From: Ignavibacteria bacterium | Lineage (GTDB): Bacteria > Bacteroidota > Ignavibacteria > Ch128b | Reading direction: 5' to 3' | NCBI GenBank assembly: GCA_013177855.1 | Contig: JABLYA010000001.1 | Span: 1,225,231 to 1,289,230, forward strand | DNA length: 64,000 nt | In this document: in pieces, positions 1 to 64,000 of the stretch | How positions within the stretch are numbered: position 1 is the first letter of the stretch | Layout: each line of letters begins with the position of its first letter | Notes under the pieces: generated by a model | The model's database searches: none | The model's input: only the letters and a program-made list of their open reading frames with translations | What the model was told of the DNA's origin: nothing | Program-made: the position numbers and the translations under genes

Positions 1-2
1 TA

Positions 3-932
3 AATTTTTTAAAAGAAAATGCTGCAATAAGACTTGAGGAGGTAAGTAATTGTTTAATTGAAAACAATATTCTCACAAATAATTTTTTCGGCATATACAT
101 TTCTAAATCGTTTAATTGTGTTGTAAGAAATAATAAGATCGAAGCTTTTAATAAATCGGAAACTACTTCTGGCAACGGAATTCATCTATGGTACAGCAAG
201 GCAATAACAATTGAAAATAACGAAATCACTGGTCACCGTGATGGAATATACTTTGAGTTTGTTAGACACTCCTTGGTTAAAAACAATTACAGCAAAAATA
301 ATTTGAGATATGGACTACACTTTATGTTTTCGGATAGCTGCTCGTACATAAAGAATACATTTGAAAATAATGGAGCCGGCGTTGCTGTAATGTATACCCG
401 AAATGTAACTATGAGAGAAAACAAATTTATAAACAATTGGGGAGCTGCTTCGTTTGGAGTTTTATTAAAAGATTTAAGTGATTGTTTAATTGAAAAAAAT
501 CTCTTTGAGCAGAATACAAATGGTTTATACCTCGAAGGATGCAATAGAATAACAGTTCGCTATAATAATTTTATCAATAATGGGTGGGGAATAAAATTAA
601 TGGCAAATTCGATGGATAATTATTTTTACGATAACAATTTTATTTCCAACTCATTCGATGTTCTTACAAACAGCAGAAATAATTTTAATTCATTTACAAG
701 AAATTACTGGAATAAATATAATGGTTTCGACCTCGATAGAGATGGATTTGGAGATGTTTTTTATAGACCTGTAAAAATGTTTTCCATAATTGTTGAAAGA
801 GAACAAGCATCACTGATTTTAATTCACAGTCTATTTGTGGAAATCCTGAACATTGCTGAAAGTATTCTTCCATCTTTAACTCCTGAAAATTTAAAAGACA
901 ATCAGCCAAGAATGTACCCAATTAAGATTTAA
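3..932 (+). CDS. nosD: NosD, copper-insertion protein of nitrous oxide reductase (5' partial)
   Basis: The frame is open from the left edge, so the true start lies outside the window; about 310 C-terminal residues are visible, against roughly 400 or more for the family. The protein is a right-handed parallel beta-helix built of Asn-rich turns (NNGxGI, ENNxF, YNNFxNN), and it carries the NosD-type stretch HLWYSK followed by YFEFV and YGLHFMFSD. NosD is a periplasmic protein that works with the NosFY ABC transporter to supply the copper-sulfide centre of nitrous oxide reductase NosZ. It stands 34 bp before nosF, as in clade II nos clusters. An internal TTG at 273 could be mistaken for the start, but the coding pattern continues upstream of it. 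A CASH-domain sugar hydrolase is the alternative; the neighbours make NosD much more likely. Confidence 0.9.
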   Translation, partial: NFLKENAAIRLEEVSNCLIENNILTNNFFGIYISKSFNCVVRNNKIEAFNKSETTSGNGIHLWYSKAITIENNEITGHRDGIYFEFVRHSLVKNNYSKNNLRYGLHFMFSDSCSYIKNTFENNGAGVAVMYTRNVTMRENKFINNWGAASFGVLLKDLSDCLIEKNLFEQNTNGLYLEGCNRITVRYNNFINNGWGIKLMANSMDNYFYDNNFISNSFDVLTNSRNNFNSFTRNYWNKYNGFDLDRDGFGDVFYRPVKMFSIIVEREQASLILIHSLFVEILNIAESILPSLTPENLKDNQPRMYPIKI

Positions 933-966
933 TTAACTATGAAATAACTCTCTATTAAATGTAATT

Positions 967-1683
967 ATGATTACTCTATATAACATAATCAAAAGATATG
1001 GGAAACTGGAAGTCTTAAAAGGGATTGACTTAAATTTTTCAAAAGGAAAAATCTCTGCTATTGTTGGACCTAATGGATCAGGGAAAACAACAATAATTAA
1101 AATTATTCTTGGTTTAGTCAAACCCGATTACGGAAAAGTTATAATCGACAGCAAACAAATAAATGGTAATTTTCTATATCGAGAAAATATTGGTTATATG
1201 CCTCAAGTTGCCAGTTTCCCTGAAAATCTAACTGTGCTTGAAGTTTTAAGTATGATTAAAGATTTAAGAAATCGTAATGATAATCCAGAGGAAAATCTGA
1301 TTAAAGAATTTGAATTAACTGGTGAATTAACAAAACCAATAAAAACTTTATCGGGCGGGAATAAACAAAAGCTAAGTGCCGTGATATCACTAATGTTTGA
1401 TCCCGATATTTTAATTTTCGATGAACCAACTGCTGGACTTGATCCAGTTGTCAGCAGTCGTTTTAAGGATATTGTGAGGAATGAGAAAAATAGAGGCAAA
1501 ACAATTATACTTACTTCACACATTATGAGTGAAATTGAAGAACTTGCCGACGAAATCATTTTTCTACTGGACGGAAAAATTTATTATAAGGGTTCTCTCG
1601 AAAATCTTTTACTCGAAAAAGGTGAGATAAAACTCGAGAAAGCTGTTGCAAAAATTTTAGAAGAAAAAACCATCTGGAATTAA
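967..1683 (+). CDS. nosF: NosF, ABC transporter ATPase for NosZ maturation
   Basis: A 238-residue cytoplasmic ABC ATPase with Walker A GPNGSGKTT (about 34-42), signature LSGGNKQK (about 128-135), Walker B ILIFDE (about 148-153) followed by the D-loop AGLD, and switch His in TSH (about 185). NosF powers the NosY membrane subunit and, together with NosD, supports copper-centre assembly in NosZ. The length fits NosF. It directly follows nosD; nosY is displaced about 5.7 kb downstream, with seven genes inserted between, which is unusual for a pair that forms one complex. By sequence alone it could be any short ABC-2-type ATPase; the assignment rests on the nosD neighbour and the later NosY. Confidence 0.9.
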   Translation: MITLYNIIKRYGKLEVLKGIDLNFSKGKISAIVGPNGSGKTTIIKIILGLVKPDYGKVIIDSKQINGNFLYRENIGYMPQVASFPENLTVLEVLSMIKDLRNRNDNPEENLIKEFELTGELTKPIKTLSGGNKQKLSAVISLMFDPDILIFDEPTAGLDPVVSSRFKDIVRNEKNRGKTIILTSHIMSEIEELADEIIFLLDGKIYYKGSLENLLLEKGEIKLEKAVAKILEEKTIWN

Positions 1684-1732
1684 ATCATTGAGAATACTTC
1701 TCCGCCTATGTGCGAGAAATAAGAGATTGTAT

Positions 1733-2548
1733 ATGATTACAAAAGAAATGAAAATCTCAGAAATTTTGAAACTATATCCCGAAACACTGCAAATTTTTCT
1801 GAAAATGAGTCCGCACTTCAAAAAATTAGAAAATAAAATTCTACGAAAAGCTTTAGCCGGTCGAGTTAATGTTGAACAAGCTGCTAAAATCGCTGGAGTT
1901 GATCCTAACCATTTACTATTTGAATTAAACAAAGCAATTAATTCTCAAATTCAAGAAGAAATCATCAGTGATAACAACTTAGATAATACATTAAATCTTG
2001 AAAATCAAAAATCAGAATTCTTAATTAATATACTCGAGGAAAAAATCATCGAGTTAGATGTTCGACCCATTCTTGATTCAGGCATCGATCCATTTAACGA
2101 TATTATGAAAAAAGTAAAGAATTTAAAGGATGATGAAGTTCTTTTAATCATTAATTCATTTGAACCTGTTCCATTGTATTCAGTTCTTGGTAGAAAAGGT
2201 TTTGATCATTTTACTAAAAAAGAAGGCGACACCTTTAAAATTTACTTTTTCAAGAAGCAGATTTCCGATGATAATCTCAAAATTTTTAAAGAACCGAATG
2301 AAGAAATTGATATTAATGATTTCGAGAAAGTAATTGAATTAAATGTTCGTGACTTACCTCCCCCTGAACCAATGATGAAAATTTTAGAGGCATTATCACA
2401 AATTGACGAAAAATCTGTCCTTCTGGTTCATCATCATCGTGAACCAGTAATGCTCTATCCAAAACTCGAAGAGCGAGGATACGAAGCCATAACATATCAG
2501 GTTGATGAGAATTATTACAAAGTTCTGATAATGAAGAAAAGGAATTAA
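1733..2548 (+). CDS. DUF1858-DUF2249-DUF2249 protein
   Basis: A soluble protein of about 271 residues. Residues 5-70 form a DUF1858-like helical domain (ISEILKLYPET, then VNVEQAAKIAGVD). Two DUF2249 domains follow, each beginning with a short acidic strand (IELDVRPI; IELNVRDLPPPEP) and containing an E-P-V-x-L-Y core; the second has a His-rich HHHREPV stretch. DUF2249 proteins are often found beside nitrate, nitrite, NO and N2O respiration genes; their biochemical role is not settled, and metal or heme binding through the His cluster is only a guess. I chose the ATG at 1733 because the frame upstream (TTG at 1688) encodes a basic, unconserved leader before the DUF1858 match. It lies between nosF and a membrane protein with 3-4 bp spacing, so it is co-transcribed. 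Confidence 0.75.
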   Translation: MITKEMKISEILKLYPETLQIFLKMSPHFKKLENKILRKALAGRVNVEQAAKIAGVDPNHLLFELNKAINSQIQEEIISDNNLDNTLNLENQKSEFLINILEEKIIELDVRPILDSGIDPFNDIMKKVKNLKDDEVLLIINSFEPVPLYSVLGRKGFDHFTKKEGDTFKIYFFKKQISDDNLKIFKEPNEEIDINDFEKVIELNVRDLPPPEPMMKILEALSQIDEKSVLLVHHHREPVMLYPKLEERGYEAITYQVDENYYKVLIMKKRN

Positions 2549-2551
2549 AAA

Positions 2552-3817
2552 ATGAATGAACAAATTTCGGTTGCAGGAATCTACTCACCGCCTTTTAAAA
2601 TTGTCGTTAAGTATTTCATCGCTGCGATTATTTCATTCATTATTTTTAACCTAATGCTCGTAATTGATTATAAAAGTATTAGTGGTCATCACTTTCAACC
2701 AAAAATTTTATCCATTAATCACATACTTACATTAGGTTTTATTACAATGATAATTTTTGGAGCGATGTTTCAGCTTGTTCCTGTAGTTCTTGAAGTAAAA
2801 TTATTCAGTACAATCTTAGCTGAAATTCAATTCTGGATTTATACCTTTGGTGTAATTCTGCTCACTTATAAGTTTTATTACTTTTCTTCAAATTTAAGCT
2901 TCGTACTTCCAGCACTGCTTCTTTCACTTGCAATGATGATTTTCACGATAAACATAGTCATTTCGATGACAAAGGTTAAGAAATGGAATATTACAGGAAG
3001 TTACCTTGCGTCAGCATTATTCTGGTTATTAATCACTGCGTTGGCTGGTTATTTACTTTCTAAAAATCTTGATAAACCTTTCATTAAAATTAATCATCTT
3101 CAATATTTGAAACTTCACGCAATCACAGCTTTCGTCGGATGGGTCTCAATGGTTGTTATGGGAGTAAGTTTCAAGTTAATCCCAATGTTCACTTTATCTC
3201 ACGGCTATAAACTAACTTTAGCAAAATGGTCTTTCGTTCTAATTAATATTGGTTTACTCGGCATTAACTGGATAATGCATTATCCCGATACAGGTTTTTA
3301 TAATTTAATTTTTGGTGTATTGATTTTCTCTGGAATAATCCTTTACCTAATTCAAATCTTCATCATATTCAAGAAAAGAATTAGAAAGAAATTAGACATA
3401 GGTTTAAAGTTTTCTGCATTTGCATTTATAATGATGGGCTTTTCCTTACTTCTAAATTTTTCGTTTTTATTTTTTAATTATGAAAGCATTAAAAATTTAA
3501 CTCTCCTGTATGGCTTTACTGTGCTCGTCGGTTATGTTTCATTTTTAATTGTTGGACAAATGTATAAGATAGTCCCATTCCTTGTCTGGTATCATAAATA
3601 CAGCAGTAAAGTTGGGCTTCAACAAGTTCCAATGCTTAAAGATATGTTTAATGAAAAACTGGCGGAAATTCAATTTTATCTAATGATAGCAGGACTTGTT
3701 TTGTTAGTTCCGTCATTAATGATTGAGATAGAAATTTTAGTTTTTATTTCGTTTTTATTATTTGCTTTAAGCTCTTTCATCTTTGGATATAATATGATAA
3801 CAATTTTTAGGAGTTAG
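2552..3817 (+). CDS. Twelve-helix membrane protein, heme-copper-oxidase/NnrS-like, with three repeated modules
   Basis: A 421-residue, very hydrophobic protein with about 12 predicted membrane helices. It contains a 16-residue motif three times: G-x-[VI]-x-[MF]-x-x-x-G-x-x-[FY]-x-[LI]-[VI]-P at residues 62-77, 196-211 and 327-342, so the protein repeats about every 132 residues (four helices). Copies 1 and 2 are preceded by a His (H57, H189); copy 3 has no His. His-Gly-Pro patterns of this type occur in heme-copper oxidase subunit I and NnrS relatives. A role in NO/N2O metabolism, quinol oxidation or heme-copper sensing is inferred from location only. Stop and start codons of the neighbours are within 4 bp. 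It lacks the His-His pair and the other metal ligands of an active oxidase as far as I can see. Confidence 0.65.
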   Translation: MNEQISVAGIYSPPFKIVVKYFIAAIISFIIFNLMLVIDYKSISGHHFQPKILSINHILTLGFITMIIFGAMFQLVPVVLEVKLFSTILAEIQFWIYTFGVILLTYKFYYFSSNLSFVLPALLLSLAMMIFTINIVISMTKVKKWNITGSYLASALFWLLITALAGYLLSKNLDKPFIKINHLQYLKLHAITAFVGWVSMVVMGVSFKLIPMFTLSHGYKLTLAKWSFVLINIGLLGINWIMHYPDTGFYNLIFGVLIFSGIILYLIQIFIIFKKRIRKKLDIGLKFSAFAFIMMGFSLLLNFSFLFFNYESIKNLTLLYGFTVLVGYVSFLIVGQMYKIVPFLVWYHKYSSKVGLQQVPMLKDMFNEKLAEIQFYLMIAGLVLLVPSLMIEIEILVFISFLLFALSSFIFGYNMITIFRS

Positions 3818-3818
3818 T

Positions 3819-4130
3819 ATGATGCTGAACAAAGAAATAACCAAAGAAGATGTAATTGATTCATTGAAATCCGTTATTGATCCAGAAATAGGAATTAACA
3901 TAGTTGACCTTGGATTAATTTATAACATTTCCATTAATGATGATTTAATCGAAATAGATATGACACTTACAACTCCCGGTTGCCCAATGCATGGAAGTAT
4001 AAGCGACTGGGTAAAAAGAATTTTAGAACTCTCTTTCCCTGAAAAGAAAATAATTGTAAATCTTGTTTGGGAACCAGTATGGACACCCGAAAAAATGTCT
4101 GAAGAAGCAAGAAAACAATTGGGAATTTAA
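3819..4130 (+). CDS. DUF59/MIP18 family metal-sulfur cluster assembly protein
   Basis: A 103-residue cytoplasmic protein of the SufT/PaaD/MIP18 family. It shows the family start V-I-D-P-E-I-G-I-N-I-V-D-L-G-L-I-Y and the conserved TTPGCPMH loop with its single Cys (about residue 53). Members help iron-sulfur cluster assembly or carry clusters to client proteins. The gene lies 1 bp after the membrane protein and 2 bp before the next, and so belongs to the nos-linked operon. It may service an iron-sulfur enzyme outside the visible part of the cluster; no Suf or Isc genes are in the window. The family call is secure, the client is unknown. Confidence 0.85.
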   Translation: MMLNKEITKEDVIDSLKSVIDPEIGINIVDLGLIYNISINDDLIEIDMTLTTPGCPMHGSISDWVKRILELSFPEKKIIVNLVWEPVWTPEKMSEEARKQLGI

Positions 4131-4132
4131 AT

Positions 4133-4588
4133 ATGTTTTCAACAGTTAGATATTTTATCAAAACAAGTGTGATCTTTTTGATTGTTGGGATACTTACTGG
4201 TTTATATATGGCAGTTTCGAAATATGTATTCAAATATGGTTATTCTCAGGAATTGATTTCTGCTCACACGCATTTAATCCTTGTTGGTTCAGTTATGATG
4301 ATGATAATGGGAGTTGCATTATGGTTTTTCCCTCGTGCTGAAAAAGATGATAAAAAATACAATCCTAATTTAATTTTATTTACTTACTGGTTAATGACCA
4401 TAAGCACATCTCTCAGATTTATCTTTCAGGTGACTGCAAATTTTGTCTATTCTGAGTGGATTCATTATTTAATTGCAGCTAATTCATTCTTGCAAGTAGT
4501 TGCAATGAGTTTATTCTTCTATTCAATGTGGGGGAGAATAAGACCGGTGGGGAGTCACATTCGTGAAGCAAAAGGCGAAAAATTTTAA
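4133..4588 (+). CDS. Four-helix membrane protein, single heme-copper-oxidase-like module
   Basis: A 151-residue protein with about four membrane helices. Residues 45-67 carry HxH followed by the motif G-x-V-x-M-x-x-x-G-x-x-L-x-F-F-P (G52, G60, P67), the same 16-residue pattern that occurs three times in the 421-residue protein two genes upstream. Similar short proteins are sometimes labelled cbb3-type oxidase subunit I-like. The two histidines H45 and H47 could bind heme. It could act as an oligomer or complement the third, His-free module of the larger protein; both ideas are inference. Spacing to the DUF59 gene is 2 bp. Its C-terminal coding end lies 22 bp before the start chosen for the DoxX gene. 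Confidence 0.6.
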   Translation: MFSTVRYFIKTSVIFLIVGILTGLYMAVSKYVFKYGYSQELISAHTHLILVGSVMMMIMGVALWFFPRAEKDDKKYNPNLILFTYWLMTISTSLRFIFQVTANFVYSEWIHYLIAANSFLQVVAMSLFFYSMWGRIRPVGSHIREAKGEKF

Positions 4589-4610
4589 TCTACCAATAAA
4601 GGAGGTTTCA

Positions 4611-5018
4611 ATGTCAAAATATTTCAAATACTTCGAAGAGCGAAAATCCTTAGCGTACTCATACATAAGAATTTTTCTTGGATTTGCTCTTCTCATTAGA
4701 GGTTTGTTATTTGTAATGAATCCAAAAACTTTAACCGCTTTAGCAGGAAGCGAGCAAAATTTCTGGCTCTTTGCTTATGTCGCAGTGGGACATTTAATTG
4801 GTGGATTTTTACTTGGAATTGGTTACTTCACAAGACTTGCATCATTAATTCAAATTCCAATTTTATTTGGTGCAATCTTTATTTATCACTTAAAGCAAGG
4901 TTTATTGACTTCAGGACAATCACTCGAAATTTCTGTGCTTGTTTTATTCTTACTGATTATCTTTTTCTTATTTGGCGGTGGTGAGCTCAGTCTAGATAAT
5001 AGAAAATCATCAAAATGA
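4611..5018 (+). CDS. DoxX family membrane protein
   Basis: A protein of about 135 residues with four predicted membrane helices and the DoxX/DoxD pattern (RIFLGFALLIRGLLF near the N-terminus, then GHLIGGFLLGIGYFTRLASL). The start at 4611 is set by a strong GGAGG ribosome site 5 bases upstream; an earlier in-frame ATG at 4563 overlaps the preceding gene and would add a polar unconserved stretch. DoxX proteins are linked to thiosulfate:quinone oxidoreductase (DoxDA) and to other quinone-linked redox modules, but many members have no known reaction. No DoxA partner is visible. Here it may be part of a quinone-coupled membrane set within the nos cluster. Confidence 0.8.
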   Translation: MSKYFKYFEERKSLAYSYIRIFLGFALLIRGLLFVMNPKTLTALAGSEQNFWLFAYVAVGHLIGGFLLGIGYFTRLASLIQIPILFGAIFIYHLKQGLLTSGQSLEISVLVLFLLIIFFLFGGGELSLDNRKSSK

Positions 5019-5023
5019 TTTAA

Positions 5024-5515
5024 ATGTTTACAGTCAGAAACACAATCAGTACATTATTAATTTTATTTTACTTCATATTAATTAATGGCGAGTTAGTCTC
5101 ACTGGCTGAATATTATATTCGTTACGATTACATAGTAAAAAACCTTTGTGTTCAAAGAAACAAACTTAAAAACACTTGCAAGGGCTCCTGCCATTTGAAA
5201 GAAAATCTGGATAAAGTTGATGAAAATTCAAAAGAAATTCCTAAATCTATTGAGTTTAGAAATTTGATTTCTGTCGATACCCATCTTAATACAGTAAATC
5301 ATAATTATGAATATTCTTTATATGTAATCTCATTTCTGATTTTGAATAAATTGGACTACAAACAACAAACAGATATTGATGTTCTTACACCTCCTCCGAA
5401 ATTTTTCAAATACTTAAAATCAGAAATTAGAACAAGAGGAATTATCAAAATCAAAAAAATTTTGGAGGAGAACTATGAAAAGAATAATAATTACTTTAGC
5501 TATTATTATGATTAA
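5024..5515 (+). CDS. Small membrane-anchored Cys-rich protein preceding the copper receptor
   Basis: A 163-residue protein with one N-terminal hydrophobic segment (about 8-28) and then the motif C42-x9-C52-x3-C56-H57-L. The rest is polar and has no further Cys. I recall similar short proteins with a C-x-G-x-CHLxK core next to metal-related TonB receptors in Bacteroidota, but their function is not established; copper binding in the periplasm is a reasonable guess from the Cys/His cluster and the downstream copper receptor. Its last 41 bases overlap the start of the receptor gene, whose ribosome site GGAGGAG lies inside this gene, so the two are translationally linked. I do not recognise a named family. 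Confidence 0.7.
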   Translation: MFTVRNTISTLLILFYFILINGELVSLAEYYIRYDYIVKNLCVQRNKLKNTCKGSCHLKENLDKVDENSKEIPKSIEFRNLISVDTHLNTVNHNYEYSLYVISFLILNKLDYKQQTDIDVLTPPPKFFKYLKSEIRTRGIIKIKKILEENYEKNNNYFSYYYD

Positions 5516-7337
5516 CCTAAATTTTTCTTTTTCAAAAGAACCCGATACTTTACAAGTTTATGAATTACCACCAATACAAATTATTTCACAAAGAGGAATT
5601 CCATTCGTTGAAAAACACAAATATGGGACAGATTATAACAGCAATCTTTTAAATAAAAACGGTTTTGCTCTGGTCAGACGAGGACTTAACTTCACACAAG
5701 ATCTTTATGTGGAAGGCTTCAAAAAAGGCGATGTAAAAGTTAGTATTGATGGTGAACAGTACCATAATGCTTGCCCTAATAGAATGGATGCACCATCTAC
5801 AAGAATTAATTTAATGGATATTGAATCGGTTGAATTAACAAAATCATCTTCACTCACTGGAACAGGGCTGTATGGTAAAGTTGAATATCATCGAACAAAT
5901 CTCACAAATGACTTTAAATTAAAGTCGATGATAAATGGATCATTTGGTGCTTCAAGAGATTATGACTTATCGCTTTCAGGAGAAGGATTGAATTCTTCAA
6001 TCAGTTTCCGATATTCATCTGGTGAACCATATAAAAATGGTGCGGGTAAATCATTTAAAGATTTATATGGCTACACAGACAATTACAGATATTCTTACCT
6101 CAATAGTGCAATTAGACATAGACTAAATGATTTTAATATTGAATTTGGAGCAAATTTCACAGAAGCAAAAAATATTTCATTCCCATATCTACAAATGGAT
6201 GAAAGATCAAGCAAAGTTTTTGGTGCTTACATAAAATATCAAACTCATAAAATTTACTTTAATTACACCGATCACCTGATGAATAACGAACTCCGAAATT
6301 CAAATATGTTTATGGAAACGAAAGCAAGAAATTTAACTATTGGGTTAAGCAACAGTTCTTATGAAATAACTTACCGAAACTGGAATGCTGATAACTCGAT
6401 GAAAATGATGACTAATTCAATTAATAACAGGCTTATGCCCGATGTCCATCAACTTGAAGTAAATCTCTCTCAAAATTATTCATTTGACAAATTAAAAATT
6501 TATTTCAAAGGCGGATTAAATTTTATCACATTTAGAGATTTAACACGAAAATATTTTTATGAAGAGCTTTACAGAAATGTAAAAGATAAGAGATATTTTA
6601 TTTCATCAGGGATCTCGGCTTCTTATTCAACTCAACTAACAAGTGACTTTATTACCGGATTAATTGCTGATTTTGCATCAAACTCACCAGATCCTGAACA
6701 ACTATACATCGCTATTAAACGATTAATGACAAATCCCGACTGGAGTGGAAATCCAAATTTAAGTCAACCTTATCGTTTTGGATTACGTTCAGTTTTTAAT
6801 TACAAATTTTTTAATCTCGAGATTTATACAAATTATGTTGTCAACTATGTTGACATCGTAAAAAGAATGAAACCAGCAAAAGCCGTAATGACTTATGAAA
6901 ACACAAATGCTTTGTTGTTTGGTTCAAATCTTAATATTAAATACAAGCTCATTGAATCAAATATTTCTTACCTTTGGGGTGAAAATACAAAAACTCGAGC
7001 GCCGTTAGCTGAAATTGCACCACTTTCAATTTACACAACTTTAGAAATTCCTGTTTATAAGAATCTTAACCTATCACTTTTACACAGATATGAAAATGCA
7101 CAGAAAAGATTAAATACTGATTTAAAAGAATTTGCAACTTCTGCCTGGAATACTATTGGAATAGGCTTGAATTATAGTTGGAATGAAATCTATTTTGATT
7201 TGAGAGTTAATAATCTTCTAAATCATACTTATTACAAATATCTGTCATACTCTCGAAATCCATTTAGTGCAGGTATACCTGTTTTTGAACCTGGAAGAAG
7301 CATTGACTTTAATGTTTATTTTAAAAAGATTTTCTAA
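5475..7337 (+). CDS. TonB-dependent copper receptor, NosA/OprC-like
   Basis: A 620-residue outer-membrane receptor: signal peptide (1-20), plug domain (about 35-150), and a barrel ending in the aromatic C-terminus KKIF. The plug has G-E-Q-Y-H-N-A-C100-P-N-R-M104-D-A-P, matching the CxxxM copper(I) site known in OprC and the related NosA, and no carboxypeptidase-like N-terminal extension. NosA/OprC bind copper at the cell surface; in denitrifiers this copper serves NosZ. A Met/His-rich loop (MKMM ... LMPDVH) around residues 310-330 could provide further ligands. The start ATG at 5475 follows GGAGGAG. It lies within the nos cluster, upstream of nosY. A siderophore receptor is the alternative, but the CxxxM motif and neighbours argue for copper. 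Confidence 0.85.
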   Translation: MKRIIITLAIIMINLNFSFSKEPDTLQVYELPPIQIISQRGIPFVEKHKYGTDYNSNLLNKNGFALVRRGLNFTQDLYVEGFKKGDVKVSIDGEQYHNACPNRMDAPSTRINLMDIESVELTKSSSLTGTGLYGKVEYHRTNLTNDFKLKSMINGSFGASRDYDLSLSGEGLNSSISFRYSSGEPYKNGAGKSFKDLYGYTDNYRYSYLNSAIRHRLNDFNIEFGANFTEAKNISFPYLQMDERSSKVFGAYIKYQTHKIYFNYTDHLMNNELRNSNMFMETKARNLTIGLSNSSYEITYRNWNADNSMKMMTNSINNRLMPDVHQLEVNLSQNYSFDKLKIYFKGGLNFITFRDLTRKYFYEELYRNVKDKRYFISSGISASYSTQLTSDFITGLIADFASNSPDPEQLYIAIKRLMTNPDWSGNPNLSQPYRFGLRSVFNYKFFNLEIYTNYVVNYVDIVKRMKPAKAVMTYENTNALLFGSNLNIKYKLIESNISYLWGENTKTRAPLAEIAPLSIYTTLEIPVYKNLNLSLLHRYENAQKRLNTDLKEFATSAWNTIGIGLNYSWNEIYFDLRVNNLLNHTYYKYLSYSRNPFSAGIPVFEPGRSIDFNVYFKKIF

Positions 7338-7356
7338 GCAATAAGAATTTATAACT

Positions 7357-7390
7357 GAATTCTGTCAGACTTCATTGTCTGGCAGAATTC
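7357..7390 (+). terminator. Hairpin between copper receptor and nosY
   Basis: GAATTCTGTCAGAC and GTCTGGCAGAATTC can pair over 14 bp (one G-U) around a TTCATT loop. No strong T-run follows, so this may be an intercistronic stabiliser or weak attenuator that lets some transcription into nosY rather than a complete terminator. Confidence 0.5.
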
Positions 7391-7424
7391 ATTTGAATAA
7401 TAGTAACGAATAAAAGAAAGAAAT

Positions 7425-8213
7425 ATGAAATACATTAAGAAAATTTTGAAATTTGAATTCAGCAATGTGATCAGGAGTCGATGGGTAATTTTCATCTTTG
7501 GATTTTTCTTCATCGTCTCATACGCACTATTTACATTTGAGTCAAATTCCCAGAAATCTCTTATCAGTCTTTTTAATCTTGTGATCTACCTTGTCCCTTT
7601 GATTGGCTTAATTTTTGGAACAATGTATTTCTACAACTCCAGAGAATATATTGAACTAATGCTCTGTCAACCTATTCCACGAGGAGCATTATATTTTGGC
7701 TTATTTCTTGGAACAACTCTTCCACTTTCTTTAAGCCTCGTTAGTGGAATACTTTTACCATACATTTTATTCAATCAAGATCAAAATCATTTTAATCTTA
7801 TTTTCATATTAATGATTGAAAGCATCACTCTTACATTTATTTCAATTTCAATTTCATTTTTAATTTCAACAAAACTTTCTGATAAAGTTAAAGGTCTAAG
7901 TCTTTCTCTCTTCTTATATTTGATAATGTCAATTGCCTTTGATGGGCTGATGCTTTTATTCATTTTTATGTTCAGTGATTATCCAATTGAAAAATTTTTG
8001 CTCTTCCTGTCGTTACTAAATCCAGTTAATTTATCAAGAACGCTTTTCGTTCTAAACTTTGATACATCAGCTTTGATGGGATTAACAGGCGCTATATTTA
8101 GAAAATTTTATGGAAGTTTTTTCGGGACAATAGTCTCAGCAATTTCTTTAATCCTGTGGACAGTTATTCCTTTATGGATTGGGCTAAAAAATTTTAATAA
8201 AAAAGATTTCTGA
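7425..8213 (+). CDS. nosY: NosY, ABC transporter permease for NosZ maturation
   Basis: A 262-residue membrane protein with about six helices and the NosY/ABC-2 pattern: an N-terminal cytoplasmic helix before the first membrane span (FEFSNVIRSRWVI), then NSREYIELMLCQPIPRGALYFG, typical of NosY. It forms the membrane part of the NosDFY complex that transmits ATP-driven motion to periplasmic NosD for NosZ copper-site assembly. It stands alone after the receptor gene, 87 bp downstream, separated by the hairpin at 7357-7390. The distance from nosF is unusual, but no other ABC-2 permease is in the block to serve NosF. Confidence 0.85.
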   Translation: MKYIKKILKFEFSNVIRSRWVIFIFGFFFIVSYALFTFESNSQKSLISLFNLVIYLVPLIGLIFGTMYFYNSREYIELMLCQPIPRGALYFGLFLGTTLPLSLSLVSGILLPYILFNQDQNHFNLIFILMIESITLTFISISISFLISTKLSDKVKGLSLSLFLYLIMSIAFDGLMLLFIFMFSDYPIEKFLLFLSLLNPVNLSRTLFVLNFDTSALMGLTGAIFRKFYGSFFGTIVSAISLILWTVIPLWIGLKNFNKKDF

Positions 8214-8271
8214 TTCAGTTATTTAACATAAATAGCAAGACATTTTATCAAAAAAACAACTGGAGGTCATT

Positions 8272-9510
8272 ATGAAATCTCTCATTTCCACTTTTCTCTT
8301 TGTTTCATTTCTCTCGTTGCAGTTATATGCAAATATTTGCGTAAACTGTCATAAAACTATCACACCAAATATCGTGAGTGACTGGCAACTCTCTAAACAC
8401 TCACAGAATGATATAACCTGTGATGTTTGTCATGGTAAAGAACATAATAATGCATCAAATGTTGATAAAGTATCAATGCCAAATCCCGAAGTATGTAAAC
8501 AATGTCACGAGATACAAGTTCAACAGTTTAGTAAAGGCAAACATTCTTTCGCCTGGGCAGCAATGAAAGCAATGCCAACTGTTCATTTCCAACCAATGTA
8601 CCTTACAGAAGGAATGAAGGGATGCGGCGGTTGTCATAAAATTGGATTAAAATCCGATGAAGAAATAAAACAACTCAAAGCGCAGGGTCAACAGCACGGC
8701 GTAGCAAGCTGTGATGCCTGTCACACTAGACATACTTTTTCCAAAAAAGAAGCTCAGCAACCACAAGCCTGTCAAACCTGTCATATGGGTTTTGATCATC
8801 CACAATGGGAAATGTATTCAGCTTCAAAACATGGCGTCAGATATTTACTTAAACAAAATGGAACTCTTCCCGAAGGAACAGCTGCACCAACTTGTCAAAC
8901 CTGTCATATGCAAAATGGAAATCATGAAGTAAGAACTGCATGGGGTTTCTTAGCTGTTAGATTACCTTTGCCAGAAGATGAGGAATGGAAAAAAGATCAA
9001 ATAACTATCTTACAGGCTCTCGGTGTTTTAGATCCAGAAGGAAATCCTACAAAACTTGTTGATGTTGTTAAAGCTGCTGATGTAGCAAGATTGACCAAAG
9101 AAGACTTTGATCGTGAAAGAAATAAAATGATTAAGACCTGTGGTGATTGTCATTCTGAAAAGTTCGCTAAAGCAGAGCTTGAAAAAGGTGATAAGATGAT
9201 CCGGGCTGCCGATAAATTAATGGCAGAAGCTATACGCACTGTTGCAGCACTTTATAAAGATGGAATAATTGAAAAACCAAAAGATTATCCTTATGCATTT
9301 CCATTGCTCTTAACTTTTCATGATGCATCGACTGTGATTGAACAAAAATTATTTGTTATGTTCCTTGAACACAGAATGCGAACATTTCAAGGGACATTTC
9401 ATGCAAATCCTGATTATGCTCTGTGGTATGGCTGGAGTGAAATGGTTAGAGATTTATCGGAGATTAAAGAACTTGCAGCTCAAATGCGTCGAGAAAAACA
9501 AATGAGATAA
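8272..9510 (+). CDS. Octaheme c-type cytochrome, hydroxylamine oxidoreductase (HAO)-like
   Basis: A 412-residue secreted cytochrome: signal peptide (1-20) and eight CxxCH heme sites beginning at residues 23, 50, 75, 118, 147, 167, 208 and 290. The number, the N-terminal clustering and the long heme-free helical C-terminus fit the HAO family. Family members oxidise hydroxylamine or hydrazine, or run in reverse as nitrite or NO reductases; forms without the catalytic-heme crosslinking Tyr are thought to be reductive. Tyr residues occur in NPDYALWYGWSEM (Y382, Y386), but whether either matches the crosslinking Tyr needs an alignment. A GGAGG site precedes the ATG. It is the last gene before the terminator at 9536 and so closes the nos cluster. 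Pentaheme NrfA is excluded by heme count and the lack of CxxCK. Confidence 0.8.
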   Translation: MKSLISTFLFVSFLSLQLYANICVNCHKTITPNIVSDWQLSKHSQNDITCDVCHGKEHNNASNVDKVSMPNPEVCKQCHEIQVQQFSKGKHSFAWAAMKAMPTVHFQPMYLTEGMKGCGGCHKIGLKSDEEIKQLKAQGQQHGVASCDACHTRHTFSKKEAQQPQACQTCHMGFDHPQWEMYSASKHGVRYLLKQNGTLPEGTAAPTCQTCHMQNGNHEVRTAWGFLAVRLPLPEDEEWKKDQITILQALGVLDPEGNPTKLVDVVKAADVARLTKEDFDRERNKMIKTCGDCHSEKFAKAELEKGDKMIRAADKLMAEAIRTVAALYKDGIIEKPKDYPYAFPLLLTFHDASTVIEQKLFVMFLEHRMRTFQGTFHANPDYALWYGWSEMVRDLSEIKELAAQMRREKQMR

Positions 9511-9535
9511 TTTTTAGATTAATATTTTTTTCTTG

Positions 9536-9572
9536 AGTCAGGTTTCAAATTATTTTGAGACCTGACTTTTTT
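9536..9572 (+). terminator. Rho-independent terminator after the HAO-like gene
   Basis: AGTCAGGT pairs with ACCTGACT, extended by TCAAA/TTTGA, and is followed by a T-run. It closes the 9.5-kb nos-linked transcription unit. Confidence 0.85.
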
Positions 9573-9585
9573 ATTTTGTTTTGAA

Positions 9586-9593
9586 TATCTTTG
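9586..9593 (+). promoter_or_regulatory. Candidate -7 element TATCTTTG
   Basis: Matches the Bacteroidota TAnnTTTG -7 pattern, 21 bases before the CapA-like start codon and just after the upstream terminator. I see no good -33 TTTG at the usual distance, so the call rests on position and the repeated occurrence of the motif in this window. Confidence 0.4.
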
Positions 9594-9614
9594 CTTCACT
9601 AAAAACAGATATTC

Positions 9615-10775
9615 ATGAAAATTCAATCTTTAAGGTTTTCTTCTTTCATTCTCTTATTTATTTCTGCTGTTATCGCCTATTTAATTACTAACAAAACTGA
9701 CAATTTACTAACCACAAGTAAAACAGAAACTCACCAGGATACGATCTGGATCTCTGCAGTTGGAGATTTAATGTGTCATTCACCACAAATTAAAGATGCA
9801 CTTAAATCTGATGGACGTTATGATTTTTCACATATGTTTGAATTTGTAAAACCAATTATAAGTGAAAGTGATTTAGCAATTGGTAATTTAGAAACAGTTC
9901 TTGCCGGTTCAGAGAAAAGGTTTTCTGGTTATCCGCTCTTTAATTCACCTGATGAATTCGTTTATGCAATTAAAGATGCTGGCTTTGATATTTTGATTAC
10001 TTCAAATAATCACTGCCTTGATAGAGGATTTTATGGATTAGAACGAACAATAAAAATTTTAGACAGTCTGGCTATAAAACATTCTGGAACGTATTCTTCA
10101 AAAGAAGATGCTGAAAAAATTTTGATAATCAATATAAAAGGGATCAAACTGGCAATTCTTTCTTATACTTACGGGACGAATGGAATTGCACCACCAAAAG
10201 ACAAAGAATTTTGTGTTGCATATATCGATACTCAAAAAATAAAATTAGATATCGAAAAAGCTAAACAGAATAATGTTGATAAAATTATTGTTTATCTTCA
10301 CTGGGGTAATGAATATCAACGATTTCCTGATGCTTTACAAAAAAATCTTTCAAAATTTCTTTTTGAAAATGATGTTGACATCATACTTGGAACTCATCCC
10401 CATGTCATTCAACCTGCTGAGTTAAAGTCAATCACCACGAAAGAAGGAAAACAGAAGAAAGTTTTTGTGATTTATTCAATGGGTAATTTTATTTCAAATC
10501 AAAGAGATAGATTTACTGATAGTGGAGTAATCGTTCATTTATCACTAATTAAAAATTCTTTTTCGGGCGAAACTTGTATTGATACAGTTTTATTTACTTC
10601 GACTTATGTTTCAAAAATAAATCGAAGGTTCAGAGTAATACCCACTGAAAATGCATTGAATAATCTTAAAAATAATGATTCATTGTGGATTAAACTCCTT
10701 TCAACGGAAGAAAAGAAACTGAGACAGGTCTTGAATGACTTTCAAAATCATATCTGGATGAAATCGAAGAATTAA
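9615..10775 (+). CDS. CapA/PgsA-like calcineurin-fold phosphoesterase
   Basis: A 386-residue protein with an N-terminal membrane anchor or signal (about 10-28) and the CapA/PGA_cap metallophosphoesterase motifs in order: GDLMCH (metal site), GNLET, SNNHCLDRG, HWGNEY, GTHPHV and YSMGNFISNQ. CapA proteins take part in poly-gamma-glutamate capsule production, but many stand-alone homologs have unknown substrates. No capB or capC is nearby, so capsule synthesis is unlikely to be its job here; a periplasmic phosphoesterase is the safer statement. The ATG at 9615 gives a short leader after the candidate promoter at 9586. It appears to be a single-gene unit. Confidence 0.8.
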   Translation: MKIQSLRFSSFILLFISAVIAYLITNKTDNLLTTSKTETHQDTIWISAVGDLMCHSPQIKDALKSDGRYDFSHMFEFVKPIISESDLAIGNLETVLAGSEKRFSGYPLFNSPDEFVYAIKDAGFDILITSNNHCLDRGFYGLERTIKILDSLAIKHSGTYSSKEDAEKILIINIKGIKLAILSYTYGTNGIAPPKDKEFCVAYIDTQKIKLDIEKAKQNNVDKIIVYLHWGNEYQRFPDALQKNLSKFLFENDVDIILGTHPHVIQPAELKSITTKEGKQKKVFVIYSMGNFISNQRDRFTDSGVIVHLSLIKNSFSGETCIDTVLFTSTYVSKINRRFRVIPTENALNNLKNNDSLWIKLLSTEEKKLRQVLNDFQNHIWMKSKN

Positions 10776-10810
10776 TTGTCATTTTGAATTTTGGGAATTT
10801 TAAAACAAAA

Positions 10811-10843
10811 AAACCTTCGATTTTGTGAGAAAATCGAAGGTTT
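10811..10843 (-). terminator. Terminator of the tRNA-Thr unit
   Basis: A perfect 14-bp stem (AAACCTTCGATTTT with its complement) and a 5-base loop. On the minus strand it is followed by TTTTTTTGTTTT, so it ends transcription of the tRNA just downstream of its 3' end. Confidence 0.9.
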
Positions 10844-10847
10844 GTTG

Positions 10848-10920
10848 AGCTGGCGGAGGGACTTGAACCCACGACCTGCTGATTACAAGTCAGCTGCTCT
10901 ACCAGCTGAGCTACGCCAGC
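10848..10920 (-). tRNA. tRNA-Thr (anticodon TGT)
   Basis: Read on the minus strand, it folds as a standard cloverleaf: acceptor GCTGGCG/CGCCAGC (7 bp), D-arm GCTC/GAGC, anticodon stem GCTGA/TCAGC with loop CTTGTAA (anticodon TGT, reading ACA), and T-arm with loop TTCAAGT. The T-stem has one T-T mismatch. The discriminator is T; CCA is not encoded. A terminator follows directly. This is the only complete tRNA I find in the window. Confidence 0.93.
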
Positions 10921-10974
10921 ATTTAAATCTTAATCTCTACCAAAATTTCAATTTGTGAATTTACTTTCAATCAC

Positions 10975-11023
10975 GACCTTCCCGATTAAAATCGGGATGC
11001 TCTACCAACCGAGCTACGCCAGC
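10975..11023 (-). pseudogene. tRNA-Thr-like 5' half, copy 1
   Basis: On the minus strand it starts GCTGGCGTAGCTCGGTTGG, matching the acceptor 5' strand and D-arm of the real tRNA-Thr, then has a 7-bp hairpin TCCCGAT/ATCGGGA with loop TTTA in place of the anticodon arm, and AGGTCGTG. The T-arm and acceptor 3' strand are absent, so it cannot be a normal tRNA. The anticodon position would read TTT, but decoding is not expected. Confidence 0.8.
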
Positions 11024-11077
11024 ACTTAATTCTTAATCTCTACCAAAATTTCAATTTGTGAATTTACTTTCAATCAC

Positions 11078-11125
11078 GGCCTTCCCGATTGAAATCGGGA
11101 TGCTTTACCAGCTGAGCTACGCGAG
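11078..11125 (-). pseudogene. tRNA-Thr-like 5' half, copy 2
   Basis: Same layout as copy 1: acceptor 5' strand slightly altered (CTCGCG), D-arm GCTCAGCTGGTAAAGC, then hairpin TCCCGAT/ATCGGGA with loop TTCA. The T-arm and acceptor 3' strand are missing. The hairpin stem is identical to copy 1 although it differs from the functional tRNA. Confidence 0.8.
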
Positions 11126-11176
11126 TGTTTAATTCGTAATTTCTACCAAAATTTCAATTCAATTAAAAATGCGATG

Positions 11177-11207
11177 CAAAAATACGATACGAACAGAAAA
11201 TTTTCAA
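11177..11207 (-). promoter_or_regulatory. Promoter of the tRNA-Thr / tRNA-like unit
   Basis: On the minus strand, ATTG is separated by 20 bases from TATTTTTG. This fits the Bacteroidota promoter (-33 TTTG, -7 TAnnTTTG) in sequence and spacing. It lies downstream of the glnA terminator and upstream of both tRNA-like copies, so the predicted transcript runs through them into tRNA-Thr and stops at 10811. Confidence 0.6.
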
Positions 11208-11209
11208 TT

Positions 11210-11244
11210 AGAAGGAGAAGAATAATTTCTTTTCTTCTCCTTCT
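11210..11244 (-). terminator. Terminator of lrp-glnA
   Basis: A perfect 12-bp stem (AGAAGGAGAAGA with its complement) around an 11-base loop, 20 bases after the glnA stop. The T-run on the minus strand is weak, but the position and stem strength support it. Confidence 0.75.
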
Positions 11245-11263
11245 GAAAGATTAGAGGATGAAA

Positions 11264-12691
11264 TCAAACATCATAATAAAGTGCAAATTCAAAGGGATGC
11301 GGTCTTAAAGCCATTTCTTGTAATTCACGAGTTTCTTTATAAGAAATCCAGGTCTTAATTACATCCTCAGTAAAGACATTTCCCCTTAAAAGGAATTCGT
11401 GATCTTTTTTCAAAGCTTCAAGTGCTTCGCCAAGTGATGCAGGAGTATGAGGAACATTCTTTAATTCTTCTGGCGGCAAATCATAAATGTCTTTATCCAA
11501 TGGTTCTCCTGGTTCAATTTTATTGATTATTCCATCAAGTCCAGCCATTAACATCGCTGAAAATGCAAGATATGGATTGCACGATGGATCGGGACATCGA
11601 TACTCAATTCTTTTTGCTTTTGGATTATGTGTGTACATTGGTATTCTGATTGCAGCACTTCTATTTCTTTGAGAATAAGCGAGATTAACTGGAGCTTCAA
11701 ATCCAGGAACAAGCCGCTTATAAGAATTAGTTGTTGGATTAGTGAAAGCACACAAAGCTGGCGCGTGTTTCAATAGTCCACCTATGTAATAAAGTGCAAG
11801 TTCACTTAGTCCAGCATATTCTTTACCAGCAAATAATGGTTTGTTGTTTTTCCACAAACTTTGATGCACATGCATTCCACTTCCATTATCACCAAATAAT
11901 GGTTTCGGCATAAATGTAGCTGTATAACCATGTTTGTTTGCCGTATTCTTAACGATATATTTGAACATCATCAATTGATCTGCTGAGCGAATTAATTCAG
12001 CGAATCTCAAATCAATTTCTCCTTGTCCACCTGTTGCAACTTCATGATGTTGTGCTTCAACTTCAATCCCACACTTAATTAATGTTTGGACCATTTCATT
12101 TCTTAAATCATTAAAAGAATCGATCGGAGGAACAGGGAAATACCCTTCTTTCTGTCTTGGGAAATAACCATTATTTGGAAACTCTTTTCCTCGACTCCAA
12201 ATTCCCTCTTGTGAATCAATTTCATAATAGGAATAGTTTATTGATGCATCAAATCTCACATTATTAAAGATGAAAAATTCAGCTTCAGGACCAAAGTAGG
12301 CTGTATCTGCGATGCCAGTCGATCTTAGATATTCAACTGCTTTTTGAGCAATACTTCTTGGGCATCTTTCGTATCTTTCATGAGTAATAGGATCATAAAC
12401 ATCGCAGATTAAGCTTAAAGTAGGGACATCAATGAACGGATCAACAAAAGCAGTATCCGGATCTGGAATAATAATCATATCACTTTCATTTATTGCTTTC
12501 CAGCCTCTGATACTCGAAGCATCAAAACCAAATCCATTTTCAAATGCGGATTCATCAAATTGATCAATAGGCACGGAGAAATGCTGCCATTGAAATGGAA
12601 AATCAATGAACTTAAAATCAATCATTTTTATGTCATGCTTTTTTATTAGAGAAAAAACTTTCTCTATGGAATTTGCATTTCGTTTTTTCAT
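11264..12691 (-). CDS. glnA: Glutamine synthetase, type I
   Basis: A 475-residue cytoplasmic glutamine synthetase that makes glutamine from glutamate, ammonia and ATP. It shows [10 protein letters not shown] near the N-terminus, the metal/glutamate motifs [19 protein letters not shown] and [16 protein letters not shown], the NRSAAIRIP loop, and [19 protein letters not shown]. Residue Y403 in [10 protein letters not shown] matches the Tyr that is adenylylated in GSI-beta enzymes, although no adenylyltransferase gene is in the window. Its ATG overlaps the stop of the Lrp gene by 4 bp (ATGA), so the two are one operon and the regulator probably controls it. Confidence 0.96.
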
Positions 12692-13164
12692 CTGTGTTCC
12701 CTTTCCTTTTGTTTGATTTTAACTATTTGAAAATCTTTAATTGTTGATAAAACTACATTGGTTTTTGTACCTGTAACTCCTGGCCATGCTTGAATCTTTG
12801 AGAGGATTTTTTCGAGCGAAGAGGTATTTTCAGTTACAACTTTTAAGATATGCGAGCCCTCACCTGTTATTGAATGACATTCAAGTATTTCAGGTTCGTT
12901 CATTGCCTTTTGCGTAAATGAATGATAATATTTTGACGACTCCATAAAGACGAAGATGAATGCTGTTACATCGTATCCAGCTTTTTTAAAATCAATATGT
13001 GCTGTGTATCTCTTAATCAATCCTTTATCTTCTAATTTTTTTATCCTCTCACTGATTGCTGGAACAGTTAAATTGACCTTTTCTGCCAAGTCGCTTCTTT
13101 TTATTCTGGCGTTCTCTTGAAGCAATTCAGCTATCTTAAAATCAATTTCATCCAATGAATACAT
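12688..13164 (-). CDS. Lrp/AsnC family transcription regulator
   Basis: A 158-residue regulator: an N-terminal winged helix-turn-helix ([20 protein letters not shown], recognition around [17 protein letters not shown]) and a C-terminal RAM/AsnC effector domain ([16 protein letters not shown]). Lrp-family proteins bind amino acids and control nitrogen and amino-acid genes as dimers or octamers. The 4-bp overlap with glnA and the 17-bp perfect palindrome upstream at 13245-13261 suggest that it regulates its own operon and glutamine synthesis. The ligand cannot be told from sequence; glutamine or a related amino acid is a natural guess. Confidence 0.93.
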
Positions 13165-13244
13165 TTCTTAACTCCATTAATTGGTTGCAATATTAAAGTA
13201 TTATATGATTATTGTCAATTTTTTTTAAGTTAATTATAATAATC

Positions 13245-13261
13245 ACTTAAAATTTTTAAGT
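13245..13261. promoter_or_regulatory. Perfect 17-bp palindrome, candidate Lrp operator
   Basis: ACTTAAAATTTTTAAGT is perfectly symmetric (8 bp arms about one base) and lies 81-97 bases upstream of the Lrp start. AT-rich palindromes of this size are typical for Lrp/AsnC operators. In such AT-rich DNA a chance palindrome is possible. Confidence 0.5.
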
Positions 13262-13374
13262 ATTTTTAATGCAATAACTAACAAGATTAAGCTGCAAATT
13301 TAAAGTGCTGAGTAAAGATAGGTGTTATTACTGAATTATGAATTGAGGGTTAAAACTGAATTGTTTGAAATAAA

Positions 13375-13408
13375 AAAGCCATCCAGATATTTTCCTCTGG
13401 ATGGCTTT
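13375..13408 (-). terminator. Terminator of the PorV/T9SS operon
   Basis: AAAGCCATCCAGA pairs perfectly with TCTGGATGGCTTT (13 bp) and is followed on the minus strand by a T-run, 23 bases after the PorV stop. Confidence 0.93.
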
Positions 13409-13430
13409 GAATCGTTAAAAGTACTTTTAA

Positions 13431-14438
13431 TTAAAATCTTACTGATATTGAGAAATGTTGAGTGTTCTTCAAAATTCCAAAATCTTGATACGCGTAGTCA
13501 AAGTTAATTCCAAAGCCAGGATAGAAATCATACTTAACACCAACTCCAAGGGTTAAACCCTCCTCAGAATTTTTCAAAAACAAATTTTTATACCCAGCTC
13601 TTAAAGCAAGAAAATTATTAAAGGTATACTCAGCACCAACATTGAGGGATTCAGAATTATCATTAGGATGAAGAGCATCAACTCCAACAGTAATTTTATT
13701 CATTGGAGTGTTTAGTAAATCAAGAGCAACTCCAACTCTAAATAAAAGCGGAAGTGGATAGCTATCTGTTCTAAGATTTGCAAGTATTTGATCATTATTG
13801 CCGTAAATATTTGGATCAATATCGTAGAGTACAAGTAAATCTTTTCCGCTCAATTGCATATCTGTTCCAAAGTTAGAAATAGTAGCTGCAATTCTCATAT
13901 TAAAAATTTCTGAATAGAACAATGTACCTAAATCGAATGCAATTGCACTTGCTGATGAATTCCAGATACTTTGATTGATATATTTTACGCTTCCACCGAT
14001 TGAAAATCGATCGGTCAAATTATAAGCATAACTTAAAGCTAACGACATATCTTTTGCAGTAAAGAATTCACCAGTTCCATCTTGTTCTCTCAGAGTTGTT
14101 ACTTCCATTTTACCATAATCGAGATAAGTAACGCTTAAACCAACTGCACCTAAATCTCCAAGATTAACCTTAGCACCAGCCCAATTAAAAGTTATATCGG
14201 CAAACCAGCTTGTATGAGCAAACATCGCTTCGTTATTTTCAGTCCTTGAAATCCCTGCTGGATTCCAGTAAAGAGCTGTTACATCATTAGCCGTTGCACT
14301 AAATCCACCACCCATTGAAATTGCTCGTGGACCAACTCCGATATTCAGGAAAGGTGCAGCTGTTGAACCAACCTTAGTTTGAGAAAATACATTCAGGAAT
14401 GATGTTAAAACTATAAAGGTTAAAATCTTCATTTTCAT
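13431..14438 (-). CDS. PorV/PorQ family outer-membrane protein
   Basis: A 335-residue protein with signal peptide (1-19) and a FadL-like barrel ending in VRF. The N-terminal region GVGPRAISMGGGFSATANDVTALYWNPAGI is the hallmark of the PorV/PorQ family. PorV is the outer-membrane shuttle of the type IX secretion system, which carries C-terminally tagged cargo to the sortase complex. It is the last gene of an operon that also encodes a large T9SS cargo protein (14 bp upstream) and a TonB receptor. Several PorV-like paralogs per genome are usual in Ignavibacteria, so this may be a cargo-dedicated version rather than the core PorV. Confidence 0.85.
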   Translation of the reverse strand: MKMKILTFIVLTSFLNVFSQTKVGSTAAPFLNIGVGPRAISMGGGFSATANDVTALYWNPAGISRTENNEAMFAHTSWFADITFNWAGAKVNLGDLGAVGLSVTYLDYGKMEVTTLREQDGTGEFFTAKDMSLALSYAYNLTDRFSIGGSVKYINQSIWNSSASAIAFDLGTLFYSEIFNMRIAATISNFGTDMQLSGKDLLVLYDIDPNIYGNNDQILANLRTDSYPLPLLFRVGVALDLLNTPMNKITVGVDALHPNDNSESLNVGAEYTFNNFLALRAGYKNLFLKNSEEGLTLGVGVKYDFYPGFGINFDYAYQDFGILKNTQHFSISVRF

Positions 14439-14452
14439 TTTCTCAACTCCAA

Positions 14453-17400
14453 TTACTTAATTAGGGCAAATTTGCCGGTTTTTGTTCCAACATTCGGGAC
14501 TTCAACGACATAGACATAGACACCATAAGCAACATCAAGATTTTCTTCTGTTCTTAAATTCCAGAATACATCACCTACATAGAGATTATTTTGATAAAGT
14601 GTTTTTATTAATTCACCTCGAACTGTGAAAATGGAAATTTTAGAACCAGGCGGAACATAAGTAAACCGAATTTCTCTTTCTCCTCTTCCACTTGTCTGAG
14701 TACTCAATAATCTTGCTTCGGCTTCATGAGTCACTACATACGGATTTGGAACAACTTTAATTCTATCTAATTCATTCTTTGCTTTTTCAACGTTTATTGA
14801 TGCGCCTTTTGTTGAGAAATAATAAATATCGTTTTTGCTAAAAGGTTTAAGAGTGTAGAGATATAAATATTTTCCTGCAGTTGTATCATTTAAAGGAATA
14901 TTAGCTGCGTTGAAAAGAATATTAACTCGCCAGGTTCTATAAATCGAATCTTGATTAGTTAATGGGTTCCATATCTTTTCTTTGAAGTAAATATTATGAG
15001 TTGTACTAACAGTTCCAGTTCTCCAGTAAACAAAATCAATGTACTCGTTTTTTGTTAGATTCTTAATTTTAAAGTTTACTGGTCTCGCTGGTAAAACATT
15101 ACCTGGAGTTCTTGGATAAAGCGTATCAGCAACAGATGTATCGACAACATCAGGATAAAATTCAATTACATAATCATAAGGCATCCTAATTCCATTATAA
15201 GCAGCGCCTGGTCCTGTTGCTGTCCAGAAGAAAGGAGCAAATATAGGTTTTTGAATTGCTGGATATATTTTTCCTTCTTTGTAACCAGACTTAAGAGTAT
15301 CGAGAATTATTTCATTGTGATTATAAAGATGGACTCTAAAACCATGAACTATAGGAGTTTCACCATTAAATTTAGTCTCATGAGCAATGATGGTATCGTA
15401 TGGTGCCGTGTAGAATGTTGTATCTGAAATATATCTCTTACCATTGATATAAATCGTATCGCCTTTTGGAACATTAATGGATTCCATTGGCTTTACGATA
15501 AATGTTTGATTTAATGACGGAATAAAAACTGTATCTGGAGTAACCAGATCAACCAATGACCAATCTTTAGTATAACCTTGAATTGCTGTATCTGTAAATA
15601 CAATTTTATAATTCCAGCCATCTTTGATTGCCGCATCATCAATGATTTCAATTTCACCTGAACCAGTTCCTCTAAAATCAGGTGATTTCGTAAAAGTTGA
15701 ATAGCTTGCTTGAGTATAACCCACAGGCCTTCCACCGGGAGTTATGTAACCAGTATTGTCATCAGTTATTATCTGACCGGTATTAGTTCTGAAAATGTAT
15801 TTCGAATTCTCAGATGGGAAAATATCAAGCGCCTCATCTCCGCGATCGTAAGCGCAAACAGCATAGTAATAAGTTTGTCCCTTAACGACATTTGAATCAA
15901 CAAACTTATTTACAATTCCAGTATTATCTCCAAGATAGAATGTTGTACCACCGACTTGCTCGAGCAAAGCTTTTGACGGATAAAAGAATCCCTGAATTGT
16001 ATCTTTTAAATCGTATTGTGCAATTGGTTTGTCAAATGTCAATACACCAACGGCATTTGTAATTTGCCTTGCATCTTGAAAACTTGCATCAGTTGCACGG
16101 TAAATTTTATAACCTTGAAAATCTTTTTGCTTAGTAATGAAATCTCTTGAATTTTCAGTCACTCTTCCATCCCAGTAAATCACAACCTTACCATCTTCCT
16201 GAGTTATGTTAATTTTTGGTTTTTTCGGCGGTTGTGGAAATTTATAACCAGCATTATAGATTTGTTGAACGATTCTTTTATTTCCTATAACATCTTTATA
16301 ATCTTCACCAAAAAGAATTGAGACAGAAAATCTTTCAATTTTATCAGGAACTAATGGGAAATAACCTGATCCATAAATAAAATCACCATCCTGAGGAATT
16401 GGTGGAATAACATCAAAACGACCTGGATACATTCGACTCCATAATAATTCATCATCTTTCATATTAGGTGAAGCAGCGAGATTGAAAAAGTTAAAGTTTG
16501 TAAGCCCAATTTGATCTGATTCATCAATATCAGTCTTGCCAAAGTTAGGTTCGCCTTGATCTGGTCTTCCATTTCCTTCAGTTCCATCGGGATCAGGACC
16601 TATGTAACCATCATCAAGTGGACCAATTCCATCACTTCCGACATCATCCATTGCAGGATCCCAATCACCGTCTTCATCTCCAGACCAATGTGTCATTAAT
16701 GTAACAGTTCCATCAGGCAATCTTACCCAGCTTGTAATTAATTGCCCCGCATCGTTATCTCTTCTTTCATCAATTAAAGGATCATTAACACCTTTCCCAG
16801 TTTTCCAATCTTTATATTTAAGAGTTTCATATCCTCTGCTTTGTCTTGCAACAAAATGAATTGCTTCATTTTCATCAATTAGACCATCAAGATCATTATC
16901 AATTCCATCGTATGCACTGGGATGAGGAATTGCAACACCGTTTTCAATCCTTGCAATGTGTCCTTCACGGAAATAAGTTACACCAGGATTAATTATGAAT
17001 CTTACACCCATTGAATAAACAGTATCAATGGTCGGTTTGACTGTATAAAGAGTTCTTTCATAGGTAACGGGATCTATTAAAACAATTTTATCCCCCGCAC
17101 GATAAACAACCGAGTCAAAATCTGCTTTAACAAATTTCGGTGAATTTGGATCTGGTGAATCACCGTCGTTATCAATTCCATCGAATGGATTACCCGGAGA
17201 TTCAAGAAAAGCATAACCGACATAACCAACTTTTTGTCCTTTGTTGCCTTTATTATCACTATCCCAGGAATAAGTTATCCAATCATAAACATCAAAATAT
17301 CCGAGATCATCTCCGCTATCGCCGTCACCTCCAGCCAGAGTACCTACCACTGTTCCGAAAGCAGCTTTACGATAAATTGTCGTTCCCTCGTTTTTTATAT

Positions 17401-18079
17401 CATACAACCAGAAGATTGCATCTTCAGCCAAAAAGTGAGACCATTGAAAACCACGCACAGCCATTTGAAGAGCCATTCCCTTTCGAGTCGAATCTCTACT
17501 ATCAGGTAAAAATAATCCATTAAATTCATCATCCCATTGATCATCTGCTTTGTAATAACTTTCTTGATCTGCATTCATAATTCCACGACCAAAGTATCCA
17601 TTCCATTGAGTTTTACCATCTTTATCTTTCCAATCGGGATGATCTGCCCAACCTTCAATGGGCCAAGTATTAGGTAAATGGCTCATTGCAACAGATTGAG
17701 CATTAGGATTTAAATAACCTGGTAGAGGATTGAACCCCCAGAAATAACCATAAATTGGATGTCGCTCATCAGCTTGACCATTTCTTGGGCCTCGAGAAAT
17801 TCCAACAGAATGTAATGTATCGCCTCTACGATTGATAAATTCAACTCCAATCAATGGAGTAAGGTCACCAATATAATTTTCACCTGAACCAAGGGGCCAT
17901 TCACCACGAATATCAACACCGAGATTAAAGCCAGCAATAGCTCCATCGTTATAGAAAGAAATTCCAACGCGGTTACCAGTATGATATCCAATCCTTCTCA
18001 AAGAAGGATCACTTCTTTGTGCAATCAATAATTGAGTAAATGATGAGATTATAAACAGAGTTAAGATTAACTTTTTCAT
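14453..18079 (-). CDS. Large secreted protein with T9SS type-A C-terminal domain
   Basis: A 1208-residue protein with a signal peptide (1-20). The middle carries two Ca-binding-like acidic loops (DGIDNDGD around residue 300, DGIDNDLDGLIDENE around 390) and more Asp/Gly-rich segments near 470-520; a fibronectin-like part follows (about 640-760, KPKINITQEDGKVVIYWDG). The last about 85 residues (VVPNPYVV ... GVYVYVVEV ... KTGKFALIK) match the FlgD-like/T9SS type-A sorting domain, so it is exported and attached at the surface. No catalytic motif is visible. It sits between the SusC-like receptor and PorV with 14-bp spacings; the set may build a surface complex. Similar operons recur in Ignavibacteria, function unknown. 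Confidence 0.8.
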   Translation of the reverse strand: MKKLILTLFIISSFTQLLIAQRSDPSLRRIGYHTGNRVGISFYNDGAIAGFNLGVDIRGEWPLGSGENYIGDLTPLIGVEFINRRGDTLHSVGISRGPRNGQADERHPIYGYFWGFNPLPGYLNPNAQSVAMSHLPNTWPIEGWADHPDWKDKDGKTQWNGYFGRGIMNADQESYYKADDQWDDEFNGLFLPDSRDSTRKGMALQMAVRGFQWSHFLAEDAIFWLYDIKNEGTTIYRKAAFGTVVGTLAGGDGDSGDDLGYFDVYDWITYSWDSDNKGNKGQKVGYVGYAFLESPGNPFDGIDNDGDSPDPNSPKFVKADFDSVVYRAGDKIVLIDPVTYERTLYTVKPTIDTVYSMGVRFIINPGVTYFREGHIARIENGVAIPHPSAYDGIDNDLDGLIDENEAIHFVARQSRGYETLKYKDWKTGKGVNDPLIDERRDNDAGQLITSWVRLPDGTVTLMTHWSGDEDGDWDPAMDDVGSDGIGPLDDGYIGPDPDGTEGNGRPDQGEPNFGKTDIDESDQIGLTNFNFFNLAASPNMKDDELLWSRMYPGRFDVIPPIPQDGDFIYGSGYFPLVPDKIERFSVSILFGEDYKDVIGNKRIVQQIYNAGYKFPQPPKKPKINITQEDGKVVIYWDGRVTENSRDFITKQKDFQGYKIYRATDASFQDARQITNAVGVLTFDKPIAQYDLKDTIQGFFYPSKALLEQVGGTTFYLGDNTGIVNKFVDSNVVKGQTYYYAVCAYDRGDEALDIFPSENSKYIFRTNTGQIITDDNTGYITPGGRPVGYTQASYSTFTKSPDFRGTGSGEIEIIDDAAIKDGWNYKIVFTDTAIQGYTKDWSLVDLVTPDTVFIPSLNQTFIVKPMESINVPKGDTIYINGKRYISDTTFYTAPYDTIIAHETKFNGETPIVHGFRVHLYNHNEIILDTLKSGYKEGKIYPAIQKPIFAPFFWTATGPGAAYNGIRMPYDYVIEFYPDVVDTSVADTLYPRTPGNVLPARPVNFKIKNLTKNEYIDFVYWRTGTVSTTHNIYFKEKIWNPLTNQDSIYRTWRVNILFNAANIPLNDTTAGKYLYLYTLKPFSKNDIYYFSTKGASINVEKAKNELDRIKVVPNPYVVTHEAEARLLSTQTSGRGEREIRFTYVPPGSKISIFTVRGELIKTLYQNNLYVGDVFWNLRTEENLDVAYGVYVYVVEVPNVGTKTGKFALIK

Positions 18080-18093
18080 AGTTCTAATTCCCG

Positions 18094-20901
18094 TTAAAAG
18101 TTATAAGAAATTCCAAATTCTACTCTACGAGGTTCAGAGAAGAAACCTGGATTTGTGTAAAGTTCGTCCAATGTATTGTAATAAAGCTTTGGATTAATTT
18201 TCTGAGCCTCAAGTTTACCAAAGGTGAAGAATGGATCACCTGTATCACCATAAACTCCTCTTGGATTATTCGCATCAAAAACATTATAAACTTTAACAAA
18301 GAATGTCAGAGTTGTACTTGCTATTGGAATATCTTTGTAAGCTCTTAAATCAACATTGAAGATACTTGGTTTTCTTCCACTGTTTCTTGGGAAAGCGTTT
18401 TGAGTTACTCGAGTATTTTTATTTATCTGAGGAGTGTAAGGTTGACCTGAATAAAGATTACCAATAATCGAAAATCCAAAATCTCTCGGTTTAGTATAAG
18501 CTACAACAATATTTAAAGTATGCGTTTGATCCCAATCGAGTGGAGCGATGAAAGTTTCTGGTGCGGCACCACCAAGAATTGCATTTCGTGCATCGGCTGG
18601 ATTGGACGCATTTCCTTTTGTAATTGAATAAGTATAATCGAGATTTGTTGCCAGTCCACCTGAAAATCTCTTTTCAAATCTTAAAGTAATTCCCTTCGAA
18701 AATCCAAAATCACTATTAGCAAAAATTGAATAGCTTCTTGCACCACCAAAAACTAAAACCTCGTCAGTTTGAGTTCCAATCAAATCTCTAAAATCTTCAA
18801 AGAACATCGTTACATCAATTGATATATCATCGCCAATTTGTTGTTGCAATCCAATTTCACCTTTAACGGTCTTTTGCGGCTTAAGATCAGCATTTCCAAA
18901 TAAGCCTTGATTACCACTACCGACACCCAATTCAAAATCAGGATTTGTATAAAGTAATTCATAAGATGGCAATTGTAGAAAATGTCCATAAGAAAAATGA
19001 ATCACACCTTTATCTGTAATTGGATAAGCAATTCCAACTCTTGGGCTGACTTGATATTTGATAGATGCTTTTTTGTACCAATATTTTAATCTATCTTCAA
19101 CTGTTTTGGAAGGTTCTCCAGGATCTTGAACTCCATTTCCATTGTAATCAAAAAATTTATTGTCAGGTTTGATTGGATCATAAATGTTTGGATCTGTTGG
19201 ATCACTTAATACCACTCCATCAGGATTAAAAACATCGAGACGAATTCCAGCATTAACAATCATATTAAACATTTCGAGTTTTGTCTGGACGTATGCAGCA
19301 CCTTCCTGAGGTTTTCTTAGATAAGTATCATAGTTATTTGTTGTGACTGGAGGGATTACAACATTATATGGATTTACTTTATTTCCATTGGCATCGACCA
19401 TTGGTTGAAGATTAATGTTTTCATAATAAATTCGATGCTGTTTGAATTCACCACCAAATTTAATTCCAACTTCTTGAGTTAATTGAGATGTCCAATCTAA
19501 TCTTACAGAATAAGTTCCAGTGTTGCGGACAAACCGGCTTGTATTTGTTCCACCAGTACTAAAACTATATGGCGGATTTTGAATTAAATCATTATCAACA
19601 TATAGAGTGGGTCTTGCTGGATCACCTGTATAAATATTTTTGTAAAGATAATGACGATAATCTTTGAAATAGTAAGAAAAGTTCAATTGGTAAAATGTCC
19701 AGTTTGAAATTGCATGATTAATTGAAATAGTATTAGAATAACCTTTTCTAAAGCGGTTAAGATTGTTATCAGGATTTAATCTCTGAAAATCATCGTAATC
19801 TTTGTAATTCTGATAATCATAAATAAAATTATAGCTCAATTTGAAAGTAGAGGTAACTCTCTGAGTTAATTTTGCCTGATAGAAAAATCGTTTATTAGGA
19901 TTCATCGGAACAAATGCACCATCACCACTTGCTTGAACAATAAAACTATCAGGAGAAACTTCGCGGGTCACATCAGTTGGAAGGAAAATTCGTTTGCCAT
20001 AAAGATATCCTTCGTTGTAATAATATCTTGCATTGGTGAAGAAGAACAATCTATCTTTCAAGATTGGTCCGCTTAAACTCGCATCGACACTTTGAACAGA
20101 AAGTGGATTAATATGATCAATATTCATAAAAATATTTTTTCGATTGGAGAAATAATCACCACTATAAAGCTGAATGTTGCCGTTAAATTTATTATCACCA
20201 TCTTTGGTCACAATATTGACAACACCACTCATCGCCTGACCATACTCAGCATTAAAAGCACCAGAAATTACCTGCAATTCCTGAATTGCATTAGTTCCAA
20301 CATCAATAACTGTAGAATTGTCATAAGCATCAGTAATGGTTACACCATCAATTTGATAAGCAAGCTGACCACTTCTTCCACCACGAACATGAATACCTCC
20401 GCCAGCAGAAACTATAACTCCTGCCTGCAAAGTAAGAACATCGCGAACTTCAGTAACTGGTAGTTCAGAAATTAAATCCGAACCAACAACAGATGTTGAT
20501 GCAGTTAAATCTTTTTGAACTAGAGGTCTTGTTGCAGTTACGACGACTTCCTGCCCAAGTTCGACTGTTTTTTCTCGTAATTCGAAATCAATACGGGTAG
20601 TTAGATCAATATTCACTCGGACATTTGTTACAATTTTGGTTTCATAACCAACAACCGAGGCTCTAAGAGTGTAAACTCCAGGAGGGACATTGATAATTGT
20701 GTAATATCCTTCAAGATTAGTTGCTGCACCTAAAGTTGTACCTTCAATTATTACATTAGCGAATGGAATTCCTTCGCCTGTTTTTGCATCAGTAACTCTT
20801 CCAGCAATTTTACCTGTCGTGCCCGCAAAAATGTAATTCGAAATTGCGGTCAATAATATCAAAGTAAAGAGCCCTAATATGAAATTTCGGGATTTCATCA
20901 T
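18094..20901 (-). CDS. TonB-dependent receptor with carboxypeptidase-like domain
   Basis: A 935-residue outer-membrane receptor: signal peptide (1-27), carboxypeptidase-D regulatory-like beta-sandwich (about 30-112, GKIAGRVTDAKTGEGIPFANV), plug (about 118-235, with VRGGRSGQLAYQIDGV and AEYGQAMSGVVNIVTKDG), and a large barrel ending in YNF. This is the SusC/CirA-type plan of Bacteroidota. The substrate is unknown: no SusD partner is present, and the cargo next door is a T9SS protein instead. Its start overlaps the stop of the upstream 375-residue gene by 4 bp. The lack of SusD makes classic polysaccharide uptake less likely. Confidence 0.88.
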   Translation of the reverse strand: MMKSRNFILGLFTLILLTAISNYIFAGTTGKIAGRVTDAKTGEGIPFANVIIEGTTLGAATNLEGYYTIINVPPGVYTLRASVVGYETKIVTNVRVNIDLTTRIDFELREKTVELGQEVVVTATRPLVQKDLTASTSVVGSDLISELPVTEVRDVLTLQAGVIVSAGGGIHVRGGRSGQLAYQIDGVTITDAYDNSTVIDVGTNAIQELQVISGAFNAEYGQAMSGVVNIVTKDGDNKFNGNIQLYSGDYFSNRKNIFMNIDHINPLSVQSVDASLSGPILKDRLFFFTNARYYYNEGYLYGKRIFLPTDVTREVSPDSFIVQASGDGAFVPMNPNKRFFYQAKLTQRVTSTFKLSYNFIYDYQNYKDYDDFQRLNPDNNLNRFRKGYSNTISINHAISNWTFYQLNFSYYFKDYRHYLYKNIYTGDPARPTLYVDNDLIQNPPYSFSTGGTNTSRFVRNTGTYSVRLDWTSQLTQEVGIKFGGEFKQHRIYYENINLQPMVDANGNKVNPYNVVIPPVTTNNYDTYLRKPQEGAAYVQTKLEMFNMIVNAGIRLDVFNPDGVVLSDPTDPNIYDPIKPDNKFFDYNGNGVQDPGEPSKTVEDRLKYWYKKASIKYQVSPRVGIAYPITDKGVIHFSYGHFLQLPSYELLYTNPDFELGVGSGNQGLFGNADLKPQKTVKGEIGLQQQIGDDISIDVTMFFEDFRDLIGTQTDEVLVFGGARSYSIFANSDFGFSKGITLRFEKRFSGGLATNLDYTYSITKGNASNPADARNAILGGAAPETFIAPLDWDQTHTLNIVVAYTKPRDFGFSIIGNLYSGQPYTPQINKNTRVTQNAFPRNSGRKPSIFNVDLRAYKDIPIASTTLTFFVKVYNVFDANNPRGVYGDTGDPFFTFGKLEAQKINPKLYYNTLDELYTNPGFFSEPRRVEFGISYNF

Positions 20902-22025
20902 TCCTCCGAAAAATTTTTCACGAGAATGGTTTGGTTCTTATCAATTATATATAGATATTTATTGAGGCTTAGTTTTAATTCTGGACTTGTCAAATATCTA
21001 TTTATTGTCACTTTCTCGACAATATTAAAATTTCTATCGAGTTTATAAAGGTTAGAAATTAAATCTTTTCGTGTAATGACAAAGAATGAATTATTAGTCA
21101 ATAACGCATCAAGTATTATTTCATCCTGGAGGCAAAAACTTGCTTTTTCCAAATTTTTGTTTTCAATAGAATACAAACAATTTCTTCCAAAAAATAAATT
21201 CTCAGAGTTTTTTACCTGTCCTTCAATAAATTCATCTGAAATTTTTTCAAGTGAAATACTGGTCAAATCATTTTCATCTAAGTTTAATAGATAAAACCCT
21301 GTCTTAAAAATTGGTTCAGTTTCTATTCCACTTAAATAGATTGTCGAAGAGTGTAAGAATACTTTATAAATAATTGGGAGATTCAAATCAGCTGATTTAA
21401 TTTCAAGTGTCTCATTATTTAGAAGAAAAATTTTAGAATGATATAAGTCGTCTTTTTTTAATTGAGATAATGTAATTAAAATTTTTCCATAGTAAGGTAA
21501 GAATTGTCCAATTCTCTCCTGAGAAAATTCCTGTTTTTCACCATTAAACAAATCAAATTCTACTTCACGAGTTTTATTAAATAACTTTAATTTTCCTTGA
21601 GATGGATTAAAGAGCAAAAACTCTCCTGAACTAAGTACAAGAACTTTTGGCAGCGGTTCTTCATAATAAAAATCGAATTTACGATAGAATGAAACTGCAA
21701 AATTTTCGTCTAAAAGATAGAGCTCGAAATTTGATTTTTCTGATTTCTGTCCGAAGAAGTATCTTAAAATCGCAAAAGACTTTCCATCAACACCTTGTAC
21801 AAATGCAAATGGTTTTCCCTCCAAATTAAATTGATGAGTGATTGAATTGTTTATTTTACAAATCAGTTTATTATTCTCTACAAAAACCTGCTTGACTAAA
21901 TTCTGAGTTTGCTCTTCAAATAAAGGAGTGAAGGATGTTGAATTTTGTGATCTGGAGGATTTACTGGTTAAAAGTAAAAAAATCAGAACATAAGTAAATT
22001 TTGAAATTACATTAAAAACTTTCAT
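20898..22025 (-). CDS. Secreted protein of unknown function, propeller-like
   Basis: A 375-residue protein with a signal peptide (about 1-26). The rest is rich in short beta-strands alternating with charged turns (FAILRYFF, FELYLLDENF, KVLVLSSGEFLLFNP, KIFLLNNETLEI, GFYLLNLDENDL), consistent with a beta-propeller, but I recognise no family and see no catalytic motif. It is the first gene of the four-gene outer-membrane operon and overlaps the TonB receptor by 4 bp (ATGA), so it is probably made with it; a periplasmic or lipid-anchored accessory protein is possible. It lacks a lipobox Cys and a T9SS tail. Confidence 0.65.
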   Translation of the reverse strand: MKVFNVISKFTYVLIFLLLTSKSSRSQNSTSFTPLFEEQTQNLVKQVFVENNKLICKINNSITHQFNLEGKPFAFVQGVDGKSFAILRYFFGQKSEKSNFELYLLDENFAVSFYRKFDFYYEEPLPKVLVLSSGEFLLFNPSQGKLKLFNKTREVEFDLFNGEKQEFSQERIGQFLPYYGKILITLSQLKKDDLYHSKIFLLNNETLEIKSADLNLPIIYKVFLHSSTIYLSGIETEPIFKTGFYLLNLDENDLTSISLEKISDEFIEGQVKNSENLFFGRNCLYSIENKNLEKASFCLQDEIILDALLTNNSFFVITRKDLISNLYKLDRNFNIVEKVTINRYLTSPELKLSLNKYLYIIDKNQTILVKNFSEE

Positions 22026-22071
22026 ACAACTTTTAATTATAAAAATTTATTCAATTTTTCAAGATAAAAAT

Positions 22072-22107
22072 AAAAAAGGAGTCAGGTCTCTTAACCGACT
22101 CCTTTTT
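22072..22107 (-). terminator. Terminator of the rpsF-rplI operon
   Basis: GGAGTC pairs with GACTCC, extended by AAAAA/TTTTT, with further GGT/ACC pairing inside the loop. It lies about 30 bases after the rplI stop and is followed on the minus strand by T-rich sequence. Confidence 0.85.
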
Positions 22108-22134
22108 CTGTCTTAAAATAAAGTAAACATAAAA

Positions 22135-22578
22135 TTACTCTTTCACAACCCAGACTTTAATTTGTGCGATGACTTCTGGATGTAACTTAATTTTAGCAGT
22201 ATAAATTCCGAGTGTTTTGATTTGTTCATCAAGTTCAATTTTCCTTTTATCGATCTCATAACCTTTTTCCAAAAGAGCATCAGCAATCATCTGAGTTGTA
22301 ACTGTACCGTGAATTCTATCTTCTTCGCCAACTTCAACTGGAATGGTAACAGAAACTTTTTCAAGTTCAACTGCAAGCAATTCAGCAGATTTTCTTTCTC
22401 GCTGAAGTTTTGCTTGCAATCTTTTACGTTCTTCTTCTACAGCTTTCAGACTTCCAGGAGTTGCAGGATATACAATTTTTTTAGGGATAAGAAAGTTTCT
22501 TGCATATCCATCTTTTACTTCAACCACATCACCAATTTTACCAAGTGGCTCGTAGTCCTGTCTTAAAATAACTTTCAT
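22135..22578 (-). CDS. rplI: 50S ribosomal protein L9
   Basis: A 147-residue protein with the L9 signature MKVILRQDYEPLGKIGDVVEVKDGYARNFLIP at its N-terminus (ribosome-binding domain), a long central helix (about 40-75, rich in Glu/Arg/Lys) and a C-terminal domain with the HPEV motif. It binds 23S rRNA near L1 and supports translation fidelity. It is the last gene of rpsF-ssb-rpsR-rplI and is followed by the terminator at 22072. Length is normal. Confidence 0.97.
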   Translation of the reverse strand: MKVILRQDYEPLGKIGDVVEVKDGYARNFLIPKKIVYPATPGSLKAVEEERKRLQAKLQRERKSAELLAVELEKVSVTIPVEVGEEDRIHGTVTTQMIADALLEKGYEIDKRKIELDEQIKTLGIYTAKIKLHPEVIAQIKVWVVKE

Positions 22579-22589
22579 CTCAAGTCTCC

Positions 22590-22814
22590 TTATTTAATTA
22601 CATCAGATACAAATGGAAGCAAAGCAAGATGTCTTGCTCTTTTAATCGCAGTAGTTAATTGTCTCTGATGTTTTGCACAGGTTCCTGTGATTCTTCTTGG
22701 GATGATTTTTCCCTGTTCTGTAATGAACTTAGCTAACTTTCTGTCATCTTTGTAATCAATATATTCTTCTTTGGCTTCACAAAAACGACAAGTTCTTTTC
22801 TTTTGAAGTTTCAC
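22590..22814 (-). CDS. rpsR: 30S ribosomal protein S18, zinc-binding form
   Basis: A 74-residue protein with the S18 core [20 protein letters not shown] and [27 protein letters not shown]9, C12, C46 and H49 form a full CxxC ... CxxH set, the zinc-binding version of S18 that many bacteria have lost. It pairs with S6 in the ribosome's platform; the two genes share this operon, with ssb between. Spacing to rplI is 11 bp. Confidence 0.97.
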
Positions 22815-22831
22815 TTTTTCACCTCAATCAA

Positions 22832-23314
22832 TTATTCTTTGTTTTCTTCTTCTGGTGAAGATGTATCTAAAGGTTCGCCTTCACTTGAACTTAAAAATTT
22901 ATCAAATGAATCATCAGTGTATGTTGATGGTTCTTCGTCTTCAACTTCTTGACCAGTTTCAGTTACACGTACTCTCTTGTTCAAGAATTGAATTCTTCTT
23001 GCCTTAATTTCAACAATACTTCTATTGTGTCCATCTTCAGTTTTCCAGCTTCTGCTTTGAAGCTCACCATCAATTAAAACGGCACTGCCTTTTTGTAATC
23101 TACCTCTGCAACTTTCTGCGAGTTTATTCCAGGCGACAACGCCTACAAAGCAAACATCTTCCTGCCATTTACCATTGTTTTTGAATTTTCTATTTGAGGC
23201 AATGGTGAAGTTAACAACAGGAGTACCATTTGTTGTCTGTCTGAAAACAGGATCTTTAGTAAGGTTACCAGCAATGATAACTGAATTCAATTCGGGCATT
23301 TTGAAGTCTGCCAT
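22832..23314 (-). CDS. ssb: Single-stranded DNA-binding protein
   Basis: About 160 residues. The N-terminal OB fold (NSVIIAGNLTKDPVFRQTTNGTPVVNFTIASNRKF, then WNKLAESC and GSAVLIDGELQSRSW) is followed by an acidic tail. The end EEENKE is acidic but lacks the usual DIPF-type tip, which normally recruits partner proteins. I chose the ATG at 23314 because AGGAGA stands 7 bases before it; an upstream in-frame TTG at 23332 is less likely. It lies between rpsF and rpsR, the common bacterial order. Confidence 0.95.
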   Translation of the reverse strand: MADFKMPELNSVIIAGNLTKDPVFRQTTNGTPVVNFTIASNRKFKNNGKWQEDVCFVGVVAWNKLAESCRGRLQKGSAVLIDGELQSRSWKTEDGHNRSIVEIKARRIQFLNKRVRVTETGQEVEDEEPSTYTDDSFDKFLSSSEGEPLDTSSPEEENKE

Positions 23315-23332
23315 AGCTATATCTCCTCTCAA

Positions 23333-23761
23333 TTAGTTGTTATTAGTACTGTCTTCTTTTTCATCAAGATTTTGATTAAGATTAACTTCTTCAAAATCGT
23401 ATTCTTCTTCAATTGAAGTAACTGGTTTACCTTTTTGAGCTTCAGCATAAGCCAAAGCCTTTTTATCGAGACGAACAGTTAAATATCTTAAAATTTGCTC
23501 GTCTATTTGTAAAGTTCGTTCTAACTTTTTAATAAAACTTCCTTCACTTCTGTAGCGAATGAGGAAATAATATCCAGTTCTGACTTTTTTGATATGATAA
23601 GCCATTCGCTTTCTTCCCCACTTCTCAATTTCAAGAATTTCAACATTATTGTTTTTGAAGAATTCTTCATATCTCTTCAGGATTTTTTCGATATCCTCAT
23701 CCTCAAGAGATGCACTAACAATAATAACAGTTTCGTAAGTGTTTAGTCTTTTTGTATCCAT
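23333..23761 (-). CDS. rpsF: 30S ribosomal protein S6
   Basis: About 142 residues, with the S6 pattern TYETVIIVSASLEDEDIEKIL, KWGRKRMAYHIKKVRTGYYFLIRYR and an extra acidic C-terminal tail (about 105-142). It binds 16S rRNA with S18. The ATG at 23761 follows GGGAG; an earlier in-frame start at 23803 would translate through a hairpin in the leader and adds residues not seen in S6. It opens the rpsF-ssb-rpsR-rplI operon; the leader structure at 23773-23811 may regulate it. Confidence 0.96.
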   Translation of the reverse strand: MDTKRLNTYETVIIVSASLEDEDIEKILKRYEEFFKNNNVEILEIEKWGRKRMAYHIKKVRTGYYFLIRYRSEGSFIKKLERTLQIDEQILRYLTVRLDKKALAYAEAQKGKPVTSIEEEYDFEEVNLNQNLDEKEDSTNNN

Positions 23762-23772
23762 ATATTCAATCT

Positions 23773-23811
23773 CCCTTTGGTCTATGGCTCTTGATACCCT
23801 CAAGAGCAGGG
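23773..23811 (-). promoter_or_regulatory. rpsF leader hairpin, candidate S6:S18 autoregulatory element
   Basis: On the minus strand, GCTCTTGA pairs with TCAAGAGC (8 bp, loop GGGTA). Directly before it is CCCT, which can pair with AGGG in the rpsF ribosome site (plus strand 23773-23776). This would hide the ribosome site, as expected for feedback by S6:S18. The conserved CCG bulge of the known S6:S18 motif is not clear here, so it may be a divergent version. Confidence 0.45.
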
Positions 23812-23833
23812 TTTGGTTTTAGTTGATTGTTTA

Positions 23834-23841
23834 CAAATTTA
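23834..23841 (-). promoter_or_regulatory. Candidate -7 element TAAATTTG for the rpsF operon
   Basis: Matches TAnnTTTG on the minus strand, about 73 bases before the rpsF start, leaving room for the leader hairpin. A TTTG lies 24 bases further upstream (23866-23869), slightly beyond usual spacing. Confidence 0.4.
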
Positions 23842-23892
23842 AAGATTTTTAATTGAATATCTAAGCAAACGTACATACTAACTCTCAAAGAA

Positions 23893-25968
23893 TTATTTTA
23901 TTAAAGGTGCAATTACAAGCGACACAACTGACATTAATTTTATCAGGATATTTAATGATGGTCCAGCTGTATCTTTAAATGGATCACCAACAGTATCACC
24001 AACAACAGCAGCTTTATGGGCTTCAGAACCTTTACCGCCTAAATGTCCTGCTTCAATATATTTTTTAGCATTATCCCAGGCACCACCAGCATTAGCCATA
24101 AAAATCGCAAGCAAAACTCCCGAAGCAGTTACTCCAGCAAGCAAACCACCAAGAGCTTCTTTATCCATAAAACCAAAAACTACAGGTGTAATAATCGCAA
24201 GTAAACCCGGAACAACCATCCTTTGAATTGCTGCTTTAGTTGAAATATCTACACATCTAGCATAGTCTGCTTTTGCTGTTCCTTCCAGTAAACCTGGAAT
24301 AGTTTTAAATTGTCTCCTGACCTCTGCAATCATATCATATGCAGCTTCACCAACTGCTTTGAGAGCCATTGAGGAAAATAAAAATGGCAGCATTGCACCA
24401 ACAAACATTCCTGCGATTACGAATGGTTTACTTACATCAATTTTATCTATTCCAGCAGCTGTTTGATATGCACTGAAAAGAGCCAGAGCAGTTAATGCAG
24501 CGGATGCAATTGCAAAACCCTTTCCAATTGCTGCCGTTGTATTTCCTACAGCATCGAGTTTATCAGTTCGTGATCTAACTTCTTTGCCCAAGTGACTCAT
24601 TTCGGCAATTCCACCTGCATTATCTGCAATTGGACCATAAGCATCGACAGCTAATTGTATTCCTGTAGTTGAAAGCATACCGAGAGCAGCTATTGCCGTT
24701 CCATAAAGTCCAGCAAGTGAATAAGATATAACGATTGCCGCACCGATCATCAACATCGGCAAAGCTGTTGAAGTCATTCCTAATGCCAATCCAGCGATAA
24801 TATTAGTAGCTGTTCCTGTTTGTGATTGTTCAGCAATTCTTTGAGCAGGTCTTTTCGATTCTGCTGTATAATATTCAGTAATTAAACCTATTCCAATTCC
24901 ACCAATTAAACCAGCAATTACTGAAATAAAAATATTCGGGGCTGTTAAAGTTTTTAGTGTTCCTGTGACATTATTAATGGGCTCAATTGCTTCAGGGACA
25001 AAGAATTGAATAATTGGATAAGATAAAATAATCATCAATAAACCGGCACCGAATGTACCTAAATTCAGTGCACTTTGAGGATTGCCGCCTTCTTTAGTTC
25101 TTACTACAAATGTTCCCAAAATTGAAACAAGAATACCAACACCTGCTAGAACTAAAGGTAGAATTATAAGATTTATGTTTGTCCCAGTTAAATAAGCTAG
25201 TCCTAAAACCATCGTTCCAACTATTGAACCGACATATGATTCAAATAAATCCGCACCCATTCCAGCCACATCACCTACATTATCACCAACATTATCTGCT
25301 ATAACAGCAGGATTTCTTGGATCATCTTCAGGTATTCCAGCTTCAACTTTTCCAACAAGATCTGCACCTACATCAGCGGCTTTTGTATAAATCCCACCAC
25401 CAACTCTTGCAAACAAAGCAATAGAAGATGCACCAAGAGAAAAACCTGTTAAAACATTCAACACTTTAAGGTAATCGACATTACCATCAGAATTAATAAA
25501 TAAACCTTGATAGAAAATAAATAATACACTCAATCCTAAAAGTCCCAAACTCACCACTGTCATTCCCATCACAGTGCCTCCAGAGAACGCAACGCTCAAA
25601 GCTTTAACCAAACTCGTTTTTGCTGCATTTGTTGTTCTAACATTCGATTTAGTTGCTATATACATTCCAATCCAACCTGCCAAAGCTGAGGCAAAAGCAC
25701 CAACCAAGAAACTTACTCCTACTAATGGAGAAGAATTTTCTTCTGATGCACCACTAATTGCAAGTAAAATTGCGACTACAAGTGCAAAGAAAATTAAAAC
25801 TCTATATTCTCTTTTAAGAAACGCCATTGCACCTTCTTGAATATAAGATGCAATTTCTTGCATTGTTGAGTCGCCCGCATCCTGCTTAATTATCCAACGA
25901 CTTTTTAAATAAGCAAAGAGTAATCCTAATAATGCAAGAATTGGAAGAATGTAGATCAAACTATCCAT
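23893..25968 (-). CDS. hppA: Membrane-bound ion-translocating pyrophosphatase
   Basis: A 691-residue integral membrane protein with about 16 helices that splits pyrophosphate and pumps H+ or Na+. Catalytic segments [31 protein letters not shown] and the C-terminal [15 protein letters not shown] are intact. The stretch [10 protein letters not shown] has Ala where potassium-independent enzymes have Lys, so it belongs to the K+-dependent group. Whether it pumps H+ or Na+ cannot be settled by eye. Its start overlaps the end of pth by 8 bp. Confidence 0.95.
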
Positions 25969-26572
25969 TTGTTACCCCATTTTTTGTTGGATTGCTGTTT
26001 TGTGTTTTTTGAAGTCTCGAAAAATATTCCAGCGCAATCTTCAAACCTCCCACTAAAAAGTAATCACAAATTTCAACTGCATTCTCAATAGACAAATTTA
26101 TTACTGATTTTTCTTCATCAGTAAATGGAGATAGAACATATTCAGCTTGCTTATCTTTATCAAAATTATTTCCAATGCCAATTCTGAGTCGAGGGAAATC
26201 GGTCGTTTTAATTTCGTTTATTATTGAGAGCAATCCATTGTGCCCTCCATGTGAACCTTTTGCTCGCAATCTGATTTTTCCTAAGGGAAGGTTAATATCA
26301 TCACAAACTACAAGCATATCTTGAAAATCAAAATCAAAATTTGAATGGAATTCATTGACAGCCAACCCAGAAAGATTCATGTAAGTCAATGGAAGCAATA
26401 AGGAAAAAGCAGAATTCTCTGCTTCCCCTTTTGCTACTGCGTAATTTTTTGAGACTTTTTCAAATTTTAGATTTCGTTTTCTTGCTAAATTTTCGACTAC
26501 CTTAAAGCCTACATTATGACGTGTTTCTAAATATTTATTTCCCGGATTTCCTAAACCAACAATCACGCGCAA
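25961..26572 (-). CDS. pth: Peptidyl-tRNA hydrolase
   Basis: A 203-residue cytoplasmic enzyme that frees tRNA from stalled peptides. It has the family start [19 protein letters not shown] with the catalytic His in RHN, then [36 protein letters not shown] and [10 protein letters not shown]. No ATG is available: the likely start is TTG at 26572 or GTG at 26566. It is 12 bp downstream of rplY. The gene order rplY-pth is common in bacteria. Confidence 0.95.
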
Positions 26573-26584
26573 AGCAATCCAATC

Positions 26585-27232
26585 TTATTTTTCTTCTTCT
26601 TCAGTTTTCTTTCCCTTTTGAATAACTTCTGGTTCAGCCTGTTCTGTTGGTGCTGCCCCTTCACCAGCAGCTTCCTCTTTATGTAATGCTGGTGGAACAA
26701 TCGTAATAATTGTTGCTTCTGGATTTGTTAAGATTCGATACGAAGGAAGATTTAAATCTTTAACATGTAATGCATCGCCTATTTTAAGATTTGAGATATC
26801 TACATCAATTTTTTCAGGTATTTCTGTTGGCAAGCATTCAATTTCAATCTTATGTAAAGAATGTTGAATAATTCCACCTTCTCTAACACCAATCGGTGTT
26901 CCTATGAGATGAACCATTACTTCTACATTAACTTTTTCACCAGCTTTTAATCCATGAAAATCAACATGTACAATTTTATCTGTTACAGGATCAAGTTGAA
27001 ACTCTTTAAGAATACATGTCTTTTGTCCTACGCCTTCAATTTCAAGATTTATGAGATACGTTTCTGGTGAAAATACAATGTGTTTCAATTTATTCTCTGG
27101 TACTGCTAGAAAAATATTTTCTTCACCATGAGCGTAGTAAACAGCTGGAACGTATCCATTTTTTCTTAACTCTGTTAAATAACCTTTTGTCTTTAATTCT
27201 CTTTTAATTCCCTGTAAAGTAACTTGAGCCAT
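26585..27232 (-). CDS. rplY: 50S ribosomal protein L25/general stress protein Ctc
   Basis: A 215-residue two-domain L25 of the CTC/TL5 type: N-terminal 5S-rRNA-binding domain (KTKGYLTELRKNGYVPAVYYAHG, to about 90) and C-terminal beta domain (VNVEVMVHLIGTPIGVREGGII, about 95-185), followed by an acidic/Ala tail. It binds 5S rRNA. The neighbours prs upstream and pth downstream are the classic arrangement. Confidence 0.95.
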   Translation of the reverse strand: MAQVTLQGIKRELKTKGYLTELRKNGYVPAVYYAHGEENIFLAVPENKLKHIVFSPETYLINLEIEGVGQKTCILKEFQLDPVTDKIVHVDFHGLKAGEKVNVEVMVHLIGTPIGVREGGIIQHSLHKIEIECLPTEIPEKIDVDISNLKIGDALHVKDLNLPSYRILTNPEATIITIVPPALHKEEAAGEGAAPTEQAEPEVIQKGKKTEEEEK

Positions 27233-27250
27233 TTTAATTTACTCCTTTTT

Positions 27251-28198
27251 TCATCCTTTATCTGTATCAAATAATGAACTAATTGATTCGTTTAAGAATG
27301 TTCGTTTGATTGCTTCACCAAAAATTGCGTCAACAGACACAACCTCAATATTTTTAACTTCGTTTATTCTTGGATTATTAATTGTATCTGTCACATATAA
27401 TTTATTGATTGGTGCCTCGTTTAATAATTCGACTGCATTAGCTGAAAAAACAGCATGAGTACAAACTCCAGTAATTGATAAAGCTCCTTTTTCTTTCAAA
27501 ATTTTAGCAGCTTGTGAAAAAGTCCCTGCTGTATCAATTATATCATCCACAAGCAAAACATTTTTACCTTCTACATTACCAATCACATTCATAATTTCAC
27601 TTACATTTTGATTTGGTCTTCTTTTATCAATAACCACCAGATCAGCGTTTAATCTTTTAGCGTAAGCTCGAGCTAATTTTATTCCGCCAACATCTGGGGA
27701 AACAACAGCAAGATTTTTAAGATTTTGAATTTCCTGAACTTTCAAAAAAACAGCTGATGCATATAAGTGATCAAATGGAATATCAAAAAAACCTTGGACC
27801 TGACTTGCATGCAAATCCATTGTAATAACTCTATCAGCGCCAGCAACAGTAATCAAGTTTGCAATGAGCTTTGCGGTAATAGAAACTCTTGGCTGATCTT
27901 TTCTATCCTGTCTTGCATAACCAAAGTAAGGAATAACGGCAGTAATTTTATGAGCCGATGACCTTCGCGCCGCATCAATCATTATTAAAAGTTCTAAGAT
28001 ATTATCAGAAGGAGTGTTTGTTGATTGAATTAAAAAAACATCATCACCGCGAATGTTTTCAGCATATTTGACCCAAATCTCACCGTCACTAAATCTTTTT
28101 ATTTCACATTCACCTAATTTGATGCCTAATTTCTTGCAAATTTTTTCAGCAAGCGGCTTATTAGAATTCCCTGCAAAAACCTTAAACTCACGCTCCAT
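27251..28198 (-). CDS. prs: Ribose-phosphate pyrophosphokinase
   Basis: A 315-residue enzyme that makes PRPP from ribose-5-phosphate and ATP. It has the N-terminal FAGNSNKPLAEKI, ATP-binding DRKDQPRVSITAKL, the metal site VITMDLHASQVQGFF, and the PRPP loop VLLVDDIIDTAGT. PRPP feeds purine, pyrimidine, His and Trp synthesis. It is the first gene of prs-rplY-pth-hppA. The length is normal for class I PRPP synthetase. Confidence 0.97.
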   Translation of the reverse strand: MEREFKVFAGNSNKPLAEKICKKLGIKLGECEIKRFSDGEIWVKYAENIRGDDVFLIQSTNTPSDNILELLIMIDAARRSSAHKITAVIPYFGYARQDRKDQPRVSITAKLIANLITVAGADRVITMDLHASQVQGFFDIPFDHLYASAVFLKVQEIQNLKNLAVVSPDVGGIKLARAYAKRLNADLVVIDKRRPNQNVSEIMNVIGNVEGKNVLLVDDIIDTAGTFSQAAKILKEKGALSITGVCTHAVFSANAVELLNEAPINKLYVTDTINNPRINEVKNIEVVSVDAIFGEAIKRTFLNESISSLFDTDKG

Positions 28199-28317
28199 TC
28201 TGAATATCTAAAATTCCTTACTTAATCTTCACAAAAAGGTTTGCTAAAATAGAAAAAAAAGTAAAAGTAGTCAATTTGACAAAAACTAATTGATTTTTAT
28301 TAATAATTTTACACTGA

Positions 28318-28992
28318 TTATTCTTCCTGCGATTTTTTTCTCTTACGGACAATGATAGTTATCCATAAACCAAGAAGAATAAAAATCAAAACTGGAATTA
28401 CATATTTCAACCCGTAGTTTACAGGAGTTTTTATAGTTGCAGTTAGAGTTTTTTCGTCTTTTAACTGATCAAGGGTGAAATTCCAAATTAAAGTATTGTT
28501 CTTCCGCTCATCAGCGTTATCTGTAATTATTGCACCAGGAAAATGATAAATATATTTCAATGTGTATTTTTCACCATCTGAGAAATGTAAATCTCCACCT
28601 TTAATTTTATTGACAAATATTTTTTGCCCCGCTGCACCATCTTTGAAGCTTATTTCACAGTCACGGAAGAAATTACATTTATTTAGCTCGTTAATATCCT
28701 CAAATATTATTTTTATTTCCGCATGGTAAGTTGTATCAGCTGATCTTTCCCATACCTTAATTGATTTTATTTTAATACTTTCATTCTCAAAATTTTTACG
28801 AATAATATCTTCTTTGAATGAGTATTTGTTAGAGTAGCTTGTATCTTGATAAAGAAAATCTAATTTTGTCCAGTAATGAATAATGCTTGAACCGCTTCCA
28901 TCAGCCCCTAAGAAAGTCTCAATTTCTAGATTGATACAACCTTGGAATAATAACGCGGTTATAATCGACAGAAAGAAAATTATCTTTTTCAT
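28318..28992 (-). CDS. Membrane-anchored lipoprotein, LppM/DUF3153-like
   Basis: About 224 residues from the ATG at 28992 (AGAGAGAG ribosome site upstream). The N-terminal signal ends in a lipobox, LFQGC, giving a lipidated Cys at about residue 19; the mature part begins NLEIETFLGADGSGSSII, a pattern like LppM/DUF3153 lipoproteins, and one membrane helix stands near the C-terminus (about 193-213) with a basic tail RKRKKSQEE. It has no enzyme motif. A single-gene unit; function unknown. Confidence 0.65.
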   Translation of the reverse strand: MKKIIFFLSIITALLFQGCINLEIETFLGADGSGSSIIHYWTKLDFLYQDTSYSNKYSFKEDIIRKNFENESIKIKSIKVWERSADTTYHAEIKIIFEDINELNKCNFFRDCEISFKDGAAGQKIFVNKIKGGDLHFSDGEKYTLKYIYHFPGAIITDNADERKNNTLIWNFTLDQLKDEKTLTATIKTPVNYGLKYVIPVLIFILLGLWITIIVRKRKKSQEE

Positions 28993-29166
28993 TTCAAATC
29001 TCTCTCTCTTCAATCCTATTTAATAAGATTTATTGCCAATTACAAATTCGAATATTTAATAAAATCGCCAAAGGAAACGATTTGAAACTTTTAAAATTAT
29101 CTTGCATCAAAAAAATTGAATGAATGTCAAATTTTTCGGAAATTTGTAAAAATTTTGAGGGAATGT

Positions 29167-29406
29167 ATGCCGACTTATGATTACAAATGCCTCAAGTGTG
29201 GAAATACTTTTGAGACATTTCATGGAATAAATGAAAGACCACAAGTTGTATGTCCAAATTGTGGTTCAATTGCTCAAAAACAAATTAGTCTTCATTCGGG
29301 ATTAATATTCAAAGGAAGTGGATTTTATATCACTGACTACAAGAAAACTTCAAGCTCTCCTGCAACATCAAAAAGTTCTTCAGAAAGCAGCAAATCAGAT
29401 AAATAA
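29167..29406 (+). CDS. FmdB-type zinc ribbon protein
   Basis: A 79-residue protein: MPTYDYKCLKCGNTFE with C8 and C11, then C29 and C32 in VVCPNCG form a zinc ribbon, followed by a Ser/Lys-rich tail. FmdB-like proteins occur singly in many bacteria and have been called regulators, but the role is not established. The ATG at 29167 follows GAGGGA; the upstream in-frame ATG at 29116 would add unconserved residues. A second copy of the family stands at 49946. Confidence 0.88.
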   Translation: MPTYDYKCLKCGNTFETFHGINERPQVVCPNCGSIAQKQISLHSGLIFKGSGFYITDYKKTSSSPATSKSSSESSKSDK

Positions 29407-29410
29407 GACA

Positions 29411-29437
29411 GAACTGACCTCCATTAGAGGTCAGTTC
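29411..29437. terminator. Hairpin between convergent genes
   Basis: GAACTGACCTC pairs perfectly with GAGGTCAGTTC around a 5-base loop. It overlaps the 3' end of the minus-strand gene at 29424. No clear T-run on either side, so its strength as a terminator is uncertain. Confidence 0.55.
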
Positions 29438-32400
29438 CAAGCGATAGATAAAACTTTGTGTCTGAGAAATTAACAAGGTTATAATTCCAGGCGAAATCAA
29501 ATTTCAATAGAAATCCGAAAAGATAAATTCTTGTTCCAATACCGGTTCCAATCAACAAATCTTTTGTGAAGACATTTCCATAAACATCTCTAACTGTTCC
29601 TCTAAAATCAGAATTTCTTGTCCAGGCTGAACCAATATCTAAAAATGCAACTCCGCGAATATTCTGGAATAATAACGGCAATGGGCTTGTAACCAGAAGC
29701 TTGATCAACGGAAAATGAAACTCAAGATTCATTAGTGCATACTTAGTTCCAAGTTTTTGTGAGTAATTGTATCCTCTTAAAGGTAGAACCGGTGTCAAGA
29801 AAAGAAAATCTTCAGCTGATTCAATTGGGATACGATTTTGTTCGAATTGATAATTGATCCAGTTTTCTGTTCCACCCAGCATAAACTTCTGCGGATTTCT
29901 GCCAAAACTAAATCCACCGGAAAGCCTCAACGTTAGTGAATATTCTTTCCAGAATTTGAAATAAGTTCTGTAATCACCTGTCACTGTTCCAAAATTAAAG
30001 GCATTCTTTTTTAATGGTGGGACACCAAAAATTGTAAAGTTATATCTTGTTCCTCTTGAAGGGGCAGTAAATTCCCATAGAGAATTATCGTGAACAAAAC
30101 TTGCCGATGGAATAAGAAGAGAAAGCAACTGCGGCGGTTCTTCATAAATATCGAGATTATCACGACGAACATTTAACCAGCTTAAGCCTCCTTCTATCCT
30201 GTAGAATTTATCAATCGGATATGAGGCTGAGAAATAACCACCATAATTTCTATATCTATACAGGTAATAAAATCTATTTCTTTCTTGAATTAAAAACCTT
30301 GCTGTATGAAAAGCTTGTATCGTAAAATCTGTCCTTTCAGGTAAATAGAAATACGCAATTCCGTAATCGCTATTTTTTAGATCAATGTTCAAGCTGGTAA
30401 TACCAATAATTTGGTGATCGCCCATCATATCGCTGAAAGCAAGAACAGTGGTTCCAAGCAAACCATAGAATGTTGAAAAACCTGCGTTTGCATAAATAAT
30501 ATCAGGGGAGAAATTAATTTTGTATTTATTTACAATAAAATTCCCAAGTGAATCTTTTCGGTCATAAGTAAAGAGCAGAGTATCTTTTACTGGTGCTTCT
30601 CGAGTTATGAATTTTTCATTAAAAATATAATTGGTGAAATTCTGACGGGCAATTTCTGAGAACGCATTGCTTGTGTCGATAATATTGCCAGTTTTAATTA
30701 ATATTGAGTCGCTATAAGTAATTTCAACTTTTGTTTTTGTAATTACTTTTGCGGTATCAATTTCTTTTGGTTTGGAACTCAATAATCTTGATTGGGCAAA
30801 TTTGGTCAATGGCAATTTGTCAAAAGTTGAAATTTGATCTATCGGATTTGTAATCACGAAAATATTATAGGCAGATTTGAACATTGAGCTAAATGCTAAT
30901 CTTTTACCATCATCGGAAAGACTTATTTGATAAATACCATTTAAAGAGTTTGTAATTGGTTGAAGATCGTCCGGATTTTTAACCAAAACAGAATAATTCG
31001 CATCCCAATCGACATTCGAGATATCTTTCATATAAATATTATTTATTCCATTCAGATCAGATACAAAGAAAAGATATTTTCCATCTCTTGAAGCAACAAC
31101 AGAGGTTTCATTACTATTCGGCAAATCAGTAATTCTTTGAATTTCTCTGGTCTCAATATCAATTCGGTAAAGATCAAGCTGTTTGTAATTGTGATTAATG
31201 ATATCCAGAAAATATTCTCTTGATGCAAGCTCAGTATAATCACCTCTATCGGAAGAGAAAAAAACTGCTTTGCCATCGTGAGAAAAGTGGGGGTCTGAAT
31301 CACTAAAGATATCATTTGTCAAATTTGTAATCTTTTTTGTTTCGAAATCATAAATAAAAATATCTGATTGATGCTTATGAAGTCCTACAAACGCTAATTT
31401 TTTTCCATCTGGCGACCAATCAACCGAAAAGATACCATCAAGCTTTATGTCGAGTTTTTGATGTTTACCAGTTTTGACATCAAAGATAAATATAGCATCT
31501 GATGCACCAGCTTTCGATGAGAGAGCTATTTTCTTTCCGTCAGGTGACCAGCAAAGACCAGGAGTTAAAATATGCAGTTCTTCAAAGTTAGCTGTTGTGT
31601 TTCCTTTAACTAACTTTTTTAAGATTTTTCCATCGACAGCTGACATAATGAAAACATCGAAATAATCATCACGATTTGAAATAAAAGCAATCAAATCACC
31701 CTGAGGGGATATTGCAGGACTTGTGTTGTAAAAACCACCATCTTTAGTGTGATCTGTTAATTGTTTTGAAAATTCATTCGGCTCTTTTCTCAGTTCAATA
31801 TCGGGCCAGTAAAGTACTTTTTGATCTTTCTTCCACTTATCATTTAATTCTTCTAAATCAAAACCGAAAGAGGATTTAATCCCGCCTTCAAAACTTCCCT
31901 GTCCACGAATTCGATTTAAGAGATCACCGATTTTTTCTTTTCCATATTTTCTTTCAATAAACCAGAAAACTGATTGACCTCCACGATAAGCGAAGTAACC
32001 ATCAAGTTGATTTATGTTCGGAAGATATTGATTAATTGAAGCATCTCTCATAAACATATCAGAATGCGTATCCCATCCCAGAGCTTCATATTCCGCAAGG
32101 CCTTCCATAAACCAGAGCGGCAGATTTAATGTGATATTATTTGAAATAATCGATTGTAATGACCCGCCGTAAAACATATCGTTCATTACAGCGTGAACAA
32201 GCTCGTGATGAATGACATGACGGAATTGATCATAGGAACCCTCAAAAGGCAAAACCACTCTGTTCTTAAAAAGCTCCGTTACACCGCCAATTCCTTCTTC
32301 TAAATATTCACTTACAACATTTGTCTGTTGAAAATCATTATGAGAATTATAAATAATCATCGAGATACGATTATTGATATTATACTTAAAATTCTTCTGA

Positions 32401-32609
32401 ATAGATGTCAAAGCAGATTCAGCAGCTACAACTGCAAAAGTGGCAAGTCTTTCCCCTCCATCGGTGAAGTAAACATCAAAATGCTTTGATTGAATGTAGT
32501 AATAATTAAATTTTTTATACTGAACTTTATTCTTTCCAAACTGTGCAAATGTATTTGAATTTAACAATACAAAACTAAGAGCCAAAAGTAAAAAGATTTT
32601 CGATTTCAT
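29424..32609 (-). CDS. Metalloprotease / TolB-like propeller / outer-membrane barrel fusion
   Basis: A 1061-residue protein with signal peptide (1-22). Residues about 80-260 form a gluzincin (peptidase MA-like) domain: H135-E-L-V-H139 and the downstream Glu in W-F-M-E169-G-L-A-E-Y. Residues about 285-600 hold TolB/WD40-like repeats (SPDGKKIALSS, SPDGKKLAFVG, SHDGKAVFFSS, SDDGKRLAFSS). The C-terminal third (about 700-1061) resembles the BamA/surface-antigen barrel (LRLSGGFSFGRNPQKFMLGG, LPLRGYNYSQKLGTKYALMNLEFHFPL). The parts suggest a periplasmic or surface protease anchored by its own barrel. The substrate is unknown. Similar fusions occur in Bacteroidota. The first gene after it on the strand is rnr, 21 bp upstream. 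Confidence 0.8.
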   Translation of the reverse strand: MKSKIFLLLALSFVLLNSNTFAQFGKNKVQYKKFNYYYIQSKHFDVYFTDGGERLATFAVVAAESALTSIQKNFKYNINNRISMIIYNSHNDFQQTNVVSEYLEEGIGGVTELFKNRVVLPFEGSYDQFRHVIHHELVHAVMNDMFYGGSLQSIISNNITLNLPLWFMEGLAEYEALGWDTHSDMFMRDASINQYLPNINQLDGYFAYRGGQSVFWFIERKYGKEKIGDLLNRIRGQGSFEGGIKSSFGFDLEELNDKWKKDQKVLYWPDIELRKEPNEFSKQLTDHTKDGGFYNTSPAISPQGDLIAFISNRDDYFDVFIMSAVDGKILKKLVKGNTTANFEELHILTPGLCWSPDGKKIALSSKAGASDAIFIFDVKTGKHQKLDIKLDGIFSVDWSPDGKKLAFVGLHKHQSDIFIYDFETKKITNLTNDIFSDSDPHFSHDGKAVFFSSDRGDYTELASREYFLDIINHNYKQLDLYRIDIETREIQRITDLPNSNETSVVASRDGKYLFFVSDLNGINNIYMKDISNVDWDANYSVLVKNPDDLQPITNSLNGIYQISLSDDGKRLAFSSMFKSAYNIFVITNPIDQISTFDKLPLTKFAQSRLLSSKPKEIDTAKVITKTKVEITYSDSILIKTGNIIDTSNAFSEIARQNFTNYIFNEKFITREAPVKDTLLFTYDRKDSLGNFIVNKYKINFSPDIIYANAGFSTFYGLLGTTVLAFSDMMGDHQIIGITSLNIDLKNSDYGIAYFYLPERTDFTIQAFHTARFLIQERNRFYYLYRYRNYGGYFSASYPIDKFYRIEGGLSWLNVRRDNLDIYEEPPQLLSLLIPSASFVHDNSLWEFTAPSRGTRYNFTIFGVPPLKKNAFNFGTVTGDYRTYFKFWKEYSLTLRLSGGFSFGRNPQKFMLGGTENWINYQFEQNRIPIESAEDFLFLTPVLPLRGYNYSQKLGTKYALMNLEFHFPLIKLLVTSPLPLLFQNIRGVAFLDIGSAWTRNSDFRGTVRDVYGNVFTKDLLIGTGIGTRIYLFGFLLKFDFAWNYNLVNFSDTKFYLSLGTDL

Positions 32610-32630
32610 TGCTCTCCACCATTGTTTTGT

Positions 32631-34742
32631 TTATTCAACAAGCTCAAAATCGATTTCGTTCCTATCTTCATTTACACCAATTACTTTAACTCGCACAAGA
32701 TCACCCAGTCGATAAGTTTGTTTATTTAATTTACCAATTAATGCATATTTATTTTCATCATAAAAATATAAATCACTCGGCATATTTTTAATGCGAACAA
32801 GTCCTTCAGCAAGATTTTCAATTAACTCAACAAAAATTCCATAAGCTTGAACACCGGAAATTATTCCATCAAATTCTTCTCCAATGTGGCTCTTCATATA
32901 TTGAACCTGTTTATATTTAATTGCCTCTCTTTCTGCATCCATTGCAATTCTTTCGGCAACAGAGCTGGAGCGGCAAATTTGGGGAATAATATTCTTTAAG
33001 TAGTTTGCTCTTTGACCCGAAACTTCGTTTTGATATTCGACAAGCAAACGATGAACTACAAGATCAGGATAACGACGAATTGGTGATGTAAAATGTGTGT
33101 AATAATCAAATGCAAGCCCATAATGTCCAATGTTTTTTTCGGAATATTCTGCTTTAGCCATCGCTCTAATCATGACTTCATTAACAAGAATTTCTTCTGG
33201 TTTTCCTTTAACCTGTTCAAGTAATTTTTGCAGTGCTTTTGATTTTACTCCACCAGCTATGTTTAATTTATAACCGAGTGAATTAACGAAATTTGCAAGT
33301 TGCTTTATTTTCTCTTCATCAGGAACATCATGGACACGATAAACAAATGGGACTTTCTTTGTGTCTTCAAATTTTTTCCCTTCTTTCGCAATTATTTTAT
33401 TGGCAAGCAGCATAAAATCTTCAATCAATTTATGACTTTCTAATCTTTCTTTTTTCTTTATTTCGAGAGGAAGTCCGCTTGGATCAAGAATAAATCTTAC
33501 TTCATCAGTATTGAAGTCTATTCCACCACTTTGGATTCTTTTCTTAAATAAGATTTTTGCAAGCTGATTTAGCTGCAAAAGTTGTTCAGCATAATCTCCC
33601 TTGCCTGATTTCAGGATTTCTTCAACTTCTTCGTAAGTAAATCTTCGTTTGTTGTTAATAACTGTCTTTGCAAGCTTGTAATTTAAAACCTCTGCTTTTT
33701 TGTTCATTTCAATGAAAACAGAAAAACACAACCTATCTTCACCGGGAACAAGACTACACCATTTGTTTGACAGAGCTTCAGGCAGCATTGGAACAACATA
33801 ATTTACAAGATAAACGCTTGTTCCTCTCTTTCTTGCTTCTAGATCAAGTGCTGAATTTTCTTTAACAAAAAATCCAACATCAGCAATATGAACGCCAACC
33901 AGAAAAGTATTTTTATCAATTGGTTCAATTGAAAGAGCATCGTCAAAGTCTTTTGCATCAGCAGGATCAATTGTGAAAACAATTTTATCTCTGATATCCA
34001 ATCGATTTGGAATTTCTTTTTTGATCGTCTCTTCGGTGAATTGGTCTGCTTCTGCAATTACCTCATCTGGGAATTTGGTTCGAAGTTTAAAACTCTTTGC
34101 AATTGAAAGCATTTCGGCTGAATGGTCAAGATGCCTTCCAAGTATCTCAATCACTTCACCAACAGGATTCAATTTGGGTGTCTGCCAATCGATTAATTTA
34201 ATAACAACTTTATCACCTGGTTTGGCTCCATTCAAGGATTCTTCAGGAATGAAAAAATCTCGGTGTATTAAATTGTCATCAGGAATGAAGAAAAAGAATC
34301 CACGATATTGTTCAATCTTTCCGACAAATTCATCTGTTGCTCTTTCAATAACTTTTATGATTTCGCCTTCCTGATTTTTACCGCGATAACGAGCAAAGAT
34401 TTCAACAAGTACTTTATCACCATTTAAAGCAGTACCGAGATTTCTTTCTGAAATAAAAATATCTTCGCCATCCTTAGGCTCTGGGCTCACAAAACCATAT
34501 CCGTTTTTTGTCATCTGCAAAGTTCCAACGATCTGGTTTGCATCCCTTGCTAATAGATATCTTTTACCTCTTTTAATTAATTTCCCCTGTCGATAAAGTT
34601 CTGCAAGTATCTGTTTTAATTCTGCATAATCTTTATCTGTTTTGATATTTAGTCTTTTCGAAATCTCTTTTGACTTGTAACCTTTTGTTGGACTTGCCTT
34701 AAGAATTTCCTGGATTTGTTTTTTAATGTTCGTTTTTTTCAT
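32631..34742 (-). CDS. rnr: Ribonuclease R
   Basis: A 703-residue 3'-5' exoribonuclease. Order of domains: N-terminal helix-turn-helix (about 1-65), two cold-shock domains (about 70-210), RNB catalytic domain with IDPADAKDFDDALSIE (about 265-280; the Asp residues bind Mg), and a C-terminal S1 domain (GEEFDGIISGVQAYGIFVELIEN, about 625-700). It degrades structured RNA. No Lys-rich tail as in E. coli. It lies 2 bp after tamB and may share its transcript. Confidence 0.95.
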   Translation of the reverse strand: MKKTNIKKQIQEILKASPTKGYKSKEISKRLNIKTDKDYAELKQILAELYRQGKLIKRGKRYLLARDANQIVGTLQMTKNGYGFVSPEPKDGEDIFISERNLGTALNGDKVLVEIFARYRGKNQEGEIIKVIERATDEFVGKIEQYRGFFFFIPDDNLIHRDFFIPEESLNGAKPGDKVVIKLIDWQTPKLNPVGEVIEILGRHLDHSAEMLSIAKSFKLRTKFPDEVIAEADQFTEETIKKEIPNRLDIRDKIVFTIDPADAKDFDDALSIEPIDKNTFLVGVHIADVGFFVKENSALDLEARKRGTSVYLVNYVVPMLPEALSNKWCSLVPGEDRLCFSVFIEMNKKAEVLNYKLAKTVINNKRRFTYEEVEEILKSGKGDYAEQLLQLNQLAKILFKKRIQSGGIDFNTDEVRFILDPSGLPLEIKKKERLESHKLIEDFMLLANKIIAKEGKKFEDTKKVPFVYRVHDVPDEEKIKQLANFVNSLGYKLNIAGGVKSKALQKLLEQVKGKPEEILVNEVMIRAMAKAEYSEKNIGHYGLAFDYYTHFTSPIRRYPDLVVHRLLVEYQNEVSGQRANYLKNIIPQICRSSSVAERIAMDAEREAIKYKQVQYMKSHIGEEFDGIISGVQAYGIFVELIENLAEGLVRIKNMPSDLYFYDENKYALIGKLNKQTYRLGDLVRVKVIGVNEDRNEIDFELVE

Positions 34743-34744
34743 AT

Positions 34745-37700
34745 CTAAAATTCTACCTTATATTTTAATCCCACTTCATTAATCATTTCTGTTGGCTTTG
34801 AAGCCTGTAATTGGGACTGCTTTCTCACCAGTCTTAAAAATAATCTTTCAGAAACGGGATATTCAATTTGAATATTTGCAAGAGCAAAATTCTGGAAAAC
34901 ATCAGTTCCGCCGCCCACTTTGAATCTGACATCTTTAACTCTACCCTCAAAGCTGAATTTTGTCTCTTCACCAACTTTTTTAAATTCTACATTTCTCAAG
35001 ACATCGCCAAGAATGCTATTTGCAAAGTTGGTGATGACCGAGCCAAGCAATGAACTTGCTGCACTTTGAAATGTTCCACCCCATGTCGATAAAGCACCAG
35101 TTTTATCTGCGGCTGTTAAATCATCTTTAAATTTACCAACAAGGATAAATGCAACAACATCGGAAGCATCTTTTGTTCGATCAACATTTCCATCAATTAA
35201 TACTTCGATATTCTCAGTACTACTCACAAGATTTTTACCAAGTTCTGTGACAGTTCCAACTAATTTAAGTTTAATTAATACATCTCTTATTTTCTGATTT
35301 ACAGTATCACCCTGAACATAATAATTAGAATAAGTTGCAACTACATCTAAATAAGGATTCGCTAAATCTCTCTCAAATCTAATTTTTCCAGAAGCCATAA
35401 ATCTTTGATAAAAAACAAGATAAGAATCGGGAGTAACTTCAATCTCACCTTGAGTAGAAGTTTGACCTTCAGAAAAATTATAAATGACTTCTCCTCGTAA
35501 ATCAGCAAAGAGTCTTTGATTAAGTTCTTGATTGAAAATCAACAACATCGAAACATTGTTTTTCAATGAAATTTTTATTTTGCCGCTAATCTTAGAAAGT
35601 ACTCCGGAGCTTGTACCAGACTTTGATTTACTTTGTTTTTTCAATTCTTTTTCTGCTTGAAGAAATGCGAGATCTGCTTGATCAATCTGTGGTGAGTAGT
35701 CCACATATTTATAAACAAAACTTTCTCCTTCACTGCTGTATTCTGATTGAATGGGTGGAATGATCAAAGCAGTTTCTTTGATATTAACATCTCCATAAAT
35801 TTTGAAATCATTATAACTCCCTTCAAGAACCAAAGGTGAAGAGATCTCGATAAATAAATCGCCGTAGACGCTCGGACTGACTGCCTTCGATTCATTTCCA
35901 AGGACAAGTAGATTGCCAAGAGTTGTAATCTTTAAGTTTTTTAATCCACGTTTATCAATTTGAACTTCACCATTTGTGTAAAGTCTGCCTCTTTTTCTTG
36001 TATTAAGATTTGCAAGTTCAAACCTTTCTAAAATGATTTTATCTTTATTCAAATCAATCTTAATATCAGATGCATATTTCAAATTGTTTTGAGATAGAAT
36101 AAAGCTCATATTTTTCGAATTAATAGAGCCATAAAATTCAGGTTCATTGAAAGTCCCTGTGATTCTTACTTTACCGCTCAATGATCCATCAATTGATTTG
36201 AAAATAGGAACGATTGCTCTCAATGGCTGAAGATTAAAATCTTCCAGATTCAATGTAAGATTAAATTCTCGATCCCAGTTGATTCTATCTTTCACATCTT
36301 TAAAAGAAAGGTCAATGGGGAAAGAACCTTTTAGATCAAGATCTTTTCCTGTATAAATTGAATCGATATACGATGTAGAAAGATTGATAAGTTTATTTGA
36401 ATAATTAAAATCTCCAATCAGGTTACCGAGTTGATCATCACCAATTGAAAGATTTTCAAGATTAAATGAACCGTTAATAACCGGCGCTTCAGCTACACCA
36501 TTTAGTGAGAGATCTATTGATAGTTCACCTGCAATTTCTTCAGTAATGTTTGGAAAGAAATTTAAAACAAGTTCATAAAGTTCAAGATTAGAAACATTAA
36601 ATCTCAAGTTTTGTTTTCCGTAATAACCAAGTTCACCAGCAATCTGAAATAATTCTTTTTTCCTTCTCAGTATGAACTGGTCAAATTCAAGTTTATCTTT
36701 GCTGAATGAAAAATTGAGCGGACCTTGATTTGTCAGCTTATATTTTTTGTATTCAATTGTTGCTTTATTGATGCTCGCTCGAAAAACTGGAGAAGAAACA
36801 TCGAAAGTTCCTTCAGATCTAACAAACAGAACAGAATCAATTGTCGATTGAATTTTGTAACCAAACAAATCAGAAGCAAAATTCACATCGATATCCAAAT
36901 TTTCAATGATTGATGAAGTTAAAATCTTTTCTGCCCTGATATTTGTAAATAAACTTAATCTATTAGAAGCTTTTTTATCCGATGTTTCTAAGATAATTTT
37001 AAAGTTTGCATTTTTTATTCTCTGAGATTGATAAATATCTACAACCCAGAAATCTTTAATGGTGCTTTCGTTCTCAAGAACAAATTTCCCATTACTATTT
37101 GAAACTTTGCCTATTAAATCACCATCAAGATTGAATTTGAAATTTTTCAGAAAGGTGTTTATGAGTTTGAAATCTTTGAAATTAAATTGGTAAGTGAAAT
37201 TAAATTCTGGTTCCTCGGTGATCTGTTTTTTGACTTTTGATGTTTCCCGTTTTTTCTTTTCCAGTTTAACTGGAAAAATTTCTGGAATTGAGTCACCTTT
37301 AAACATTTTACTTTTTTTATCAATCTCTTGCGAAACAAGCTCGATCTTTTCGGGGATGACTTTCAAAACTTCCGTGAAATTGTAACTTCCGGACAAAGTA
37401 AAATCAACGAAATCAGAATTAAATTTTATAGACTTTTTATATCCATTATTGTGCTGGATGCTTAGTTTCAATTCCGATTGATCTATTTTCTGATTATTTA
37501 TTTCAGATTCATAAATTTTTAGATCAAACGATCCTTCAATTTTATCAGGATCGAAACCTCTCCCATTTAAGCTGCCTGCAAAATTTAATTTGCCAATTAA
37601 ATCTTTAGTAAAGAGATTTTTCTGTAAATCAATATTTACGCCATTGAAGGAAACATAATAACCTGGATTTTCTTTGTTAATAAAATCTAAAAATCCGTTT

Positions 37701-39250
37701 AATGCAATCTTTAATTCATCTGAACTCGCATCAAAGTTAATATCAATTTTTTTGTTCTGACCTTTGACAATTAGATTAAGTGTATCAATTCTGTTTTGTG
37801 AAATGCTGGAATTATGAGCTTCAAAAATCAGAAATGAATTTAAATTGTCAGGATTAAAACCTTCACCTTCAACAATTAGATGTGAATTTAATCGTCCGTT
37901 TGTTTTTAGAAATGGTTCTAAACTTAAGCTTCTTGTTTTCAAATCAATATTGTATGTAGGAATGCGACGATTAAAATTAAAAGATACTAAACCGCTAACA
38001 TCACCTTGCTGACCAAGAATATTAAAATCAGTTTTAAAGTTTAATGGTGTGCCTTCATAATTAATCTCTAACCTTAATTTGCCCAATCCAGTAAATTCTG
38101 GAATTCCATATAATGGCAACAGATTCGAAACATCTTTCATTAACAAATATGAGTCTCTTATCCTTGCCTTAATGTAAAGCTTCTCAGGATCATCAAGATT
38201 ATACAATACACCTTGAAGGTTTAATTGGGTTGAATCGATTTTAGCTGAAATATAATCAACACTTAAATTTTCGAGAGAACCGCTCGCTTCTGATTGAAGG
38301 TAAACTTTTCCTTTGAGCATGTTAACATCTGAGATTAAGGCGTGTAAATCAGAAAAGTCGAACGGCTTAGCATCAATTAGAACATTGAAATTTTTCTGTG
38401 GGAATTTTTCGAAAAGTTTTTCGTCACTTAAATCAAAATCTTTGACTTCAATTCCAATTGAAATATCAGAATTAAATGTCTTTAGTCTGAATGGATCAAT
38501 CTTCAAGGCTTTATCTTTTGCAATGAGATGTAAATCGAAATCATTAAGAGAAAAATCTTTTACATTAGAATTAAATGAAAAATTCTGAAGGTTTAGTTCA
38601 TATGAATTTCGAACAAAATTTATTCTTGCTGAGACTTCAAGATTTAAGTTTGAAAGTAAGATATCGTTATAGTTAAATGTATGATATGTCGTGTATTTGT
38701 AGAAATCAGTCGAGTCGGATTTGGTTTTAAATCTAAATTGGCAATTTGATAAGGAAATTTTTTTAAGAATTATCTCGTAATCAATTTTAGCTGATGGAGT
38801 AGTGTCTGGTGGAGAAGGATGTTTTAGAATTTTTTCAGTAATCCATTTACCATCTTTAAATTGAATTAAATTAAAATGAACATTCTCAAGGAACAATTTA
38901 TTGACAACAATTTTTTTCTGGAAAAGAGCAATTGGATTTACTGAAATATGAAGGGTCTTCGCAGAAATTAATTCTACACCTTCAATTGAATAATTCAAAT
39001 TTTTTATAGTTAAGCTGGAAATTAATGTGCCGTAAATTGATTCAATTTTAAGGTCGCCGTTTAATTCTTCCTTAGCATACTCAATGATTTTATCTCGAAG
39101 TAGATTTCTAAAGTAACTTGTTTGAGTAAAACCAATAAAAAGTAAAAACAAAATAAACAATGCAAGCAGAGTCTTCCCAATAAAGTGAAATACTTTGTAA
39201 GCTGTTGATTTATATTTTAACCTATGCTTGCTGTCTAATCTTAATTTCAA
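34745..39250 (-). CDS. tamB: TamB family envelope protein
   Basis: A 1501-residue protein: one N-terminal membrane anchor (about 24-46), a very long repetitive beta-rich region of AsmA-like character (GDLKIESIYGTLISSLTIKNLNY near 66-90), and a C-terminal DUF490/TamB domain (about 1050-1501) ending in VGLKYKVEF. TamB and related AsmA-like proteins bridge inner and outer membranes and help deliver phospholipids or barrel proteins. No TamA is adjacent; in Bacteroidota TamB often stands without it. It overlaps rfaE2 by 4 bp. Confidence 0.88.
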   Translation of the reverse strand: MKLRLDSKHRLKYKSTAYKVFHFIGKTLLALFILFLLFIGFTQTSYFRNLLRDKIIEYAKEELNGDLKIESIYGTLISSLTIKNLNYSIEGVELISAKTLHISVNPIALFQKKIVVNKLFLENVHFNLIQFKDGKWITEKILKHPSPPDTTPSAKIDYEIILKKISLSNCQFRFKTKSDSTDFYKYTTYHTFNYNDILLSNLNLEVSARINFVRNSYELNLQNFSFNSNVKDFSLNDFDLHLIAKDKALKIDPFRLKTFNSDISIGIEVKDFDLSDEKLFEKFPQKNFNVLIDAKPFDFSDLHALISDVNMLKGKVYLQSEASGSLENLSVDYISAKIDSTQLNLQGVLYNLDDPEKLYIKARIRDSYLLMKDVSNLLPLYGIPEFTGLGKLRLEINYEGTPLNFKTDFNILGQQGDVSGLVSFNFNRRIPTYNIDLKTRSLSLEPFLKTNGRLNSHLIVEGEGFNPDNLNSFLIFEAHNSSISQNRIDTLNLIVKGQNKKIDINFDASSDELKIALNGFLDFINKENPGYYVSFNGVNIDLQKNLFTKDLIGKLNFAGSLNGRGFDPDKIEGSFDLKIYESEINNQKIDQSELKLSIQHNNGYKKSIKFNSDFVDFTLSGSYNFTEVLKVIPEKIELVSQEIDKKSKMFKGDSIPEIFPVKLEKKKRETSKVKKQITEEPEFNFTYQFNFKDFKLINTFLKNFKFNLDGDLIGKVSNSNGKFVLENESTIKDFWVVDIYQSQRIKNANFKIILETSDKKASNRLSLFTNIRAEKILTSSIIENLDIDVNFASDLFGYKIQSTIDSVLFVRSEGTFDVSSPVFRASINKATIEYKKYKLTNQGPLNFSFSKDKLEFDQFILRRKKELFQIAGELGYYGKQNLRFNVSNLELYELVLNFFPNITEEIAGELSIDLSLNGVAEAPVINGSFNLENLSIGDDQLGNLIGDFNYSNKLINLSTSYIDSIYTGKDLDLKGSFPIDLSFKDVKDRINWDREFNLTLNLEDFNLQPLRAIVPIFKSIDGSLSGKVRITGTFNEPEFYGSINSKNMSFILSQNNLKYASDIKIDLNKDKIILERFELANLNTRKRGRLYTNGEVQIDKRGLKNLKITTLGNLLVLGNESKAVSPSVYGDLFIEISSPLVLEGSYNDFKIYGDVNIKETALIIPPIQSEYSSEGESFVYKYVDYSPQIDQADLAFLQAEKELKKQSKSKSGTSSGVLSKISGKIKISLKNNVSMLLIFNQELNQRLFADLRGEVIYNFSEGQTSTQGEIEVTPDSYLVFYQRFMASGKIRFERDLANPYLDVVATYSNYYVQGDTVNQKIRDVLIKLKLVGTVTELGKNLVSSTENIEVLIDGNVDRTKDASDVVAFILVGKFKDDLTAADKTGALSTWGGTFQSAASSLLGSVITNFANSILGDVLRNVEFKKVGEETKFSFEGRVKDVRFKVGGGTDVFQNFALANIQIEYPVSERLFLRLVRKQSQLQASKPTEMINEVGLKYKVEF

Positions 39251-39729
39251 TCCTGACTTCCGCTATTCTTCATTTTATTAATAATGTTAGTTGTCGAATA
39301 GTTTTCGACATAGGGAAGAGAATAAACTTTTCCACCATTTGCTTCAACAATATCTCTGCCTACAATGTTCTCGATAGACCAATCTCCACCTTTGACAAGT
39401 ACATCCGGAATAATTGCAGAAATAATTTCAAAAGGAGTGTCTTCATCAAAACTTACAACAAAATCAACTGCTTTTAGATTGGCAATGACAAAAGCTCGAT
39501 CTTCAAGTTTATTAATTGGCCTGCCTTCTCCTTTAAGTCTTCTTACTGATTCATCTGAATTCAAAGCTACAACTAAATAATCTCCTAAGGCTTTTGCTCT
39601 GTTCAAGTAATCAATGTGACCACGATGAATTATATCAAAGCAGCCGTTTGTAAAGACTAATTTTTTACCTTCAGCTTTCAATTTTTTTCTAATTTCAAGA
39701 AATTCTTCAAGGCTTAACAAAGTCTTCAT
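39247..39729 (-). CDS. rfaE2: D-glycero-beta-D-manno-heptose 1-phosphate adenylyltransferase
   Basis: A 160-residue nucleotidyltransferase: VFTNGCFDIIHRGHIDYLNRAKALGD (HxGH motif) and DVLVKGGDWSIENIVG are typical of the RfaE domain II. It makes ADP-heptose for the LPS inner core. In E. coli this is the C-terminal half of HldE; here it is a separate gene that overlaps rfaE1 by 4 bp. The genes gmhA and gmhB are not in the window. Confidence 0.93.
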   Translation of the reverse strand: MKTLLSLEEFLEIRKKLKAEGKKLVFTNGCFDIIHRGHIDYLNRAKALGDYLVVALNSDESVRRLKGEGRPINKLEDRAFVIANLKAVDFVVSFDEDTPFEIISAIIPDVLVKGGDWSIENIVGRDIVEANGGKVYSLPYVENYSTTNIINKMKNSGSQD

Positions 39730-40727
39730 TTATTTTCTCCATCATCAAGCAAAGTTTTATACAACAATTCACGATTAACGGGTACAACGCCAACTTCTTC
39801 ACAAACGAGTCCAGCTGCCAAATTTGCAATTGTTGCAGCCTCTTCGATTTGAGCGCCTGCTGCAAGTGCCATTGTTATTGTTGCAATTACAGTATCTCCT
39901 GCACCAGAAACATCAGCAACTTTTCTTGCACGAGTTGGGATTGTGTGAATATCACCATTTTTAGAAAATAAAGTCATTCCTTTTTCTCCTCGAGTAAGAA
40001 GAAGAAAATCAGGATTTAATTTTTCTTTAAGTTGTCGTCCTGCTTCGATAACTTTTTCTTCGGTGTCCAATCTAATTCCAAGTGCATTTTCTGTTTCTTT
40101 TTTGTTTGGCTTGAAAACAGTCACATTCTGATATTCAAAGAAGTTATCGAATTTTGGATCAACGGTAACTAAGATTTTGTTTTTATTTGCAAATTCAATT
40201 ACTCGTTTGATTAAATTCTTAGTTAGAACTCCCTTGTTGTAATCTTCAAGTATAATTCCATCAATCTCATTTTTCCGACTTTGAAGAAATTCGATAATTC
40301 GGTTTTCCATTTCAGGAGAAATATTTCGTTTATCTTCCTTATCAATTCTTACAACATGCTGACTGTGAGCAATTATTCTTGTTTTAACCGTTGTCGGTCT
40401 TTCTTCATCATAAAATATTCCATCCTTATCAAGATCATTTTCTTCCATTAAGGCATCAATTACAGTCCCTTCTCGATCATATCCAATTACACCAATAAGA
40501 GTAGGAATTCCTCCTAGAGACTTAATGTTCATTCCAACATTAGCCGCACCACCAAAGCGGTAAGATTCTTCTTCAACTTCAACAATTGGAACAGGCGCTT
40601 CTGGAGATATTCTCCCAACTTTCCCCCAGATGTAAACATCGAGCATCAAATCACCAATTACAAAAATTTTTTTATTGTTAAAATTTTCAAAGATTTCATC
40701 AAGCCTTTGTTTCTTAAAAATTACCAA
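39726..40727 (-). CDS. rfaE1: D-glycero-beta-D-manno-heptose-7-phosphate kinase
   Basis: A 333-residue PfkB-family sugar kinase: GDLMLDVYIWGKVGRISPEAPVPIVEVE near the start, RFGGAANVGMN, and the catalytic DVSGAGDTVIA (Asp as base). It phosphorylates heptose-7-phosphate, the first half of HldE. The start is TTG at 40727 with GGAG upstream; no ATG lies nearby in frame. It is followed without gap by rfaE2, tamB and rnr, forming an envelope/RNA operon. Confidence 0.93.
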   Translation of the reverse strand: MVIFKKQRLDEIFENFNNKKIFVIGDLMLDVYIWGKVGRISPEAPVPIVEVEEESYRFGGAANVGMNIKSLGGIPTLIGVIGYDREGTVIDALMEENDLDKDGIFYDEERPTTVKTRIIAHSQHVVRIDKEDKRNISPEMENRIIEFLQSRKNEIDGIILEDYNKGVLTKNLIKRVIEFANKNKILVTVDPKFDNFFEYQNVTVFKPNKKETENALGIRLDTEEKVIEAGRQLKEKLNPDFLLLTRGEKGMTLFSKNGDIHTIPTRARKVADVSGAGDTVIATITMALAAGAQIEEAATIANLAAGLVCEEVGVVPVNRELLYKTLLDDGENK

Positions 40728-40768
40728 TGTGAACTCCTTTTTTAATAGTTTGACAATGGTTTTCTACA

Positions 40769-40776
40769 CAAATTTA
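40769..40776 (-). promoter_or_regulatory. Candidate -7 element TAAATTTG for rfaE1-tamB-rnr
   Basis: TAAATTTG on the minus strand, 42 bases before the TTG start of rfaE1. Same octamer as before rpsF and the 65-residue gene. No clear -33 element seen. Confidence 0.4.
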
Positions 40777-40877
40777 AAGTTAAAATTTTGTTTTTGCGTA
40801 TTGAGTATATGCTCGAAAGTCTTTTTATACAACATTAAAATTTTTACCTCTCTGACTAATTAAGTTTCAATTCAATC

Positions 40878-42632
40878 TTACAAAACTTTAATTACTCTCG
40901 AAACCGGATAAATTAACCATTGCTTATCGAAATACGGTGAGCGACGGTAGAAAAACTCTAATCTTAGTTCAGGACTATTGGCAAAGGTAGAATCAGATTT
41001 CAATTTGTCTTCAAATTCTTTTCGCAAAGTTTCATTTGAGTTATACATTTCTTCAGCTAATTTTTCCATAACATAATCTTCATAATATTCTTTTCTCTCA
41101 AAAATAGAATTGAAAAATCCCCACGAAACAAAAGAATCACCAGATTTTGGTTCAAGCAAATGCATAATGACTTTAATTGTTCTCTGATTGACGGGAATTA
41201 AATAGTCACCTTTTTCAGCATTTATTGTATCAATAAAAATCTCATATCTGGTTGTTATCATTACTCTGCCTTCATATGGCCGCTTTTGCCAGGTAGTATT
41301 TTCATCGAAGCGGTATTTTTCTACGACAAACTTTTTTGAAGATTTTAGAACCTCATATTTTACACCGTGCAAAGTCAAAATTTCAATTATATGAGAATAC
41401 GCTCTCGGAATCAGATAAAACTCAGGAGCCTTAACAGAATCAACTACAACTGGTTTATTGTAAAGCGGTATTTCAATTTCAAATTTCTCACCAGTATAGA
41501 CTATTTTCTCTTTCCCTGAAATTATGCTCGGCACTTTCTTGTATTTAATTCCTTTGAAAATGAAAGGAACAAATTCGTTTGATGATTGAAATTTTATTGG
41601 TAAATATTTTTTCTGATTTGCCAGCTCATCAATTGTTTTCTTTTCAGTTTGATTAATTAAATCAACGAGTTTTTTCCCTGTTTGATTTGCTTTACGAATT
41701 ACAGCATCGAGCATCGTCAATGTTGCAAAAACTCTTGTTTTGTAATCTTTGAGCATATGGGTTTCAATTAAAAGCGCAACTCGATTCTGAATTGCAACAT
41801 AACCAGTTGAAAGTCTTGGCGAAGTTACTCCATCAACAATTCCATTTTTAATTTCATCGCCTCTGAACCATACATAAGGAGCAATTAGATAACCATTTCT
41901 TTGAACTTCATTTTCAATGAATGGGATAAACTCATTCTTAATCCAGTTGCCAAGCTCAGGATGAACATTCCCATATCGTTCGCAGGAATAAGTAATTTCA
42001 TATTGGTAATCCGCTCCATCGGTCACATGGCAATCGATAAAAATATGTGGTAACCATTGATTGAAGAATTTCAGCCAGGCTTTCATTTCAGGTGAATCAG
42101 CTTTCATATAATCACGATTAAGATTCAAATTTTGAGCGTTTGTTCTCCAGCCCATTTCCTTCGGTCCATTTTGATTAATTCGATTATAAGGACTAAACCT
42201 TTCATGTCCATCAACATTAAAAATCGGCATCACAATCAATATGGCGTTATCAATATAACTTTCTTTTTCTTTTGTGATTAAAATCTCTCTCAACAAAATC
42301 ATCGATGCATCTTTACCATCTATTTCACCCGAATGAATACCATTTTGAATAAGTATAATTGGTTTGTTTGTTTTTCTTGCAAGTTCAGGCTTAAAAGCTC
42401 TGTCTTTCGAAACAATTAAAACATATATATCTCTTCCTTCAGCAGATTTACCAATCGAGAACATTTTCACAAATGGCGAATGTTTTTCGAATTTTCTAAA
42501 ATATTCCATAGTCTCTATGTATCGTGGTGTCTCAAGATAATTTGATTTTTCAAAATGCGTTTGCCAGTAATCACTTTGTTGAGAAAGTAAGTTTTTAAAA
42601 AGAATGAGCAAGATAAATAAGACGAATTTCAT
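40878..42632 (-). CDS. M14 family zinc carboxypeptidase, secreted
   Basis: About 584 residues. Signal peptide (1-17). Zinc ligands H100 and E103 in IHSGEIDGKDAS, H202 in IDCHVTDG, and the catalytic Glu E290 in LLIETHM, with arginine-rich NLNRDYMK between, fit the M14 carboxypeptidase A fold. It removes C-terminal residues from peptides or cell-wall fragments outside the cytoplasm. The start at 42632 is chosen because AGGAGA is 5 bases upstream; ATGs at 42644 and 42647 lie within that ribosome site. The C-terminal 200 residues are beta-rich with no known motif. Single gene. Confidence 0.85.
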   Translation of the reverse strand: MKFVLFILLILFKNLLSQQSDYWQTHFEKSNYLETPRYIETMEYFRKFEKHSPFVKMFSIGKSAEGRDIYVLIVSKDRAFKPELARKTNKPIILIQNGIHSGEIDGKDASMILLREILITKEKESYIDNAILIVMPIFNVDGHERFSPYNRINQNGPKEMGWRTNAQNLNLNRDYMKADSPEMKAWLKFFNQWLPHIFIDCHVTDGADYQYEITYSCERYGNVHPELGNWIKNEFIPFIENEVQRNGYLIAPYVWFRGDEIKNGIVDGVTSPRLSTGYVAIQNRVALLIETHMLKDYKTRVFATLTMLDAVIRKANQTGKKLVDLINQTEKKTIDELANQKKYLPIKFQSSNEFVPFIFKGIKYKKVPSIISGKEKIVYTGEKFEIEIPLYNKPVVVDSVKAPEFYLIPRAYSHIIEILTLHGVKYEVLKSSKKFVVEKYRFDENTTWQKRPYEGRVMITTRYEIFIDTINAEKGDYLIPVNQRTIKVIMHLLEPKSGDSFVSWGFFNSIFERKEYYEDYVMEKLAEEMYNSNETLRKEFEDKLKSDSTFANSPELRLEFFYRRSPYFDKQWLIYPVSRVIKVL

Positions 42633-42647
42633 AAGTCTCCTCATCAT

Positions 42648-42945
42648 TTTTTAGAAATTATTTCCAGGTGTGAAAATAAAAAATCTGAATTGTAATGAGA
42701 TGCGGAAAGATACATTTGAATGTTTATATACTAGTCAATTAAACTAAAATTTGTTCTTGAAATTTTTTCAATATCAGAATTATAATCTCGTAAAACTCAA
42801 CTAACACAGCAATCAAATCAAAAAAATTATTGATTGATTCATTCTAAACAGAAAAGGATAAATCAAAAATGTATGCTAATAAAGTTCATTAATATTTAGA
42901 AATCTAGATTGCTCTATTTAATCTTTAAGGTGGATTATAGATTAA
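42648..42945. other. Intergenic, AT-rich, no feature resolved
   Basis: About 300 bases between rlmB and the M14 peptidase. A near-match to TAnnTTTG (TATCTTTC, minus strand, about 42711-42718) could be a promoter for the peptidase. I see no ORF, RNA or repeat. Confidence 0.4.
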
Positions 42946-43716
42946 CTATTCTTCCGCTTTTACTTCTTTTAATTCAGATTTATTAACCATACTTTTTTGT
43001 CTTCTGATTTCATAGAGAAACATACCACAGGCAACAGAGACATTCAGAGATTCAACTTTTCCAAACAATGGTATCTTAACAAGGAAATCACATTTTTCTT
43101 CAGTTAATCTTCTCATTCCTTGCCCTTCCTGACCAAATACTAAAACCAGCGGAATATTGAAATCAAACTCAGTCAATACTTTATCAGCTTTTGATGAGGT
43201 TCCAACTATCCACAATCCTTTTGACTTCAATTCATCAATTGTCTGCGAGACATTTGTAATCTTTGCAATTGGCATATGTTCAATTGCACCAGCTGATGCT
43301 TTTACTGTATCTTGATTGATACTTGCGCTTCTATCTTTTGGCAGGATTATTCCATGAACACCCATGCACTCAGCTGTACGAATCAATGCACCAAGATTTC
43401 TTGGATCCTGAATGTTTTCCAGAAGAAGTATGAATGGTTTTTCGTTTCTTTCTTCAGCAACTTTCAAAATATCGTCAATATCGTTGTATTCTCTTTCGCC
43501 GACGAGTGCAGCTACACCTTGTGTTGCTGTGCTTGGAGTTAATTCTCGAAATTTTTGTTTACTAAGAATTACGACTTTGGCTTTTCTCTTTTTTGCAAGA
43601 AATTTAATCTGACTAATATGATTTCCTCTTGCACCAAAAAGGATATAAACTTTCTCAACAAAATTTTTTGATTTCAACGCTTCTAAAACTGGCTGACGAC
43701 CTACTATTAATGGCAT
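42946..43716 (-). CDS. rlmB: 23S rRNA (guanosine-2'-O-)-methyltransferase RlmB-like
   Basis: A 256-residue SPOUT methyltransferase with an N-terminal substrate-binding domain (about 1-85; VGRQPVLEALKS) and the SpoU knot motifs NIQDPRNLGALIRTAECMG, LVFGQEGQGMRR and IPLFGKVESLNVSVACGMFLYE. RlmB methylates G2251 of 23S rRNA. TrmH-type tRNA methylase is the alternative, but the N-terminal domain favours RlmB. A short Lys/Glu tail follows. Unlinked to neighbours by spacing (over 220 bp from lgt). Confidence 0.88.
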   Translation of the reverse strand: MPLIVGRQPVLEALKSKNFVEKVYILFGARGNHISQIKFLAKKRKAKVVILSKQKFRELTPSTATQGVAALVGEREYNDIDDILKVAEERNEKPFILLLENIQDPRNLGALIRTAECMGVHGIILPKDRSASINQDTVKASAGAIEHMPIAKITNVSQTIDELKSKGLWIVGTSSKADKVLTEFDFNIPLVLVFGQEGQGMRRLTEEKCDFLVKIPLFGKVESLNVSVACGMFLYEIRRQKSMVNKSELKEVKAEE

Positions 43717-43939
43717 CTTTCTATCCTTGCATTTTTGTTTGACCTAAATCTTTAATACTAAAACTCTTTTTCTCTTTCTGAATAAATTTAATATTGAATC
43801 AAAAACTTCGATCGATCCAATTTTAATTTTTAAGACAATTACAAATACTATTTGATTTAATTAAGGTTACTCCCAGAAACCTTAGACTATTGGAGAACAC
43901 CTCAACTCTCTTACTCTCTAATTCAATAGAGCCTGCAAT

Positions 43940-44797
43940 TTATTTTCTCTTCTTTGGTTCATATTTGATTTGTTTGGGATCAAATTGAACCAGACCAGGA
44001 TTTTTCTTCAGATAAAAAATTCCAACAATTCCCGCAGCAACAAGAATGATAGATATTAATTGAGCTTCAGAAAGACCAAAAAGAATTCTTGGATTAATTC
44101 TAATAAATTCCACTAAAAATCTTGCGCTTCCATGCAAAATTAAGAACCACATAAAAATTTTACCATTCACATCTGTTTTCTTTCTCATATTCCATAAAAT
44201 CAAGAAAATTATCACACCAAGTAAAAACTCATAAATTGGCGTAGGATGCAAGGGAGTATTATCAGGCACAATTCCATTTGGATAATTTTTTGCAATCTCT
44301 GTTCCTCTGAAAGCATAACTTGGAGGATAAGTTCCTTTTGAGTAATCCACACCCCATGGAAGGTTAGTTGGGATTCCATAATCTCCATCACCTGAGAGAT
44401 GGCAGCCAATTCTGCCAATACCATAGCCGAGAGCAAGAGCAGGAGCGGCAGCATCACCAAGAACAAGGAAAGGAAGATTTCGTCTTCTCGAATTAATATA
44501 AACTACAATTAACGCGACTAAAAATCCGCCGTACCAAACAAGCCCTCCAGGTGAAAAAGCCTCACCAATTGGATTCTGTAAAAATGCATCCCACTCATCA
44601 AACAAATGAAAAAGTTTTGCTCCAATGATACCAAAAATCAATGCGAATAAAGTTACTTCAGAAGCAAGGTCGGGATGAATACCTTTCCTTTTGAATTCAA
44701 TTGTCAGAATATAACTCGCAACTAAAAACGCAATTCCTAACATTAAACCGTAACTATAAACCGTTAAAGGACCTATCTTAAAGAGTTCTGGGCACAT
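43940..44797 (-). CDS. lgt: Prolipoprotein diacylglyceryl transferase
   Basis: A 285-residue inner-membrane enzyme with about seven helices. It shows VYSYGLMLGIAF, GGLVWYGGFL, the Lgt signature in the variant form GRIGCHLSGDGDYG, and GSARFLVEFIR. Lgt attaches diacylglycerol to the lipobox Cys of lipoproteins, such as the one at 28318. The signature has Cys-His-Leu-Ser-Gly where many enzymes have Asn-Phe-Ile-Asn-Gly; this variant is common in related phyla. It is followed by a basic C-terminus (KRK). Spacing to the upstream unknown gene is 4 bp. Confidence 0.93.
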   Translation of the reverse strand: MCPELFKIGPLTVYSYGLMLGIAFLVASYILTIEFKRKGIHPDLASEVTLFALIFGIIGAKLFHLFDEWDAFLQNPIGEAFSPGGLVWYGGFLVALIVVYINSRRRNLPFLVLGDAAAPALALGYGIGRIGCHLSGDGDYGIPTNLPWGVDYSKGTYPPSYAFRGTEIAKNYPNGIVPDNTPLHPTPIYEFLLGVIIFLILWNMRKKTDVNGKIFMWFLILHGSARFLVEFIRINPRILFGLSEAQLISIILVAAGIVGIFYLKKNPGLVQFDPKQIKYEPKKRK

Positions 44798-44801
44798 AAG
44801 T

Positions 44802-45257
44802 TCATCCTAAAAATTGAACAAATTTTCTGTTCGTTTTTTTATCAGGGAATTCTTTTTTTAATTGAATTATTCCTTTAAATGGATCAATAGTAAAATGGAA
44901 AACATTTTCTTCTCCGCTTGCTCTTCTGAAATGAAAAACATAATCACCTGCTAAATCTCCAAATTCAATTCTTGCTCGTGCTTTACCCAGACCAGGGAAT
45001 GATTGATTTTCTGTATTCAAACCTTTTAATGTTATGAAGAATTCAGTTTTCTTTTTCACAACTTCATAATCTATGGTATAACTAAAAAATGCAAATTCAC
45101 GAAAACTAAAAACATCAATAATAAAAACAGGTTTTGAATTATTTTTTGAGATTTCAAAAGATGGTTTAATTTGAAATTCTATTTTTTCAATCCAGCCTTT
45201 TTCTTTATTAAAATGAGGCTGTTCCTTTTCAGGAACATAATATTTCTGTTTTGCCAT
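44802..45257 (-). CDS. Protein of unknown function between hisS and lgt
   Basis: A 151-residue, soluble, charged protein rich in beta-strand and Lys/Phe (FIIDVFSFREFAFFSYTIDYEVV, GDYVFHFRRASGEENVFHFTIDPFKG). No Cys, no signal peptide and no membrane helix. I do not recognise a family. Spacing to hisS (2 bp) and lgt (4 bp) is tight, so it is co-expressed with them; this does not say what it does. A ribosome- or envelope-related role is only conjecture. Confidence 0.7.
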   Translation of the reverse strand: MAKQKYYVPEKEQPHFNKEKGWIEKIEFQIKPSFEISKNNSKPVFIIDVFSFREFAFFSYTIDYEVVKKKTEFFITLKGLNTENQSFPGLGKARARIEFGDLAGDYVFHFRRASGEENVFHFTIDPFKGIIQLKKEFPDKKTNRKFVQFLG

Positions 45258-45259
45258 CT

Positions 45260-46519
45260 TTATTTGTTATTCAATTTATTTCTAAGATAATCACACAGGT
45301 CATTCAAAAAAATTATTTCCTGATCTCCAGTCGATAAATTTTTGACAACAATTTTTTCATTTGCAAGTTCTTCTTCACCAAGAATTAAAGCAAATTTTGC
45401 ATTAGATCGATTAGCTTCTCGCAACTGAGCTTTCATGCTTCGATCGAGCATATCAGTTTCACAGCTAAAATCATTTTTTCTAAGTTCAGATAGAATTTGA
45501 AATGCTTTCACCTTAAATTCAGGTTTTTGAATTACAACGAAAGCATCCAGTTCGTACTTAATTGGTTGTTCATATTTTTCTGAAGCAAGTAAAATTCTTT
45601 CGATTCCACAAGCCCAGCCAACTCCTGGAGTTGGTTTACCTCCAAGTTGTTCAACAAGTAAATCATATCTTCCACCACCGCAAATTGCATTTTGAGCACC
45701 GAGATCGCTTGATGTAATTTCAAACGCTGTTTTTGTGTAATAATCAAGTCCCCGAACTAAATAAGGATTTTCAACGAACTTAATCTGATTCTGGATAAGG
45801 AATTCTTTCAAACCTTCGTAATGCGATTTACACTCGTCACATAGATTATCTAATATTGAAGGAGCGCTCTTCTTTAATTCAATATCTCTTTCATCTTTTG
45901 AATCAAGTATTCGTAAAGGATTCTTTTTTAATCGTATCTGGCTGTCTTCTGAAAGTTTATCCTTTAATGGTTCGAAGTATTCTACAAGTTTCTTAATAAA
46001 ATTTGGACGGCAGTTTTGACATCCGACACTATTTAGCTGAAGCTCAAGATTTTGAACATTTAGCTTTGAAAGCAAATCAATGGCTAAAACTATTAGTTCA
46101 CCATCGGCGGTATAATTTTTCACGCCGAAAATTTCCGCTCCGATTTGATGAAACTGTCTCAATCTTCCTGATTGCGGCCTTTCCTGTCGAAACATTGGTG
46201 AGATGTAATAAAATTTATTAACTGGCCTAAGTTCACCCAGATTATGTTGAACAAATGCGCGAACCACAGCTGCTGTCATCTCGGGTTTAAGAGTTAGACT
46301 GACATTGCTTTTATCTTTAAATGTGTACATCTCTTTACCAACAATATCAGTCTCACTTCCAATGCTTCGAGCAAAGAGACCAGTTTCTTCAAAGATTGGA
46401 GTGCGGATCTCTGTGAAGTTGTAATTTTTCATCAATTGATGTGTAACTCTTTCGAGTCTCTGCCATCGAAAAATCTCCGGCAGAAAAATATCTTTTGTAC
46501 CGCGGATTGATTTAAACAA
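45260..46519 (-). CDS. hisS: Histidyl-tRNA synthetase
   Basis: A 419-residue class II synthetase. It begins FKSIRGTKDIFLPEIF, has motif 2 around YYISPMFRQERPQSGRLRQFHQIGAEIFG, the His-specific VRGLDYYTKTAFEI, motif 3 GVGWACGIERIL, and an anticodon-binding C-terminal domain. The only start between the in-frame TAG upstream and the conserved IRGTKD is a TTG at 46519. It charges tRNA-His. It starts a tight hisS-unknown-lgt group. Confidence 0.96.
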   Translation of the reverse strand: MFKSIRGTKDIFLPEIFRWQRLERVTHQLMKNYNFTEIRTPIFEETGLFARSIGSETDIVGKEMYTFKDKSNVSLTLKPEMTAAVVRAFVQHNLGELRPVNKFYYISPMFRQERPQSGRLRQFHQIGAEIFGVKNYTADGELIVLAIDLLSKLNVQNLELQLNSVGCQNCRPNFIKKLVEYFEPLKDKLSEDSQIRLKKNPLRILDSKDERDIELKKSAPSILDNLCDECKSHYEGLKEFLIQNQIKFVENPYLVRGLDYYTKTAFEITSSDLGAQNAICGGGRYDLLVEQLGGKPTPGVGWACGIERILLASEKYEQPIKYELDAFVVIQKPEFKVKAFQILSELRKNDFSCETDMLDRSMKAQLREANRSNAKFALILGEEELANEKIVVKNLSTGDQEIIFLNDLCDYLRNKLNNK

Positions 46520-46551
46520 TTTTACCCACTAAAATTTATTTGTGAATTCGA

Positions 46552-47022
46552 TTAGACATCAAAATAATTTGATTCTTCTTTTCGGAAGATTTCTAAAACT
46601 TCTTCTTTTGTTTTTGCATTAAGAAGATTTTCTCGAAACTCATCGTTATTCATTAATCTTGAAATTCTGCTCAAAAGCTTAATGTGAGAACTCACAAGAC
46701 TGTCTTTTCCAACCATTAACATTACAAGTCTAACTGGTTGATTATCCAGAGCCTGGTAATCGAGTGGTTCTTTTGTGATTGCAAATGCAAGGACAATATC
46801 ATTAACGGCGTCTGTTTTTCCATGTGGAACAGCAAACCCTTTACCAACTCCTGTCGATAAAATCTTTTCCCGCTCGTAAACGGCTTCTCGGACTTTTTCT
46901 TTATCCAGAATTTTCCCGGATTTTGCTGCCACATCAATTAATTTATCTATTAATTCATATTTATCTTTTGCTTCTACATCTAACAATACATTTTCTTCAT
47001 TTAAGTATTCGCTTACCTTCAT
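46552..47022 (-). CDS. PTS EIIA (PtsN/fructose-type) domain protein
   Basis: A 156-residue EIIA of the fructose/PtsN family. The phosphorylated His is H67 in GFAVPHGKTD; further fold residues are GVGKGFAV and LVMLMVGKDS. No EIIB, EIIC or HPr is in the window, so it probably serves regulation, as PtsN does, rather than sugar transport. It lies 32 bp upstream of hisS on the same strand and may be co-transcribed. Confidence 0.85.
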   Translation of the reverse strand: MKVSEYLNEENVLLDVEAKDKYELIDKLIDVAAKSGKILDKEKVREAVYEREKILSTGVGKGFAVPHGKTDAVNDIVLAFAITKEPLDYQALDNQPVRLVMLMVGKDSLVSSHIKLLSRISRLMNNDEFRENLLNAKTKEEVLEIFRKEESNYFDV

Positions 47023-47065
47023 ATTAAGACCTATTTGTTAGAGCAATGACCATTAAATTTTTGCT

Positions 47066-47073
47066 TAATTTTG
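47066..47073 (+). promoter_or_regulatory. Candidate -7 element TAATTTTG
   Basis: Matches TAnnTTTG in the divergent gap between EIIA and the Rossmann-fold gene, 53 bases before the latter's start. Weak call because the gap is AT-rich. Confidence 0.3.
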
Positions 47074-47125
47074 TATTGCAAAGTTATAAATAAAAAATTA
47101 ATTAACATATATAAGAGGCTGCATT

Positions 47126-48823
47126 ATGGATATCAAAGGCAAATCAATACTAATCCTCGGAGGTTGGGGATTAGTAGGTTATGCTGTTGCCCGACGAATC
47201 ATTGTCGAGAATCCTTCCAAAATTATTCTTGCATCGCTGAATGAATGGGAAGCCCGAGAAGCCGTTGAAAATTTAAGCAAAGAATTTCCTGATTATCCAA
47301 ATGAAAACATTATTCCCTGGTGGGGAAATATTTTTTTAAGACAAGAATGGAAAGACCAGAACAAACTTGAATTACTTAAAAATCCAGAAATCAGAAAAAT
47401 TTTAATTGACGATATAATCGAAGAACTTGATGATGAAATTCTTAAAGCTCAAAGTCTTTACCAATTAATCACAACTTATAAACCTTCAGTAATTATAGAT
47501 TGTATTAACACTGCCACTGGAATTGCCTATCAGAATATTTACAGCGTTGGAAGAGATGTAAAAAAAGCAATTAAGACCGGTAAAGTCGATAACATAATTG
47601 AACAAGCTGAGCGGCTGCTTGCAACTCTTTACATTCCCCAGTTAATTAGACATGTCCAAGTTTTATACAAAAGTATGGAAGAAGCAAAAACTCAGATTTA
47701 CCTTAAAATTGGTACAAGCGGAACTGGCGGAATGGGTTTAAACATTCCATATACTCACAGCGAAGAAAGACCTTCAAGAGTTTTATTGAGCAAATCATCA
47801 GTCGCGGGTGCTCATACATTACTTTTGTTTTTACTTGCTCGAACTCCCAATGCACCAATCACCAAAGAAATAAAACCTACAGCCGTTATTGCCTGGAAAA
47901 AAATTGGTTTTGGTGAAATCAAAAAAGGTGGGAAACCAGTCGAGCTTTTAGATCATAATCCTGAATTGGCAATTGAACTCAGTGAAATTTTCAAAATAAA
48001 AGATGAAATTCCAGTTGAAAAAACTGGTGAAACACTAAAAGCAGTCTTTATTGATACAGGTGAAAATGGAATTTTTTCCCGAGGTGAGTTTGATACAATA
48101 ACCACACTCGGCCAAATGGAATATGTAACTCCAGAGGAAATTGCTGAAACGGTTGTCTTTGAGCTGAAAGGTGGTAATACAGGTCACGATATAATAAACG
48201 CACTTGACCACGCAACACTTGAGCCAACTTACCGTGCAGGTTTTATGCAAAACTTTGCAATAAAGAAAATGAAAAAACTTGAGGAGCAATACGGAGCCGA
48301 TTCAGTTGCTTTTGAGATGCTCGGACCACCAAGACTTTCAAAACTCCTTTATGAAGCTCAAATATTAAAAATTTTATATGGTTCAATGCTCAATGTAATT
48401 AATCAAAATGCAAAAGATATTTCACTAAAAGCTGAAGAATTAATAAAAAGTAATCGTGTATTGAGATCACAAATCATATCCATTGGAATCCCGATTTTAA
48501 TGAGAGATGGTAAAAGACTACTTCGCGGACCAGAAATTAAAATTCCACCATATCGAGGTGAAAATGAATTACAGATTACACCAGAAAATATCGATCTCTG
48601 GGCACACGATGGCTGGGTTGATTTAAGAGAAAAGAATTTTGAATTATGGATCAAACGATTCAAAAAGATCATCGAAGAAACTGAAAAAATTCCTGAGGAT
48701 GATACAAGTTCAAGATTTGTCCGTAATCGAGAATTCTGGAACAACTACGAAGAAATTGACATCGGTAAAATTGTTGGATGGCTCTTTATTTACGAAGAAC
48801 TTGGTGAACGAATGAAATCCTAA
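47126..48823 (+). CDS. Rossmann-fold NAD(P)-binding protein, function unknown
   Basis: A 565-residue cytoplasmic protein. N-terminal nucleotide-binding fold with G12-G-W-G-L-V-G18 (GxxGxxG), and a strand VIIDCINTATGIAY (about 128-141) suggest a short-chain dehydrogenase/epimerase-like domain of about 300 residues with a serine/glycine-rich stretch KIGTSGTGGMGLNIPYTHSEERPS. The remaining 250 residues are helical and charged, with no known domain. I do not recognise the substrate. It is monocistronic, with its own promoter candidate and a strong terminator. Confidence 0.7.
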   Translation: MDIKGKSILILGGWGLVGYAVARRIIVENPSKIILASLNEWEAREAVENLSKEFPDYPNENIIPWWGNIFLRQEWKDQNKLELLKNPEIRKILIDDIIEELDDEILKAQSLYQLITTYKPSVIIDCINTATGIAYQNIYSVGRDVKKAIKTGKVDNIIEQAERLLATLYIPQLIRHVQVLYKSMEEAKTQIYLKIGTSGTGGMGLNIPYTHSEERPSRVLLSKSSVAGAHTLLLFLLARTPNAPITKEIKPTAVIAWKKIGFGEIKKGGKPVELLDHNPELAIELSEIFKIKDEIPVEKTGETLKAVFIDTGENGIFSRGEFDTITTLGQMEYVTPEEIAETVVFELKGGNTGHDIINALDHATLEPTYRAGFMQNFAIKKMKKLEEQYGADSVAFEMLGPPRLSKLLYEAQILKILYGSMLNVINQNAKDISLKAEELIKSNRVLRSQIISIGIPILMRDGKRLLRGPEIKIPPYRGENELQITPENIDLWAHDGWVDLREKNFELWIKRFKKIIEETEKIPEDDTSSRFVRNREFWNNYEEIDIGKIVGWLFIYEELGERMKS

Positions 48824-48856
48824 TTCCTTTTTCAATCTACTCTTTCTTGAGATTTA

Positions 48857-48884
48857 AAAAGCCTGTCGGGATTGACAGGCTTTT
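48857..48884 (+). terminator. Rho-independent terminator
   Basis: AAAAGCCTGTC pairs with GACAGGCTTTT (11 bp, 6-base loop), followed by a T-run. It closes the 565-residue gene. Confidence 0.93.
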
Positions 48885-49086
48885 TAATTTATAAAACTTA
48901 GAATGAAAACTTTAAGATGAATTTCTCTTAAAATTAAATTCCTTATAAAAACTTGCATAAAAGATTATAAATCTTAAATAACAAGCCTCTCTGTTTTTTC
49001 AAGATACTTACTTTATCATTTCAAATTTTCAAATTGCTGAACTTTTTACATATCACTCTTGTTGTTGAAAAAAATCAGGAGGTTTT

Positions 49087-49899
49087 ATGACACGATTTCT
49101 TAAAAACAAATTTTTCCTATCCAATCTTTTCATCAGTCTCGTTGTACTCACATCTTTTTTGTTTTATGGGTACTCAACAGGGGTAACAAACAAAACTCGC
49201 AAAAATGGTCAGGGTTGTAATTGTCATGGAAATTCTCCCACAGCTTCTGTTAATGTAACAATCTCTGGTCCAAACTCACTTGCACCTAATGCAAAAGGAA
49301 CTTATCGAGTTTCAATAAGTGGTGGACCGCTTGTAAGAGCTGGAACAAATATAGCTTCAAGCAGCGGAGAACTTTCAATTGTCCAGGGAAGCGGGTTACA
49401 GAAAATTGGAGATGAATTAACTCATACTTCACCAAAAGCTCCAACCGGGGGAGTTGTAACTTTTGATTTTGAATTTACCGCACCTGCTGCAAGTGGGCAA
49501 GTTGTTCTTTACGCTAATGGTAATTCAGTTAATTTTAACGGTTCATCCAGCGGCGATCAATGGAATTTTGCGCAAGACTTCATAATCAATGTTGGCTCAA
49601 CATCAGTTGAAAATGAAAATTTATATATCAAAGGTTTTGAATTGTATCAAAATTATCCTAATCCTTTCAATCCCTCGACAAAAATTTCATATCAGTTAGC
49701 CAAAGATGGGATGGTTAAACTAAGTTTATTTAATTTATTTGGTGAAGAATTAACAACTCTCGTAAATGATTTTCAAAAAGAAGGATTTTATGAAATTGAA
49801 TTCGATGCGAGCAAGTTTAACTTAGTTTCGGGGACTTACTTTTATAGGCTTGAGGCAAATGGAAGTAGCGAAATCAAAAAATTGGTTTATATCAAATAA
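49087..49899 (+). CDS. Secreted CNCH-motif protein with T9SS type-A tail
   Basis: A 270-residue protein: signal/anchor (1-30), then NGQGCNCHGNSPTASVNV, a Cys-Asn-Cys-His pattern found in the choice-of-anchor V domain, a beta-sandwich of about 130 residues, and a 90-residue C-terminal T9SS domain (YQNYPNPFNPSTKISYQ ... GTYFYRLEANG ... KKLVYIK). It is secreted and surface-attached. CxCH could coordinate a metal or heme; this is not CxxCH, so standard c-heme attachment is not expected. The ribosome site is AGGAGG, 4 bases before ATG. Confidence 0.85.
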   Translation: MTRFLKNKFFLSNLFISLVVLTSFLFYGYSTGVTNKTRKNGQGCNCHGNSPTASVNVTISGPNSLAPNAKGTYRVSISGGPLVRAGTNIASSSGELSIVQGSGLQKIGDELTHTSPKAPTGGVVTFDFEFTAPAASGQVVLYANGNSVNFNGSSSGDQWNFAQDFIINVGSTSVENENLYIKGFELYQNYPNPFNPSTKISYQLAKDGMVKLSLFNLFGEELTTLVNDFQKEGFYEIEFDASKFNLVSGTYFYRLEANGSSEIKKLVYIK

Positions 49900-49915
49900 T
49901 TTTTAGTTTGGTAAG

Positions 49916-49938
49916 AGTCTCCTCAGCTTGAGGAGACT
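49916..49938. terminator. Bidirectional terminator
   Basis: AGTCTCCTCA and TGAGGAGACT pair perfectly (10 bp) around GCT, with TTTT on the plus side. It lies between a plus-strand gene ending at 49899 and a minus-strand gene ending at 49946. Confidence 0.9.
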
Positions 49939-49945
49939 TTTCATA

Positions 49946-50194
49946 TTAATTACATCCACACATTCCGCCTGAACAACAACTCGAACCTGAATAATCATCG
50001 CTGTCATTTGAACCAAAATCTGACGAATCAAAATCTGAATCTTCTGATACTGGTTTTGCAATTCGAGAAAGAAGTTTTACATAATTTTTAGAATTACATT
50101 TCGGACAAATGACATCTTCTACTTTTTCTTTTGTAAGATGAAGTATTTCAAATTTTGTGTTGCAATCGTTACATCTATATTCAAAGACAGGCAT
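49946..50194 (-). CDS. FmdB-type zinc ribbon protein, second copy
   Basis: An 82-residue protein with C8/C11 and C30/C33 zinc ribbon (MPVFEYRCNDCNTKFE, VICPKCNS) and a Ser/Asp-rich linker ending in SCCSGGMCGCN, four Cys in the last ten residues. The Cys tail could bind a metal. It differs from the copy at 29167, which has a Ser/Lys tail. It closes a stress/redox group (OsmC, DUF971, membrane protein). Confidence 0.88.
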   Translation of the reverse strand: MPVFEYRCNDCNTKFEILHLTKEKVEDVICPKCNSKNYVKLLSRIAKPVSEDSDFDSSDFGSNDSDDYSGSSCCSGGMCGCN

Positions 50195-50211
50195 AAGCTT
50201 CCTCCTGTAAA

Positions 50212-50571
50212 TTAGTTTTTATTATTTTCTTTCCAGTGAAACAAATGAAACATTCTATGAAAGACTGGTGCAAAAATAACTCCAATCGCTACAAGAAAAA
50301 TAATCCCTGAGTATAAAGCATAAAATCCAGCGAAAATTTTACCACCATTTGTTTGTGGAATTTCTACAGGTCCCATTCCACCGAGTATCATTGCCGCATT
50401 GATAAAAGCATCAATCCAGTTTAAACTTTCAAAAAAATGGTAACCCATCATTCCAATTAAAAGAGATACAGTCATCAATAACAGAGAAAATACAAAGTGA
50501 TTAAAAACCCGTTGATAAAATTTTTTTACCGAGATCGGCCTGGTATATCGAGACTCATACATTTTCATCAA
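50212..50571 (-). CDS. Small membrane protein with pore-like loop
   Basis: A 119-residue protein with two or three membrane helices (about 27-45, 54-66, 81-104). Between the helices is a re-entrant-like segment NAAMILGGMGPVEIP, which resembles the pore region of two-helix ion channels, but no TVGYG filter is present. It is known in Bacteroidota only as hypothetical. It lies 9 bp from the OsmC gene and 17 bp from the FmdB gene. Confidence 0.65.
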   Translation of the reverse strand: MMKMYESRYTRPISVKKFYQRVFNHFVFSLLLMTVSLLIGMMGYHFFESLNWIDAFINAAMILGGMGPVEIPQTNGGKIFAGFYALYSGIIFLVAIGVIFAPVFHRMFHLFHWKENNKN

Positions 50572-50580
50572 TTCGAAATT

Positions 50581-51012
50581 TTATAGTTGTATTTTAGGGT
50601 TAAGAACAACTTTTGACTTGATCGAATTCGAAATCAAACAATTCGCTTCTGCTTTATGAATTATTCTTTCTGCGCGCTCAAGATCTTTTTCATATTTAAT
50701 TTTAATAATTGGCTCAACTGTTACTTCTGTAATCATATACTTATTATCTACTTTTTCCAGTTTGCCAGTTGCACGACTTTCATAAGAGACAAATTCAAGT
50801 TTTGATAGCTCGGCGATTGCAAGAAAAGTAGTCATTATACAGACTGCAACAGATGAAACAAACAAATGTTCAGGTGACCAGATACCTTCGTGTCCTCCAA
50901 AAAATTGAGGCGGGGTTGCAACTTCAATATCTGGTAAACCAGATGCAGATAAAAGTCCTTTTTTCTGTTCTGTCCATTTAAGATTTATTTCATAGAGATG
51001 AAATTCACTCAT
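50581..51012 (-). CDS. OsmC family peroxiredoxin-like protein
   Basis: A 143-residue OsmC/Ohr-type protein with two Cys, C58 in SSVAVCIMTTF and C125 in EANCLISNS, in the positions of the peroxidatic and resolving Cys. The stretch PEHLFVSSVAVC is the family core. It reduces organic hydroperoxides. Its end overlaps nothing, but its start overlaps the DUF971 gene by 8 bp. Confidence 0.88.
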   Translation of the reverse strand: MSEFHLYEINLKWTEQKKGLLSASGLPDIEVATPPQFFGGHEGIWSPEHLFVSSVAVCIMTTFLAIAELSKLEFVSYESRATGKLEKVDNKYMITEVTVEPIIKIKYEKDLERAERIIHKAEANCLISNSIKSKVVLNPKIQL

Positions 51013-51352
51013 CTTTTACCTCGTTTTTTAATTTACATTCTTCACATTGACAGAGTTTTCTGAGATATTCCCAGGTATAAATTCCTGTATTGTGACCATC
51101 TTTCCAGGAAAGTTGAATTGCATAATTTCCCACAACCTGAATTCCTGTAAGTGTAATTTGTTCGAGTGTAGGAATCATAATTTGTTTAGTGGGACCATAA
51201 TGTTTCCAGAGAATTGTTTCGCCATTGCAAGTTGCACAGGGGCACTCGAGTCTCAGATGTTTTAATTCATATTTACTAATGTGTCCATCTGACCATTTTA
51301 TTTCGAGCGCTTCTGGTGAAATCTGCTTAATTGAAGTCGGATAAATATTCAT
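51005..51352 (-). CDS. DUF971 family protein
   Basis: A 115-residue protein of the DUF971 (GBBH-like N-terminal) family: LEIKWSDGHISKYELKHLRLECPCATCNGE, then YAIQLSWKDGHNTGIYTWEYLRKLC. Cys groups CPCATC (about 36-41) and CQCEEC (about 102-107) could hold a metal or iron-sulfur cluster. Homologs are linked to iron-sulfur work (ApbC/Mrp fusions) and to hydroxylases. Reaction unknown. Confidence 0.8.
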   Translation of the reverse strand: MNIYPTSIKQISPEALEIKWSDGHISKYELKHLRLECPCATCNGETILWKHYGPTKQIMIPTLEQITLTGIQVVGNYAIQLSWKDGHNTGIYTWEYLRKLCQCEECKLKNEVKDE

Positions 51353-51437
51353 TTTTGTTTCTTAGATTTTGTTGCCAGCTTTATCTTTTTTAAATAAAAT
51401 TTTTACAAAAATAATTGAGCTTAAAGCTTACATCAAA

Positions 51438-51842
51438 TTAATCATTTTTAATAAACTTCAGTGAAATTGAGTTGATGCAATACCTTTTCCCAGTTGGCTC
51501 TGGTCCATCATCAAACACATGGCCAAGATGAGAGCCACAGGATGCACATTTAATTTCAATTCGTCTCATTCCAAAAGAATAGTCGATATTAGTTTCGATA
51601 TTGTCATAAGAAATTGGTTCGAAGAAACTTGGCCAGCCCGAACCAGAGTCATACTTAGCTCTGGATGAAAATAATTCATTACCGCAAGCTGCACACAAAT
51701 AAATTCCATCTTCGAAGTTGTGATAATATTTTCCTGTAAATGGTGGTTCAGTTCCTTTTTGCCTGAGAACGTAATATTCTTCAGGAGAGAGAATTTGCTT
51801 CCACTCATTTTCTGTTCGAATAACATTTCTTTTGTTTGCCAT
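51438..51842 (-). CDS. msrB: Peptide methionine (R)-S-oxide reductase
   Basis: A 134-residue MsrB. Zinc Cys pairs C50/C53 (CAACG) and C99/C102 (CASCG), substrate region SGSGWPSFF and [21 protein letters not shown], with catalytic C122. It repairs oxidised methionine. Cytoplasmic (no signal). It opens the redox group msrB-DUF971-osmC, although an 85-bp gap separates it from DUF971. Confidence 0.95.
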
Positions 51843-51905
51843 AATTTATCTCCAAATTTTCTGAGTAAACAAATTATAGATTTTAAAAATTCGAAATCGA
51901 TGTAA

Positions 51906-52338
51906 GAGTGATATTGCCTCAATTCTACTTAGTTGCGATTAATATTTCATCAAACTCTGGCAAGATCTGAATCACTAAAGCAGTTAGGTTTGATGAAACA
52001 AGTCTATTAATTTAGAAACTTCAAAAAAGTTCAATCGATTCTATGCCATATATAATTGCACAAATTTTATGGGTGGAATGTTGATTTAATGTTTTTACTG
52101 AAAATGATTTTAGTTAGTCTGATACATTAACATCATTCTGGCTCAAATATCAAACGCTAAGTAATTTGGTTTTTGCACTGATTCTTGAAATCTGAAAAAC
52201 ATTTTTAATCATCTAAAAAAGTGGGTAAACAAGAAAAAGTAATTACTTGATTTTAATTTGCCTTTCATATCATTCTATGAAGATATATCTATAAACTAAG
52301 AACAATATTTCTTCAAAACTCATCATTACAAGAAACAA
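51906..52338. other. Intergenic, AT-rich, no feature resolved
   Basis: About 430 bases between msrB and the mutase gene. No ORF with coding character, no tRNA and no strong hairpin. It holds the 3' region of the mutase gene and the upstream region of msrB. Confidence 0.5.
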
Positions 52339-54012
52339 CTAATTACTTTCCATATACTCACCAAAAACTTCTCTCAAAGTATTGCAAATCTCTCCGATCG
52401 ATGCATAAACTCTAACAGCATCAATTATGAAAGGCATCAGATTAGAATCACCCTGAGCTGCTTCCTTGAGCAACTTGAGTTTCTCATTTACAAGTGAATT
52501 ATCTCTCTCTGCTTTTATTTTCTTTAGAAACTCAATTTGATTCTTTTCAATTTCTGGATTGATTCTTAAAATTTCGTGTGTCTCATTTTCTTCTACAACA
52601 AACTTATTTACTCCAACAATAATTCTCCTGCCTTCTTCAATATCTTTCTGATACTGGTAAGCAGATTTTTGAATTTCTTTTTGAATATAACCAATCTCAA
52701 TGGCTGCGGGCGAACCACCGAGTTCATCTATTTTCTTAATGTATTCTTCAGCTTCTTTTTCAATTTCATCAGTTAAAGCCTCAACAAAGAACGAACCTGC
52801 AAGCGGATCAATTGTATTTACTACTCCCGACTCATAAGCAATAATTTGTTGAGTTCTTAATGCAACCTGAGCTGAATTTTCAGTCGGCAAAGCAAGTGCT
52901 TCATCTTTTGCGTTTGTGTGAAGGCTTTGGGTTCCACCAAGCACAGCAGCAAGAGCTTGAATTGTGGTTCGAATGATATTGTTATCCGGCTGTTGTGCGG
53001 TCAAAGACGAGCCCGCAGTTTGAGTATGAAATCTTAACATCATTGAGCGTTTGTCTTTTGCTTTGAAACGCTCTTTCATAATTTTTGCCCACAATCGTCG
53101 GGCTGCCCTGAATTTTGCAACTTCTTCAAACAAATCATTGTGTGAATTAAAAAAGAATGAAATTCGATTTGCAAATGAATCAACATCAAGTCCTGCATCT
53201 ATTGCAGCCTGGACGTAAGCAATTGCATTTGCAAATGTAAATCCGATCTCCTGTGCTGCCGTTGAACCTGCCTCACGAATATGATAACCTGAAATTGAGA
53301 TCGTATTCCACTTTGGAACTTCTCTTGAGCAGAATTCAAATAAATTAGTCACAAGTCTCATCGAAGGTTTTGGTGGAAAAATATAAGTGCCTCGTGCAAT
53401 GTATTCTTTCAAAATATCATTCTGAACTGTACCAGAAAGTTTATCTCTTGAAACTCCATTTTTCTCAGCAGTAACAATATACATCGCAAGCAATATTGAA
53501 GCTGGCGCATTTATGGTCATTGATGTTGAGACTTGATCTAGAGGAATTCCATCGAAAAGAATTTCCATATCTGCAAGTGTATCAATTGCAACGCCAACGC
53601 GACCAACTTCACCTTCAGAGTGTTGATCATCGCTATCGTAACCAATTTGAGTTGGAAGATCAAAAGCAACTGAAAGTCCTGTTGTCCCCTGACTTAACAA
53701 AAATTTATATCGTTCGTTAGATTCTTTTGCTGTTCCAAATCCAGCATATTGACGCATCGTCCAGAATTTTCCACGATACATTGTTGGTTGAATTCCTCGA
53801 GTGAAAGGATATTCTCCGGGATAACCCAGCTTATCGTCATAATTCTCTAAATCAAAATCGAGCGGAGTGTAAAGTCTTTTAATCTCTTTATTAGATGTTG
53901 TAACGAATTTTTCTTTTTGTTCTGGATTTTTTTGAAGGAAAGGATTAAGAGTTTGTTTTTCCCAGAGATTTAGCTTTTCAATAAAATTTTTTTTGTAATC
54001 TTCGAATGTCAT
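52339..54012 (-). CDS. Methylmalonyl-CoA mutase, large (catalytic) subunit
   Basis: A 557-residue TIM-barrel subunit. It has [53 protein letters not shown], the CoA-ester site [26 protein letters not shown] and [17 protein letters not shown]. The C-terminal B12-binding domain is missing, so the cobalamin subunit must be a separate gene elsewhere. The RQY and ARGT residues fit a methylmalonyl-CoA rather than isobutyryl-CoA substrate, but I would not rely on this by eye. The enzyme interconverts methylmalonyl-CoA and succinyl-CoA. Its neighbour TsaC lies 24 bp upstream. Confidence 0.9.
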
Positions 54013-54036
54013 AACTCATCTCCCTGATGAATGAAT

Positions 54037-54987
54037 TTACGAATGAGCTGCTTTAGTCAAGCGATTCATTATCGCAAGTCCTAGTCCGATTTCCGGAACA
54101 CTCTGACAGAAAATCACCTCGATATTCTCTTCATCACATTGACGGAAAAACTTAAATATATTTCTTGCATAGTCCCGCAAATCATTGACCCTTTTAATTT
54201 TTTTCAGTCCTTTTATCTTTAATAAACCAATAAAAGCTGCTTTATCTTTATCAAACTCAATTTTCTCTAAATCTTCCTCTGAGTTTATCAAAACAACTTT
54301 TGCTTTTGGAGCATAGTGCTTGTATTTCATTCCAGGAGACTTTGGCTTACTGATATTCTTTGGCTTGTAAATTTTTACATCAGAAAAAACTTTTTTTAAA
54401 TCTTCAATTGAAATTATTCCTGGTCGAAGAACTACTGGTTTATTCTTTGTGCAATCGACGACTGTTGATTCAATTCCAACTTCACAATCAGGACCTTTTA
54501 AGATGCAAGGTATTTTGCCATTCAAATCATTATAAACATGTTTCCAGCTTGTTGGACTTGGAGAACCAGATAGGTTTGCAGAGGGAGCTGCAATTGGAAC
54601 TCCGCACTCATCAATAAATTTTTTTGTCAATTCAAGGGAAGGCATTCGTATAGCGATGGTGTTTAACCCACCACTTACTAATTCCGAAATTGCGTCATTT
54701 TTTTCTAAAACGATTGTAATTGGTCCAGGGAAAAAATTCTCGATAATTGTTTTTGCACAGTTATTTATTTTTTTTACAAGAGATTCGATTTGATTAATAT
54801 TTGAGATGTGGACAATCAAAGGATTATCGGTTGGGCGTCTTTTTACAACAAAAATTTTTTTTATCGCATCATCATCATAAACGTTTGCACCGAGTCCATA
54901 GACTGTTTCTGTGGGGAAAGCAACAACCTCCCCTTTCTTAATAAATTCAGAAGCTATCTTTACTGATGAGGTAACAAGTGTTTTCAT
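54037..54987 (-). CDS. Threonylcarbamoyl-AMP synthase, Sua5 type
   Basis: A 316-residue protein: N-terminal YrdC/TsaC domain (about 10-200; GEVVAFPTETVYGLG, KRRPTDNPLIVH, PSANLSGSPSPTSW) and a C-terminal Sua5 domain (about 215-316; SPGMKYKHYAPKAKVVLI). It makes threonylcarbamoyl-AMP for the t6A modification of tRNAs that read ANN codons, which includes the tRNA-Thr of this window. Length is normal for Sua5. Confidence 0.93.
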   Translation of the reverse strand: MKTLVTSSVKIASEFIKKGEVVAFPTETVYGLGANVYDDDAIKKIFVVKRRPTDNPLIVHISNINQIESLVKKINNCAKTIIENFFPGPITIVLEKNDAISELVSGGLNTIAIRMPSLELTKKFIDECGVPIAAPSANLSGSPSPTSWKHVYNDLNGKIPCILKGPDCEVGIESTVVDCTKNKPVVLRPGIISIEDLKKVFSDVKIYKPKNISKPKSPGMKYKHYAPKAKVVLINSEEDLEKIEFDKDKAAFIGLLKIKGLKKIKRVNDLRDYARNIFKFFRQCDEENIEVIFCQSVPEIGLGLAIMNRLTKAAHS

Positions 54988-55015
54988 TTGTGTTCTAACT
55001 TTATTACTAAAATAT

Positions 55016-55023
55016 TAAATTTG
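55016..55023 (+). promoter_or_regulatory. Candidate -7 element TAAATTTG
   Basis: TAnnTTTG match 23 bases before the start of the 65-residue gene, in the divergent gap from tsaC. A TTTG lies 25 bases further upstream, a little long for the usual spacing. Confidence 0.4.
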
Positions 55024-55045
55024 TTTAGTTAAAATATGGTCACCG

Positions 55046-55243
55046 ATGAATAAGAGAAAATTAAAATTCAAATTAGAAGAGCTCCCACTTTATTGCGATT
55101 TCAGTTGCGATTTTGCTGATTTTACAGATCCTGATTGCATTGGTGCCTGCAGAAGGGACATTGCTGTGTGGTGCACAATCCTTGAAAGATATAATAACAA
55201 GCATTCAAAATGTCTTGTAAGAAAAACTAAAATCAAAAATTAA
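55046..55243 (+). CDS. Cys-rich microprotein ahead of a sensor kinase
   Basis: A 65-residue, soluble, basic protein with six Cys: C17-x3-C21-x9-C31-x3-C35-x7-C43-x12-C56. The pattern suggests a zinc or iron-sulfur fold. The stop is 5 bases before the start of the response regulator-kinase, so the two are co-transcribed and probably functionally linked. I recognise no family. Ribosome site is weak. The coding status rests on the operon position, Cys pattern and start codon. Confidence 0.65.
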   Translation: MNKRKLKFKLEELPLYCDFSCDFADFTDPDCIGACRRDIAVWCTILERYNNKHSKCLVRKTKIKN

Positions 55244-55248
55244 TTAAT

Positions 55249-56358
55249 ATGGATCAGACAAATTTTAAAATTTTAGTTGTTGAAGATGAAGAGCCAATCC
55301 GAGAACTCTTAAAGATGGAACTCGAGAACGAGGGCTTTATTGTTGATGTTGCAGCAAATGGCGCTGAAGGATTGGATAAGGTGAAATCATTTAAACCCGA
55401 TTTGATTGTCTGTGATGTAATGATGCCCGTGATGGATGGATTTACAATGGCAGAGAGATTAAGTCAAGATTCAAGATATAAAGACATTCCCCTAATTTTT
55501 CTTACTGCAAAGTCAGATAAAAAAGATATCAGATTCGGTAAATCGCTCGGAGCTGAAGATTACATAACAAAGCCATTTGAATTTGAGGATTTACTTGTTT
55601 CCATAAATGCTAAGCTTAAAAAATATGTTGAGAGGAAACGTATACTCAATGAGAGACTTGATGAAATTCGGAAATCAATTTTATATGCTTTACCTCACGA
55701 ATTTAAGAATCCGCTAAGCACAATGAATGGATTTCTTTCCCTTCTTCTTGATAAAGGATATGAGAAATCAGAAGAGGAACAGGAAGAATTTCTCAAATAC
55801 ATAAAACAAAGCAGCGATCGCCTGTATCGACTTGTTATGAATTTTCTAAAGATTGCAGAACTTGAAATTATAGAAACTGATGAGAATAAAATCAAAGAAA
55901 TAAGATCGATCAGAAATCAAAACTGGAAAACTGAGCTTGAAACTATTCTTAACGATTTATCACAAAAGTTTAATCATAAGATTAATTACACATTTGAAGG
56001 AGTTAATCTCCCCTGTCCATTTGATTACAACACATTAAACATAATTTTAACCGAGCTTGTAAGTAATGCAATTAAATTTTCACCGGAGGACAGAGTCGAT
56101 GTATTTGTGTACGCAAAAGCAACACCAACATTTTTTGAGCTGAGCGTGGAAGATAAAGGTCGAGGAATACCAGAAGAAGAAATTGAAAGAATTGTTGAAT
56201 TGTTTTATCAATACAATAGAAAATATTACGAACAGCAAGGCGGGGGACTTGGTTTAACCATTGTTAATAAACTTGTCGATATTTTTAATGGCAAATTGAC
56301 GATTGAAAGTAAAGTTGATGTTGGAACTAAAGTTAAGATTTTTGTTCCGCTTGAGTGA
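55249..56358 (+). CDS. Response regulator-histidine kinase hybrid
   Basis: A 369-residue cytoplasmic protein: receiver domain (1-122; phosphoacceptor D56, plus K at TKP 106-109), a coiled-coil linker (about 125-145), HisKA with H150 in LPHEFKNPLS, and HATPase_c with N-box ELVSNAIKFSPED, G1 EDKGRGIPEEE and G2 GGGLGLTI. The receiver stands before the kinase, as in regulators that receive a phosphate and then gate a kinase. No sensor domain is present, so the input must come from another kinase or from the Cys-rich microprotein. No DNA-binding domain is present. Confidence 0.9.
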   Translation: MDQTNFKILVVEDEEPIRELLKMELENEGFIVDVAANGAEGLDKVKSFKPDLIVCDVMMPVMDGFTMAERLSQDSRYKDIPLIFLTAKSDKKDIRFGKSLGAEDYITKPFEFEDLLVSINAKLKKYVERKRILNERLDEIRKSILYALPHEFKNPLSTMNGFLSLLLDKGYEKSEEEQEEFLKYIKQSSDRLYRLVMNFLKIAELEIIETDENKIKEIRSIRNQNWKTELETILNDLSQKFNHKINYTFEGVNLPCPFDYNTLNIILTELVSNAIKFSPEDRVDVFVYAKATPTFFELSVEDKGRGIPEEEIERIVELFYQYNRKYYEQQGGGLGLTIVNKLVDIFNGKLTIESKVDVGTKVKIFVPLE

Positions 56359-56920
56359 TTATTCTCTATAAAATCATTTCAAATATTTTGATTTTTGACA
56401 ATTAGCCTCATCATTTATATTTATCCCGATTGCAACACAGAGCTAAACACATTCAACTCCTCACGAGTAATTGAAAAACCACAAATACAAGATATTTTCT
56501 GAAAAATAATTAGTTCGAAAATTATCTTACGAGGCAAATAGTAATGACAAATCAATTCCAGAAAGGATAATATTATTATAGAAAAAAACAAATGCACATA
56601 AAAAACAAAAAATTTAAAAACCCCGCAGGGGTTTAATGTGAATAGCCCCCAATCGCATTGGGGGTAAATGAAAACAAAGAAACAAAGAACCCTGAAGGGG
56701 TTCAATGTGTAAATAATTTGTTCTTAATCAGCTAAAATTCAATTGAAAAATCTTTTTTAAAAAAATTTTGAACCTCAAATTCAACCCCTACAGGGTTGGA
56801 ATTTCCTTTTGACGTTATTTCCCGAGTGCAACTCGGGGCTAATCAAATTCAACTCCTTCGAAGTTGATGAAAAGCAATCAAGATAAGATATAGATTTAAT
56901 TTGCGTTAATTGAAAATTAA

Positions 56921-57127
56921 ATCCAGAATGGATGAGATTATTATAAAAAAAACAAATGCTCACATAATATAAAAATCCCGAGGGGATGACATTATGAATA
57001 ACAAATGAACAAAGCAAAATTTCAACACGCTGGAATTTTATGATTGATTTGATAATATCACTCCTTCGGAGTTTTAATTTTTGTGTTTGTGTAAATTTCA
57101 TTCTATAATAATTTCACCACTTCGTGG
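56921..57127. repeat. Mirrored composite repeat, copy 1 (A+ B+ B- A-)
   Basis: Family A element at 56921 (ATCCA-GAA-TGGAT then tail), family B at 56975 (ATCCC-GAG-GGGAT), a central AAAATTTC/GGAATTTT hairpin, then B in reverse (57051-57072, ACTCC-GAA-GGAGT) and A in reverse (57103-57127, CCAC-GAA-GTGG). The outer and inner tails are mutually complementary, so the whole 207-bp unit is a large imperfect palindrome. Confidence 0.85.
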
Positions 57128-57301
57128 TTATGGGTTTTTAATCGATAATCTCAATCAATTGTAGGGTTGTAATTTTTTGTTGATATTATCTCATTGAGTA
57201 TGGTTTAAGGCAAATCACACTCAACTCCCAGAGAATCAATAAATAATAAAATAAAAGAATCGGTAATCTAATTTTAGATGAGTAGTGGACAAAATAATTA
57301 A

Positions 57302-57504
57302 ATCCAGAATGGATGAAATTATTATAGGGAAGGACAAAAACACACAATACGTAAAATCCTGAAGGGATGACATTATAAATGATGAAATGACTAGACAAAA
57401 TTTCATAACGCTTGAATTTTATAATCAATTTATAATGTCACTCCTTCGGAGTTTTAATTTTTTCAGCACGATTTTAATTCTATAATAATTTCACCACTTC
57501 GTGG
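57302..57504. repeat. Mirrored composite repeat, copy 2 (A+ B+ B- A-)
   Basis: Same order and spacing as copy 1: A at 57302, B at 57356 (again 54 bases later), central hairpin near 57397-57420, B reverse at 57430-57452, A reverse at 57480-57504. It is related to copy 1 but diverged in the linkers. Confidence 0.85.
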
Positions 57505-57640
57505 TTAATTCTTCAAATAGGCCGCTCCGATGGAGCTTTGGTATTTTTCGTTTTATGTCTTTTCTACAAATAGTTCGCCTCTACGAAGCTTTTTTATGCT
57601 CAATAAAAAATAAAAATTACCTAAACACATTTTGAAAAAA

Positions 57641-57833
57641 ATCGCCTCGCAATGACCTATTTGTAGAGAGAATTTTTAACAATCCCAAAATAAAAGTTGC
57701 GCGGCAATGACCTATTTATAGAAAAAATGTTGATCAACCCCCGAATTAGAGTTGCATAGCAACGACCTATTTGTAGGAAAAGTGTTAAACAAACACAAAA
57801 TAAAAGTCGCGTAGCGACGACCTGTTTGTAGAA
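57641..57833 (+). repeat. Four family-C hairpins with exact 55-bp period
   Basis: Tails GACCTATTTGTAG (or close) start at 57654, 57709, 57764 and 57819, exactly 55 apart. The heads are ATCGC-CTC-GCAAT, GTTGC-GCG-GCAAT, GTTGC-ATA-GCAAC and GTCGC-GTA-GCGAC. Linkers are AT-rich and themselves loosely alike, so this is a diverged tandem repeat. Two reverse copies stand just upstream (57509-57536 and 57562-57589). Confidence 0.85.
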
Positions 57834-57861
57834 CGAAATATGTACCGCATAAAAAATCCAA

Positions 57862-58015
57862 ATCCAGAATGGATGAAATTATTATAGATTAAATCCAAGA
57901 TACCGCAAAAACAAAATTCCGAAGGGATGACATCAAGAATAACCATAATAAAAAAGAAAATTTCTGGGGATTTATTTCTTTATCGTATTGAAAATGTCAA
58001 TCGATTGGGGTTTTA
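57862..58015. repeat. Mirrored composite repeat, copy 3 (partial)
   Basis: A at 57862 and B at 57916 (54 bases apart), then a degenerate reverse B-like stretch near 57988-58015 ending at the glycoside hydrolase stop. The reverse A arm is missing, apparently lost at the gene boundary. Confidence 0.7.
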
Positions 58016-58044
58016 ATTAATCCATCTGAAAACTTTTTCAATAA

Positions 58045-60471
58045 TCATTTCAACAAGATCATCTTCTTTGTCTTCGAAAATTTTTCTGTTTGAATTTTAT
58101 AAAAATAAATTCCTGAAGGTAAGTCACCAGCATTAAAAATTATTTCATGTTCTCCAGACTTATAAATTTCATCTGTTATTAGTGACTTAACCTCTGAACC
58201 TAGCTGATTGTAAACTTTTAAATTAATTTTTTGAGTTTCGGGTATTCGAAATACAATTTTAGTTTTTGAATTAAACGGATTGGGGAAATTCTGCTTCAGA
58301 TCAAAATCAAATTTTTGCTCATTTAAACTTGCAAATCCAGTTGTACCGATTTTTGTAATTCGGAATGCATAATCTGTTTGAATAGGTGGAACATCAATCT
58401 GAAGTGTAGAAGATAATGAGATAGCTGTATCAACCAAAAATATTGATGAACTTTTTGTATCAAACCATTCGACTCTAAAGATCGAATTTTGACCCGCATT
58501 TGTAAAAAATATTTTTCCATCTGAAATAATTTGAGGAAGACTGCCAATATCTCTCACATATTTCCAGTTATAATTTCTGTTTTGCACCCATCCAATAATT
58601 TCACTTTCAGATTGAAGTGCATAACACTTCAAAGTAACAGCATAATTTGTAAAGACATATTCAGCAACTCTCATCCAATCTATTCCCTGATTATCAACAA
58701 AAATTTGATGTTCACCAATTGGAACTGTAATTGAATAAGTCACATTTGTATTTGCAATTTGATCCAATCGTTTAATCCCATTTAACCAAATTTGCAATCG
58801 GGGTGAGGTACTGATTGCATTACCAACAACAACTTTGAACTCAGCTATTTCATCGTAACTTACAATAAAAGTCGGTGGATTTCGATATTCAACATTGAAT
58901 GCTGTTCCGTAAAGAAACTTGCTCAAATTAATTGTATTTGGATTAACTAAACCGAGGTGTGAAACTGAAAAATTATTTGCAGGACTTAATCCCCACAGTG
59001 GGAATGCAGGAGCTACAACAAAATCAGCTTTTTGAGTTGTAAATGTCTGCGGACTTACTGGAGCAAAACTTTTATTTAAGAGATTAATATTCGACAAAAA
59101 CTCACCGACTGATTTAAAGTGATAAAATAAATTTTTATTAGCGATATAATTATTCCATGACCAGCTCATCGCAGTCAAATATGCGCCTGACATCACTGAA
59201 GCCCACAAAGAATTATGAAAGTTTATTCCATAAGGATCATTCGTCGAAGCCCAATAACCAAGCTCAAGAAAATCATATTCACCAATCGCGGTTGGTTTAT
59301 TGTAATCTGAAAGATATAACCTGGTGAGTTCAACAAGAGCTGTTTGCATATCTGCCGTTGTATTGTAATGATGAATTTGAATTATATCAAAAAATATATT
59401 GCTCCAGATTAAAGGATCAAGGAATTCATTTGCAAAGCTCGTTGTAACTAAATGTCCATAAATATCTTTGCTTTTTATATACTGAGCAATTTCAATTAAC
59501 CATTGAGTTACATTCTGTTTATTTTGATTGTAGTTGTGTGTATGGTCAACCTCATTGAAAATTTCCCATGCAAAAAGGTTCGGCGAATATCCCCATCTCG
59601 CAATTATGTAATCCAATCTTCGTTTGAAAAATTCTTTTGCTACTTCATTTGTGAAAAAATTTTCAGGAGTTGAACAGGGTCCTCCATTTGCCGAGTTGTA
59701 AGGATTATTATTCCACTCAGGATCAACGTTAATTGAAAATTGTCCATGCGGAACAAGACAAAGCTGAACCACAATATTTTTTTCTTCAGCATAATTTAAC
59801 AACCAATCAAGTTGATAAGCTCTATCGAGACGATTGGTGTAATTTCCAAGTCCAGTATTTTTCCATTCAATTGCAAACGCATTTTCACTCATCCAGACAC
59901 GAATTAAATTCCCATTATTAGCTGAGAGTGAGTCAATCCATTTTTGATATGAATAAGTTTTCTCTGGGTAATCGTACCATCCCATATTCAAACCGATTCC
60001 GAAAAATTGATCACCACTATCAAATTTTAAATAACGATTATTTGCCACTCGTATGAAACCTTTTTTATCAGAAGATAAACATGTGAAATTCCTATTTTCA
60101 GTTGTTGTAGTGCCTGTCGGGTCAGTACAAATAATTTGATAAGTCCAGTTACCAATTTCAGTCGGAGTAAATCTGATTTTCCAGAAAGGTTGACCATTTG
60201 GGCTTAGATTCTCTGGTGGACCTGTTCGAATAAAATCCTGATAATAAAAACCATCAACAATTAAATTTTGACCAGACGGAGAAATAAAAACAGCCCTCAA
60301 ATAAATTTCATTTTTATTGTATGGGTTAGAAAATGAAGCAGTAAGATTAATTGAGATTTCAAATTTTTCATATCGGCCTAAAGTATCTCTATTAGTTACA
60401 ATCGAATTAAAAACTGGCGCAGCAAAAAGTGATGTTTGAATGATTAAAATTATTAAAACTCTGTTTAACAA
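58045..60471 (-). CDS. Secreted glycoside hydrolase (DUF5060 plus clan-A barrel) with T9SS tail
   Basis: An 808-residue protein. Signal peptide (1-18); DUF5060-type beta-sandwich (about 20-135, with NGQPFWKIRFTPTEIGNWTYQ); TIM-barrel glycosidase (about 140-480) with the probable acid/base E307 in WEIFNEVD and nucleophile E398 in AIGEYD; beta region; and T9SS type-A domain (last 85 residues, LKQNFPNPFNSKTKI ... GIYFYKIQTE ... KKMILLK). It cleaves an extracellular polysaccharide; the sugar is unknown. The start is TTG at 60471, with GGAGG 5 bases upstream; no ATG is in reach. Single gene; no polysaccharide locus around it. Confidence 0.87.
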   Translation of the reverse strand: MLNRVLIILIIQTSLFAAPVFNSIVTNRDTLGRYEKFEISINLTASFSNPYNKNEIYLRAVFISPSGQNLIVDGFYYQDFIRTGPPENLSPNGQPFWKIRFTPTEIGNWTYQIICTDPTGTTTTENRNFTCLSSDKKGFIRVANNRYLKFDSGDQFFGIGLNMGWYDYPEKTYSYQKWIDSLSANNGNLIRVWMSENAFAIEWKNTGLGNYTNRLDRAYQLDWLLNYAEEKNIVVQLCLVPHGQFSINVDPEWNNNPYNSANGGPCSTPENFFTNEVAKEFFKRRLDYIIARWGYSPNLFAWEIFNEVDHTHNYNQNKQNVTQWLIEIAQYIKSKDIYGHLVTTSFANEFLDPLIWSNIFFDIIQIHHYNTTADMQTALVELTRLYLSDYNKPTAIGEYDFLELGYWASTNDPYGINFHNSLWASVMSGAYLTAMSWSWNNYIANKNLFYHFKSVGEFLSNINLLNKSFAPVSPQTFTTQKADFVVAPAFPLWGLSPANNFSVSHLGLVNPNTINLSKFLYGTAFNVEYRNPPTFIVSYDEIAEFKVVVGNAISTSPRLQIWLNGIKRLDQIANTNVTYSITVPIGEHQIFVDNQGIDWMRVAEYVFTNYAVTLKCYALQSESEIIGWVQNRNYNWKYVRDIGSLPQIISDGKIFFTNAGQNSIFRVEWFDTKSSSIFLVDTAISLSSTLQIDVPPIQTDYAFRITKIGTTGFASLNEQKFDFDLKQNFPNPFNSKTKIVFRIPETQKINLKVYNQLGSEVKSLITDEIYKSGEHEIIFNAGDLPSGIYFYKIQTEKFSKTKKMILLK

Positions 60472-60799
60472 TTTTCCTCCATAAGTATTTGGATTTTCAT
60501 ATTCAGTTTAACGATTCAAAAAATGAATTTCAATTTTAAATTGGTGAAGAAAGAAGGAACACAATTGAAATTCTGTTTTAGAAATTTGTCAGATAATTTT
60601 TTCCCTGATAAAGAACTCATCTGATAAGAATTATAAAAAGGAATGGGACAAACAAAACGAGACTAAATTTATCGATTGTTCATTAGGTCACAAATTTCAA
60701 GAATGTCTTTTAAACTATTTCCTTTAATTCAAGTAATCAGCAACTAAACTTTGATCAGGAAGGATATTTTATTGAGAATATCTTTAAGGTCAATTCAAA
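60472..60799. other. Intergenic, no feature resolved
   Basis: About 330 AT-rich bases between the glycoside hydrolase and the ABC transporter. I see no ORF, tRNA or strong hairpin; it would contain the promoter of the hydrolase. Confidence 0.5.
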
Positions 60800-62587
60800 T
60801 CAAGCAATGATTTGCTGATCTTTATATTGGAGTTGATACAATCTGTAGTAAATTCCTTTTTTCTCAAGCAATTCGTAATGATTACCCATTTCTCTAATCT
60901 GACCTTTATGCAATACAATAATCTTATCAGAGTTTTGAATTGTAGATAAACGATGAGCGATCACAATAGATGTGCGACCTTTTAGAAGCCGTGCAATGGC
61001 CTGCTGAATCATTTTCTCTGATTCGGTATCTATTGACGCAGTTGCTTCATCAAGAATCAAAATTTTTGGATCATAAGCCAGTGCTCTTGCAAACGAAATC
61101 AATTGTTTTTGACCGAGAGAAAGCGTGGCTCCTCTTTCTTTAACTTCTTCGTCATATTTATTCGGAAGCTTCTCAATAAATTGATCTGCACCAACTATTT
61201 TTGATGCCTCAATTACTTTATCAAACGGAATTTCTTCGTTCCACAGATTGATATTCGATTTCACATCGCCACTGAAAAGAATTACATCTTGAAGAACAAG
61301 AGCAATATGTCGTCTCAATTCTTTTTCATCAACCTGAGAAATGTCTACATCGTCAATCAAAATTTGTCCTTTGTTTATATCATAAAATCTTAACAGTAAA
61401 TTGATGATACTTGACTTACCCGCGCCTGTCGCACCAACAATTGCAACTGATTCACCCGGATTAATCAAAAATGAAATATCTTTCAAAACATATTCTTCAT
61501 CGTTATAAGCAAACCAGACATTTTTGAATTCCACTTTTCCTTTCACATCTTTTAAGGAAACAGGATTTTCGGGCTGCTTAATAAAAATTTTTGTATCGAG
61601 TAATTTAAATATCCTTTCAGATGATGCCATTCCAGTCTGTAGAATATTATATTTTTCTGCCAGATCACGAACAGGTCTGAAAAACATTTCGGTGTATTGA
61701 ATAAATGCAAATAAAACTCCGAGTGTTAAATTATTCTTTACGACCTCACCGCCACCATACCAGATAATTAATCCAACAGCAATTGCACTAATAAGTTCAA
61801 CAGCAGGATAAAAAACTGCGTGATAAAAAACAGCTTGAATGTTTGCATCACGATAATCTTTATTGATTGATTTAAACTTTTCAAATTCCTTTTCCTCTTT
61901 ATTGAACATCTGAACCACGCTCATACCCGAAATGTGTTCCTGCATATAAGAATTCAATCTTGCAAGATGTTTTCGAACATCGCGATAATTTGCACGGACT
62001 TTTTTTCTAAAAAGAAATGTCGCATAAATCAAAACCGGAACAACACTCATAGTTACAAGGGCCAGATCAAAACTCATTAAAATCATAAATACAAAAATCC
62101 ATACAATGATAAATACATCACTAAAAATCATCACAATCCCTGATGAAAAAAGCTCACTCAAAGATTCAACATCATTTGTAACTCTTGTAACCAATCTTCC
62201 AATCGGTGTTTTATCAAAAAATTTTAAAGCCAGTTTCTGTAAATGTTCAAAGATCTCCATTCTCAAATCGAATAAAGTCCGCTGTCCCATGTATTGAGTT
62301 GCAAAAGTCATTGCGTAATTAATAATCGCCTGCAAAAGCAAGGAGAGTAAAATCAATAAGATAAGATTAATTAATCCTTTTGAATCACCAACAGCGATGT
62401 ATTTATCCACCGCAATTTTTGTGAGATAAGGTCTTACGGGCTCGAGTGCGGCAGTTAGAATGTTCAAAAAAATCGCAAGGATAATATAAGCGCGATATGG
62501 TCTTACATACTTCAGTAATCTCTTCATTAATCTTGAGTCGTAAGCTTTGCCTAAGACTTCATCATCTTGAAAGAAATCGGACATCAA
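60800..62587 (-). CDS. ABC exporter subunit with canonical catalytic site
   Basis: A 595-residue half-transporter: six-helix membrane domain (about 35-325), then ATPase domain with Walker A GATGAGKSS, signature LSLGQKQ (Leu in place of the second Ser/Gly position), Walker B ILILDEATASID with catalytic Glu, and switch IAHRLS. It starts 4 bp inside the end of the partner gene. The altered signature and the partner's altered Walker B together make one degenerate ATP site, as in heterodimeric exporters such as TM287/288 or BmrCD. The substrate is unknown; drugs or lipids are typical. Confidence 0.92.
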   Translation of the reverse strand: MMSDFFQDDEVLGKAYDSRLMKRLLKYVRPYRAYIILAIFLNILTAALEPVRPYLTKIAVDKYIAVGDSKGLINLILLILLSLLLQAIINYAMTFATQYMGQRTLFDLRMEIFEHLQKLALKFFDKTPIGRLVTRVTNDVESLSELFSSGIVMIFSDVFIIVWIFVFMILMSFDLALVTMSVVPVLIYATFLFRKKVRANYRDVRKHLARLNSYMQEHISGMSVVQMFNKEEKEFEKFKSINKDYRDANIQAVFYHAVFYPAVELISAIAVGLIIWYGGGEVVKNNLTLGVLFAFIQYTEMFFRPVRDLAEKYNILQTGMASSERIFKLLDTKIFIKQPENPVSLKDVKGKVEFKNVWFAYNDEEYVLKDISFLINPGESVAIVGATGAGKSSIINLLLRFYDINKGQILIDDVDISQVDEKELRRHIALVLQDVILFSGDVKSNINLWNEEIPFDKVIEASKIVGADQFIEKLPNKYDEEVKERGATLSLGQKQLISFARALAYDPKILILDEATASIDTESEKMIQQAIARLLKGRTSIVIAHRLSTIQNSDKIIVLHKGQIREMGNHYELLEKKGIYYRLYQLQYKDQQIIA

Positions 62588-64000
62588 ATCTCCTCTAATT
62601 CTTTCTCAAGCAATTGTTTTTGATAAATTCTAAAATAAATACCTTCGAGTTCGAGTAATTCTTCGTGTGTTCCTTGCTCGGCAATTAATCCGTTGTCAAT
62701 CACGATAATCTGATCCGCATCTTTTACTGTCGAAATTCGATGACTTATGATAATTGAAGTCCTGCCCTTCATAAATTCTTTGAGATTTTTCAGAATTATC
62801 TCTTCAGTATTTGTATCGACAGCTGAAAGACAATCATCAAGAATTAAAATCTTTCCACCCTTTGCAACAGCTCTTGCAATCGATGTTCTCTGTTTCTGCC
62901 CGCCCGATAAAGTTATGCCTCTTTCTCCAATAATTGTATCAAGACCATTCGGGAATGTTTCAATGTCTGGAATAAGATGAGCAATTTTGACAGCTTCATT
63001 TACTCTTTGATTGATAAATTCTTCAGGTAGATCAATCAAACCATAAGCAATATTATGTTTCAAAGTGTCAGAAAATAAGAATGTTTCCTGAGGAACATAA
63101 GAAGTTTCGTTCCTTAAAACTTTCAATGGAATTGTTTTAACATTATGCCCATCGATTAAAACTTCACCTTCAGTTGCATCATAAAATCTCAGGATGAGAT
63201 TGATCAAAGTCGTTTTCCCACAACCTGTGTGACCAATTATCGCATAAGTGGATCCAGCGGGAATTTTTAGATTAATATTTTTCAATACGAAAGGTAGATT
63301 TTCACGATATCTGAAAGAAACATTCCTAAACTCAATTTCACCCCGCAATTTTTCAATCGAATAATTAGTCTGATCAGTGTCTTTAATTTCCGGTTCAATT
63401 GCAAATAGTGCGTTCAATCTTTTTTGAGAAGCCGCTGCCTGTTGAGTAAGGTTTGTTATCCAGCCAAAAGCAATTGCGGGCCAAATTAAATATCCCATAT
63501 ACAAAACAAATGCTGTTAAACCACCAAGAGTTAATTCTCCATCAATTACCCTTAAACTTCCATACCACATTATTATAATGATAGAACTGCCAATAATAAA
63601 TAATAAAACCGGATGAAAAAGTGAATCGATTTTGATTTTATTTAAGTTCTTTCTGAAATATTCATAACTCAATTTTTTAAAATGATTAATTTCCGATTCT
63701 TCTCTCACATAAGCTTTGATGATCCTTATTCCTGAAAGATTTTCTTGAGCTTTTGAAGTTAAAACCGAGAAGTGTTCCTGTATCTTTGTGAAAAGAATAT
63801 GGATTTTCTTACCAAAATGATAAACGAAAAACGACATTATTGGAAATGGAAGCAAAGATAAAAGTGAGAGTTTTAAATCAATTGAGATCATCAATGCGAG
63901 AGTAAAAACAAAAAGAGTGAAAGTATCTACCGAATACATAACAGCAGGACCGACGAAATTTCTCACAGCGTTAATATCATTGGTAGCGTGAGCCATAATA
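62584..64000 (-). CDS. ABC exporter subunit with degenerate catalytic site (partial)
   Basis: About 470 residues visible; the gene runs beyond the right edge, so its N-terminus is missing. The ATG at 63996 is internal: the residues around it (ATNDINAVRNFVGPAV) are the coupling-helix region of an exporter membrane domain. The ATPase has Walker A GHTGCGKTT, signature LSGGQKQR, Walker B ILILDDCLSAVD and switch ISHRIS. The residue after Walker B is Asp rather than the catalytic Glu, the hallmark of the inactive site of heterodimers (as in TM287). It overlaps its partner by 4 bp. Confidence 0.92.
   Translation of the reverse strand, partial: IMAHATNDINAVRNFVGPAVMYSVDTFTLFVFTLALMISIDLKLSLLSLLPFPIMSFFVYHFGKKIHILFTKIQEHFSVLTSKAQENLSGIRIIKAYVREESEINHFKKLSYEYFRKNLNKIKIDSLFHPVLLFIIGSSIIIIMWYGSLRVIDGELTLGGLTAFVLYMGYLIWPAIAFGWITNLTQQAAASQKRLNALFAIEPEIKDTDQTNYSIEKLRGEIEFRNVSFRYRENLPFVLKNINLKIPAGSTYAIIGHTGCGKTTLINLILRFYDATEGEVLIDGHNVKTIPLKVLRNETSYVPQETFLFSDTLKHNIAYGLIDLPEEFINQRVNEAVKIAHLIPDIETFPNGLDTIIGERGITLSGGQKQRTSIARAVAKGGKILILDDCLSAVDTNTEEIILKNLKEFMKGRTSIIISHRISTVKDADQIIVIDNGLIAEQGTHEELLELEGIYFRIYQKQLLEKELEEI

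Follow-up and report, generated by a model that had tools for sequence, protein, structure and literature searches.

The question raised by this locus is what a small protein does at the head of a receptor gene in a nos gene cluster. The window, by which we mean the whole 64,000-nt stretch of DNA that was analyzed, is from an Ignavibacteria bacterium and encodes a protein of 163 amino acids whose gene overlaps that of a TonB-dependent receptor. A reading made from the sequence alone (the sequence-only reading) took the pair to be a surface binder and a periplasmic copper acceptor that feed NosZ. Is the small protein such an acceptor, or does its translation control the receptor? The basic description was accurate: the coordinates and translations confirm the two reading frames, C42, C52, C56 and H57 of the small protein, C100-P-N-R-M104 of the receptor, and the 41-nt overlap. 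We refer to the small protein and its relatives as the leader family. The features that we discuss are:

273..932, + strand: NosD, partial in the window listing and whole in L010
967..1683, + strand: ABC ATPase of the nos cluster, NosF-like ("NosF" from its position)
4563..5018, + strand: DoxX-family membrane protein
5024..5515, + strand: small ORF, 163 amino acids, candidate copper-sensing leader (uORF)
5147..5191, + strand: codons of the Cys cluster, C42 to C56 (C-x9-C-x-G-x-C), putative Cu(I) site
5390..5398, + strand: Pro codons P123-P125 (CCT CCT CCG), which align with the family's invariant Pro-Pro; candidate stall site
5391..5406, + strand: 5' arm of a 16-bp stem, overlapping the Pro codons; the loop is 48 nt
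5455..5470, + strand: 3' arm of the stem, with the receptor's Shine-Dalgarno-like GGAGGAG at 5464-5470
5475..7337, + strand: OprC-like TonB-dependent receptor, 620 amino acids; codons of C100 and M104 at 5772-5786, of H267 and M269 at 6273-6281
7425..8213, + strand: ABC2-type membrane protein (PF12679), next after the receptor, NosY-like ("NosY" from its position)

The small ORF sits inside a run of nos genes, because the DoxX gene ends 5 nt before it. The nosZ gene (TIGR04246, 973.6 bits), which we take to be of clade II, begins 8.6 kb before the small ORF, which places the receptor within the nos cluster. NosD and the NosF-like ATPase are encoded between nosZ and the small ORF. Cupin-like and NosL-like ORFs, which were named by eye, lie there as well.

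The receptor is of the copper type that the sequence-only reading recognized in it. The plug motif C100-P-N-R-M104 and the barrel motif H267-x-M269 align with C143, M147, H323 and M325 of OprC, which are the ligands of that protein according to excerpts of PMC8610252. All four ligand positions are invariant in 36 aligned receptors, for which C-x-x-x-M was part of the search pattern and HxM was not. Among 34 receptors of two classes that lie near a leader, HxM is always present (34/34) and the plug CxxxM is present in 29; of the five that lack the plug cysteine, four have GPxRM and one is cut. OprC chains were the only PDB sequence matches of the window's receptor at E up to 0.01, and the ten best PDB fold matches of its structural model (pLDDT 87.6) were all OprC (TM 0.71-0.75). 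Because the OprC ligand set is kept and OprC is the best match by sequence and by fold, this receptor likely imports copper. The best NCBIfam match is TIGR01778 ("TonB-dependent copper receptor") at 68 bits, which is below the cut-off of 472; by this score we would class the receptor as a relative of TIGR01778 and not as an equivalog. When we searched with the receptor, the named best matches included Ignavibacterium, Melioribacteraceae and the like, and it is on these that we base the phylum name used below.

The small protein consists of an N-terminal hydrophobic helix, the Cys cluster (C42-x9-C52-x3-C56-H57), a linker that is modeled with low confidence, the Pro-Pro motif, and a 38-residue extension. 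The helix is probably a membrane anchor or signal. The protein has no match in Pfam, NCBIfam or PHROG at E up to 1, and no relatives were found among solved structures. A profile search of 395 genomes of the phylum Bacteroidota found members in 138 (69 of 171 genera); the profile was built from seven members and included the Pro-Pro column. (Several of the listed profile matches end before that column, for instance at positions 4-74, yet have the Pro-Pro.) We fetched 100 loci with 112 copies from the best 150 listed places, so the fetched loci favor strong matches. Together with four members from earlier loci and the window's protein, this gave 117 members. We aligned 103 of these, and the 14 that were omitted were mostly close or second copies, L138 among them.

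The only invariant columns across the 103 aligned members are C42, C52, G54, C56 and the Pro-Pro, and the same columns alone are invariant in the window's protein and 33 leaders that were found by using the receptor as bait (see below). The Cys pattern is present in 116 of the 117 members, and all 116 have the Pro-Pro; L138 has a different Cys spacing and still has FHPP near its end. Among the 116, the residue preceding the Pro-Pro is H in 62, R in 20 and P in 19, and Q and K also occur. The Pro-Pro follows the third cysteine by 62-74 residues (68 in the window), and in 110 of the 116 members it lies 1-5 residues from the stop. The linker in between is poorly conserved and of low model confidence, mostly after residue 70. 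Among the 115 relatives scored, the third cysteine is followed by Y in 42, by H in 29 and by Q in 21. H57 is not conserved, so the family motif reads C-x9-C-x-G-x-C instead of the CxxxCH of the sequence-only reading: the three cysteines of that motif held up and the histidine did not. We reject CxxxCH as a haem-like or family motif.

We judged the weak Pfam matches to DAN, TGF-beta and DUF6769 (best E 0.00063, 0.0065 and 0.0022, in 6, 6 and 5 of the 103 members) to be due to chance. A search of 30 genomes, 29 of them with a leader, gave no DUF6769 match at E 0.001. DUF2946 (PF11162) is absent from the 23 Pfam families that the 103 members match at E up to 0.1, and it had no match in the window's genome.

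The next start was found for 109 of the 117 leaders, with the start codons of the next genes chosen by rule. Over these 109 junctions, the median distance to the next gene is 127 nt; in L004, which is of the same genus as the window, it is 62 nt. Overlaps occur at just two junctions, namely L136 and the window (5475-5515). The coupling by overlap that had been proposed thus exists in the window, and we reject it as a general rule, since 107 of the 109 junctions have a gap; the overlap is a local oddity. In the 38-residue tail that follows the window's Pro-Pro, the +1 frame stops after five codons, so the overlap could stem from a difference in the length of the T5 run that follows the Pro codons, either a natural one or one due to a sequencing error. 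The gap before the next gene also exceeds the gap that follows (medians of 133 and 52 nt in 91 operons, p = 9e-8).

To describe what lies downstream, we clustered the neighbors and named the recurring clusters by scanning one representative of each, or by motif. For 106 of the 112 copies, a gene from a recurring metal-uptake-module class is among the first three downstream genes on the same strand. The classes among the 112 copies are MbnP (PF20243; 44 copies), an MbnH-like di-haem enzyme (36), a CGC outer-membrane protein (28), a receptor with PepSY_TM partners (23), OprC-like receptors (19), a YtkA-like lipoprotein (15), SCO1 or SCO1-like proteins (14), ACTDKM receptors (14), and others. If we count only the copper-named classes (MbnP, MbnH, SCO1, OprC-like and ACTDKM), then 80 copies remain; another 26 have downstream classes of which none bears a copper name, mostly the PepSY-linked receptor, and 6 have no class. 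The PepSY-linked receptor class has as its best NCBIfam match a siderophore-receptor model, below the cut-off. None of 352 gene positions in twenty arbitrary 20-kb regions of the same genomes had a module class, but since the classes were defined from the same loci, this control speaks for rarity and not for copper function. In several loci (L062, L118) there are two leaders, each of which heads its own module. The window's leader is directly before the receptor yet within a longer gene run.

The sequence-only reading had the pair serve NosZ and proposed co-occurrence of both genes with nosZ as a check. With TIGR04246 over its cut-off as the sole model for nosZ, 50 genomes have both the leader and nosZ, 88 have only the leader, 77 have only nosZ, and 180 have neither (odds ratio 1.33, p = 0.22). 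In other words, 88 of the 138 genomes that encode the small protein are without a TIGR04246 match over the cut-off, which for the small protein is an outcome that the sequence-only reading itself had named as refuting it. Members of the family stand at the head of MbnP/MbnH, SCO1 and other receptor modules as well. We therefore reject a NosZ-specific role for the small protein. Among the best 150 copies listed, 10 are within 14 kb of nosZ, and the window's is one of these. One of the 88 leader-only genomes (G399) has nosZ in two pieces that are below the cut-off.

The 3' end of the leader's gene pairs with the start of the next gene. In the window, 5391-5406 pairs unbroken with 5455-5470 (16 bp, including one G-U) over the receptor's Shine-Dalgarno sequence, and this is the only stem with at least 16 bp and a loop of 20-80 nt on the + strand of the 64 kb. 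The fold is at -18.3 kcal/mol (z = -2.85; 1 of 200 shuffles was as good). Nothing in Rfam was above the gathering score at 4900-5700. L004 retains the pairing with other letters, and L146 has a CCCCCT/AGGGGG pair in place of the window's stem. CCTCC and GGAGG pair anyway, so we tested the whole set of loci. By eye, most of them are without a Shine-Dalgarno sequence; Bacteroidota mostly do without these sequences.

The test used 108 loci (L136 was skipped), or 82 after near-duplicates were removed, and paired the segment from the Pro codons to the stop with positions -30 to +3 of the next gene. Across the 82 loci, the mean is -7.5 kcal/mol for a leader with its own next gene and -4.55 kcal/mol for permuted pairs (z = -13.2; 0 of 20,000 permutations as good). 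Permutation inside G+C bins gave z = -8.0 to -9.5, again with 0 of 20,000 as good. Sliding both segments (a test done without the window) singled out one cell, in which the 24 nt that begin at the first Pro codon are paired with the last 24 nt ahead of the start, with z = -13.7; z in the remaining 35 cells ranged from -0.1 to -4.4. Own pairs beat permuted pairs weakly everywhere, which implies that plain permutation overstates the signal, so we give the G+C-binned figures as well. At control junctions, between the end of gene 2 and the start of gene 3, z was -1.1 (n = 48).

A second set of loci was obtained with the receptor as bait, from the best 80 of a larger number of receptor matches. A leader is upstream in 40 of the 80 loci, within 600 nt in 38 of these, and all 40 leaders have the Pro-Pro. 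We used the 38 (L220 and L221 have gaps over 600 nt) and removed L149 and L198, which are also loci of the first set; 31 remained after de-duplication, with z = -6.4. With G+C bins, and with near-matches to the first set dropped (L171, L179, L184 and L200, at similarity ratios of 0.76-0.78 to a first-set locus), z was -4.6 to -4.9 (n = 30).

In the 58 loci with a pairing of -6 or below, the position of the 5' arm peaks at +13 nt, counted from the first codon of the last Pro-Pro. This is about where the leading edge of a ribosome stalled at the first Pro codon lies, given its footprint. For individual loci, the own pair ranks in the best 5% at 18 of 82 and in the best 10% at 28 of 82; some loci, such as L202 and L225, hardly pair at all, and the two SCO1 loci that were tested had no pairing excess. 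The hairpin pairing is a property of the set of loci and not of each member.

Sequence comparison thus establishes the family, its motifs and their spacing, its place before metal-uptake and copper genes, and the RNA pairing with its specificity. We propose, with a probability of roughly 0.75, that the small ORF is a cis-acting leader: its nascent chain would sense copper and would control the receptor by ribosome stalling and a hairpin. The N-terminal helix of the nascent leader would go to the membrane and the three-cysteine cluster would be exported, while the ribosome would tend to stall at the Pro-Pro(-Pro) near the leader's C-terminus. During the stall, the Cys cluster would be about 68 residues from the peptidyl-transferase center, which is far enough to clear the ribosome and the translocon and would put it in the periplasm. 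According to excerpts of PMC9973294, the tunnel holds about 30 residues and the membrane 17, so a site 68 residues away would be periplasmic, beyond the vestibule position given there for 45. The stalled ribosome would cover or melt the 5' arm of the hairpin, which would free the receptor's ribosome-binding site in the 3' arm, and in low copper the receptor would be translated. Cu(I) on the cysteines would relieve the stall; the ribosome would leave, the hairpin would close, and the receptor would be off. We infer that the leader binds copper, stalls the ribosome and is exported, and, given the precedent of CruR and the logic of an uptake gene, that the response is off in copper.

Several points speak against this explanation. 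In the window's protein, another 38 residues follow the Pro codons, and without a stall the ribosome would run through the hairpin. F-H-P-P differs from RAPP, which is the motif that has been shown to arrest. The loci with little or no pairing and the copies that lack a copper-named class, both described above, count against it as well. The recounts with G+C bins and with copper-named classes weaken single figures and leave the leader reading standing.

The alternative that survives best, although we consider it rather unlikely, is an attenuator of the CruR type, in which the stall at the Pro-Pro would block Rho-dependent termination between the leader and the receptor and the hairpin would be secondary. 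For CruR, it is proposed that copper on the nascent chain relieves the arrest, with Rho ending transcription before the receptor gene (PMC9426467). This closest precedent at a receptor gene works across a 162-nt gap (PMC9426467); long gaps between leader and receptor are found here as well, and the hairpin is weak or absent at part of the loci. However, the pairing is specific to the 24 nt before the next start, as translational control predicts, and since the window's leader sits amid the nos genes, ahead of the NosY-like gene, termination would also stop transcription of the latter.

We think it improbable that the sign is that of CutF, with copper binding prolonging the stall and turning the downstream gene on. 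Copper reportedly does this in Rhodobacter capsulatus, where it switches on a detoxifying oxidase, and the RNA layout here is as in CutF, whose stem-loop shields the Shine-Dalgarno sequence of cutO (both from excerpts of PMC9973294). But many of the genes downstream of the leaders are uptake receptors, which should be on in low copper, and oprC and bfrG/crtA are reportedly repressed by copper.

Improbable, too, is that the small protein is a periplasmic copper acceptor or chaperone, anchored in the membrane, which would collect copper from the receptor and hand it on (to NosZ in the sequence-only reading, which is probably wrong): an invariant Cys cluster right behind a hydrophobic helix would suit it, as would neighbors that are mostly genes for copper uptake or copper-enzyme assembly, but it leaves unexplained why the Pro-Pro comes so close to the stop (1-5 residues in 110 of 116 members), why the cysteines keep a near-fixed distance to it (62-74 residues) across a poorly conserved, low-confidence linker, why the gene comes first ahead of different modules, and why the leader's 3' end pairs with the next start, and the analogous CruR (PMC9426467) and CutF (PMC9973294) are, in the excerpted text, reportedly short-lived and inactive in trans. 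A double role for the small protein, as both acceptor and leader, is possible.

Returning to the leader as a nascent-chain sensor, similar arrangements occur with other sensor parts. Many of the 40 receptor-baited loci without a leader are from other phyla or on short contigs, and 16 of the 40 have a short upstream ORF that ends in Pro-Pro. We tested 11 of these 16 and omitted five that seemed spurious, in G+C-rich DNA. The 11 variants are from Balneolaceae and relatives with other Cys clusters, or are ORFs without a Cys cluster, plus one with CKASC and one Leptospiraceae record. Their pairing with the next start exceeds permutation (z = -3.4, p = 0.0016, n = 11). For one of the 11, L210, the ORF that was tested differs from the ORF that was first seen.

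At about even odds, we would go further and suggest that the leaders are a separate class of metal-sensing nascent chains, outside of DUF2946 and RAPP, which regulates copper uptake in Bacteroidota by reading periplasmic copper. The Pro codons and the stop would double as the anti-initiation arm of the hairpin, and this modular end would have been fitted with other sensors. We favor a periplasmic over a cytosolic reading because the site, some 68 residues away from the stall, would have passed the translocon, and a modular device because a similar Pro-Pro-plus-hairpin end occurs with other sensor parts before similar receptors.

As we see it, the leader family is a variant of the CruR/CutF kind that is widespread in Bacteroidota and is without a Pfam or NCBIfam model. 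A limited literature search found nothing on the family itself, and in the literature that we found, copper sensing for uptake in Bacteroidota is little described. In excerpts of an EMBO J 2025 paper (PMC12992588), copper-related RAPP/RGPP leaders are reported to be absent from Bacteroidota, so the family would fill this gap. Our proposal gives a concrete mechanism for a model-less family from 138 of 395 sampled genomes, and it predicts copper regulation of several outer-membrane modules that are so far unassigned, namely MbnP/MbnH, the ACTDKM receptors and the PepSY-linked receptor class. It also sets up a natural comparison of the nascent-chain position at which a metal is sensed (45 residues for CruR and CutF, about 68 for the leaders). 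If it is true, then many "hypothetical proteins" become a testable switch.

Lastly, we compare the two proteins to known systems. The OprC/NosA receptors (TIGR01778, PMC8610252) have the same fold and the same CxxxM-HxM site as the window's receptor, which is shorter and, when aligned by fold, is 17% identical to the best-matching OprC chain. For the leader, SecM-type arrest peptides share the principle that a stalled exported leader opens a hairpin at the next gene, but they monitor secretion, not metal, and have a RAGP/RAPP motif. Other related work includes CrtA (PMC12914433), CrpH (PMC13038864) and PMC10987492, as far as their excerpts go.

CutF, as described in excerpts of PMC9973294, is Sec-exported and shares with the leaders a CxxxC, a C-terminal Pro-rich motif, and a stem-loop over the next Shine-Dalgarno sequence. 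A stem-loop over the next gene's ribosome-binding site is present in the window, and in the family on average. In contrast to the leaders, CutF is placed in DUF2946 and has 45 residues between the motifs. In the published test, the Pro-rich end of CutF alone gave no strong stall (same excerpts). The same source lists 5,334 CutF-like proteins, Bacteroidota included, so relatives of the leader family may be on that list already, and nearly 60% of its cases with a short gap or an overlap precede genes for nitrous-oxide reductase or NosR. The list was filtered for proteins under 150 amino acids with an export signal, CxxxC, PP within 15 residues of the C-terminus, and a neighbor on the same strand. 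The window's protein (163 amino acids, with its Pro-Pro 38 residues from the end) fails the filters for length and for PP, which most of its relatives would pass.

CruR (bp2923 of Bordetella pertussis, a DUF2946 protein; PMC9426467) is likewise a short exported protein with a Cys motif and a C-terminal Pro-Pro, three residues before its end, and its gene is the first in an operon with a copper TonB-receptor. Homologues have been reported before OprC, PepSY, MbnPH and Sco genes (PMC9426467), and arrest by CruR was demonstrated in vitro, according to excerpts of PMC12992588. The leader family differs in that none of 103 members matches PF11162, a separation judged by the Pfam profile. The leaders have C-x9-C-x-G-x-C and mostly F-H-P-P, where CruR has CXXC and R-A-P-P, and the distance from the cysteines to the Pro-Pro is 62-74 residues in the leaders and 45 in CruR. 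Finally, whereas CruR acts by Rho termination, the leader loci have a hairpin at the next start.

Before receptors similar to those that follow the window's leader family (the proposed copper-sensing upstream ORFs), we also found leaders of the same layout that have a different cysteine cluster (L189, L204, L207 and L210, from Balneolaceae and relatives) or no cysteine cluster at all (L185, L190, L196 and L206). This suggests that the sensor parts of the leaders are exchangeable.

At five loci (L062, L066, L067, L090 and L118), a single gene run contains two leaders, each directly followed by its own module. The clearest exception to the rule that the module accompanies the leader is L041 (genome G011), whose leader has all of the motifs, yet adjoins a methyltransferase-like gene (named by eye). 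Four of the receptors that adjoin leaders (L079, L092, L104 and L119) have GPxRM, with the plug cysteine replaced and the methionine and HxM kept.

The window also contains these genes in or after the nos run:

1688-2548, DUF1858/DUF2249 protein, beside the two weakly COX1-like membrane proteins
2552-3817, membrane protein with weak likeness to COX1, within the nos run
4133-4588, membrane protein with weak likeness to COX1, and to NnrS below the cut-off, within the nos run
8272-9510, multi-haem c-type cytochrome, after the nos genes; weakly like hydrazine dehydrogenase (88 bits, versus a cut-off of 900)

PF11162 (DUF2946), the Pfam family of the copper leader CruR, had matches in 5 of 148 genomes of the phylum at E 0.001, with two of these over the cut-off. 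A few DUF2946-like leaders with an SRAPP end and His-rich parts are present in the phylum's genomes (L142, L143, L144 and L145), and their neighbours are TonB-receptor-like or small secreted proteins. The L141 leader has RGPP close to its end.

Follow-up and report, generated by a model that had tools for sequence, protein, structure and literature searches.

Hairpin-bearing tRNA-Thr fragments in an Ignavibacteria genome and their link to GIY-YIG nuclease genes beside tRNAs

Why should incomplete copies of a tRNA gene, each with a perfect hairpin in place of its anticodon arm, stand in tandem directly upstream of the intact gene? The question arises at the tRNA-Thr locus of an Ignavibacteria bacterium, within a stretch of 64,000 nucleotides that we analysed as a whole (the window). 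We compared the window and the 3.66-Mb genome that contains it (G000) with two other species of the same genus (G001 and G002) and with a member of a sister genus in the same family (G004), and then with similar loci in other bacteria.

The array at tRNA-Thr

The intact tRNA-Thr(TGT) occupies 10920-10847 on the minus strand (ARAGORN; Rfam tRNA, 72.2 bits). Upstream of it on the same strand lie two tandem 5' partial copies of tRNA-Thr(UGU), units u1 and u2. The features of the locus are as follows.

11264-12691, minus strand: glnA-like glutamine synthetase (identity read from the sequence), the upstream syntenic marker in G001, G002 and G004
11177-11207, minus strand: promoter of the array and tRNA-Thr, Bacteroidota type TTG-N20-TAnnTTTG (TTG at 11207-11205, TATTTTTG at 11184-11177)
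11127-11162, minus strand: leader or partial spacer ahead of unit 1 (from the repeat structure)
11101-11126, minus strand: unit 1, tRNA-Thr acceptor 5' strand and D-arm, diverged (repeat comparison)
11083-11100, minus strand: unit 1 hairpin TCCCGATTTCAATCGGGA at the anticodon-arm position (palindrome search)
11024-11082, minus strand: unit 1, remains of the variable loop and T-arm, followed by a spacer that copies the tRNA leader
10998-11023, minus strand: unit 2, tRNA-Thr acceptor 5' strand and D-arm (repeat comparison)
10980-10997, minus strand: unit 2 hairpin TCCCGATTTTAATCGGGA at the anticodon-arm position (18/18 matches to G001 and to one G002 copy)
10921-10979, minus strand: unit 2 decayed variable loop/T-arm, then the leader of the functional tRNA
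10847-10920, minus strand: intact tRNA-Thr, anticodon TGT (ARAGORN, Rfam)
10808-10846, minus strand: terminator-like inverted repeat (I1) after tRNA-Thr (repeat finder)

The array has a period of 103 nt, and the repeat finder placed three copies in register (89% and 61% to the reference). Each unit runs from the acceptor 5' strand and D-arm through the hairpin and a decayed variable loop and T-arm to a copy of the tRNA leader. The hairpins, TCCCGAT-TTTA-ATCGGGA and TCCCGAT-TTCA-ATCGGGA, replace the anticodon arm with seven perfect base pairs and a 4-nt loop. The motif CCCGATNNNNATCGGG, with up to two mismatches, matched four times in the window against 0.42 expected, a count reached in none of 100 shuffles; together with the 103-nt in-register copies, this shuffle test rules out a chance repeat. 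The exact 18-mer palindrome is confined to the two array sites in the whole of G000, so it is not a fixed 18-mer mobile element there. Looser palindromes of the form TCCCGA-N3-6-TCGGGA number 11 in the same genome, and we take the insert to be a member of this dispersed class.

The initial annotation had described tandem tRNA-Thr 5' halves with a 7-bp hairpin in place of the anticodon arm, and the repeat finder, ARAGORN, Rfam and shuffles bear this out. Its account of the parts needs some correction. Acceptor and D-arm are indeed recognisable in both units, with mismatches in the acceptor and D-stem of u1, and the 3' acceptor strand is missing from u1 and u2 as stated. The T-arm, reported as absent, is instead degenerate: a variable loop and T-arm, decayed yet still recognisable (AGGTCGTGATTGAAAGT), follow the hairpin and are partly conserved between species. 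The spacers, given as identical, share ∼95% identity. Neither unit was called as a tRNA by ARAGORN or Rfam, and neither has the acceptor stem plus T-arm of a functional tRNA; Rfam matched only the ordinary tRNA in the window and only tRNAs in eight relatives. Single units fold only modestly better than shuffled sequences (z = −2.1, −2.0, and −1.4 in the three species).

All four genomes have one Bacteroidota-type promoter (TTG-N20-TATTTTTGCATC), which lies upstream of the array wherever an array exists. Its spacing is the same in G001 and G002, where the array is present, and in G004, where it is absent, and the promoter holds the only copy of TAnnTTTG between glnA and tRNA-Thr. Lying between this conserved promoter and the tRNA gene, the array should be transcribed as part of the pre-tRNA leader.

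The tandem unit recurs in relatives at the same locus, between glnA and tRNA-Thr, in G001 (76-nt units) and G002 (∼102-nt units), with the hairpin intact. Both contigs stop within the array, as is typical of short-read assemblies at repeats, and one such contig belongs to an uncultured Ignavibacteria bacterium in GTDB. In G004, glnA, promoter, and tRNA-Thr are present and the array is missing, which makes this an empty site. Occupied (G000, G001, and G002) and empty (G004) alleles thus exist among relatives, for the ORF-less array only.

The species compared are far apart. Third codon positions of glnA are identical at 60% between G000 and G001 and at 58% between G000 and G002, and the spacers are unalignable between species over much of their length. 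The 18-nt hairpin is nevertheless identical in unit 2 of G000, the aligned G001 units, and one G002 unit, and the remaining G002 units carry TCCTGATTTTTAATCGGGA (CCTGAT/ATCGGG), in which a G-U pair retains the RNA stem. Copies at the array edges are degraded (G002 u0 and the G001 C1 end). Conversion by the tRNA gene could keep the 5' halves of the units alike, but it could not maintain the hairpin, because the tRNA has none; its persistence beside near-saturated third positions therefore calls for selection or recent spread. This conservation rules out simple decay and upholds the earlier argument that the hairpin is no mere product of decay, as does its recurrence at the same place in unrelated tRNAs.

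Palindrome-bearing tRNA fragments in other genomes

A search of GTDB species genomes with the query GAGC plus hairpin yielded at least 118 stretches. GAGC-hairpin tRNA fragments occur on more than 100 contigs, often in tandem, and among the matches listed nearly all are from Bacteroidota/Ignavibacteria. Most of the listed matches are tRNA fragments of many isotypes, the great majority adjoining intact tRNAs. Within the class, the pattern of a hairpin in D-arm context was present in 63 of 197 genomes (∼97 matches, compared with 9 for a reversed-pattern control). We found no account of such elements in the open-access literature, and this widespread design of Bacteroidota-type bacteria is apparently undescribed. 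Among viral contigs, the search gave one match, a 3'-type tRNA-Arg element with a GIY-YIG-like frame at 12880-13187 of an IMG/VR contig (L134), at the end of the part fetched; the position is possibly a prophage border.

The fragments are of two kinds. A 5' fragment, from nucleotide 1 to about the T-loop, lies upstream of the intact tRNA, and a 3' fragment, starting in the D-loop, lies downstream of it, past the terminator. Displaced fragments carry at least one GC-rich palindrome, most often where the anticodon arm would be. Within the ∼300 bp that separate an intact tRNA from its 3' fragment there is often a gene for a small GIY-YIG endonuclease, and two loci (L050 and L122) repeat whole units of 3' half, terminator, ORF, and hairpin in tandem. 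Other loci resemble the window in having short noncoding units only, with no ORF between fragment and tRNA. Both sides of the tRNA are occupied at L116, L159, L167, and L203; at L116, four ORF-less 5' units precede a single tRNA-Arg, and a GIY-YIG unit follows it.

The palindromes are constant in structure and variable in sequence. All 18 displaced 3' copies are palindromic by eye, and 16 have a perfect stem of at least 6 bp, the other two falling short in the narrow scan window; the corresponding frequencies are 15% among background windows and 40% among functional tRNAs. Stem sequences differ, with compensation on the opposite strand (TCCCGA/TCGGGA, CTCCGAT/ATCGGAG, TTCCGAAT/ATTCGGAA, TCCCGC/GCGGGA, and TGGCGC/GCGCCA), and the loops vary too. 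Placement also shifts. In tRNA-fMet, the palindrome lies in the D-loop, and it does so in two families whose sequences differ (L210 and L255); in tRNA-Ser, it lies at the anticodon 5' strand, the variable arm, or the T-arm; and within one clade of Asp nucleases, it is found in the anticodon arm (L167) or the T-stem (L161). In two tandem units at one tRNA-Ser(GCT) (L219, 1370-1430 and 1820-1870), the hairpins share their position and are unrelated (CGTTCCGTTGTC..GACAACGGAACG vs. CGTGGCGCTACAAGCGCCACG). A single fixed nuclease recognition sequence is not supported, since stems differ (TCCCG, CTCCG, TTCCG, TGGCGC, and GTCAGCC) and position varies. What recognises or makes inserts that are variable in sequence yet strictly palindromic is the question that these observations raise.

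Palindromes of the TCCCGA-N3-6-TCGGGA form are dispersed through the class (544 sites vs. 16 for the reversed pattern, summed over 61 genomes), and the inserts in tRNA fragments therefore seem to be drawn from a pool of mini-palindromes. Some dispersed sites are terminator-like, for example L274. At four sites in G001 (L280-L283), TCCCGAT..ATCGGGA forms the middle of a dispersed repeat (cattgcgag-hairpin-aagcaatc), which looks as though one hairpin tip had been swapped for another.

GIY-YIG genes beside tRNAs

A second collection of loci was assembled by GIY-YIG family, which avoids the bias of the hairpin query, and the neighbourhoods were then inspected. Of 107 distinct small GIY-YIG domains, 33 follow a same-strand tRNA at a distance of at most 220 nt; the density of tRNAs (74 tRNA-like matches in 3.66 Mb) leads one to expect ∼0.2 such cases. 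Behind the ORF, a displaced 3' tRNA copy is recognisable at 18 of these loci. Fifteen GIY-YIG domains are placed upstream of a tRNA. Downstream placement is common, and in seven cases an upstream GIY-YIG gene sits between a palindrome-bearing 5' fragment and the intact tRNA (L144, L175, L237, L245, L247, L259, and L279). One of the seven, L279, is at tRNA-Asn in G002 and so belongs to the window's own genus; through their layout, L279 and like loci connect nuclease-bearing elements with the window's ORF-less 5' units. Genome-level counts of hairpins and GIY-YIG genes correlate with a Spearman coefficient of 0.41, a partly circular comparison.

G000 itself has a 3'-type element at tRNA-Ala(GGC), with a GIY-YIG ORF, the palindrome CTCCGATGCAATCGGAG, and a truncated second ORF. 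It also has an ORF-less 3' fragment of tRNA-Pro(TGG) with the palindrome TCCCGATTTATCGGGA beside the T-loop (L277, G000:C1:2507873). No GIY-YIG gene is present at tRNA-Thr in G000 or in the array-bearing relatives G001 and G002. The window array shares with the tRNA-linked GIY-YIG family a partial copy beside an intact tRNA of the same identity and a GC-rich palindrome within the fragment; it lacks an ORF between fragment and tRNA, and its units are therefore ORF-less derivatives rather than full members. That status rests on the four loci where ORF-less units and an ORF occur together (L116, L159, L167, and L203) and on those that combine 5' units with an ORF.

The tRNA-linked nuclease is a single GIY-YIG domain of 85-100 amino acids. 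The G000 protein matches PF01541 above the cut-off (3.8e-17) and is homologous over nearly its full length to the UPF0213 structures 1ZG2 and 1YWL. The catalytic Y, G, R, H, and E positions are conserved in the family, and the Arg(TCT) set of nucleases has a median dN/dS of 0.17, indicative of purifying selection; both features point to a selected and presumably working protein. In a tree of 81 tRNA-linked proteins, built on a short alignment with many forks unresolved, isotype changed 29 times compared with 53.8 in shuffled trees, none of 200 shuffles being as low. Pairs or groups for Asp, Met, and Val(TAC) span different families. This clustering fits isotype-specific targeting, with vertical descent at a locus contributing.

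Some further loci differ in their setting. At L218 (G032:C44:91500-94500), a tmRNA gene (1878-2236, minus strand) has a tandem pair of GIY-YIG ORFs behind it, which suggests that tmRNA is also a host site. At L137 (1381-1752), a GIY-YIG frame is open through the entire tRNA-Ala gene, and automatic annotation may therefore start the protein inside the tRNA.

Interpretation and comparison with known systems

The units could be functional parts of the pre-tRNA leader, with tRNA-half mimics and hairpins retained because they regulate how tRNA-Thr is transcribed, folded, or processed by RNase P, or how stable it is. Co-transcription is expected from the position of the array, and a hairpin kept near neutral saturation, even through a change that leaves a G-U pair, would suit such a role. 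However, like fragments lie downstream of other tRNAs, past terminators and beside nuclease genes, where no leader role is possible, and unit length and number vary between species. When hairpins were swapped, deleted, or shuffled in five arrays, predicted folding showed no consistent effect on the tRNA, which speaks against protection of pre-tRNA folding by the hairpin. The RNase P or processing-signal and decoy readings offered in the initial annotation gain no support from these predictions, and we regard a leader function as unlikely.

We rate just as low the chance that the units are neutral, decayed tandem duplications of the tRNA 5' end, into which a dispersed palindrome was inserted by accident. 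Degraded edge copies agree with such a history, TCCCGA..TCGGGA palindromes are dispersed in these genomes, and unequal exchange homogenises tandem repeats. Set against this are a hairpin intact in three species whose glnA third positions have diverged so far, the recurrence of the arrangement in many isotypes and lineages with inserts that differ and are still palindromic, and the close association with GIY-YIG genes.

Scars left at attachment sites by integrase-type islands, or by phages, that use tRNA genes are very improbable: a tRNA fragment beside an intact tRNA is the usual footprint of integration (PMC9897764), but the intervals here are 76-430 bp with no integrase within, fragment and tRNA differ in the anticodon arm, exactly where the attachment core should be identical, many tandem copies share the replacement, and the recurrent gene is a nuclease rather than a recombinase. 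Of the three guesses first made about the array, an integration scar still came nearest, with tRNA elements linked to a GIY-YIG endonuclease in place of an integrase island.

The link between the window array and the GIY-YIG element family is strong, and the array probably belongs, as an ORF-less member amplified in tandem, to a family of tRNA-associated, homing-type GIY-YIG elements. The window itself gives the anatomy; a nuclease would have to act on it in trans. It would cut in or near a tRNA gene, and recombinational repair would copy the element in, a complete tRNA being rebuilt from element-borne and host halves while the host's other half is displaced by the incoming unit. Further cuts or exchanges would amplify the unit in tandem. 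A palindrome from the dispersed pool may break the redundant copy, leaving it neither target nor tRNA; alternatively, the palindrome itself may be the structure that the nuclease recognises. Several points weigh against a homing account: the tRNA-Thr locus has no nuclease gene; the palindrome changes place even among members of a single nuclease clade, which misfits a single fixed recognition site; the intact tRNA copy is spared by a nuclease supposed to cut tRNA genes; and isotype clustering can also arise from vertical descent at one locus.

For the family at large, we tentatively propose, as a serious possibility held with less assurance than the placement of the array, that Bacteroidota and their relatives harbour undescribed tRNA-parasitic homing elements. 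Isotype-specific GIY-YIG nucleases would settle next to essential tRNA genes, rebuild them, and mark the displaced half with a hairpin, as an immunity mark or a recognition site, and ORF-less arrays would be a nonautonomous or target form, moved and amplified in trans. If true, a family of minimal selfish nucleases has its niche in the essential tRNA genes of a major bacterial phylum and would allow a direct test of the way in which a homing nuclease can live in an essential gene. It would also account for many false calls of tRNAs in annotations and for many tRNA fragments that have been puzzling. Taken as a whole, the family may well merit a name of its own among free-standing homing endonucleases beside tRNA genes.

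The proteins resemble single-domain GIY-YIG proteins of the UPF0213/COG2827 group, whose two PDB entries say hypothetical only; we found no tRNA-linked life style described for them in the open-access literature. REP palindromes with their RAYT transposases likewise combine a small nuclease gene with short, dispersed, GC-rich palindromes. RAYTs are HUH/Y1 enzymes, whereas the gene here is a GIY-YIG gene and the palindromes lie in tRNA fragments. Away from tRNAs, the GIY-YIG genes at L135 (G000:C1:1023758) and L200 (G003:C50) lie inside palindromic repeats that are dispersed (TGTCATCCTGAGCTTGTCGAAGG in G000), an arrangement that is possibly a GIY-YIG counterpart of REP/RAYT systems.

Another close system is SegB of T-even phages, a free-standing GIY-YIG homing endonuclease found at tRNA genes of many isotypes, for which cleavage of its own locus followed by recombination was shown experimentally to cause tandem segmental amplification (PMC13096335). 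The authors explain that amplification by microhomology that the tRNA 5' region shares with the segB 3' region (PMC13096335). The elements described here share with SegB a GIY-YIG nuclease gene beside tRNA genes of many isotypes and, for the family though not for the window locus, a catalytic domain under selection. Unlike the phage system, they occupy bacterial chromosomes, encode single-domain proteins, come with displaced, palindrome-bearing tRNA fragments, and include ORF-less arrays, and they are known here from sequence.

The mobile ORF elements (mORFs) of fungal mitochondria offer a parallel for displacement. In Allomyces atp6 and in Glomus atp6, atp9, cox2, and nad3, the element consists of a replacement gene end and an endonuclease ORF, with the native end displaced and left as a duplicate behind the ORF (PMC3630166). 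There, as at tRNAs, an endonuclease-bearing replacement displaces a gene end. As far as that account goes, the fungal targets are protein-coding mitochondrial genes rather than tRNAs, the endonucleases are LAGLIDADG or other types, and no recurrent palindrome is reported in the displaced end (PMC3630166). If our reading is right, the tRNA-linked elements rebuild the gene that they interrupt, as these mitochondrial gene-hybrid elements do, but in bacterial chromosomes.
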